DNA from: Bacteroidales bacterium
GTDB lineage: Bacteria > Bacteroidota > Bacteroidia > Bacteroidales > Dysgonomonadaceae
Assembly: GCA_012728155.1 (NCBI GenBank)
Contig: JAAYFR010000099.1
Location: forward strand, 1 to 33,772
Length of the DNA stretch: 33,772 nt
Reading direction: 5' to 3'
This document shows, one piece after another, positions 1-33,772 of the stretch; within the stretch, counting starts at the first letter, position 1, and every line of letters starts with the position of its first letter. The notes beneath the pieces are model-generated. The model searched no databases. It saw nothing but the letters and a program-made list of their open reading frames with translations, and was not told the DNA's origin. A program made the translations under genes and the position numbers.

Positions 1-2
1 AG

Positions 3-455
3 GTAGGGAAACGCATTCGGGAGACCTACGAAGTAAACCTGTTACAAGATGCCAAAGGACCGAAGCAGGTGCTGGACGCTGATCCGGATACTTATCTGCT
101 GCTACGCGGAAACAAGCGTGAAATTGTCATTACACTCCCCGCCCCCGCCACGATCAACCGGGTGATGCTGCAGGAGGCCATTGCCACCCATAGCGAACGG
201 GTGGAGCAACATGCGGTGGATGCCTGGATCGACCATCAATGGAAAGAGATTGCTACCGCCACCAATATCGGTTATAAACGTATCCTCCGTTTTCAGGAGG
301 TTACTACCCATAAACTCCGTCTGCGGGTATTGGAATCTCGCCTCGACCCGGCTATCAGCCATATATCTGCCCACTATTACCGCAATTGTCCACCGCAATT
401 GTCCCTTATGAGCGATAGGGAGGGTATGGTGATTGGTGTTCCGTTTGATTTTTAA
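3..455 (+). CDS. Alpha-L-fucosidase (GH29), C-terminal fragment
   Basis: The reading frame is open from the first bases of the window, so this is the C-terminal ~150 residues of a longer gene. The visible part looks like the beta-sandwich (F5/8 type C-like) tail that follows the catalytic barrel in many secreted GH29 fucosidases. Features of that tail visible here are the run LPAPATINRVMLQEAI, a central W-containing strand (AWIDHQWKEIA), GYKRILRF and LRLRVLESR. No catalytic residues lie in the window. A GTG within the frame at 69 could be mistaken for a start, but the homology-like sequence continues upstream of it. The next gene is a second GH29 enzyme, which supports a role in removing fucose from host or plant glycans. 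The assignment rests on remembered family sequence patterns. Confidence 0.75.
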   Translation, partial: VGKRIRETYEVNLLQDAKGPKQVLDADPDTYLLLRGNKREIVITLPAPATINRVMLQEAIATHSERVEQHAVDAWIDHQWKEIATATNIGYKRILRFQEVTTHKLRLRVLESRLDPAISHISAHYYRNCPPQLSLMSDREGMVIGVPFDF

Positions 456-464
456 GTATATTTG
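433..464 (+). promoter_or_regulatory. Promoter for the second fucosidase gene
   Basis: A TATATTTG box (457-464) matches the Bacteroidota -7 consensus TAnnTTTG. It is preceded 21 bases upstream by TTG (433-435), in the range expected for the -33 element. It overlaps the end of the upstream fucosidase gene and would give a 5' UTR of roughly 20-25 bases before the ATG at 494. Confidence 0.55.
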
Positions 465-493
465 TATCCGATCAATAACTAAATATATTCATT

Positions 494-1876
494 ATGAAGA
501 GAAGAAAGATAATTCTGGTTGTGCTGTTTCTCACCGTGATCCACACTCATTCACTGTTCTCTCAACAACCTGTATGGAGTGAGACCAAAGAGCAGAAAAC
601 GCAAAGGATGGAGTGGTGGAGACATGACCGGTTTGGGATGTTCATCCACTGGGGTATTTATGCTATGCCGGCAAGGCACGAATGGGTACAACTTTATGAG
701 AAAATTCCGGCTGCCGAATACCGGAAATATTTCGACCGCTTCAATCCCGATCTTTATAATCCCGAAGAATGGGCGGCCAAGGCAAAAAAAGCAGGTATGA
801 AGTATGTGGTACTGACTACCAAACATCACGACGGTTTTTGCCTGTGGGACTCCAAATATACCGATTATAAAGTGACCAATACCCCTTATGGGGAGGACCT
901 TATCAAGCCGTTCGTTGAAGCATTCCGCGCCGAAGGGATCCGTGTTGGTTTCTACTATTCGCTGATTGACTGGCATCATCCACATTTCGCTTTCGACCGG
1001 AACCATCCCCCCGTGCCAACCGGTTCGGAAGAGAGAGAAAAAGAGAATGCAAAGCGGGATATGAATATCTATCGTCAATATATGAAAGATCAGTTGAGGG
1101 AACTATTGACCCAATTTGGTCAGATTGACGAGCTGTTCATGGACTTCTCCTATCCCGGTGAAGGGGGAAAAGGGCACCAGGATTGGGATTCGGAAGGGTT
1201 GGCGAGGCTTGCCCGCGAATTGCAACCCCAGATCATCATCAACAACCGGATGGATTTGGGGCATACCGACTGGGGGTGGGATTTTATCACCCCGGAACAG
1301 TTTATGCCGCAGGAATGGCCTACCGTCGATGGTGAACGGGTGCCATGGGAAACCTGCCAGACTTTCTCCGGTTCATGGGGTTACTATCGTGACCAGTACA
1401 CATGGAAAAGTACCCATCAATTGATTGTGATGCTGATAGAAACTGTGAGCAAGGGAGGGAATTTGCTCCTCAATGTGGGGCCCACCGCACGGGGAGTCTT
1501 TGATGATCGTGCCAATGAGCGTCTGGACGGTATCGGCCAATGGATGCGCTTCCACGATCGCTCGATCTATGGTTGTACGCAAGCACCGGACGAATACACG
1601 GCACCTCAGAACTGTTTAATGACTTATAACCCCGAAACCCACAGGCTCTATATCCATGTATTGGAATGGCCTTTCAAGTCGCTTCACCTGCCGGGAATGA
1701 AAGATAAGATTGAATATGCCCAACTATTGAACGATGCTTCTGAGATAAAATTCCACTCCCGCACCCAGACCGGCAGCCATACGGTAGAGACATCGCGGGA
1801 AAACGACGTTATTCTGACCCTTCCGGTAGAACGGCCCAATACCGACGTGCCGGTAATTGAGTTATTCTTGAAATAA
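494..1876 (+). CDS. Secreted alpha-L-fucosidase, GH29 family
   Basis: The 460-residue protein begins with a signal peptide (basic MKRRK, hydrophobic core, cleavage near residue 23), so it acts in the periplasm or at the cell surface. The GH29 barrel is clear: the N-terminal WWRHDRFGMFIHWGIYAMP block, the KHHDGFCLWDS block with the substrate-contacting histidine pair, and DELFMDFSYPG, where Asp217 sits at the position of the family nucleophile. Expected activity is hydrolysis of alpha-linked L-fucose from glycans with retention of configuration. It follows another GH29 gene by 38 bases but has its own promoter box. The C-terminal ~100 residues form a short beta-rich tail. The exact linkage preference cannot be read from the sequence. 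Confidence 0.9.
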   Translation: MKRRKIILVVLFLTVIHTHSLFSQQPVWSETKEQKTQRMEWWRHDRFGMFIHWGIYAMPARHEWVQLYEKIPAAEYRKYFDRFNPDLYNPEEWAAKAKKAGMKYVVLTTKHHDGFCLWDSKYTDYKVTNTPYGEDLIKPFVEAFRAEGIRVGFYYSLIDWHHPHFAFDRNHPPVPTGSEEREKENAKRDMNIYRQYMKDQLRELLTQFGQIDELFMDFSYPGEGGKGHQDWDSEGLARLARELQPQIIINNRMDLGHTDWGWDFITPEQFMPQEWPTVDGERVPWETCQTFSGSWGYYRDQYTWKSTHQLIVMLIETVSKGGNLLLNVGPTARGVFDDRANERLDGIGQWMRFHDRSIYGCTQAPDEYTAPQNCLMTYNPETHRLYIHVLEWPFKSLHLPGMKDKIEYAQLLNDASEIKFHSRTQTGSHTVETSRENDVILTLPVERPNTDVPVIELFLK

Positions 1877-1885
1877 TCAAGCAGA

Positions 1886-2305
1886 TCATATCCGGTCGTA
1901 GGGCAACTGTGCCAACATGTCGGAGATCTTGTCCACTGCCTCCTTCATCGGTTTTTCTACCATACTCCTGATGAAGGGGTTCAGGTCGGCTTTGACTGTC
2001 ATCCGGAGGCGGGTATCTTTTTCGGCTTTAGCCACCAGTTGTATCCAGAGGAAAATATCGAAAGGGAGCCCTTCTGATTTGAACTTAACCAATTTGTTCG
2101 GCTCACGCTCTACCACGAGGAAAGATACTGCTCCAACCGGATCCACCTGGAAAGAGACGCTGTCTTGGTCGAATGAGAATTCCTTGATTCGCTCTTCGGG
2201 AATCATATCAGTTACCAGATCAAGTTTTCTCAGATCGGAGAGCACACGAAACACATCGGCATCGTTGTGGAGTATAGTTTTCACTTCACTGGTAATTTCG
2301 GTCAT
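1886..2305 (-). CDS. SRPBCC (START-like) fold protein
   Basis: A 139-residue cytoplasmic protein with no signal peptide or membrane segment. The pattern of beta strands followed by a long C-terminal helix (PFIRSMVEKPMKEAVDKISDML) fits the SRPBCC/polyketide-cyclase-like fold, which binds hydrophobic ligands in a cavity. Its ATG overlaps the pyrE stop codon by four bases (ATGA), so it is translationally coupled to pyrE. This pairing seems typical for Bacteroidales from memory, but no ligand or function is known to me. It converges with the fucosidase gene with only nine bases between the stops and no obvious terminator. Confidence 0.7.
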   Translation of the reverse strand: MTEITSEVKTILHNDADVFRVLSDLRKLDLVTDMIPEERIKEFSFDQDSVSFQVDPVGAVSFLVVEREPNKLVKFKSEGLPFDIFLWIQLVAKAEKDTRLRMTVKADLNPFIRSMVEKPMKEAVDKISDMLAQLPYDRI

Positions 2306-2964
2306 TTTTTTAATTTTTTCACGGTTTGTCCCCAGTTCTGCGGATCTTTACGCCAATCTTGCAACGTCTGTAATTCCGATTCATCAATATAGTCGGTCGC
2401 CAGTGCTTCGTCCAGGATCGCATCGTAATTACAAAGTGTGGTAAGCTCCACCCGTGCATCATGCATCCGTTTCTGGGCGAGAGGAAATCCATAAGTAAAT
2501 ATGGCCAGCATGCCAAGGACATCCGATCCGTTATTTCGGATGGCTTCCACCGCTTTCAGGCTGCTACCTCCCGTAGAAACCAGGTCTTCCACCACAATCA
2601 CCTTCTGTTTCGGGCGCAGGTCACCTTCGATCATATTTTCCAGGCCGTGGTCTTTTGGTGCCGAACGGACATATACGAAAGGCAATCCAAGTGCATCGGC
2701 CACCAGTACACCGGGTGCAATGGCACCTGTGGCAACTCCTGCCACCGCATCAGCCTGTGGATACTTTTCGAATACCAGGCGGGCGAACTCCACCTTCACA
2801 AAATTACGGATTGTCGGATAAGACATCAGCTTCCGGTTGTCGCAATATATGGGTGATTTCCAACCGGAGGCCCAAGTGAATGGGTTAGAGGGCTGTAATT
2901 TAATGGCTTTAATTCTAAGGAGTTTTTCGGCTGTTAATTTCTGTAGTGGGTTCATATGATTCAT
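2302..2964 (-). CDS. pyrE: Orotate phosphoribosyltransferase
   Basis: The 220-residue enzyme converts orotate and PRPP to orotidine monophosphate in de novo pyrimidine synthesis. The diagnostic PRPP-binding motif is VIVVEDLVSTGGSS (about residues 122-135), with the acidic pair E126-D127. The substrate loop region SAPKDHGLENMIEG (residues 101-114) is also present. Length matches the family. ATG at 2964 is used here. A second ATG three codons in (2955) is equally possible because the family motif begins after it. The gene is preceded by a -7 box and is coupled to the downstream SRPBCC gene by an ATGA overlap. Confidence 0.95.
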   Translation of the reverse strand: MNHMNPLQKLTAEKLLRIKAIKLQPSNPFTWASGWKSPIYCDNRKLMSYPTIRNFVKVEFARLVFEKYPQADAVAGVATGAIAPGVLVADALGLPFVYVRSAPKDHGLENMIEGDLRPKQKVIVVEDLVSTGGSSLKAVEAIRNNGSDVLGMLAIFTYGFPLAQKRMHDARVELTTLCNYDAILDEALATDYIDESELQTLQDWRKDPQNWGQTVKKLKK

Positions 2965-2996
2965 TTGTTTTTGTCATCTCTTTCGCAGATTAACCA

Positions 2997-3004
2997 CAAA
3001 AGTA
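2997..3004 (-). promoter_or_regulatory. -7 box for pyrE
   Basis: On the minus strand this reads TACTTTTG, matching TAnnTTTG, 32 bases before the pyrE ATG. I do not see a convincing -33 element at the expected distance, so the promoter call rests on the -7 box and its position. Confidence 0.45.
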
Positions 3005-3048
3005 CGATTTTTCAAATTTATTTGGTGTTCTTTTTGAAAAAAAAAGGG

Positions 3049-3744
3049 TTAAAAGACCTCGCCGAGGGTGGCAATACTGATTTTCACTCCCTTACATGCT
3101 TGTAGGGCTATTCCACACGCCTCCAGTGTAGATCCTGTAGTAATCACATCATCCACCAGTAACAGATGTTTCTGTTGGAACAGCAGCGGGTCTGTCACTT
3201 TAAAAATATCTTTCACATTCTCCCAGCGCTCCGTCTTGGTCCGTTTTGTTTGAGTGGGGTTATATATAATTCGGACAAGATTATTTGTGGAGAGAGGCAG
3301 GCTGGTAATATCAGAAAGCCCTTTGGCAATTATCTCAGCTTGGTTGTATCCTCTAAATTTCTCTCTTTTGGGATGGAGTGGCACCGGCACGATCAAGTCG
3401 ATCGAGTCAAGGAATTCACTTTCCATCAGATCTTTACCGAACATTCTTCCCAGTAGCAGGCCGATAGCCTGTTTGTGGCGATATTTCAGGTGATGAATCA
3501 AGGGTGGCAGGGTTCCCCCTTTGGCGTAAACAGCATAAGAGGCAATTCGTTCGAAAGGTATTCGGCCGGCCATCAGCTTTTCCAGATCGTTATCCGGCTC
3601 ATTGAAGTTATGGGTCTTGGGTAACTTATAGAGGCATTGCAGGCAGACCCCCTCTTCTCCGGGGAGCAGCTCATTACCGCAAACGACGCATACATTCGGA
3701 TAAAAAAGGTGGATCAATTCACCCCACAACCTATTCCGTTTCAT
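3049..3744 (-). CDS. comF: ComF family phosphoribosyltransferase-like protein
   Basis: A 231-residue protein with an N-terminal zinc-ribbon made of CVVC and CLQC pairs (Cys19, 22, 34, 37). It has a C-terminal type I phosphoribosyltransferase-like domain carrying the PRPP motif LLLVDDVITTGST. This architecture defines the ComF/GntX family, linked to uptake and processing of single-stranded DNA in naturally transformable bacteria. The enzymatic reaction in this family is not settled. The start overlaps the end of recX by 14 bases, so prmC-recX-comF look like one transcript. Length is normal. Confidence 0.9.
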   Translation of the reverse strand: MKRNRLWGELIHLFYPNVCVVCGNELLPGEEGVCLQCLYKLPKTHNFNEPDNDLEKLMAGRIPFERIASYAVYAKGGTLPPLIHHLKYRHKQAIGLLLGRMFGKDLMESEFLDSIDLIVPVPLHPKREKFRGYNQAEIIAKGLSDITSLPLSTNNLVRIIYNPTQTKRTKTERWENVKDIFKVTDPLLFQQKHLLLVDDVITTGSTLEACGIALQACKGVKISIATLGEVF

Positions 3745-4234
3745 CGAAAGAGTCCTCTATTTTCATTTGCTTCATACAGTGCAATATTTCTTCCATTGAG
3801 AAGCCTTTTCCCAACGCATACCGGATCAATTTTCCCCGTTTTTCGTAGTTTGATGTTCCGGTCACACTTTTCCATTTTTTTTCAAGCAAAGGCTGTAATG
3901 AGTGGCTGAATGAGTTTTCGGACAGCTCCGCGAGTCCCTCTTCAATCAACTCCTGAGGTAGCTGTTTGTACTTCAGGGAGAGTATGATTTTCCTCTTTCC
4001 CCACTGATTGAAGTGGAGTTTGTCATAGATATAACTACGGATAAACCGTTTCTCATCGATATATTTTTCTTTTTTCAGCCGGCTGATGATTTTATCTGTC
4101 AAAGGTTCCGGAACTCCCATTCTTTGTAATTTCCCGGCAATATCAAAGGGAGCACACTCCTTTTGTGAACAGATCCGTGCCATCTTTGCATAGGCTTTCT
4201 CCTCGGTTATGATTTCCCCTTTTCTATCCATCAT
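3731..4234 (-). CDS. recX: Regulatory protein RecX
   Basis: The 167-residue protein is the expected size for RecX, a small helical modulator that binds RecA filaments and limits recombinase activity. Family-like elements include the run LKKEKYIDEKRFIRSYIYDKLHFNQWGK (residues 54-81), where a Y-IDE-RF-R core and a downstream GK-KI follow the RecX repeat pattern. Repeats of three-helix units extend to the C terminus. It overlaps prmC by 11 bases upstream and comF by 14 bases downstream. Two adjacent ATG codons (4234 and 4231) could start it. Confidence 0.85.
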   Translation of the reverse strand: MMDRKGEIITEEKAYAKMARICSQKECAPFDIAGKLQRMGVPEPLTDKIISRLKKEKYIDEKRFIRSYIYDKLHFNQWGKRKIILSLKYKQLPQELIEEGLAELSENSFSHSLQPLLEKKWKSVTGTSNYEKRGKLIRYALGKGFSMEEILHCMKQMKIEDSFDETE

Positions 4235-5075
4235 TTCTTGGTTTTACGGCACGTACCATCCGCTCATTTCCCGAAATATCTCTTCTCAGTTCGATTGAGA
4301 TAAATCCTTTTCCATCAAGCATATCGCATACCTCTTTCCCTTTATTTCTGTTGATTTCGAAATAGACTTCTCCTCCATCATGGAGTGCAGAAAGTGCCAC
4401 TTCGGCAATCCGTTCATAGAAAACCAATGCATGGTCATCGGCTACAAAAAGTGCCTCGTGTGGTTCAAAATCGAGGACATTTATCTCCATGCTACTCTTT
4501 TCCGATTCAGTCACATAAGGGGGGTTGCTCACGATCAGGTCAAAGGTGGAATTATTCTCTACAGGCTGAAAAATATCCCGCACCAAAAAATGAACGCTCA
4601 CCCTATTTAGGAGTGCATTTTCCGAAGCCACCCTTACAGCTCTTTCCGATTTATCCCACGCATGCACATCGGTATGAAGCATTTTTTTCGCCAGTGTGAT
4701 GGCGATAGCGCCGCTACCGGTTCCGATATCCAATATTGAGTGGGGAGATGATCGGTTTTCGGTAAGGATCCACTCCACAAGCTCCTCAGTCTCAGGTCGA
4801 GGAATAAGTACATCTGGTGTAACCTTGAATGGCAATCCGTAAAATTCTGTCTTTTCCACTATATACTGTATCGGTTCTCCTTTTTTCAGCCTATGGAGAA
4901 TATCTTCTATTTTCCTACGCTCCGAACCGGATAAATGATTATTTTTGTCTATCGTTATGCTTGTGTGTAAGTTGCCACATATCTCTTCGAGGATGAGTTG
5001 AGTGAGGATGGATATCTCCGGTTTTGAGTAGATACCCTCCAATTCCTGCAAAATATGTTGCATTGCGTGTTGCAT
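4224..5075 (-). CDS. prmC: Peptide chain release factor N5-glutamine methyltransferase
   Basis: The enzyme (283 residues from ATG 5075) methylates the glutamine of the GGQ motif in release factors RF1 and RF2 using S-adenosylmethionine. Visible motifs are the SAM-binding DIGTGSGAIAI and the catalytic NPPYV, plus an N-terminal helical domain and the PRPETEELVEW block typical of PrmC. The frame is open further upstream to 5348, but that part lies antisense to ribD and has no family similarity. The start is therefore placed at 5075 (MQHAMQHIL), with 5063 as an alternative. A promoter -7 box lies immediately upstream of 5075. The gene leads prmC-recX-comF. Confidence 0.93.
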   Translation of the reverse strand: MQHAMQHILQELEGIYSKPEISILTQLILEEICGNLHTSITIDKNNHLSGSERRKIEDILHRLKKGEPIQYIVEKTEFYGLPFKVTPDVLIPRPETEELVEWILTENRSSPHSILDIGTGSGAIAITLAKKMLHTDVHAWDKSERAVRVASENALLNRVSVHFLVRDIFQPVENNSTFDLIVSNPPYVTESEKSSMEINVLDFEPHEALFVADDHALVFYERIAEVALSALHDGGEVYFEINRNKGKEVCDMLDGKGFISIELRRDISGNERMVRAVKPRNDG

Positions 5076-5083
5076 AACGAGTA

Positions 5084-5091
5084 CAAATATA
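5084..5091 (-). promoter_or_regulatory. -7 box for prmC, nearly leaderless
   Basis: Minus strand TATATTTG matches TAnnTTTG. With the usual distance from box to start point, transcription would begin around 5077. That is one or two bases before ATG 5075 and about 14 before ATG 5063. The box lies within the 24-base gap between the divergent prmC and ribD starts. Confidence 0.5.
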
Positions 5092-5099
5092 ACAAAAAA

Positions 5100-6170
5100 A
5101 TGGAGTTGAATCCGCTGTTTATGGAAAGATGCCTTCAGCTGGCCCGCAAGGGTGAAGGCTTCACAAAACCGAACCCTTTGGTGGGTGCGGTAGTGGTGCA
5201 CAACGGTACCATCATCGGCGAAGGGTTCCACCGCCACTATGGGGGAGCGCATGCGGAGGTGAATGCCATAGCCTCGGTAAGGGAGGGTAGGCTCCTTTCT
5301 GAGTCCACCCTTTATGTATCTCTTGAACCTTGTGTTCATCATGGGCAAACCCCTCCCTGTACGGAATTGATTATTGCTAAAAAAATTCCACGAGTTGTAA
5401 TAGCCACCGGTGATCCCAACCCAAAAGTATCCGGCAAAGGCATTGCGATGATGAGGGAGAGCGGTATTGAGGTAACGGTAGGGATGCTGGAAAAGGAAGC
5501 GCGTGAACTGAACCGGATCTTTTTCGTAAATCAGCTTTATAACAGGCCATTTGTTGTTTTAAAATGGGCTCAGAGCAGTGACAGTTACATGGATTGCTCT
5601 CGCATACCGGGTGATGGGAAGAGTCCGGTTCTTTTATCCAACTCGATAACACAGACCATCGTCCATAAATTCCGCACTCAGGTGCAAGGCATCATGACAG
5701 GCACAAACACCGCTCTTTTGGACAATCCCCGGTTGACAGCCAGGAAATGGTTTGGTGATGACCCCATAAGGGTGGTGATTGACAGGGAAAATAGAATTCC
5801 TGCCGATGCTTTTCTTTTTGATGGAATGGTACCTACCATTGTCTTCACTGCATCTCTCCCCACTCAGAGAACAAAACAGAAGCATGTGAAGCATATCGTT
5901 ATAGACTTTTTGGGAGATACCAATAGAGAAATCTTAACCCGCCTATTCGAAGAGAAAATATACTCTTTGTTGATTGAGGGGGGGGCTCATCTCCTCACCT
6001 CTTTTATTGAGAAAGAGATGTGGGATGAAGCCTATATTGAGATAGGTGAGAAGGCTCTTCACGCAGGGGTGAAAGCTCCGCTCATTCAGGGGGATATGGA
6101 ACTCTTTAAAAACTATCCGGGATCGGTTCAATTCTATTTAAAGAGTAAAATAACTCGAAATTTTCATTAA
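5100..6170 (+). CDS. ribD: Bifunctional riboflavin biosynthesis deaminase/reductase
   Basis: A 356-residue two-domain enzyme for two consecutive steps of riboflavin synthesis: deamination of the pyrimidine intermediate and NADPH-dependent reduction of its ribosyl chain. The N-terminal deaminase has the zinc site HAE (residues 51-53) and Cys78/Cys87 in the block EPCVHHGQTPPC. The C-terminal reductase includes TGTNTALLDNPRLTAR and LLIEGGAHL. An upstream in-frame ATG at 5055 overlaps the start of prmC. ATG 5100 is preferred because the family begins at MELNPLFMERCLQLA. The gene diverges from prmC. Confidence 0.95.
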   Translation: MELNPLFMERCLQLARKGEGFTKPNPLVGAVVVHNGTIIGEGFHRHYGGAHAEVNAIASVREGRLLSESTLYVSLEPCVHHGQTPPCTELIIAKKIPRVVIATGDPNPKVSGKGIAMMRESGIEVTVGMLEKEARELNRIFFVNQLYNRPFVVLKWAQSSDSYMDCSRIPGDGKSPVLLSNSITQTIVHKFRTQVQGIMTGTNTALLDNPRLTARKWFGDDPIRVVIDRENRIPADAFLFDGMVPTIVFTASLPTQRTKQKHVKHIVIDFLGDTNREILTRLFEEKIYSLLIEGGAHLLTSFIEKEMWDEAYIEIGEKALHAGVKAPLIQGDMELFKNYPGSVQFYLKSKITRNFH

Positions 6171-6207
6171 ATATTCATTTTAATGTGGTTATAGAGAAAA
6201 ATCTTTC

Positions 6208-6215
6208 TACTTTTG
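6208..6215 (+). promoter_or_regulatory. -7 box upstream of the lipoprotein gene
   Basis: TACTTTTG matches TAnnTTTG and lies about 33-40 bases before the start codon, in a short AT-rich gap after ribD. The -33 element is weak (a TGTGG at about 6184). Confidence 0.45.
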
Positions 6216-6247
6216 CATATCCTAAATAACTGTGGAGTACAATATTT

Positions 6248-7603
6248 TTGAAACAAATGATATCTAAATATTTCCTTAGGGCATCACTACTTATTACAAA
6301 CTTATTGTTGTTTTCGTCATGTTTTCGTTCATCTGACGATAATATGGATTACCCTGTTGATCCTCAAATATATGCCATTTCCATATCTTCCAAAGCCGAT
6401 ACCGCCAGCCTTTTACCGGATGTAGCCTTTACGATTGACCAGGTAAATGGAAAATTGTTCAACAGAGAGCCACTTCCCTATGGGTTCCACGTAGACAGTG
6501 TAATGCTCACTCTTAGCAGTTCGAATAGTTATTTCTTATTTAGCAAAGTAGAGCTCACCCTCGAAGCGGACTGCACATATATATGGCTCTCGGATTCAAT
6601 TCCAATTCCCCGATTGAGTAAGATAAAAACCACCGCTCCAGATGGGATAACCTCTAAGGAGTATGATTTCAAGTTGAATATATACCAAGAAGATCCCTAT
6701 ATCCTCACTTGGAAAAAAATAAGTGGAGATTATCTCAATTATCCCGTAGAGAGTCAACCGACCATTCTCTACAAAAACAGGTTTTACACCTATTATCGAT
6801 CGGGGGATGAGATTAAAGCCGTTTCCGCTGCCATCTCCGATAAACCCGTATGGGATTCGGTTATCTTATCCGGTATTCCTCACACTCTTCGTCTCTCATC
6901 GGTTATTACATCGGGAGATCTCATTTATGCCCTCGATGCGGCAACAGGAAATGTTTATTGCTCTTCCGACGGTTCCAGTTGGGCTGCCGTAAAGACAGAC
7001 TACGAAGTGGCAGCGCTCTATGGGGAACTCCCTTTTGCTACGAAAGGTACTATTTTACTGGCGGTAACTGACGGTGAGAAGATCAAGTTTGGCCGTGCAA
7101 ACAATAATTTTTCGGAAATAGTTTTGATGAATGATTTGCCGGTCAATATGCCGACACAAAATTTTTCAGCGATGAAGGTTGAAAGTGCGACCTCCTATGC
7201 CAGCAAATTTCTCTTCTTGGCGGGGGGCGATAGTGCTCACGATCTCTTCAATAATAATATCTGGATGTTGCAGGAAGATGAGGGTGTGATTAAATATATC
7301 ACCTCAAAAATGCCGAGAGAAACTGTTTTAATAGGGAGCAGTCTCTTTTTCTATGACGATAAACCCTATCTGATGACTATGTCAGCCGGAGAAAATAGAT
7401 TGATCTATTCAGAGAATTTTGGTGCAGATTGGATAAAAGCTGGAGAGAACCAATCTTTACCGGATGATTTTGCAGCGAGGAAGCATGCTTCTGTAGTGAC
7501 TGATGCGAATAATAACATATGGATATTCGGTGGAATATCTTCATCCAATGGCCAACTTGTGGATCTCTGGAAAGGGAGGCTCAATAAATTTGGCATCGAT
7601 TGA
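6248..7603 (+). CDS. DUF6242-like lipoprotein
   Basis: The 451-residue protein has a lipoprotein signal peptide ending in LLLFSSC, so Cys would be lipidated and the protein anchored in the outer or inner membrane. After the signal comes a short beta-rich domain with the pattern ISISSKADTASLLPDVAFTID and LPYGFHVDSV, which I associate with the Bacteroidota DUF6242 family. The rest has repeated SSDGSSW-, SENFGADW- and GGISSSNG-type segments resembling BNR/kelch beta-propeller blades. The start is TTG at 6248, with GGAG ten bases upstream. ATG at 6257 is the alternative and keeps the signal peptide. The function is unknown. Confidence 0.7.
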   Translation: MKQMISKYFLRASLLITNLLLFSSCFRSSDDNMDYPVDPQIYAISISSKADTASLLPDVAFTIDQVNGKLFNREPLPYGFHVDSVMLTLSSSNSYFLFSKVELTLEADCTYIWLSDSIPIPRLSKIKTTAPDGITSKEYDFKLNIYQEDPYILTWKKISGDYLNYPVESQPTILYKNRFYTYYRSGDEIKAVSAAISDKPVWDSVILSGIPHTLRLSSVITSGDLIYALDAATGNVYCSSDGSSWAAVKTDYEVAALYGELPFATKGTILLAVTDGEKIKFGRANNNFSEIVLMNDLPVNMPTQNFSAMKVESATSYASKFLFLAGGDSAHDLFNNNIWMLQEDEGVIKYITSKMPRETVLIGSSLFFYDDKPYLMTMSAGENRLIYSENFGADWIKAGENQSLPDDFAARKHASVVTDANNNIWIFGGISSSNGQLVDLWKGRLNKFGID

Positions 7604-7695
7604 TAAAAGCCATTTTTGGGGTTGCACCGTATTTTGTACTGTACAATTTATCTGCTAAATCTGCGTTAGAGTAGAGACAATAATACTCAAACAGA

Positions 7696-8403
7696 ATGAA
7701 AGCTGAAAGATTTGTCGTTCTCTTATTTGTTGTAATGACGCTCTTTATGTTGATTTCCACTGCAGATGGGCAGGCGCAGGAATATAAGTACGAAATGGGA
7801 GGTGCTGTGGGCAGCTCGTTTTATATGGGCGACGCAAACAGGAGCAGACTTTACCTTCACCCCGGATTGAGTGGGGGGATTCTCTTTCGATACAACCTCA
7901 ATTTTCTCTGGAGCATCAAAACCGGTCTCTCCGTCGCCACTGTTTCAGGAGAAAGTGAAGAGTCGGGCAATTCCTTCCCATTCGGCGGTCGAGCCTCTTT
8001 TCATCGTACGCTGGCAGAGTTGGGCACACAAGTGGAGTTTAATTTTTTCCCTTATAGTGACAGGTATGCATATCTCGGGACTAAAAACTATACTCCTTAT
8101 CTGTGTACAGGGGTGGGTGTCACCTATGCGTCGGGGGAAAAAACCTTTTTTGGTGCAAACATTCCTTTTGGAATAGGGTTTAAGTATAAATTAAAAAACC
8201 GGATGAATATCGGCATTGAGTTTTCGATGCGGAAATTGTTCCGTGATGATTTTGATGTTACTGAGAAAACCACCGGATGGAGTCTGGATAATCCTTTCAG
8301 CATTGAAAGCAGTCTCCTTAAGAACAGGGACTGGTACTCATTTACAATAATTTTCCTGACATGGGAATTTGCTACTCGTGAAGATCCTTGTCGTGGAAAT
8401 TAA
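7696..8403 (+). CDS. DUF6089-like outer membrane beta-barrel protein
   Basis: A 235-residue protein with a signal peptide (cleavage after about residue 27, near GQAQ). It then has alternating amphipathic strands typical of a small outer membrane barrel: YEMGGAVGSSFYMGD, the glycine-rich LHPGLSGGILFRYNL, and later YTPYLCTGVGVTYASG and NIPFGIGFKYKL. I recognise it as the DUF6089 type that commonly precedes uppS and bamA in Bacteroidota. It has no known biochemical role. It sits 19 bases upstream of uppS and is probably part of the envelope-assembly operon. Confidence 0.75.
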   Translation: MKAERFVVLLFVVMTLFMLISTADGQAQEYKYEMGGAVGSSFYMGDANRSRLYLHPGLSGGILFRYNLNFLWSIKTGLSVATVSGESEESGNSFPFGGRASFHRTLAELGTQVEFNFFPYSDRYAYLGTKNYTPYLCTGVGVTYASGEKTFFGANIPFGIGFKYKLKNRMNIGIEFSMRKLFRDDFDVTEKTTGWSLDNPFSIESSLLKNRDWYSFTIIFLTWEFATREDPCRGN

Positions 8404-8422
8404 CAATTCAGAGAGAAAGAAG

Positions 8423-9172
8423 ATGCCGTTGCTTGACAAGATAGAGAGAAATCGACTGCCCGCCCATATCGCCATTATTATGGACGGTAACGGTCGATGG
8501 GCGAAAAAGAGAGGGATGGAGCGAAGCGAAGGGCATAAAGAGGGGGTGAATGCAATAAAAAAAGTGGTGGAAGCTGCGTTGAAGGCATCGGTACAGTATC
8601 TGACACTTTACGCTTTCTCCACTGAAAACTGGGGTCGTCCTACTGAAGAGGTGCAGCAATTGATGGATTTGATGATATATGCCATTTCGAGGGAGACTCC
8701 CGATTTAAAAAAGAACGGTGTAAAGATTTGTTGTATCGGAGATATGGATCGCCTCCCGAAATATGCAGCTACTGCAATGGAGGAGTGTATTCAGGAAACC
8801 GCACAGGGAACGGGGCTTACTTTAGTGCTTGCGTTAAGTTATTCCTCAAAATGGGAACTTGTCGCCGCTGCCAGGAAGATAACCGCAGACGTTGTAAAAG
8901 GAGTTTTACAGGAAGGAGATATAAATGAAGAGACTTTTGCCAGTTATCTTACTACCTGCGATATTCCCGATCCCGATCTATTGATACGAACCGGTGGTGA
9001 ACAACGTATAAGTAATTTTTTGCTGTGGCAATTGGCCTATGCGGAATTTTATTTTACCGATACTTTCTGGCCTGATTTTGGTGAGAATGACTTGTATGCA
9101 GCAATCATCGACTATCAGGGGAGGGAGAGGAGATATGGAAAGACCAGTGATCAAATAGAGAGAGTTCAATAA
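8423..9172 (+). CDS. uppS: Undecaprenyl diphosphate synthase (cis-prenyltransferase)
   Basis: The 249-residue enzyme condenses isopentenyl units with farnesyl diphosphate to make the C55 carrier lipid used for peptidoglycan, LPS O-antigen and other surface glycans. Diagnostic blocks are IMDGNGRWAKKRG, with catalytic Asp21, and RTGGEQRISNFLLWQLAYAE near the C terminus, split from the last block FTDTFWPDF. The frame extends upstream to 8369 and overlaps the previous gene. ATG 8423 is chosen because the family starts just before the MDGNGRW block and a purine-rich stretch (gagagaaagaag) lies directly before it. Confidence 0.95.
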   Translation: MPLLDKIERNRLPAHIAIIMDGNGRWAKKRGMERSEGHKEGVNAIKKVVEAALKASVQYLTLYAFSTENWGRPTEEVQQLMDLMIYAISRETPDLKKNGVKICCIGDMDRLPKYAATAMEECIQETAQGTGLTLVLALSYSSKWELVAAARKITADVVKGVLQEGDINEETFASYLTTCDIPDPDLLIRTGGEQRISNFLLWQLAYAEFYFTDTFWPDFGENDLYAAIIDYQGRERRYGKTSDQIERVQ

Positions 9173-9220
9173 CAGTTCTCCGCAGAGAACGAGAGAGTTA
9201 TAGAAAAGAAAAATAGCACA

Positions 9221-11911
9221 ATGTTGAAGAGAATATCTTATTTACTTCTGTTATTAATCATGTTGTCGCAGTTTGTGTTAAAGGCGCAAACCAATGACAC
9301 CATTCCTTCGTCGACTTCGGACGTACCTACCGTGAACTATACGGCTGCTTCAAAAAAATACTACATTGCCAATATCGATGTGACGGGTGTGGAAGGTACC
9401 ATGTACGAGGATCAGAAGTTTACCCTTGTAGGATTTTCTGGTTTGTCGAAGGGGCAACAGATCCAGATCCCCGGTGAAGAGCTATCCGATGTGGTCAAGA
9501 AATTTTGGAAACACGGTCTCTTTTCAGATATAAAAATATTGCAGACCAAGGTAGAGGGTGACAGTGTTTGGTTGGAGTTGCGTTTGACAGATCGGCCTCG
9601 GGTAAGTGATATCCGCTTCATTGGCATGAAAAAGGGGGAGCAAGAGGAGATAGAGAAGAAGTTAGGCGTTGTCAAAGGGAATCAAATTACACCTCCTCAG
9701 ATATCGCGTGCCGAGATAATTATAAAAAGTTTCTTTTCCGACAAAGGGTTTGGTGATGCGGAGGTGCGGATTATGCAGCGTCCTGATCCCACACAAAAAA
9801 ACCAGGTAGTACTGGAAATTGAAGTCGACAAGAAGGAGAAGTTGAAGGTAAACAGCATCAATCTAGTGGGGAACGAGGCGCTCTCCGACCGCAAATTGAA
9901 ATGGGCCATGAAGAAAACGAATGAGAAGGGGAAGTTGATCAACCTCTTCCGCGCCAAAAAATTTGTGGATGGCCTCTATAAGGAAGACAAGAATAAGCTC
10001 ATCGGGAAATATCATGATGAGGGTTATCGCGATGCGGAGATTATCCGCGATTCGGTGTACAAGCATGATGAAAAGACGGTCAGCATAGATATTGAACTGG
10101 AAGAGGGGCCGCTCTATCACATCCGCTCCATCAACTGGGTGGGAAATACTCATTATCCCTCTTCTCAATTGGGTTTACTCCTCAATATGTCTCCGGGAGA
10201 TATTTATAACCAGAAGAAATTACAGGAGAGGTTGATTTCCGATGAAGATGCGGCTGTCAACCTATACCAGAATAACGGCTATCTGTTTTCCAATATAGAT
10301 CCGGTGGAAATCAATATAGAGAATGATTCGGTTGATCTTGAACTGCGTGTGATTGAAGGACCGAAAGCCACTATTAAACGGGTAATTATCCAAGGGAATG
10401 ACCGTCTTTATGAAGATATCATCCGTCGTGAGTTGAGAACAAAACCGGGTACAGTATTCAGTAAGGAGGATCTCCTGCGATCGGTACGTGAAATTGCCCA
10501 GACAGGACATTTCGATCCCGAAGCCCTTTCGGCCGATATTGGAGGAGGAATCAGTCCCAATCCTGCGGATGGGACGGTGGACATCACCTATCCATTAACT
10601 TCAAAGGGGAATGACCAGATTGAGTTTTCTGCCGGATGGGGTGTGACCGGATTAGTGGGTAAGCTCAGTTTGCGGTTGAACAACTTTTCGCTACAAAACC
10701 TGTTGAATCCTTCCATGCATAAGGGGATCATTCCTCAGGGAGAGGGGCAAACATTGGTGTTGAGCGCACAGACCAACGGTCAGTATTATCAATCCTACCA
10801 GTTTCAGTTTGTGGAGCCTTGGTTTGGAGGGAAAAGGCCGAATCATCTCTCATTCAGCGCTTATTATTCGAGAATGACCGGGTTGAACGAGCGCTTTTAC
10901 AGTCAGAATATCTACTCCAATCCCTATATGTATGGATATCCCTATGGTGGTTATGGCGGTTATGGTTATGGTGGTTATGGCGGTTATGGTGGTTACGGTG
11001 GTGGCTATTATCAGGATGCGATGGAGTATAGCTACGACCCGAATCAGGTATTTAATATGGTGGGTGTCTCTTTGGGATATGGAAAGCGGCTTGAATGGCC
11101 GGATGACTACTTCCAGTTTATGGCAGAATTGGGTTATCAGCTCTACTCGTTAAAAAACTGGCGATACAATTACTTCCCATTTCAGACAGGGAATAGCAAT
11201 AGTGTGACACTGGGGTTGACGCTTTCGCGTATCTCCACCGACAGTCCTATCTATACGCGTACTGGCTCTCAATTCACGTTGAGTGTGAACGCAACTCCTC
11301 CTTTCTCGTTGTGGGACGGTAGGGATTACACCAAGATGGCAGATACCAATCCGGCAAAATATAGATGGAACGAATACCATAAATGGAAGTTGAAGATACG
11401 TACCTTCACACCGCTGACACCGCTGACCGTAAAGAGGACGCCGGTGATGGCTCCCCGGGTAGAGTTTGGAGTATTGGGGCATTATAACAAGAACAAGCTG
11501 ACTCCATTTGAGACATTTGATGTGGGGGGTGATGGAATGACCGGTTATACCACTACCTTCGCCACCGAGAATGTAGCATTACGTGGATATGAAAACAATT
11601 CGATTGCCACCAATGCGCGCATCTATACACGTCTCGGTCTGGAATTCCGTTATCCGTTTATCCTGGAGCCCAACTCCACTATCTACGGCATAGCATTCCT
11701 GGAAGCGGGAAATGCATGGGTAGAAGCAGAGATGAAAAATTTCAATCCATTCGACTTGAAACGATCGGCCGGTGTGGGTGTACGTATCTTCCTGCCGATG
11801 ATCGGGTTGATGGGGATCGACTGGGCATATGGCTTTGATACGGTATATGGCCGAGGTTCAAGGGAGAGGGGAGGAAGTCAGTTCCACTTTATTATCGGTC
11901 AGGAATTCTAA
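9221..11911 (+). CDS. bamA: Outer membrane protein assembly factor BamA
   Basis: An 896-residue Omp85 protein that folds and inserts beta-barrel proteins into the outer membrane. A signal peptide ends near LKAQ. About five POTRA domains follow (roughly residues 45-430, for example IKILQTKVEGDSVWLELRL and VRIMQRPDP), then a 16-strand-type barrel ending in FHFIIGQEF with the terminal aromatic residue. Near residues 570-600 there is an unusual Gly/Tyr-rich insertion, probably in an extracellular loop. The gene sits between uppS and two ompH genes, the standard Bacteroidota arrangement. Confidence 0.93.
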   Translation: MLKRISYLLLLLIMLSQFVLKAQTNDTIPSSTSDVPTVNYTAASKKYYIANIDVTGVEGTMYEDQKFTLVGFSGLSKGQQIQIPGEELSDVVKKFWKHGLFSDIKILQTKVEGDSVWLELRLTDRPRVSDIRFIGMKKGEQEEIEKKLGVVKGNQITPPQISRAEIIIKSFFSDKGFGDAEVRIMQRPDPTQKNQVVLEIEVDKKEKLKVNSINLVGNEALSDRKLKWAMKKTNEKGKLINLFRAKKFVDGLYKEDKNKLIGKYHDEGYRDAEIIRDSVYKHDEKTVSIDIELEEGPLYHIRSINWVGNTHYPSSQLGLLLNMSPGDIYNQKKLQERLISDEDAAVNLYQNNGYLFSNIDPVEINIENDSVDLELRVIEGPKATIKRVIIQGNDRLYEDIIRRELRTKPGTVFSKEDLLRSVREIAQTGHFDPEALSADIGGGISPNPADGTVDITYPLTSKGNDQIEFSAGWGVTGLVGKLSLRLNNFSLQNLLNPSMHKGIIPQGEGQTLVLSAQTNGQYYQSYQFQFVEPWFGGKRPNHLSFSAYYSRMTGLNERFYSQNIYSNPYMYGYPYGGYGGYGYGGYGGYGGYGGGYYQDAMEYSYDPNQVFNMVGVSLGYGKRLEWPDDYFQFMAELGYQLYSLKNWRYNYFPFQTGNSNSVTLGLTLSRISTDSPIYTRTGSQFTLSVNATPPFSLWDGRDYTKMADTNPAKYRWNEYHKWKLKIRTFTPLTPLTVKRTPVMAPRVEFGVLGHYNKNKLTPFETFDVGGDGMTGYTTTFATENVALRGYENNSIATNARIYTRLGLEFRYPFILEPNSTIYGIAFLEAGNAWVEAEMKNFNPFDLKRSAGVGVRIFLPMIGLMGIDWAYGFDTVYGRGSRERGGSQFHFIIGQEF
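10944..11010 (+). repeat. Gly/Tyr-coding tandem repeat within bamA
   Basis: In-frame short repeats built from GGT TAT GGC/T codons encode repeated GGY and GYGGY units (YGGYGGYGYGGYGGYGGYGG). Variation among synonymous third positions (GGT/GGC, TAT/TAC) shows the array is not a very recent perfect expansion. Confidence 0.85.
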
Positions 11912-12088
11912 TCTGATTAACATAATTTATTAAGATACCTCTAAACGTTTTATTGTTAAGACTGTCTTTATAAGAGCCGAAACTCTTAGATCCAGAGTCA
12001 AAACAGGAAGTCCGAGATAGGGAATTTGGGAGAGTTGATTGTTTCGGTGTTTCTTAATGCTGACTTTAAAAACAAAAACAGGAAAGAT
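11912..12088 (+). other. Gap between bamA and ompH with weak hairpin
   Basis: The 177 bases contain no convincing gene or consensus promoter. A 6-bp hairpin (TAAGAG at 11971-11976, loop CCGAAA, CTCTTA at 11983-11988) is visible, but it is not followed by a T-run. It could be an mRNA processing or stability element or chance. Confidence 0.3.
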
Positions 12089-12601
12089 ATGAAGAAGATT
12101 TTTTATTTTATAGCAATATTTATGACATTCGCTGTAGGGAACAGTTATGCTCAAAAGTATGCTCTGATCGACATGGAATATATTCTGAAGAGAATACCCG
12201 CTTATGAAAGTGCGAACAAGCAACTGGAATCGTTTTCGAAGCAGTGGCAAAGTGAAGTCGATAAAGAGGTGGAAACGGTAGATGCCATGTATAAAAAGTA
12301 CCAAGCTGATTTGCCGACGCTGCAAGGGAGTGAAAAGACCAATCGTGAAAATGAAATTGTGGCAAAAGAAAATGCTATCCAGGAACTGAGGAATAAATAT
12401 TTCGGATCGCAGGGCGCGTTATTTAAAAAACAGGAAGAGTTAATCATGCCGATACAGGATGATATCTATGAAGCGGTCAAAGTCATCTCCACTGAATCGG
12501 GTTATTCACTTGTGGTGGACAGGGCGTCGGCTACATCCATTATATTTGCTTCGCCCGGTATCGACATAAGCGATCAAGTGCTTTCAAGGTTAGGATATTA
12601 A
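12089..12601 (+). CDS. OmpH/Skp family periplasmic chaperone (first copy)
   Basis: A 170-residue protein with a signal peptide (cleaved near NSYAQ), then the Skp N-terminal strand KYALIDMEYILKRIPAYE and a long charged coiled coil. It ends with the strand block GYSLVVDRASATSIIFASP. Skp-type trimers hold unfolded outer membrane proteins for BamA, in agreement with the position downstream of bamA. The frame is open from 12026, but the ATG at 12089 directly precedes the signal peptide and follows GGAAAG. Confidence 0.85.
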   Translation: MKKIFYFIAIFMTFAVGNSYAQKYALIDMEYILKRIPAYESANKQLESFSKQWQSEVDKEVETVDAMYKKYQADLPTLQGSEKTNRENEIVAKENAIQELRNKYFGSQGALFKKQEELIMPIQDDIYEAVKVISTESGYSLVVDRASATSIIFASPGIDISDQVLSRLGY

Positions 12602-12612
12602 AATAAATAGTC

Positions 12613-12620
12613 TATCTTTG
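12613..12620 (+). promoter_or_regulatory. -7 box for the second ompH gene
   Basis: TATCTTTG is a full match to TAnnTTTG in the 63-base gap between the two ompH genes, about 45 bases before the ATG. This suggests the second copy can be transcribed separately from the bamA block. The -33 region is weak. Confidence 0.5.
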
Positions 12621-12664
12621 TAGCCGATTTTTATTGCATTACCCACTAAATAGAAATAGTAATC

Positions 12665-13171
12665 ATGTTAAAGAAATTATTGGTTTTTTTTATTGCTTTG
12701 GCTCCATTGACAGCCATGCCCCAAGGGGTGAAAATTGCCACAGTGAATGTGCAGGAGATTTTTGGTGCCATGCCTGAACTTTCCGGCATTGAGACCCAGC
12801 TTTCCAACAAACAGGAAGAGATCAGAAAAAATATCCAGGCACTGGAAACTGAATTCAACAAAAAATTGGAGGAGTTTGAAGCCAATCCGGCTGAGTCTGA
12901 CGCTGCAAGACAAGATCAGCAAAAACAAATAGCCCAGTTACAAGACAGGTATCAGACCTACATGCAAAATGGTCAGCAGGAGTTACAGCAATTACAACAG
13001 CAATTGTTAGAGCCTGTGAATAAAAAAATATTTGATGCAATCAAAGCGGTGGGAGACGAGAACAGCTACACCTTTGTGTACGATATCTCCTCATTACAAA
13101 CTCCCATTGTTTATTTGACTCCTTCTGCCGTGGATGTTACGCCGCAGGTAAAAACAAAACTGGGCATTTAA
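12665..13171 (+). CDS. OmpH/Skp family periplasmic chaperone (second copy)
   Basis: A 168-residue paralogue of the preceding gene. It has a short signal peptide (LAPLTAMPQ), the N-terminal strand VKIATVNVQEIFGAMPE, a Gln/Glu-rich coiled coil (about residues 40-120) and the closing strand block YTFVYDISSLQTPIVYLTP. It likely acts as a holdase for outer membrane proteins with its neighbour. It ends the plus-strand block and is followed by a strong hairpin terminator. In many relatives murI follows here; it does not in this window. Confidence 0.85.
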   Translation: MLKKLLVFFIALAPLTAMPQGVKIATVNVQEIFGAMPELSGIETQLSNKQEEIRKNIQALETEFNKKLEEFEANPAESDAARQDQQKQIAQLQDRYQTYMQNGQQELQQLQQQLLEPVNKKIFDAIKAVGDENSYTFVYDISSLQTPIVYLTPSAVDVTPQVKTKLGI

Positions 13172-13192
13172 ACAATAAAAGGCAGAGACCTA

Positions 13193-13229
13193 CCGAAAGG
13201 GTTCCTCGTACTGAGGAGCCCTTTTTCGG
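13193..13229. terminator. Bidirectional hairpin terminator
   Basis: AAAGGGTTCCTC (13196-13207) pairs with GAGGAGCCCTTT (13213-13224) with one G-T wobble around a GTACT loop. It is followed by further T residues, and outer CCGAAA/TTTCGG arms extend the stem. It separates the convergent ompH and universal stress protein genes and can serve both. Confidence 0.8.
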
Positions 13230-13230
13230 T

Positions 13231-14397
13231 TTACATTCCCTTGATCACCAATAGCGGTGTGTCGGAGTGGAATATCATTCTTCTTGCAATTCCGGGATTG
13301 AATATCCTTGCAAAAATATTGCGTCGCGAACTCGACAGGGATATCATATCCACATTGTTTTTCTCCGCGAACTTGTCGAGGGCCACTTCCAACACCTCAT
13401 TCTGGTCGATCAGTTTGTATTCGATCTGCAGATATGGATAAAGGTCGGAAAACCGTTTTTGTACTCCCGACAGTTTGATTTCGTTCCAGACATCTTCTTT
13501 CTTGGCAATATGTGCCAGATATACCTTTACCGGATAGGGTTTTAGGAAGTTCATCATAATATCGAATGCCTTGAACTCACGCTCTTGGAAGTTGGTAAGA
13601 AAAACGATGGTCTTCATTTTCGAGAGACTTCTTATCTTGGCTCCTTCCGGAATTGCAAAAACGGGTGTCCTACAGCCTTCCATCACTTCAGCAGTTACAC
13701 TGCCAATAAGATCGAGCTCCATTGCATTTTTCCCTCTTGTACCCATTACGATTGCGGTGGGGCCGATTTTTTTTGAATAGGTGATGATCTCCTCTTCCGG
13801 CAATCCTTCCACCAGGGCGGTTTTATAGGGTACCTGCGGTATTGATCCGGCAGCGATTCTGTTTTCGATCTTCTCTATCAGAGCTTGCATCTCTCTCTCC
13901 GTTCTATTCCTCACATCCTGAAACAGATCTTTGTCGGTCGTCTGCAGGGTGAAGGTGTCTCCAAAGGGGACTGATGCCGGATAAAAAGGGGTGAAAAAAG
14001 CGTGGAGTAATTTTACTTTACATCCCAGATCGTGTGCCAAATGAAATCCAAATTCACATGCAACCAGAGAGTAGTCGGAAAAATCTACCGGAATAAGGAT
14101 CTCTTTCTTTAGTATCTTCTGCTCTTTCTCCTCTTCGTCGGAGGAAAAATCTACACTTTCAATAATTTGGAGGGCTCTGGGAAGATCGCTTTCGTTGATT
14201 CGTACGCGTACATTTCCCGGTATCACCGGATCAATCAGATTGATGCCGTGTATGACTGACGGAATCCCTTCCAATTCAAGGATCGATTTTAATATATGAG
14301 CTTTTTCATACGTATGGATGGCGACCGTAACCAGCTTCTCTTCGGTTGAACCGCTATTTTTTTTATCCTTTTCCATAGAGTGTTGTCTTTTGGGCAT
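13231..14397 (-). CDS. DUF2007-UspA-UspA universal stress fusion protein
   Basis: A 388-residue cytoplasmic protein. Residues ~24-90 resemble the DUF2007 putative signal-transducing domain (VAIHTYEKAHILKSILELEGIP, then VRVRINESDLPRALQII). Two UspA domains follow (about 97-250 and 262-388). The first has the complete ATP-binding signature G-x2-G-x9-G-S (GTRGKNAMELDLIGS). In the second the corresponding region (SLSSSRRNIFARIFNPGIARR) lacks that pattern, so it may not bind nucleotide. AAGGAGA lies 13 bases upstream of ATG 14397. ATG 14376 is an alternative. A role in stress or starvation survival is inferred from the family. Confidence 0.85.
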   Translation of the reverse strand: MPKRQHSMEKDKKNSGSTEEKLVTVAIHTYEKAHILKSILELEGIPSVIHGINLIDPVIPGNVRVRINESDLPRALQIIESVDFSSDEEEKEQKILKKEILIPVDFSDYSLVACEFGFHLAHDLGCKVKLLHAFFTPFYPASVPFGDTFTLQTTDKDLFQDVRNRTEREMQALIEKIENRIAAGSIPQVPYKTALVEGLPEEEIITYSKKIGPTAIVMGTRGKNAMELDLIGSVTAEVMEGCRTPVFAIPEGAKIRSLSKMKTIVFLTNFQEREFKAFDIMMNFLKPYPVKVYLAHIAKKEDVWNEIKLSGVQKRFSDLYPYLQIEYKLIDQNEVLEVALDKFAEKNNVDMISLSSSRRNIFARIFNPGIARRMIFHSDTPLLVIKGM

Positions 14398-14449
14398 TGA
14401 AAGGGATGACTCTCCTTACATGCCAAGGTTCATAGATCACATATAAAAA

Positions 14450-14486
14450 ACCCACTATTGCACAAGGGAGTGATTTAATAGTGGGC
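14450..14486. terminator. Hairpin terminator after the small DNA-binding protein gene
   Basis: CCCACTATT (14451-14459) pairs perfectly with AATAGTGGG (14477-14485), nine base pairs. On the minus strand it is followed by a T-run (from the AAAAAA at 14445-14450), so it can terminate the 14494-14784 gene before the stress-protein gene. T-rich sequence on the plus side may make it work both ways. Confidence 0.75.
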
Positions 14487-14493
14487 ATTCTTT

Positions 14494-14784
14494 TTATTCT
14501 TCCTCTTCGGTTTCCATCGGACTGGGCTCGGGGTAATCTTTAAGACCGAGAATTTTCAGTGCCTTATCGAAGATGGTAGTATCATCAAGCACCACAATGC
14601 CGCCATTGGGTCCTGGTTCAATATGTATTCCCACACTATTGCCCTCTTTGTAGTTGTATCCACCAAAATAGTTCCTTACAGTTTCGGGTTTCATACCCAA
14701 TTCCTCGGCTATCCGGTGGATACTACCGTCAGGCAGTTTGTCTTTCAGTTCTCTTAATTCGTTAAACGTAATTGTCCTTGCCAT
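14494..14784 (-). CDS. Small putative DNA-binding protein (HTH type)
   Basis: A 96-residue protein whose N-terminal half predicts a helix-turn-helix: HRIAEELGMKPETVRNYFGG (residues 22-41) has the spacing of a recognition helix pair. It is followed by the distinctive segment VGIHIEPGPNGGIVVLDD and an acidic tail (PMETEEEE). I recognise this as a small conserved Bacteroidota family annotated as DNA-binding. Its targets are unknown to me. It has its own promoter and terminator, so it is an independent unit. Confidence 0.7.
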   Translation of the reverse strand: MARTITFNELRELKDKLPDGSIHRIAEELGMKPETVRNYFGGYNYKEGNSVGIHIEPGPNGGIVVLDDTTIFDKALKILGLKDYPEPSPMETEEEE

Positions 14785-14836
14785 GGCTATTTATTTTTTA
14801 TATGAATAATTCAATTTGGGTCATCTATTTATGCCA

Positions 14837-14867
14837 TAAACATACATAAAAAAATAGAGAAATCAAA
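14837..14867 (-). promoter_or_regulatory. Promoter for the small DNA-binding protein gene
   Basis: On the minus strand TTTG (14864-14867) is followed after exactly 19 bases by TATGTTTA (14837-14844), one mismatch from TAnnTTTG. This leaves a 5' UTR of roughly 45 bases. It explains the otherwise empty AT-rich gap 14785-14921. Confidence 0.5.
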
Positions 14868-14921
14868 TTTTTTATCTTAAAATTTTCACGAAAAGAATTT
14901 GGTCCTATTTTTACACTCCTA

Positions 14922-15620
14922 TCAATGGGGTAAATTTGCTAAGAAAGGGCTAAAAATAGTGACAACAATTAGGTATAAAATGATAAATGTGCCCAATAAT
15001 TTCCCCTTACTTTGATCATATGCGCTCACTTTACGGGGTGAGGGAGGATTGATAATGGTTTTCCTCAATGCTGTGTAGATCACATATAAAATGAGCGCCA
15101 CGAGCGTGCCTACAATCATTCCCGCTAAGATATCAGAAATAAAATGTACTCCCAGGTAAATACGGGTATAACTGTTGATGGTTGCCCATAGTAGGGTAGT
15201 GGTCGTCACCCAGCGGTTTCGAAATATCAATGAGGGGAATACTGCCAGTCCGAAGCTGTTTGAGGCATGTCCTGAAATAAAACCGTATCTCCCTCCCCTG
15301 TATCCGTTTACAATATCTACCCAATTCTTGAAGTCGGGATGGTGGGTAGGACGAAAGCGTTCAAAGAAGGGTTTAAAAAAAGAAGATGAGATTTGATCTG
15401 TAGCCACAAATAGGAGAATAAGGAAGAGGGTAACCAGAATAGCCTCATTTCGGTGTGTCCGATAAAAAAAGATGAATAGGATAAAGAGAAATAGCGGTAT
15501 CCAGATAAAACGGCCGCTAATTGTCCACATCAGATTATCTAAGAACAACGAATCGCTCCCGTTCAAAGAAAAAAAAAGGTTACGTTCAAAAGGGAGTAAG
15601 CTCTCAATAAATTCTTTCAT
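14922..15620 (-). CDS. PAP2-family membrane phosphatase
   Basis: A 232-residue integral membrane protein with five to six hydrophobic segments and the full three-part PAP2 acid phosphatase signature. That signature is K83-x6-R90-P91, SGH with His118, and R153-x5-H159-x3-D163. Such enzymes dephosphorylate lipid phosphates on the outer face of the inner membrane, for example undecaprenyl diphosphate or lipid A. The exact substrate cannot be decided here. It lies 38 bases downstream of batE and may be read from the same transcript. Confidence 0.88.
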   Translation of the reverse strand: MKEFIESLLPFERNLFFSLNGSDSLFLDNLMWTISGRFIWIPLFLFILFIFFYRTHRNEAILVTLFLILLFVATDQISSSFFKPFFERFRPTHHPDFKNWVDIVNGYRGGRYGFISGHASNSFGLAVFPSLIFRNRWVTTTTLLWATINSYTRIYLGVHFISDILAGMIVGTLVALILYVIYTALRKTIINPPSPRKVSAYDQSKGKLLGTFIILYLIVVTIFSPFLANLPH

Positions 15621-15658
15621 TTTATTTTGAGGAGTAAGAAATTAGAAATATCGGCACA

Positions 15659-16486
15659 TTAAATAATTTCCACTTCTTGTTGACGGATCCACCCCCTACT
15701 GCCGTCAGCAATCTGAATTTCAAGCCAGTTACCATCTTTATTTCTGATCTTGACTTTAGTACCCTCATGCAGCTCAAAAAGTTGATTGCTCCCCGTATCG
15801 GGTGATGCATTCACCGGCGCCGCTCCAACCATCACAATGGCGGAATCTTTGCGGCTCCGTTCACTCTTTTGGCTGAACGCAAAACTATTCGCGCCAATCA
15901 TGAGCAGCAATAGTACGATACCTGTATAAAAAGCGGTTTTCCTCGCCCAAAGGAGTCGTATGAAAAGGTAAACTGCCATACAAGTCAGAAAGAGTATAAA
16001 GAGCACAATTGCCATAACAGCCCATTGGTTGGAACTGAATAGATTTCTGACGCCTCTGAACCAGTTGGTAAGGAAGAGGTTGGCGGCAGTATCGATTCGA
16101 TCCACAGTTCGATTTTGTGCAAATCTCAGATTATGACGGATATCGCTATCACCCGGATCAAGGAGCAATGCTCTTTCGTACCACAGAATTGCTTTTCCCG
16201 TCTGGTTATCTCGAAAGTAGGCGTTTCCCAGGTTATAATAGAGTTGTGCTGACACCTTGTCGTCGGCCATTTCCTGCGCAATAAGTTTCTCATAAAGCGC
16301 TATACTCTTCTTATAGTCTTGATCGCGGTATGCTTGAGAAGCCCCGTCTGAAGCAGTCTCTGATGGGGTACTGGAAACAACTCCGTCGGCCTTCACTGTT
16401 TGTTGGACAGAATCGGCAGCCTCCTGACCTGAGACCCTCCCCACGCTACTCCATAGGATCAATATAAATATCAGTATGTTACGCAT
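15659..16486 (-). CDS. batE: BatE: TPR and SH3 domain membrane protein
   Basis: A 275-residue protein with a signal peptide (to about VSGQ) and a tetratricopeptide region (AYRDQDYKKSIALYEKLI, then LYYNLGNAYFRDNQTGKAILWYERALLLDP). Two adjacent membrane segments follow, then a C-terminal bacterial SH3-like domain (LHEGTKVKIRNKDGNWLEIQIADGSRGWI). This is the BatE arrangement in the Bacteroides aerotolerance cluster. The frame includes an upstream GTG at 16489, but the adjacent ATG at 16486 is preferred. It is the last bat gene of the cluster. Confidence 0.88.
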   Translation of the reverse strand: MRNILIFILILWSSVGRVSGQEAADSVQQTVKADGVVSSTPSETASDGASQAYRDQDYKKSIALYEKLIAQEMADDKVSAQLYYNLGNAYFRDNQTGKAILWYERALLLDPGDSDIRHNLRFAQNRTVDRIDTAANLFLTNWFRGVRNLFSSNQWAVMAIVLFILFLTCMAVYLFIRLLWARKTAFYTGIVLLLLMIGANSFAFSQKSERSRKDSAIVMVGAAPVNASPDTGSNQLFELHEGTKVKIRNKDGNWLEIQIADGSRGWIRQQEVEII

Positions 16487-16586
16487 CACCTTTTAGAATA
16501 AAGAATAAAGATAAAAAAAACTTTTGAGTCAAGCATCAAGATGTGGAATTTTGGACCTATTTAATATGGACCGATTACAATTCAGT

Positions 16587-18434
16587 TCATGATTCCACTT
16601 TCCCACTTTTCCTCAGCTTACCCTCCATCTCTTCGATGGCTTTCATTGTGTCGTTATAGATTTGGCCCATCTCTGCATTGGATTCGGCAGGAGCGTACCG
16701 CGCGAATTCACAACTATCTAAAATCTCCATAAATTGATTTGCCAGCGATTCACTGACTCCTTTTTTCGATAGCTCTGCTTCAATATTATTTTTTGAAAGT
16801 CGTGCCAACGGTATCGAGAGCTTATCGCTGAAATATCCCCATATTGCGCGGAGTACCTCTTCATAGAAGTGCTCTTTATCTTCTTCTTTGAGATAGTTGT
16901 TGGCCGTTTTCAGTCGCTTGATGGCCATTTTATTTGCTTTTCGGTTACGCATCAACGCCACATTGGCATTCTCACGCGCCTGTTTCCGGTTAATCAGGAA
17001 TAGCAGGATGAGTGCCAGTAGAGGAATCAAATACCATAACCAGTAGCTCACTGAACCGACAAAGAAGGATGTGGCGGAGAGATAGGATGGCTCCTCTATT
17101 TTCAGGAAGCGTATATCCTGCTCCACCTTCACATCTTGGCGGTTCACAAAAGTGCCGGTCGTACCACTTCCCTGTTCCCCTTTCTCGATCTGTAGATGCT
17201 GTTCGGCCATGGTGAGTGTCTCGTAGCTGTTCTTGGCCGGGTCGAAATAGGTGAATTCTACGGCAGGGATGGTATAGGTACCTTCATAGCGGGGGATAGC
17301 CATGTACTCTATCTTCCTGATTCCGGTCAATCCGTTAGTCGTCACATTCAATGAGTTGGTCACTGTGGGGTCATACGTCTCGAAATTGTTGGGAAATTCT
17401 ATTTCCGGGTTACGGATCAGTTTCATATTTCCTGTTCCTGATACCTCCAATGTGATGGTGATCGCCTCATTGGCCTTTACTGTCGTAGCGTTGATTCCCG
17501 ATTTCAAATTGAACAGACCTACCGCGTTGGCATAGCTGGGGGGTCTATTTGCCGGGAGGGGTTTCACGTTGATTGACAAAGGGTTGGTGACCAGATTTTT
17601 TTTCACATCCACCATCACCTCTTGTGTTCCGAAGAAGGTAGAGACTCTTCTTCCTGAAGGAACAGAGAAGACCATCTCCAGGCTTCCCCGGGGGATGGAT
17701 ATTTGTCCCGACCGTTGTGGGAACAAGAGTGTTTTGCGCAGATCGGCGGTATAATAATTTCTTCCGTTATAGCGTTCCATCTGCAATTGTTGATTTGCAG
17801 GGAGATTGATCTCTTCCACCATAAACCCTTCGAATTCGGGGAACTGTATCTTTCCGAAATTGACCACGTTCAGTGTGGTATAGAGCCTGAAAGTAACCGT
17901 AAATCCCTCCTGTTCATACGGGGCATTTTTGGAGACAATGGCCCGGATAAAGGCATCTTCTGTTGAGACGGTAGCGTTGCCGGTAGCGGCTGAACGCTCT
18001 TCATTGCGTTGTCCACCTGGTGCTGCTTCTTGTGGTGGTGTCTCGTCGGGGGGGAGTACTTTTATTTGTAGGGAGTTCGATTCATAATTACTTCCGTTTA
18101 CCTTGATGGAGGCGGCGGGAATAGTGAATGTGCCCGTTTTTTTTGCTTCCAGGATATAGGTATAGGTGACGGAATTTTCGGAGGTAGTTTTTCCGTTCAC
18201 TGTCCGTTGGCTGAAGCTGGTGGATATGCTGGGGCCGAACAATATGTTGAAATCGGAAATTTCGGGAAGGCGGATATCTTTTCCCTCCTGGTTGAGGAGA
18301 TAGCTTAGCCGGAACTGCTCCCCTTCCACCACCGTTGCCGGGGCGGAAGCTTTAAATGTCACTTGCGCAGATAGCTGGTCGACGCCTGTCAGTAACAGCG
18401 CAAGAAAAAGAATATGTATATATATTTGTCTCAT
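16587..18434 (-). CDS. batD: BatD: oxygen tolerance protein
   Basis: A 615-residue protein with a signal peptide (cleaved near LSAQ) and a long extracytoplasmic region of repeated beta-sandwich units. Examples are VTFKASAPATVVEGEQFRLS, KKTGTFTIPAASIKVNG and the mid-protein GIRKIEYMAIPRYEGTYTIPA. Near residue 470 a single membrane segment (WLWYLIPLLALILLFLI) leads to a cytoplasmic helical tail of about 130 residues. It probably supports the VWA proteins BatA/BatB. The frame has a TTG at 18446 overlapping batC, but ATG 18434 leaves a 5-base gap and directly starts the signal peptide. Confidence 0.9.
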   Translation of the reverse strand: MRQIYIHILFLALLLTGVDQLSAQVTFKASAPATVVEGEQFRLSYLLNQEGKDIRLPEISDFNILFGPSISTSFSQRTVNGKTTSENSVTYTYILEAKKTGTFTIPAASIKVNGSNYESNSLQIKVLPPDETPPQEAAPGGQRNEERSAATGNATVSTEDAFIRAIVSKNAPYEQEGFTVTFRLYTTLNVVNFGKIQFPEFEGFMVEEINLPANQQLQMERYNGRNYYTADLRKTLLFPQRSGQISIPRGSLEMVFSVPSGRRVSTFFGTQEVMVDVKKNLVTNPLSINVKPLPANRPPSYANAVGLFNLKSGINATTVKANEAITITLEVSGTGNMKLIRNPEIEFPNNFETYDPTVTNSLNVTTNGLTGIRKIEYMAIPRYEGTYTIPAVEFTYFDPAKNSYETLTMAEQHLQIEKGEQGSGTTGTFVNRQDVKVEQDIRFLKIEEPSYLSATSFFVGSVSYWLWYLIPLLALILLFLINRKQARENANVALMRNRKANKMAIKRLKTANNYLKEEDKEHFYEEVLRAIWGYFSDKLSIPLARLSKNNIEAELSKKGVSESLANQFMEILDSCEFARYAPAESNAEMGQIYNDTMKAIEEMEGKLRKSGKVES

Positions 18435-18439
18435 ATAAG

Positions 18440-19174
18440 TTACCAATTCTTATTATTCCTTCTGTTATTCTCTGCCTGTTCTTCCCTCTCTTTGGCCTTG
18501 ATCTGTTGTACTTTCTCCTGGGTCTCTTTTTCATCCTGTTCTATCGCCTGCAGTAGTTGTCGGGCATTGTCGCGTGACATCTGTTCCGGCTGGTCGGGTT
18601 GTTCCGCTCGTTTCTCCTGATTCTGGTCATTCTGCTGCGGTTGCTGTTCCTGTTGTTGCTCCTGATCTTGTTGTTGTTCCTGCTGGTCGTCTTGCTGATC
18701 ATCGTCTCCTCCGCCCTGTTCCTCTTCATCCTGGATCATCTTCTGTACCACCGCCAGGTTGTATCGCGCCTCATCATCCTGGGGATTCAACCGCAACGCC
18801 ATCTTATAAGCCTCCATCGAACCCTGCAACTCTTTCTTCTGGAGTATCGTATTTCCTGTGTTGTGCCAGGCGGCAGAGGCTGCTGTCGGATTTTCCTGCT
18901 CTAATGTGGTACAATGGTTGTACATCTCTATTGCCTGATCCCACTCTTTTTGTCGATAGAGGGCATTTCCCAAATTAAAGTTTGCCTCTTTGGATGCAGC
19001 ATTTCTCTCCACCGCATTCTGATAAGATTTGGCCGCATCGGAAAATTTCTCTTGTCGGTACTCCTTGTTCCCTTTACGGATATTCTTCCGGACCTCTTTT
19101 TGTGCGGAGAGCGCTGTGGGTAGCATCATCCCCATTAGAAAAAACAGAATATATTTTATAAAAACCTTATTCAT
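18440..19174 (-). CDS. batC: BatC: TPR protein with Gln/Glu-rich region
   Basis: A 244-residue protein with a signal peptide (to about LSAQ) and roughly three TPR repeats (residues 27-142), including NFNLGNALYRQKEWDQAIEMY and AWHNTGNTILQKKELQGSMEAY. A low-complexity Gln/Glu/Asp stretch (about 150-198) and a charged helical tail follow. TPRs imply a scaffolding role for the Bat complex at the membrane. The repetitive codons of the low-complexity part produce a long Leu-rich reading frame on the opposite strand that should not be annotated. Confidence 0.88.
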   Translation of the reverse strand: MNKVFIKYILFFLMGMMLPTALSAQKEVRKNIRKGNKEYRQEKFSDAAKSYQNAVERNAASKEANFNLGNALYRQKEWDQAIEMYNHCTTLEQENPTAASAAWHNTGNTILQKKELQGSMEAYKMALRLNPQDDEARYNLAVVQKMIQDEEEQGGGDDDQQDDQQEQQQDQEQQQEQQPQQNDQNQEKRAEQPDQPEQMSRDNARQLLQAIEQDEKETQEKVQQIKAKEREEQAENNRRNNKNW

Positions 19175-19247
19175 TGATCAATCCTTTGTAAAAACTGGCA
19201 ATTACCATACAATTAAAAACGTGATTCAATCAGAGTATATCAGCACA

Positions 19248-20270
19248 TCATTTGAACACCCTCACATTCCGGAAGAGCGGATTTTTCTTGTCATAAAGCA
19301 ATATCTCCACCACAAGTATCGTCAGTATTATCCAGGCGAGCATTGAGAATTTCTCATCATACTCCGAATAGGTAAGAGTGGTGGTCTTGCCTGTTTCCAA
19401 CTCATCGAGTTGTGTTTCCAATGCCCGGATAGCACTGTTTGAGTTGTCTGCCCGGATATAAAACCCTCCCCCACTTTGTGCGATCTCCATCGCCATCTGT
19501 TCATTGAGTCGGGAGACCACCACATTGCCTTCGGAGTCGGTCATGAAATTGCTTCCATACTCAGTGGAACGTATGGGTGAACCGTCGGGTGAGCCAATCC
19601 CGATCAGGTTGATCATCACACCTGCTTTTGCTGCTTCTGCGGCAATATTGACTGTGTTTTCACCATGATCTTCACCATCGGTAATGATCACCATCGCTTT
19701 ACTTATCTCCTGGTCAGCCGATAAGCAGCTCATTCCCAGGCTAATTGCTTGTCCAATTGCCGTTCCTTGTATCGGCACAAGACTCGGATCGATGGTGTTG
19801 AGGAAGATTTTTGCCGACTGGGTATCAGATGTCAGCGGCATCTGTACATAGGCCTCTCCCGCGAAAACGATCAGTGCCACCTTGTCATTCTTGCGCAGGT
19901 CGATCAGCCGCGACAATATCTGTTTGGCACGTGCCAGCCGGTTGGGTGATGCATCTTCGGCCAGCATTGAGTTAGAGACGTCGATGGCAATGACCAATTC
20001 GATTCCCTCTTTCTCCACCGTCTCCACCTTCGTGCCGAATTGTGGTCGGGCGATCATAAATATACCGGCACACAATGCTGCAAAGATAAGCCAAAATTTC
20101 AAATAGGAACGCTTTAGGGAGAGTTCGGGCATCATCATTTTAAGGGTGGCGAGATTACCCAGTTTCTGGACATCCTTGCGTTTTCTGATATTCAGAAAGA
20201 TGTATATTGCCAGCAACAGGGGCATGGCGAAAAATAGCCACAAATATTCCGGATTTCCGAATCTAAACAT
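19248..20270 (-). CDS. batB: BatB: von Willebrand factor A domain membrane protein
   Basis: A 340-residue protein with two N-terminal membrane segments (about residues 8-26 and 58-74), a VWA domain and a C-terminal membrane segment (FSMLAWIILTILVVEILLY). The metal-ion-dependent adhesion site is complete: D97-V-S99-N-S101, a Thr in PLTSDT, and ITDGEDHG. Metal-dependent protein binding is therefore expected, with the VWA domain outside the cytoplasm. The MIDAS residues have the same numbering as in BatA, consistent with duplication. Sixteen bases separate it from batA. Confidence 0.92.
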   Translation of the reverse strand: MFRFGNPEYLWLFFAMPLLLAIYIFLNIRKRKDVQKLGNLATLKMMMPELSLKRSYLKFWLIFAALCAGIFMIARPQFGTKVETVEKEGIELVIAIDVSNSMLAEDASPNRLARAKQILSRLIDLRKNDKVALIVFAGEAYVQMPLTSDTQSAKIFLNTIDPSLVPIQGTAIGQAISLGMSCLSADQEISKAMVIITDGEDHGENTVNIAAEAAKAGVMINLIGIGSPDGSPIRSTEYGSNFMTDSEGNVVVSRLNEQMAMEIAQSGGGFYIRADNSNSAIRALETQLDELETGKTTTLTYSEYDEKFSMLAWIILTILVVEILLYDKKNPLFRNVRVFK

Positions 20271-20286
20271 ATCTATCCTACATTTA

Positions 20287-21276
20287 TCAAGGGACGCTCC
20301 TCAACCACGTCCTTCGTAATAATAACTCCAACAATATCAATCCCAGCGCAGTCAGTGCAAAGGGAAGGAACAGCTCTTTATGGCGCGTTACATTCTGTAC
20401 GCTGATGAGGTATTTCTCCATCTCGTCGATCTCGTCATACACCTGTCGAAGCCCTTCGGTATCTTGGGCACGGAAGTATTGTCCTCCGGTCATTGCGGCG
20501 ATTTCGGTGAGTGTTTTCTCATCGATATCCACCGGCATATTTTGCATTCTGATACCATAAGGAGTATTCACCGGGGTAGGGGCCATCCCTTTGGTGCCTG
20601 CTCCCACCGTATAGACCCGGATACCATAAGAGCGTGCCAGGTCGGCAGCAGTAAGGGGAGCGATCTGCCCGCTGTTATTGGTTCCATCGGTGAGCAGGAT
20701 CACTATGCGCGATTCCGATTCACTCTCTTTCAGCCGGTTTACCGAGGTAGCCAGTCCCAGTCCGATGGCCGTTCCATCTTCAATCATGCCAAATTCGATC
20801 TCATTGAGCAAGTTCAACAATATCTTATGATCGGTAGTGAGTGGACACTGCGTGAAACTTTCGCCCGCAAAGATCACCAATCCGATATTGTCGTTGGGGC
20901 GGTCGGTAATAAACTCCGACGCCACCTTCTTGGCCGCTTGTAGTCGATCGGGCTGCAGGTCCTGTGCCAGCATGGAACCCGACACGTCGAGTGCCAGCAC
21001 GATATCGATCCCTTGTGTTTCTGTCTCTTCCCAGCTGTTTACCGACTGTGGACGGGCAATTACAATAATGATTAATCCAATAGCGATTATTCTGAGTGCG
21101 AATGGGAGATGCCGAAAATAGACCCTAAAGCCAGGTTTCATCCCTTTAAAAGCGCTCGTTGAGGCGAGCTTGAACGAAGCTTGCGTCTTCGACAAGCGCA
21201 GCACATACCACACGATCAGCGGGATAATGAGCAGCAACAGATATAGGTATTTAGGATGTAAAAATTCCATCGTCAT
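20287..21276 (-). CDS. batA: BatA: von Willebrand factor A domain membrane protein
   Basis: A 329-residue paralogue of BatB. It has N-terminal membrane segments (residues 11-26, 60-74), a VWA domain with an intact MIDAS (D97-V-S99-G-S101, PLTTDH, LLTDGTNNSG) and a C-terminal membrane segment near LPFALTALGLILLELLL. The ATG at 21276 overlaps the stop of the upstream gene by four bases (ATGA), implying translational coupling. ATG 21270 is an alternative. In Bacteroides, bat genes were named for aerotolerance. The molecular mechanism remains open. Confidence 0.92.
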   Translation of the reverse strand: MTMEFLHPKYLYLLLLIIPLIVWYVLRLSKTQASFKLASTSAFKGMKPGFRVYFRHLPFALRIIAIGLIIIVIARPQSVNSWEETETQGIDIVLALDVSGSMLAQDLQPDRLQAAKKVASEFITDRPNDNIGLVIFAGESFTQCPLTTDHKILLNLLNEIEFGMIEDGTAIGLGLATSVNRLKESESESRIVILLTDGTNNSGQIAPLTAADLARSYGIRVYTVGAGTKGMAPTPVNTPYGIRMQNMPVDIDEKTLTEIAAMTGGQYFRAQDTEGLRQVYDEIDEMEKYLISVQNVTRHKELFLPFALTALGLILLELLLRRTWLRSVP

Positions 21277-22361
21277 TTACTTTTTTCAATATTACTCTCC
21301 TCGTCTCTTCGTTCTCCAGTCTCCTTGCTCTCCCGTTCCGTTTCAGTCTTCTCTTCTTTCACGACAGGATCAGGCTCCCGGGTCTGGTTGACAAAGAAAT
21401 AGGAATTTACCAGACTCAGATCATTTTCATCGGGGTAGGGTTTGTACTTTGCAAATTTCACCAAATCGGAAGTCGACAGGATCTGTTTCAGGTTTTCATA
21501 TACCGACTCTACTTCGGTTATTTTTCGGATCTCATTCAGTATCTCGCCAGAGGTCATCTCCATCGCATTGATTCCTTCTCGTTCAAAGATATAGGTGCGC
21601 AGGATATCTGTGAGTTTGCTATAGAATTCTTTCTCCCTGCCTTGCAGCCATATTTTCTCTGCTTTGAGTTTGTCCAGCTCACTAATTGCACGCACATGTG
21701 CTGGCAACACTTGCGGCGGTGCAAAAAAATAGCCTTTCTTCTTTTTATTCAATACAAGGTAGATAATATAACCAATCGCTCCGATGATCAGTATCACTCC
21801 CAATAAAATCCAGAGTATCCACAAGTAGTCGCTCCATACGAAGGGGGCTTTTTGCACCGGTTTGATGTCGTAAAGTTGCAATTGCCTGAAATCGATAGAG
21901 TCGGTCTCCCCTTTCTGGATCTTTTCCAGGTAAGCCAATGTGGAATCGGAGAGTTCCGGTGAGGTGACCTTTAACCCGAATGAGTTGGAATAGATGGTAT
22001 CTGTTCCGTCGAAAAAAGGGATATAGGGTATATGGTAAAGGGTAGAATCGAACGAAGTGATTAGATAGTTGAAATTGAGGGTCATCACATTGTTTTCGAT
22101 AAGGGTATCGGGGGGTAGCATGGCAATCACTTCGATACCGGGCACAATCTCTTTTTCATATACCGGAAAATGAATAATCCTCTCTTTGGGTGTAATCACT
22201 TTGAGGTTGATGAGCGCCTGTTCACCGATCAATATTTCAGTAGGCTGTACGGTTGCCTGCACGGAAGTTTTTTGTGCGGCAAGGGGAGTAACGACGAATA
22301 AAAGGCAAAGCACCACTGAGGCCGCCCAAATTGAGATGATATGTTGTTTTTTTCGTTTCAA
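21273..22361 (-). CDS. Bat-cluster membrane protein with DUF4381-like tail
   Basis: A 362-residue protein with a signal peptide (to about TPLAAQ) and a BatD-like extracytoplasmic beta domain (SVQATVQPTEILIGEQALINLKV). One membrane segment (LWILWILLGVILIIGAIGYIIYLVL, about 180-205) leads to a cytoplasmic helical part resembling DUF4381 (LDKLKAEKIWLQGREKEFYSKLTDILRTYI). The charged C terminus is repetitive (KEEKTETERESKETGERRDEES). The start appears to be TTG at 22361, as no ATG precedes the signal peptide. It lies between the DUF58 gene and batA, so it is probably a component of the same complex. Confidence 0.75.
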   Translation of the reverse strand: MKRKKQHIISIWAASVVLCLLFVVTPLAAQKTSVQATVQPTEILIGEQALINLKVITPKERIIHFPVYEKEIVPGIEVIAMLPPDTLIENNVMTLNFNYLITSFDSTLYHIPYIPFFDGTDTIYSNSFGLKVTSPELSDSTLAYLEKIQKGETDSIDFRQLQLYDIKPVQKAPFVWSDYLWILWILLGVILIIGAIGYIIYLVLNKKKKGYFFAPPQVLPAHVRAISELDKLKAEKIWLQGREKEFYSKLTDILRTYIFEREGINAMEMTSGEILNEIRKITEVESVYENLKQILSTSDLVKFAKYKPYPDENDLSLVNSYFFVNQTREPDPVVKEEKTETERESKETGERRDEESNIEKSK

Positions 22362-22363
22362 AG

Positions 22364-23233
22364 TTACTTTCTCTGTTTAAATAGTTGTAGTAACAATTTC
22401 ACATAATCGCTTTCGGTGGAGACCGACACGCTATCCACGCCGCTCTGTCGGAAGGTATTGTCCATCGATATCTGCAGGTCGTTCCACCACGAGCGGTAGC
22501 GATCCCTCACCTTTTTGGAAGAGGTGTTGATCCATTGTTCTCCTCCCGTTTCGGGATCTTTCACTTTCATCAATCCTACCGGTTGTAATTCAGTGCTCAG
22601 CTTGTCATACACCTGAATAGCTGCCACATCATGCTTCTTTGCTGCAATCCGGAGTGCTTGTTTATAATCGCCAGCATCGATAAAATCGGATATCAGGAAG
22701 GCGGTGCACCGTTTTTTGATGGCGTTGGTCATGTAACGGAGGGTCTCATTCAGATCGGTACCGTTACCTTCAGGTTGAAATCCAAGTATTTCCCTGATAA
22801 TGTATAGGATATGTTTTCTTCCTTTTTTGGGAGGGATAAATTTCTCCACCTTATCGGTAAAGAAGATCACGCCGATTTTATCGTTGTTCTGGATTGCGGA
22901 GAATGCCAGTGTAGCGGCGATTTCTGCAACGATATCTCTTTTCAGCAAGGTGTGGGAGCCAAAACCGAGGCTTTCCGACACATCGATCAGCAGCATTACG
23001 GTCAGCTCACGCTCCTCTTCAAATATTTTGATATAGGGTCGGTTGTAACGCGCGGTCACATTCCAGTCGATATCGCGCATATCGTCTCCATACTGATACT
23101 CCCGAACCTCAGAGAAGGCCATACCTCGCCCTTTGAACGCAGAGTGGTACTCCCCGGCGAAGATATTTCGCGAAAGGCCCCGCGCCTTGATCTCTATATG
23201 TCGTACTTTTTTAAGTAGGTCGGTCGTCTCCAT
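22364..23233 (-). CDS. DUF58 domain protein of the MoxR/Bat cluster
   Basis: A 289-residue protein carrying the DUF58 core, including RDIDWNVTARYNRPYIKIFEE. It has a degenerate VWA-like region (LLIDVSESLGFG, where the DxSxS metal motif is kept). No membrane segment is evident, so it is probably cytoplasmic or peripheral. DUF58 genes next to moxR and VWA genes are a standard association, and they are thought to be clients or adaptors of the MoxR ATPase. It lies 20 bases downstream of moxR and two bases upstream of the next gene. Confidence 0.88.
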   Translation of the reverse strand: METTDLLKKVRHIEIKARGLSRNIFAGEYHSAFKGRGMAFSEVREYQYGDDMRDIDWNVTARYNRPYIKIFEEERELTVMLLIDVSESLGFGSHTLLKRDIVAEIAATLAFSAIQNNDKIGVIFFTDKVEKFIPPKKGRKHILYIIREILGFQPEGNGTDLNETLRYMTNAIKKRCTAFLISDFIDAGDYKQALRIAAKKHDVAAIQVYDKLSTELQPVGLMKVKDPETGGEQWINTSSKKVRDRYRSWWNDLQISMDNTFRQSGVDSVSVSTESDYVKLLLQLFKQRK

Positions 23234-23253
23234 CTCTCTTCTCCCTTTACTCC

Positions 23254-24249
23254 TTAGGGTACCTCTACCCTGTTCAGAATTTCGCTGACGATCTCTTCGG
23301 AAGTCATATTATTGGCTTCCGCCTCGTAGGTAAGGCCGATGCGATGGCGCATTACGTCGTGGCATACGGCACGGATATCTTCAGGGATCACATAACCGCG
23401 GCGCTTGATAAATGCGAAAGCGCGGGCAGCTAGCGCCAGGTTGATGGAAGCACGGGGTGATGCCCCGAAGCCGATCATCTCTTTCAGGTTTGCCATACCG
23501 AACTGGTCGGGGAAACGGGATGCAAATACGATATCCACAATATATTTACTGATTTTCTCATAGATATATACCTCTCTTACCACTTTACGAGCCTCCAGGA
23601 TCGCCTCCTTAGAGATAACGGCTTTGTCGATGGTTGCAGGTTCGAAGATATTCTGACGGATGATCTGTTTCTCCTCCTCTTTGGAGGGATAGGAGATGAT
23701 CACCTTCAGCATGAAACGGTCTACCTGCGCTTCCGGCAGCGGGTAGGTACCCTCCTGCTCGATAGGATTCTGTGTTGCCATCACCAGGAAAGGGTTGGGC
23801 AATGGATAAGTTTGCTCGCCGATGGTTACGTGACGCTCTTGCATCGCTTCGAGCAGTGCACTCTGCACTTTGGCGGGTGCCCGGTTGATCTCATCGGCCA
23901 GCACGAAATTGGCAAAGATGGGACCGTGCTTTACGAGAAACTCCTCATTTCGCTGGCTGTAGATCATGGTTCCAATCACGTCGGCCGGCAGCAGATCGGG
24001 GGTAAACTGGATACGGCTGTAATCGGCATCGATCAGTTGGGCCAGCGTTTTAATGGCCAGGGTCTTTGCCAAGCCGGGTACCCCTTCCAGCAGGATGTGC
24101 CCGTCGGACAATAATCCAATCAGCAGCGATTCCACTAAGTGTTTCTGTCCCACGATCACCTGATTCATCCCGGTAACGAGTGTTTGGACAAAGCCGCTCT
24201 TCTGTTCTATTCTCTCATTTAACTCCTTAATATCGACAACTTGGCTCAT
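23254..24249 (-). CDS. moxR: MoxR-family AAA+ ATPase
   Basis: A 331-residue AAA+ ATPase. Walker A is GVPGLAKT (residues 56-63) and Walker B is FVLADE (115-120), followed by INRAPAKVQSALLEAMQE, the highly conserved MoxR sequence. The sensor region MATQNPIEQEGTYPLPEAQVDRF is also present. MoxR proteins act as chaperone-like remodelling factors for neighbouring VWA-domain proteins. Here it heads the eight-gene Bat cluster and is preceded by its own promoter box, suggesting the whole cluster is one transcript. Confidence 0.95.
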   Translation of the reverse strand: MSQVVDIKELNERIEQKSGFVQTLVTGMNQVIVGQKHLVESLLIGLLSDGHILLEGVPGLAKTLAIKTLAQLIDADYSRIQFTPDLLPADVIGTMIYSQRNEEFLVKHGPIFANFVLADEINRAPAKVQSALLEAMQERHVTIGEQTYPLPNPFLVMATQNPIEQEGTYPLPEAQVDRFMLKVIISYPSKEEEKQIIRQNIFEPATIDKAVISKEAILEARKVVREVYIYEKISKYIVDIVFASRFPDQFGMANLKEMIGFGASPRASINLALAARAFAFIKRRGYVIPEDIRAVCHDVMRHRIGLTYEAEANNMTSEEIVSEILNRVEVP

Positions 24250-24288
24250 ATTTTTTTATTTATTGAAGTATTTATCTTTTTCGACTTA

Positions 24289-24296
24289 CAAAATTA
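24289..24296 (-). promoter_or_regulatory. -7 box for the moxR-bat cluster
   Basis: Minus strand TAATTTTG matches TAnnTTTG about 40 bases before the moxR ATG. The expected -33 position carries only a weak TGTG. It is the only candidate promoter seen for the cluster. Confidence 0.45.
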
Positions 24297-24443
24297 GAAA
24301 TGTTAAAGAGGTTTTGCACAGATTAGGGGTTAAAAATGTTTAAGTCTGTAGGATGACCCCCTTTCGAAATGATGGAAAAAAAATTGTTGCCTCAAGTATC
24401 GATGAAATGGCAGGCAGTTGGCGGGATTAAATTATCACTTCCT

Positions 24444-24482
24444 CCCGATAAATCGGGGCAAGTTGTCCCGACAAATCAGGAT
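24444..24482. repeat. GC-rich overlapping palindromes, copy 1
   Basis: CCCGATAAATCGGG (24444-24457) is a perfect inverted repeat. It overlaps a second near-palindrome, CGGGGCAAGTTGTCCCG, which leads into a third imperfect one (TCCCGACAAATCAGGA). A related element occurs after lptG. It lies just upstream of the tgt promoter and could be a small dispersed element or a terminator for upstream antisense transcription. Confidence 0.5.
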
Positions 24483-24490
24483 TAATTTCC

Positions 24491-24498
24491 TATCTTTG
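24491..24498 (+). promoter_or_regulatory. -7 box for tgt
   Basis: TATCTTTG is a full match to TAnnTTTG and lies 29 bases before the TTG start of tgt, giving a short 5' UTR. A TTG at 24463 is somewhat too far upstream (25-base spacer) to be a confident -33 element. The remaining 24250-24440 stretch holds only the moxR promoter and nothing else I can identify. Confidence 0.55.
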
Positions 24499-24527
24499 CC
24501 CCCTAAACTCAGTCAGCTCAGATTATA

Positions 24528-25658
24528 TTGGATTTCCGATTAGTACATACCGACATCAGTTCGAACGCCCGGGCAGGCATCATTACCACCGACCATGGAG
24601 AGGTGGAGACTCCGGTTTTCATGCCGGTGGGCACTGTAGGAAGCGTAAAAGCAGTGCATGTCAGCGAGTTGAAAGAGGATATAGGAGCACAGATTATCTT
24701 AGGTAATAGCTACCATCTCTATCTGCGACCGGGTCTTGAGATTCTGCAGCAAGCAGGGGGATTACACCGGTTCAACAGTTGGCACAGGCCGATGCTGACC
24801 GATAGTGGAGGATTTCAGGTTTTCTCACTGACCGAAAACCGCAAGCTCTCGGAGGAGGGAGCGCAATTCCAGTCGCATATCGATGGTTCCCGTCATTTCT
24901 TTACACCGGAAAAGGTGGTGGATATCCAGCGTATTATCGGCGCCGATATCATGATGGCGTTCGATGAATGTACGCCGGGGGATGCCGATTATGATTATGC
25001 GAAAAGGTCGCTCGACCTTACAGAGCGGTGGCTCGACCGCTGTCTGGTTCGTTTTCGTGAGACAGAGTCGCCATACGGGTATCGCCAGACTCTTTTTCCC
25101 ATCGTCCAGGGATGTGTATATCCCGATCTACGACGTCGTGCCGCAGAAAATGTGGCAGCCAAAGAGGCGGATGGGAATGCTATCGGGGGGTTGGCTGTGG
25201 GTGAGCCTACCGAAAAGATGTACGAGATGGTGGAGTTGGTCAACGAGATCCTGCCGAAAGAGAAGCCGCGTTATCTGATGGGGGTGGGCAAGCCGGAAAA
25301 TATCTTGGAGGCGATTGAACGGGGTGTGGATATGTTCGATTGCATCATGCCCACGCGCAATGGCCGTAACGGGCAGATTTTTACCAAGCAGGGAGTGATG
25401 AACATGCGCAACGATCGGTGGAAGAACGATTTCTCTCCCATTGAGGAAGATGGCGCCTCGTTTGTAGATACCCTCTACAGCAAAGCCTATCTGCGCCATC
25501 TCATCAACGCTAACGAGATATTGGGATTGCAAATTGCTTCCATTCATAACCTGGCCTTTTATATATGGTTGGTACAGGAGGCAAGAAAACATATCATCGC
25601 CGGCGATTTCCCGAAGTGGAAGTCGGCGATGTTAGAAAATGTAACCAGACGATTATGA
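24528..25658 (+). CDS. tgt: tRNA-guanine(34) transglycosylase
   Basis: A 376-residue enzyme that exchanges guanine 34 in GUN-anticodon tRNAs for the queuosine precursor preQ1. The active site is intact: LTDSGGFQVFS with Asp92, and DCIMPTRNGRNG with nucleophile Asp271. The start is a TTG at 24528; the family N terminus (M-F-L-TD---AR) begins exactly there and no ATG is available. The usual C-terminal zinc ligands are changed: the CxCxxC segment reads GASFVD (309-314), while the distal His340 is kept. It is coupled to lptG by an ATGA overlap. Confidence 0.95.
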   Translation: MDFRLVHTDISSNARAGIITTDHGEVETPVFMPVGTVGSVKAVHVSELKEDIGAQIILGNSYHLYLRPGLEILQQAGGLHRFNSWHRPMLTDSGGFQVFSLTENRKLSEEGAQFQSHIDGSRHFFTPEKVVDIQRIIGADIMMAFDECTPGDADYDYAKRSLDLTERWLDRCLVRFRETESPYGYRQTLFPIVQGCVYPDLRRRAAENVAAKEADGNAIGGLAVGEPTEKMYEMVELVNEILPKEKPRYLMGVGKPENILEAIERGVDMFDCIMPTRNGRNGQIFTKQGVMNMRNDRWKNDFSPIEEDGASFVDTLYSKAYLRHLINANEILGLQIASIHNLAFYIWLVQEARKHIIAGDFPKWKSAMLENVTRRL

Positions 25659-26755
25659 AGAAGAATAATTTTCTGAGGTTAAGACGGTTGGACAGGTATA
25701 TCATTAAAAAGTTCTTAGGGACCTTTATTTTTATGATTGCCCTGATCATCTCCATCGCGGTGGTATTCGATATCAACGAGAAGATCGATAAATTCATGAC
25801 CAACAATGCCTCACTGCAAGCCATTATTTTCGACTATTACCTCAATTTCATCCCCTATTATACCAATCTGTTCAGTCCTCTATTTGTCTTCCTTGCCGTC
25901 ATCTTTTTTACTTCCAAGATGGCGAATAACTCCGAGATCATTGCCATCCTTTCAAATGGTATAGGTTTTAGGCGATTAATGAAGCCCTATATGGTATCGG
26001 CATTGGTAATTGCTGTTTTCTCCTTTTTCTTTGGGGGCTATATTATCCCTCCGGCGAATGCTACCCGTATTCAATTTGAGCAGACCTATGTGAATCCGCG
26101 GGCTAAAGTGACGAGCGACCGTGATATTCAGTTTAGGATAGGGCCGCAGACCATTGTTTATTTCGGTAATTTTGATATGACCAGCAACACCGGTTATTAT
26201 TTCTCTATGGATCATTTCGATAGCCTTCGACTCACATCAAGGCTCACTGCGCAATCGATCCGCTACGATTCCAGTAATCACTGGACAATCAACAATTACC
26301 AGATCAGGCGTTTTGAAGGGCTGAAGGAGATCATTACCAAAGGTACTTCCATAGACACCATTTTACAGATTGTTCCCAATGATTTTATCATTGCCAAGAC
26401 AGACCAGCAGATGATGACTTCCCCCCAACTCCGCAAATACATCCGCAGTCAACAGGAGCGTGGATTGGGAAATATACAGGCATTTCAGATAGAGTATCAC
26501 TCGCGGATAGCCTCTGTTTTTTCGGCATTTATCCTTACCATTATCGGTGCGGCGTTATCAGCGAGAAAAGTGAAGGGGGGAATGGGGCTTAATATTGGTG
26601 TTGGGTTAGCACTCAGTATGGCTTATATTCTTTTCATGACGGTAAGTTCCACTTTTGCGGTGAAGGGGGGGATGAGTCCGTTCGTCGCTGACTGGATTCC
26701 GAATATTATCTTTACAGCCATTGCTTTGTTTTTGTATAAGCGAGCTCCTAATTGA
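25655..26755 (+). CDS. lptG: LptF/LptG family LPS export permease
   Basis: A 366-residue inner membrane protein with three N-terminal membrane segments, a large periplasmic beta-jellyroll region (roughly residues 130-260) and three C-terminal membrane segments. This is the YjgP/YjgQ layout. The opening LDRYIIKKFLGTFIFMIALIISIAVVFDI is characteristic. With LptB it extracts lipopolysaccharide from the inner membrane. The start at 25655 overlaps the tgt stop (ATGA). An earlier in-frame ATG at 25565 lies inside tgt and is rejected. LptF and LptG cannot be told apart from this alone, so the symbol is tentative. Confidence 0.88.
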   Translation: MKKNNFLRLRRLDRYIIKKFLGTFIFMIALIISIAVVFDINEKIDKFMTNNASLQAIIFDYYLNFIPYYTNLFSPLFVFLAVIFFTSKMANNSEIIAILSNGIGFRRLMKPYMVSALVIAVFSFFFGGYIIPPANATRIQFEQTYVNPRAKVTSDRDIQFRIGPQTIVYFGNFDMTSNTGYYFSMDHFDSLRLTSRLTAQSIRYDSSNHWTINNYQIRRFEGLKEIITKGTSIDTILQIVPNDFIIAKTDQQMMTSPQLRKYIRSQQERGLGNIQAFQIEYHSRIASVFSAFILTIIGAALSARKVKGGMGLNIGVGLALSMAYILFMTVSSTFAVKGGMSPFVADWIPNIIFTAIALFLYKRAPN

Positions 26756-26768
26756 TCCCGATAACTTC

Positions 26769-26815
26769 TCCCGATTGATCGGGAAATGGGGAGGAGTTGC
26801 CGCGACATGTTGGGG
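26769..26815. repeat. GC-rich palindromic element, copy 2
   Basis: TCCCGATTGATCGGGA (26769-26784) is a perfect inverted repeat, followed by AGTTGCCGCGACA (26795-26807). That segment resembles AGTTGTCCCGACA in the copy upstream of tgt. It lies just after the lptG stop codon and could act as a terminator, although no clear T-run follows. The rest of the 26756-26881 gap shows no recognisable promoter. Confidence 0.45.
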
Positions 26816-26881
26816 GGGTAATGATGCTTGTAGGAATAATCAATTAATCAGTAAATCATGCAATTAGCTAATAGAAAAAAT

Positions 26882-27691
26882 ATGAACCGCAACATTCTTA
26901 TTATTGTACTGCTTGCCGTGACATGGCAAGTGGGTGCGCAGACAAACTATCCGACGATTGTTATTGAGACCAATTATGGGACAATGAAAGCAATATTATA
27001 TGATGATACGCCTGTACATAGCAATCATTACCTGAAACTGATAAAGGAAGGCTATTTCAACGGCACCCTCTTTTACAGGGTGGTAAAGGATTTCGTGATA
27101 CAGGGAGGGGCACAGGACTCACGCAATGCTCCTGCCGGTGCTCAGATTGGTGGTGGACGTACCGATATGGAGTTGATGCCTGAATTTCGACGGGACAAGT
27201 TTCATAAAAAAGGGGCTCTTGCTGCTCCGAGAAAAAGTGATGACGAGAATCCGCAGAAGAAATCGGATGCGTCACAATTCTATATCGTTCAGGGGAGGGT
27301 CTATACCCAGGGGCGGCTCGACTCGATGGAGATGGCGGTGAATGTGCCGATCAAGAACGAAATTATCCGTACCCATTATTTGCCGGATAGGGGTGAGCTG
27401 GACAAACTCAAAGAGGCCAAAGATGCTGGCGGATTCAACGCCCTTTTGGATTCGCTTCTGCAAGTGGTGGACTCACTCTATGCGATAGCTCCCGGCAAGT
27501 TTTTTCTTCCGGTGGAATTGAAAGAGGCATACACCACCCTTGGCGGTGTCGATCGTCTGGATGGATCGTATACCGTTTTTGGAGAGGTGATCGAAGGGAT
27601 TGAGGTGATCGATAAGATTGCCCGCTTGCCGGTTGATGGCAACAGTCGTCCCGAAACCGACGCAAAGATCATCAAGATTTATCCGGAGTAA
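26882..27691 (+). CDS. Secreted cyclophilin-type peptidyl-prolyl isomerase
   Basis: A 269-residue periplasmic protein with a signal peptide (to about VGAQ). The cyclophilin core is visible: IVIETNYGTMKAILYDD, LFYRVVKDFVIQGG with the catalytic Arg66, SQFYIVQG and YTVFGEVIEGIEVIDKIA. Between SQFYIVQG (131-138) and the YTVFGEV strand (230-236) there is an insertion of roughly 80 residues, mostly helical (ELDKLKEAKDAGGFNALLDSLLQ). It probably catalyses proline isomerisation during envelope protein folding. ATG 26882 is chosen over 26858 because it directly begins the signal peptide. Confidence 0.88.
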   Translation: MNRNILIIVLLAVTWQVGAQTNYPTIVIETNYGTMKAILYDDTPVHSNHYLKLIKEGYFNGTLFYRVVKDFVIQGGAQDSRNAPAGAQIGGGRTDMELMPEFRRDKFHKKGALAAPRKSDDENPQKKSDASQFYIVQGRVYTQGRLDSMEMAVNVPIKNEIIRTHYLPDRGELDKLKEAKDAGGFNALLDSLLQVVDSLYAIAPGKFFLPVELKEAYTTLGGVDRLDGSYTVFGEVIEGIEVIDKIARLPVDGNSRPETDAKIIKIYPE

Positions 27692-27699
27692 CTATCCGG

Positions 27700-28473
27700 C
27701 TACTCAATATTTTTTCTTACCCCGATCAGAAACGCTTTCATCTTGTCGGAATCTTTTTCACCGATAATATCGAGCAATTCTCTCAATTGCATCCTGATTT
27801 TTTCCAACTGCTCCGAGGTGTGGGGGTTGAAAAGTATCTCGGTGAGCAGGTAATCATCTTCAGAGAGCAATCCCTGTGCGATATTCATATGTTTTTTAAA
27901 GGTGGTGCCCGGTGCATCTTGATGCTTCATCACCGAAGCAAATACCAATGTAGAAGCAAAGGGGATAGAGAGGGAGTAGGCGATAGTCTCGTCATGTTCG
28001 CGAAACGAATATTCAAACACATTGAGTTTGAGTTGGCGGTAGAGATCTCTGAAGAACACCTTTCCCATATGCGACGATTCTGATATGATGATGGCGCTCT
28101 CTCTACTCAGGTCGTTCAGGCTGGCGAAGGTGGGACCGAACATGGGATGGGTAGAGACATAGGGACGGGTACGCTCCTTATAGAACTCTTCCAGCCCGGT
28201 TTTTACCGAAGCGATATCGCTCAGGATACATCTCTCCGGCAGATAGGGCAGTACGTTATGGAATGCGGGGATGGTGTATTTTAGTGTGGCAGCGTTGATC
28301 ACCAGCTCCGGCTCAAAATCTCTGACCTCTTCAGCTTCAGTCATCCGCTGCGTATTATAGATAAACCGCAATTTTTTTGGATCGGGATCCAGTACCGCCA
28401 CTTCGTGGTCGAAACTAAGCACATCGGCAAAGAAAGAGCCCATTTTCCCGGCTCCGAGAATCAATATCTTCAT
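27700..28473 (-). CDS. tyrA: Prephenate dehydrogenase
   Basis: A 257-residue enzyme oxidising prephenate to 4-hydroxyphenylpyruvate for tyrosine synthesis. The N-terminal Rossmann motif is ILGAGKMGSFFADVL. The conserved STHPMFGP carries His109, the expected catalytic histidine. There is no chorismate mutase or ACT domain; the mutase is fused to the neighbouring DAHP synthase. It is the last gene of the pheA-aminotransferase-DAHP synthase-tyrA series, 90 bases after the previous stop, and converges with the cyclophilin gene. NAD versus NADP use is not determined. Confidence 0.9.
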   Translation of the reverse strand: MKILILGAGKMGSFFADVLSFDHEVAVLDPDPKKLRFIYNTQRMTEAEEVRDFEPELVINAATLKYTIPAFHNVLPYLPERCILSDIASVKTGLEEFYKERTRPYVSTHPMFGPTFASLNDLSRESAIIISESSHMGKVFFRDLYRQLKLNVFEYSFREHDETIAYSLSIPFASTLVFASVMKHQDAPGTTFKKHMNIAQGLLSEDDYLLTEILFNPHTSEQLEKIRMQLRELLDIIGEKDSDKMKAFLIGVRKNIE

Positions 28474-28563
28474 ATAATTTAGGATTTAAGATGTAGGTGT
28501 TGGGATATTCCCAATTTATCGATTAAACCGAGTAGGCAATCATCAAATGAGCAGGTCATCCCT

Positions 28564-29640
28564 TCATTTCATTGATTTCGCCCTCTCCATAACCACCATC
28601 TGCTGACGGACCGATTCGGAGTGGATGGCTTCCAGCACTTGCTTGATAAAATCTCCCGACATCTCCATCCGTTCGGCTTGTCCGGCGCGGTCGGTGAGGA
28701 TATGGTCATACCGATGTGTTTGCAGGATGGGCATGTCATGCTCCAGTTTATAGTGTCCGATTTCCCTCGATACTCGCATCCGTTTGGCCAACAGTTGCAA
28801 CAGGTCATTGTCGAGGTCGTCGATCTGTTCACGCAAAACGGAGAGATCCTCTGTGGTCTGAACCGCATCCCGAATGACAAGGTTGTCGAGCACCTCTTTC
28901 AGGGCGGCAGGTGTAATTTGTTGCTCTTTATCGCTCCAGGCCTCATCGGGAGAGCAATGAGTCTCTATGATCAACCCCGAGAAGTTAAGGTCCATCGCCT
29001 GCTGGCTTAGCTTCAGAATCAGGTTGCGGGCACAGCCCATATGGCTTGGGTCGCCTATTACGGGCAATGTAGGAAAACGGCGTTTCAGTTCGATGGGAAT
29101 ATGCCATTGGGGTAGATTGCGATAGATGGTTTTGTCGGGCGTACTGAAGCCGCGATGGATTACCCCGAGCCTCTTTATGCCTGCATTATACAATCTTTCC
29201 AAGGCGCCCACCCATAATTCCAGATCGGGATTGACCGGATTTTTTATCAATATCGGGATATTCACCCCTTTGAGCGTGTCGGCAATCTCTTGTACTGCAA
29301 AGGGATTTGCCGCTGTACGCGCACCAATCCACAGCATGTCTATTCCATATTTCAACGCCTCATAGACATGTTTTTCGGTAGCTACTTCGGTCGACATATA
29401 CATGCCGGTCTCCTTTTTAGCTTCCATCATCCATTTGAGGGCGGGACTTCCTACTCCTTCAAATCCGCCCGGTTTGGTTCTTGGCTTCCATACCCCCGCC
29501 CTGAATATTTTTACTCCGTTTTCTGCCAACTGGCGGGCAGTGGTCATCACCTGTTCTTCTGTTTCCGCACTACAAGGGCCGGCGATTACAAGCGGTCTCT
29601 TGTCGTCTATGTTGGGTAGTAAGATTGATTCGAATTCCAT
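28564..29640 (-). CDS. Bifunctional DAHP synthase / chorismate mutase
   Basis: A 358-residue fusion. Residues ~1-265 are a DAHP synthase of the KDO8PS-like class (VIAGPCSAETEEQV, FRAGVWKPRTKPGGFEG, VIGDPSHMGCARN), the first step of the shikimate pathway. Residues ~270-358 are an AroQ-type chorismate mutase (LREQIDDLDNDLLQLLAKRMRVSREIGHYK, where Arg, Lys and Glu of the active site fall). It thus controls both entry to the pathway and the branch to Phe/Tyr. The start at 29640 matches the family. An ATG at 29703, four bases after the aminotransferase stop, would add 21 unrelated residues. Confidence 0.92.
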   Translation of the reverse strand: MEFESILLPNIDDKRPLVIAGPCSAETEEQVMTTARQLAENGVKIFRAGVWKPRTKPGGFEGVGSPALKWMMEAKKETGMYMSTEVATEKHVYEALKYGIDMLWIGARTAANPFAVQEIADTLKGVNIPILIKNPVNPDLELWVGALERLYNAGIKRLGVIHRGFSTPDKTIYRNLPQWHIPIELKRRFPTLPVIGDPSHMGCARNLILKLSQQAMDLNFSGLIIETHCSPDEAWSDKEQQITPAALKEVLDNLVIRDAVQTTEDLSVLREQIDDLDNDLLQLLAKRMRVSREIGHYKLEHDMPILQTHRYDHILTDRAGQAERMEMSGDFIKQVLEAIHSESVRQQMVVMERAKSMK

Positions 29641-29707
29641 ATTGTTGTTGTTTGTTGTTTTTAAAATTGATGTAAAGAAGTTCCGTTGAACGTTGTCTGG
29701 CATATGA

Positions 29708-30859
29708 TCACATTGGTTGAATTCTTCTATAGGCCTCTTTCAGCTTTTCGACCGACGAGCCAAGGGAAATCCGGATGAACCGGTTCCCATTATTTCCGAA
29801 GATGGCTCCCGGAGTGATAAATACCCTCCTATTGTAAAGTATGTCATCGACAAATGTTTTGCTGTCGGGTGCCTCATCGGGAAGTTTTCCCCATACGAAA
29901 AGTCCCACCTGGCGCTTATCGTAGCTGCAATGCAGCAGGTCCATGATTTTTTCCGCCCATTGGCGGCGTTCGGCATATATCTTATTCATATTGGCATGCC
30001 ATTCGTCGCTGTTGGACAATGCGGCGATAGTGGCCAACTGTACCGGTTTGAATTGTCCGCTATCGATATTACTTTTGGCCTTGACTACCCATTTTACAGA
30101 TTGTGGGTTGGAGGCCAACATTCCCATACGCCATCCCGACATATTATGAGATTTGCTTAATGAGTTCAGTTCGATACAGATATCTTTGGCACTCGGCACA
30201 GAGAGGATACTCATTGGCTTGTCGTTCAGGATAAAACTATAAGGGTTATCGTGGCAGATAAGGATCTCGTGGCGTTTGCCAAAATCTACCAGCTTTTCGA
30301 AGAGTTCCATCGAAGCATTGGCGCCGGTAGGCATGTTGGGATAATTGACCCACATCAGTTTCACCTTCGATAGATCCATCTTCTCCAATGCTTCGAAATC
30401 GGGATTCCAGTTATTCTCTTCCCGCAAGTCGTAGGGTATTACGTTTGCTCTCAGCAGCTTCGAAACGGAGCTATAAGTGGGGTAACCCGGATCGGGAACC
30501 AAAACGGCATCGCCGAAATTGAGGAAAGCCATTGAGATGTGCAGCACTCCCTCTTTTGAACCGATCAGCGGTAACACCTCATCTTCCGCTAATTCCACTT
30601 GGTATATTCTTTTGTACCACTGTGCAAACGCTCTTCTCAGCTCGGGAATACCGGTATAGGGCTGATAAGCATGCGTATCAGGGCGCTGGGCAGTTTCACA
30701 CAGTGTATGGATGGTCTCTTCCGACGGCATCCGGTCGGGAGCACCCACGCCGAGACTGATCACATCTTTCCCTTCGGCATTCATACGGGCCACTTCCGCT
30801 AACTTCACCGAAAAATAGTATTCGGAGATCGATTTTATATGTTCAGCAGGTTCTATCAT
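29708..30859 (-). CDS. PLP-dependent aromatic/aspartate-type aminotransferase
   Basis: A 383-residue fold-type I aminotransferase. Visible residues are the PLP-binding Lys236 (SLSKSHNMSGWRMG), Asp204 and Tyr207 (CHDNPYSF), NYPNMPTGA with the substrate-site Asn, and the C-terminal carboxylate-binding Arg in NRFIRISLG. Placed between pheA and the DAHP synthase, it most likely transaminates phenylpyruvate and 4-hydroxyphenylpyruvate, the last step to Phe and Tyr, but substrate specificity is inferred from context. The gap to pheA is filled by a heptamer repeat array. Confidence 0.88.
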   Translation of the reverse strand: MIEPAEHIKSISEYYFSVKLAEVARMNAEGKDVISLGVGAPDRMPSEETIHTLCETAQRPDTHAYQPYTGIPELRRAFAQWYKRIYQVELAEDEVLPLIGSKEGVLHISMAFLNFGDAVLVPDPGYPTYSSVSKLLRANVIPYDLREENNWNPDFEALEKMDLSKVKLMWVNYPNMPTGANASMELFEKLVDFGKRHEILICHDNPYSFILNDKPMSILSVPSAKDICIELNSLSKSHNMSGWRMGMLASNPQSVKWVVKAKSNIDSGQFKPVQLATIAALSNSDEWHANMNKIYAERRQWAEKIMDLLHCSYDKRQVGLFVWGKLPDEAPDSKTFVDDILYNRRVFITPGAIFGNNGNRFIRISLGSSVEKLKEAYRRIQPM

Positions 30860-30875
30860 ATTTTTAAATTGCTAT

Positions 30876-30952
30876 TATCACTTACCATTTACCACTTACC
30901 ATTTACCATTTACCACTTATCATTTATCACTTACCACTAACCATTTATCAAT
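30876..30952. repeat. Degenerate 7-bp tandem repeat, 11 units
   Basis: Eleven consecutive heptamers read on the plus strand: mostly TACCATT, TACCACT, TATCATT and TATCACT, with end units AACCATT and TATCAAT. The array ends in the stop codon of pheA and fills most of the 92-base gap between pheA and the aminotransferase gene. On the transcribed strand it reads as repeated AATGGTA/AGTGGTA. No hairpin is formed. Confidence 0.85.
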
Positions 30953-31821
30953 TAGACCATTATCCTTAATTCTCCATTCTCAAATCCATGCTTCTCCTCC
31001 CTATATTCGCCCAAAATTTTCAGATTGCTGATCAGCGGCATGATGGCGTCAACCGACTGTCGGTATCGATGATAATCGGTGAAGGTGAGATCAATATAGA
31101 ACTGATATTCCCACTCTCTTCCGATAATGGGAAGCGACTGGATACGGGTGAGGTTGATATTATAGAACGACAATACCGAGAGTACCTGTGAGAGGCTCCC
31201 TTCGTTATGTGGCAGTACAAAGACCAGCGACGATTTATTGATATGGTTTTCCTTCTGCACTTCACGCAGCATATCGCCTTGTGCCATGATGAGGAAACGG
31301 GTAAAGTTTCTTTTGTTTGTCTCAATACCGTGGGCAAGCACTTCTAACCCATATTTCTCGGCAGCTAACTCACTACAGATGGCGGCGGCTGATTCCAGCT
31401 GTTTGTCTCGGATATCGCGTGCTGCCAAGGCGGTATCTTCGTGTTCTACAATTTTCACACCCGGCAAAGCATCGAGGAAAGCTTCGCATTGCATCAAAGC
31501 GATAGGATGCGACATCACCTCTCTGATCTTTTCTATGGAGTTGCCGGGAAGTACCGCCAACGAATGCGATATACGCAATTTATGTTCTCCGGCAATCTGC
31601 AGACTGCTCATCTTTAAAAGGTCGTGGTTCTGCAACAGACTTCCGGCAATGGTATTCTCAATGGCCATCATGCCGATCAAATCAGGATCTTTCCTTGTCT
31701 CAGCGAAGATATCACGGAAAGTACTGCATGGAACTATTTCCAACTCCTCATCACTAAAATATTCGCGGGCTGCAATCTCGTGGAATGAGCCTTCCCCTCC
31801 CTGAATGGCTATTCTTTTCAT
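30952..31821 (-). CDS. pheA: Prephenate dehydratase
   Basis: A 289-residue monofunctional dehydratase converting prephenate to phenylpyruvate for Phe synthesis. The catalytic domain begins with IAIQGGEGSFHEIAAREYF and contains AIENTIAGSL and the TRF motif (residues 174-176). A C-terminal ACT domain (about 190-270, GSLSQVLSVLSFYNINLTRIQSLP) suggests allosteric inhibition by Phe. The last ~15 residues (after LGEY) look like an extension made by reading into non-conserved sequence next to the heptamer array. It is the first structural gene behind a leader peptide and terminator, indicating attenuation control. Confidence 0.93.
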   Translation of the reverse strand: MKRIAIQGGEGSFHEIAAREYFSDEELEIVPCSTFRDIFAETRKDPDLIGMMAIENTIAGSLLQNHDLLKMSSLQIAGEHKLRISHSLAVLPGNSIEKIREVMSHPIALMQCEAFLDALPGVKIVEHEDTALAARDIRDKQLESAAAICSELAAEKYGLEVLAHGIETNKRNFTRFLIMAQGDMLREVQKENHINKSSLVFVLPHNEGSLSQVLSVLSFYNINLTRIQSLPIIGREWEYQFYIDLTFTDYHRYRQSVDAIMPLISNLKILGEYREEKHGFENGELRIMV

Positions 31822-31829
31822 CTGTTCAA

Positions 31830-31919
31830 CTATTTAAATGAAAAAAGTCCCACCGTGTAATCGGCAGGACTTTTTATTATTTTATGATATGACTTTTTTA
31901 ATTTCTTCTCATTTTGCAT
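31830..31919 (-). other. Possible second small ORF spanning the attenuator
   Basis: ATG at 31919 opens 29 codons ending at TAG 31830, reading MQNEKKLKKSYHKIIKSPA and then DYTVGLFSFK. It starts after the antiterminator segment and runs through the whole terminator. It may be a chance frame in an untranslated leader. If translated, ribosomes would disturb the terminator. Confidence 0.2.
31842..31875 (-). terminator. Attenuator terminator hairpin before pheA
   Basis: On the minus strand AAAAAGTCCTGCCG (31875-31862) pairs with CGGTGGGACTTTTT (31855-31842) in a continuous 14-bp stem including two G-T wobbles, with loop ATTACA. It ends in a run of six T. It lies 20 bases before the pheA start and after the leader peptide, so it would stop transcription before the operon unless an alternative fold prevents it. 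Confidence 0.88.
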
Positions 31920-31921
31920 AT

Positions 31922-31932
31922 AAAATCCTGCC
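31922..31932 (-). promoter_or_regulatory. Antiterminator arm of the aromatic operon attenuator
   Basis: Minus strand GGCAGGATTTT starts two bases after the leader peptide stop codon. It can pair over 11 bases (one G-T) with AAAGTCCTGCC (31873-31863), which is most of the left arm of the terminator. The two folds are mutually exclusive. A ribosome on the leader stop codon would cover this arm, while one stalled on the Phe/Tyr codons would leave it free. Confidence 0.7.
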
Positions 31933-31933
31933 T

Positions 31934-31990
31934 TTACCTACTAAAGTAAAAGTAAAACCAGAAAGCAAATGCAAAAATAGAACCAATCAT
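31934..31990 (-). CDS. Aromatic-rich leader peptide of the pheA operon
   Basis: An 18-codon ORF on the minus strand, ATG at 31990 and TAA at 31936-31934, reading MIGSIFAFAFWFYFYFSR. Half of its residues are aromatic: six Phe (five TTT, one TTC), two Tyr (TAC) and one Trp (TGG), concentrated in the last two thirds. It lies between a promoter and a strong terminator ahead of pheA, so translation speed through these codons would report charged tRNA-Phe and tRNA-Tyr levels. There is no clear Shine-Dalgarno site; the region before the ATG is A/T-rich, as is usual for this phylum. The peptide itself probably has no function. Confidence 0.8.
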   Translation of the reverse strand: MIGSIFAFAFWFYFYFSR

Positions 31991-32006
31991 TGTAATTTAT
32001 ATTATG

Positions 32007-32028
32007 GATATGACACGTAAATCATATC
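32007..32028. repeat. Inverted repeat near the pheA-operon transcription start
   Basis: GATATGA (32007-32013) and TCATATC (32022-32028) are perfect 7-bp arms around an 8-base loop. They lie about 5-27 bases downstream of the predicted start point. This could be an operator or a 5' hairpin of the leader RNA. The arm sequence GTCATATC occurs again on the transcribed strand at 31893-31886, just before the terminator. Confidence 0.45.
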
Positions 32029-32039
32029 GATGATGAGTG

Positions 32040-32069
32040 CAAAAGTACTACTTTTTTCTTTTCAACAAA
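32040..32069 (-). promoter_or_regulatory. Promoter of the aromatic amino acid operon
   Basis: Minus strand TTTG (32069-32066), an 18-base spacer, then TACTTTTG (32047-32040) match the Bacteroidota -33/-7 pattern. Transcription would start near 32033, giving a leader RNA of about 210 bases before pheA that contains the leader peptide, the antiterminator arm and the terminator. Confidence 0.65.
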
Positions 32070-32159
32070 CAAAATGGAGGAAAAATGTGATAAATAATAT
32101 AAAAAAGGAGGATTTAATCATGATAAAGCGGGTGGGTGCTTATGGTTTTTATATAATAA

Positions 32160-32193
32160 TTGGACAGAGGTAACAAAAATATTTTTATATTTG
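32160..32193 (+). promoter_or_regulatory. Promoter of the peptide transporter gene
   Basis: TTG (32160-32162), a 23-base spacer, then TATATTTG (32186-32193) fit the -33/-7 pattern. The 5' UTR would be about 43 bases. Together with the divergent aromatic leader this accounts for the 422-base gap 31822-32243. Confidence 0.55.
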
Positions 32194-32243
32194 CAAATTA
32201 AAACCGAAGAGAGTAATATTTACAATCATAAACAAATCAGTCA

Positions 32244-33772
32244 ATGTTCAAAAATCATCCTAAAGGGTTGCTCGCCGCCTCACTGGCGAATATGGGAGAG
32301 CGTTTTGGTTTTTATACCGTGATGGCTATCCTTTCACTTTTCTTAATGACAAAGTTCGGCTTAAATGAGACAAGCACTGGAATTATCTACTCCATCTTTT
32401 ATGCTTCCATCTATCTGCTGGCGTTGGTAGGTGGTTTGCTTGCCGACAAAACTCGAAATTATAAAGGCATCATATTGATCGGTCTGCTTTTGATGACATT
32501 GGGATATGTGATTATCTCGATACCTACTGCAACGCCTGTGCCACAGGATAAATTCGGCATTTTGCTGGCTTTAAGTTGTTTTGGACTTCTTACCATTGCA
32601 TTTGGAAATGGGATGTTCAAAGGTAATCTGCAAGCACTGGTCGGCCAGATGTATGATAATCCGCAGTACGAAAAAATGCGCGATTCCGGGTTCCAGTTGT
32701 TCTATATGTTTATTAATGTGGGTGCCATCTTCGCTCCTTTTCTTGCTGTTGGCGTAAGAAATTGGTGGGTAGAGAAGAATGGTTATCTATATAATGCCGA
32801 TCTCCCTTCCCTTGCCCACCAATATCTGGGCAACACCATTACTCCTGAAGGAACGGCAAGGTTACAAAATCTGGCATCGGAAGCTGGATTTGCCGGTACC
32901 GACATTGCCACTTTCAGCAGTGGTTATTTGAATGTCTTCACTACCGGATTTCATTACGCTTTTGCGATAGCTATTGTGGCGATGATTATCTCATTGCTCA
33001 TCTATGTTTTCAATAAGAATGGATTCCCCGATCCAGCTGGCAAGTACATTGACAAGAGTGGCAATGCTGCTGTGGAAGAGATGGATATCAAAGAGGTAAA
33101 GCAGCGTCTTTATGCTCTGTTTGCCGTTTTTGCGGTCGTTATTTTCTTCTGGTTCTCCTTCCATCAAAATGGATTGACCCTTACCTATTTTGCCAAGGAC
33201 TATACCGATTTGAACCAGATAAAGGTCAACTTGGGATTTGTCACTTTACAGGGAGCCGAAATATTCCAGTCGATCAACCCTTTCTTTGTGGTGTTCCTTA
33301 CTCCTATTATCGTGGGATTTTTCGGATGGCTCAGGAGCAAAGGGAAAGAACCGTCCACACCCCGCAAGATAGCGATTGGTATGGGTATCGCGGCAATGGC
33401 TTATGTGGTCATGGCAATAGGGTCGATCGGACTTCCCCTCAAGTCGGAAGTGGATGCGATGGGTGGATTGGCCGATTCGGCACGTGTAACTCCCTGGCTA
33501 TTGATTGGCACCTATTTTATCCTTACCGTAGCCGAGCTGTTTATCAGTCCGCTGGGTATCTCATTTGTGTCGAAAGTGGATCCTCCCAAATTTCAGGGTA
33601 TCATGCAGGGTGCCTGGTTAGGAGCTACAGCAGTGGGTAACAGCCTATTGTTTATCGGCGCCATCTTCTACACCAATATGTCGATGGTTACCACATGGAT
33701 GCTATTCGTAACGGCATGTCTCATCTCCATGTTCACCATGCTGGCAATGATCAAATGGCTGGAAAGGGTTGC
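32244..33772 (+). CDS. POT/PTR2-family proton-coupled peptide transporter (partial)
   Basis: ATG at 32244 opens a frame that continues past the window end (509 complete codons visible). It encodes a polytopic membrane protein of the proton-dependent oligopeptide transporter family. Family features are the N-terminal SLANMGERFGFYT block, the GGLLADK loop between membrane segments 2 and 3, and FYMFINVGAIFAPF, matching the PTR2 signature FYxxINxG. Near the C-terminal part visible here LISPLG-type sequence (AELFISPLGISF) is also typical. It probably imports di- or tripeptides. In the ExxER proton-coupling motif the first Glu is replaced: the sequence is N16-M-G-E19-R20. Confidence 0.92.
   Translation, partial: MFKNHPKGLLAASLANMGERFGFYTVMAILSLFLMTKFGLNETSTGIIYSIFYASIYLLALVGGLLADKTRNYKGIILIGLLLMTLGYVIISIPTATPVPQDKFGILLALSCFGLLTIAFGNGMFKGNLQALVGQMYDNPQYEKMRDSGFQLFYMFINVGAIFAPFLAVGVRNWWVEKNGYLYNADLPSLAHQYLGNTITPEGTARLQNLASEAGFAGTDIATFSSGYLNVFTTGFHYAFAIAIVAMIISLLIYVFNKNGFPDPAGKYIDKSGNAAVEEMDIKEVKQRLYALFAVFAVVIFFWFSFHQNGLTLTYFAKDYTDLNQIKVNLGFVTLQGAEIFQSINPFFVVFLTPIIVGFFGWLRSKGKEPSTPRKIAIGMGIAAMAYVVMAIGSIGLPLKSEVDAMGGLADSARVTPWLLIGTYFILTVAELFISPLGISFVSKVDPPKFQGIMQGAWLGATAVGNSLLFIGAIFYTNMSMVTTWMLFVTACLISMFTMLAMIKWLERV

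Follow-up and report, generated by a model that had tools for sequence, protein, structure and literature searches.

A disordered glycine/tyrosine-rich extracellular loop of BamA in Dysgonomonadaceae varies in length while keeping its composition

The bamA locus

The window, i.e. the whole 33,772-nucleotide stretch of DNA analysed here, belongs to the genome of a Proteiniphilum-type member of the Dysgonomonadaceae and carries bamA at 9221..11911 (+). This gene is present as a single copy in the genome and encodes an 896-aa Omp85 protein with POTRA repeats (Pfam 9e-45, four stretches) and a C-terminal barrel. The product matched BamA of PDB entries 9hj3, 9hiv and 9hjm (complexes of B. thetaiotaomicron and P. 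gingivalis) over essentially the full length. Searching with an AF2 model of the protein, Foldseek returned Bacteroidota BamA structures (9hiv, 9n2f, 9n2d and 9n2e) as the best matches, with TMt values of 0.81 for 9hiv_A and 0.91 for 9hjm_A. The L6 VRGF/Y motif is present in its Bacteroidota form, L787-R-G-Y790 (11579..11590, +), which is invariant in a 50-sequence alignment and identical to the LRGY motif of F. johnsoniae BamA (PMC12611786).

Upstream of bamA lie a gene for a DUF6089 outer-membrane protein (7696..8403, +; PF19573, 1.3e-17) and uppS, encoding undecaprenyl diphosphate synthase (8369..9172, +; PF01255, 4e-85). The DUF6089 gene holds the position of porG, which is located at the bamA locus in F. 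johnsoniae (PMC12611786). Downstream, there are two genes for OmpH/Skp chaperones (12026..12601, +, and 12665..13171, +; PF03938, 2.3e-37 and 7.8e-33, respectively).

A Gly/Tyr tract within extracellular loop 3

A reading of the sequence alone had proposed a Gly/Tyr repeat within the BamA barrel at 10934-11018. The repeat is real: these positions are in frame with bamA and correspond to residues 572-600. The quoted motif NPYMYG begins slightly before this stretch, at residue 567 (base 10919), and the last residue of GGGYYQ is 598. Based on a composition count, the Gly/Tyr core spans residues 567-598 (10919..11014, +; NPYMYGYPYGG...GGYYQ) and reads NPYMYGYPYGGYGGYGYGGYGGYGGYGGGYYQ. It contains 12 Tyr and 15 Gly, together 27 of 32 residues, against a Tyr + Gly background of 0.133 for BamA outside the tract (binomial p ~2e-19, or ~2e-16 after counting windows). 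Within the tract, there is a perfect 24-bp in-frame tandem duplication (10943..10990, +; TRF score 96) that exceeds the repeats found in synonymous-codon shuffles of the same peptide (p = 0.015). The Gly codons of the tract are mostly GGT (11/15, compared with 23/72 elsewhere in bamA; p = 0.007). A DNA pattern search of the 2.98 Mb genome found no second occurrence of the YGGYGGYG coding motif.

Employing the AF2 model and alignment to 9hj3, we assigned the tract to extracellular loop 3 (EL3), residues 554-605 (10880..11035, +). These 52 residues include 16 Tyr, 16 Gly and 3 Asn, so that enrichment of Asn is weak. In the model (built from the 50-sequence alignment; mean pLDDT 76, pTM 0.53), pLDDT was below 50 over residues 558-603, between barrel strands 5 (542-555) and 6 (605-623), and fell to 25-35 in blocks across 561-600, which predicts disorder. 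The solved relatives agree. Tyr accounts for 13 of the 38 residues of EL3 in B. thetaiotaomicron BamA and for 12 of 39 in P. gingivalis BamA; the loop shows no cryo-EM density in either BAM complex and probably projects inside a dome of surface lipoproteins, the interior of which is faced by two putative prolyl-isomerase active sites (PMC12578637). Disorder and placement of EL3 are thus well supported, and the earlier suggestion of a flexible, aromatic-rich extracellular loop holds: the segment is neither periplasmic nor a barrel strand, nor is its length invariant (see below).

The loop type itself is already known. Across 861 aligned BLASTP hits, Tyr, Gly and Asn are enriched in EL3 (PMC12578637, 2025), and the same report was the only one recovered by our literature search for BamA loops rich in tyrosine in Bacteroid- organisms. 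The loop of B. thetaiotaomicron (9hiv, 9hj3) likewise connects beta5 and beta6, is enriched in Gly and Asn and is disordered; the loop of the window is longer (by our boundaries), nearly regular as (GGY)n, poorer in Asn and marked by the recent 24-bp duplication. In the P. gingivalis loop (9hjm), spacing is by Asn and Tyr rather than Gly and Tyr. F. johnsoniae BamA (9n2d-f), a Bacteroidota BamA with BamG and BamH as partners, is listed with extended loops T1, L5 and L6, not EL3 (PMC12611786). E. coli BamA shares the Omp85 barrel and POTRA domains but is without a Tyr-rich EL3 (PMC12578637). The proposal that the segment has no counterpart in classical BamA therefore stands relative to E. coli, but not for this clade, of which the loop is typical; the window carries a long (GGY)n-type member.

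The root of the loop touches on toxin sensitivity. An Asp at the start of eL3 sets sensitivity to bacteroidetocin A in Bacteroidales, and its loss leads to resistance (PMC8546649). By alignment to 9hj3 (TDISS/TGLNE), the equivalent residue in the window is Gly554 (10880..10882, +), and Gly was found in all genus loops read. By this correlation, the genus is predicted to be insensitive to bacteroidetocin A, and the base of EL3 would, by analogy, be a toxin-relevant site.

Length varies while composition is kept

EL3 ranged from 42 to 66 residues (median 55) in the 35 Proteiniphilum-type genomes of the genus and from 32 to 67 residues in 42 loops from other genera of Dysgonomonadaceae; length therefore varies between species, as had been anticipated. 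Close congeneric species pairs (identity outside EL3 of 90% or more) were compared for EL3 length and for indels over the remainder of the compared protein. EL3 length differed in 106 of the 117 pairs, and only 13 showed any indel elsewhere. EL3 is the indel hotspot of bamA. Composition behaved differently from length: 36/36 genus loops and 41/42 loops from the rest of the family passed a test for aromatic-rich, low-charge sequence.

At the DNA level, the longest exact repeat exceeded that of synonymous shuffles in 13 of the 35 genus loops but not in the other 22. Such repeats indicate that in-frame duplication is active. Genus-wide, codon use in the loop was close to that in the rest of BamA (GGT, 34% vs 31%; TAT, 51% vs 55%). 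Since the Gly codons of the loop are used as in the rest of the protein, drift of DNA repeats alone does not explain the composition. We infer that duplication is the source of length variation and that selection at the protein level maintains the composition.

In three genus assemblies, an ambiguous base, a contig end and a gap, respectively, fell within the bamA repeat (L018, L032 and L035). Since short-read assemblies break at this repeat, loop lengths taken from deposited sequences may be unreliable and add some noise.

The aromatic loop marks one clade of Bacteroidales

Beyond the family, 29 of 75 loops sampled at the order level were aromatic-rich and 46 were not, and the test was passed by 1/26 loops from other orders of the class and 1/8 from other classes, all loci having been picked non-randomly, by hit strength and by hand. 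Most sampled sequences from the other orders of the class had an EL3 of about 10 residues. In a barrel tree built with EL3 removed, 49 of the 50 aromatic loops fell in one clade of 54 sequences (SH-aLRT 99, quick method), the non-aromatic members being three side-branch sequences and two endosymbionts. Aromatic EL3 thus marks one Bacteroidales clade rather than the whole phylum, and within that clade the aromatic, low-charge composition is maintained over about 20 family-level groups. One candidate for the aromatic set, L112, was rejected: its EL3 has 57 residues but is charged and non-aromatic, unlike every other sampled loop. The longest EL3 found, 77 residues with repeated SPYGYGGY units, occurs in a distant Bacteroidales family (L136, genome G552).

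The sole loop of the aromatic set outside the clade, from another order (L044), is of a Gly/Met type, GGMGMGGMMGMGGMGMGMGM. Gly/Met also replaces Gly/Tyr in one member of the window's own family (L079) and in one of the family of Azobacteroides (L288). Replacement of Tyr by Met with Gly retained argues for general stickiness rather than Tyr-specific chemistry. With Met substituting for Tyr in three lineages, Tyr-specific roles (di-tyrosine, phosphorylation or glycosylation) are less likely.

Dome partners in the genome of the window

A Bacteroidaceae protein recovered with PF03349 proved to be BamG; verified as BtBamG against 9hiv_F, 9hjm_F and 9n2d_B, it served as the BamG query. With it, we identified BamG in the genome of the window at C372:4215-5522 (genome G000; 36% identity, E 1.4e-61) and in 57 of the 61 genomes tested, including short-EL3 Bacteroidales. 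Two other PF03349 matches were ruled out as BamG: the one in the genome of the window is a 520-aa FadL-like protein without a PDB match, and one of the weak ~390-aa matches, from a relative, was identified as PorV. The genome of the window also encodes an FKBP-type lipoprotein (L279:1486-2049, -), adjoining a gene resembling glycyl-tRNA synthetase. Its best PDB matches were the BAM isomerases of 9hj3 and 9hjm (E 1.8e-12), and on this sequence similarity it is a candidate dome subunit. PF17116 (T9SS plug domain), our guess for BamH, matched nothing in the genome or in the controls and was uninformative.

Loss of EL3 and BamG in Azobacteroides

Two genomes with EL3 absent or almost absent were found in the family of genome G571. 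Among its 32 measurable loops, 30 had an EL3 of 21-45 residues, whereas EL3 was reduced to 0 residues in G571 and to 4 residues (DSSK) in G633 (L314 and L319). These two genomes measure 1.2 and 1.0 Mb, are each ~99% complete and encode bamA as an uninterrupted reading frame (847 and 838 codons, respectively). They represent Ca. Azobacteroides pseudotrichonymphae CfPt1-2 and ProJPt-1, which live as obligate intracellular symbionts in a protist of the termite gut (PMC5478533). Both Azobacteroides BamA sequences form long branches; when either was omitted, the other nested within a loop-bearing genus (smallest starred set, 12 rows). Such nesting among loop-bearing relatives indicates that EL3 was lost in Azobacteroides, probably in a single event.

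BamG was not found in G571 or G633, whereas it was found in 57 of the 59 other genomes tested, and neither Azobacteroides genome had a PF03349 match. The two further genomes in which the BamG search gave no hit, G628 (92% complete, 7% contaminated) and G661 (72% complete), bear the loop. The result in Azobacteroides agrees with a report that no endosymbiont Bacteroidota has BamG (PMC12578637). Outside the clade, BamG-bearing Bacteroidales have a short EL3, so that a BAM with BamG can do without the aromatic loop. EL3 went where BamG went, yet BamG does not need EL3.

Possible functions of EL3

Disordered proteins built of stickers and spacers combine aromatic stickers with Gly spacers and low charge. 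EL3, one loop of about 50 residues anchored in the membrane, resembles them in composition only. The reading that we favour, with somewhat less than even confidence, is that EL3 is a disordered sticky brush, a promiscuous weak binder within the extracellular folding chamber. A nearly uncharged chain with aromatics spaced by Gly would rise from the barrel rim into the space under the dome, tyrosines (in some relatives methionines) acting as stickers and glycines as spacers. The brush would keep a transient grip on nascent outer-membrane proteins and surface lipoproteins where these are extended or exposed, as the dome prolyl isomerases and BamA finish their assembly. Short in-frame duplications would alter its length, and selection on the protein would keep its composition. 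We infer such a chaperone-like role, and the binding that it entails, from several observations: EL3 is disordered and placed under the dome; the dome parts BamG and the FKBP-type lipoprotein are encoded in the same genome; composition is constant while length varies; Met can take the place of Tyr with Gly retained; and EL3 is gone in the two Azobacteroides genomes without BamG but kept in all family relatives with a readable loop. The loss in Azobacteroides, however, probably represents one event amid massive gene loss and relaxed selection, and a loop used for something else would likewise disappear under relaxed selection in an intracellular habitat. A fuller version, in which a membrane-anchored sticker-and-spacer chaperone arose once in Bacteroidales and again with Met, was tuned in length by duplication and was lost together with the BamG-containing dome, appears rather unlikely to hold in all its parts; the dome status of Azobacteroides in this version rests on BamG as the subunit traced.

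The main rival is a tolerated low-complexity linker: BamA would accept in-frame repeat expansion at EL3, and the loop would have no specific role other than not to interfere. The excess of length changes over indels elsewhere (106 versus 13 of the close pairs), the DNA repeats beyond synonymous shuffles in 13/35 genus loops, the short EL3 in most of the phylum sample and its loss in endosymbionts would all fit such a linker. The maintenance of an aromatic, low-charge composition over the ~20 family-level groups does not, nor do the 22 loops that keep this composition in spite of lacking strong DNA repeats, nor does the ordinary codon use of the genus loops; we consider the linker possible but doubtful. 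Length that is hypervariable between species would also be expected of an exposed site evolving by slippage under attack by phage, bacteriocins or antibodies, as the sequence-only reading had suggested, and resistance to bacteroidetocin does map to the first eL3 residue in Bacteroidales (PMC8546649). A Gly-Tyr brush might in addition shield the mouth of the barrel. However, the loop is placed inside the lipoprotein dome in the published model (PMC12578637), and its sequence remains low-complexity and conserved in composition instead of diversifying. Moreover, Proteiniphilum-type genomes of environmental origin carry EL3, and many of these are metagenome bins whose record titles give no hint of a vertebrate host; the ProJPt-1 Azobacteroides, which has lost EL3, is infected by a phage (PMC5478533). 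Third in our ranking, this explanation is improbable. Still less credit is due to a docking strap that would anchor the dome by binding one of its lipoproteins at a fixed site. EL3 does rise from the barrel under the dome, and loop L5 of F. johnsoniae BamA binds the subunit BamM (PMC12611786). That EL3 of B. thetaiotaomicron and of P. gingivalis gave no density in the solved complexes (PMC12578637) speaks against such a strap and equally against the contact with partner lipoproteins proposed earlier; lengths of 21 to 77 residues and replacement of Tyr by Met are hard to fit with a fixed site.

As far as the literature searched shows, the indel hotspot, the limit to one clade, the Met variants and the co-loss with BamG are new. 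The function of EL3 was left open in the structural report (PMC12578637); the clade boundary, the Tyr-to-Met swaps and a natural deletion coinciding with loss of BamG now provide handles on it, as does a length that is free while composition is kept. The choice between a sticky brush and a tolerated linker is directly testable in a genetically tractable gut commensal.

Other features of the window

About 1.5 kb of the window (31822-33325) contains neither a tRNA or Rfam match nor an ORF reaching 100 codons. Adjacent to it, the prephenate dehydratase gene (30952-31821, -) is separated by a 92-bp gap from an aminotransferase gene (29708-30859, -). This gap holds an imperfect array of the heptamer TTACCAT (30875-30954; ~9-10 copies, with a 21-bp higher-order unit). 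The array is directly upstream of the aminotransferase start and is possibly a variable repeat affecting expression.
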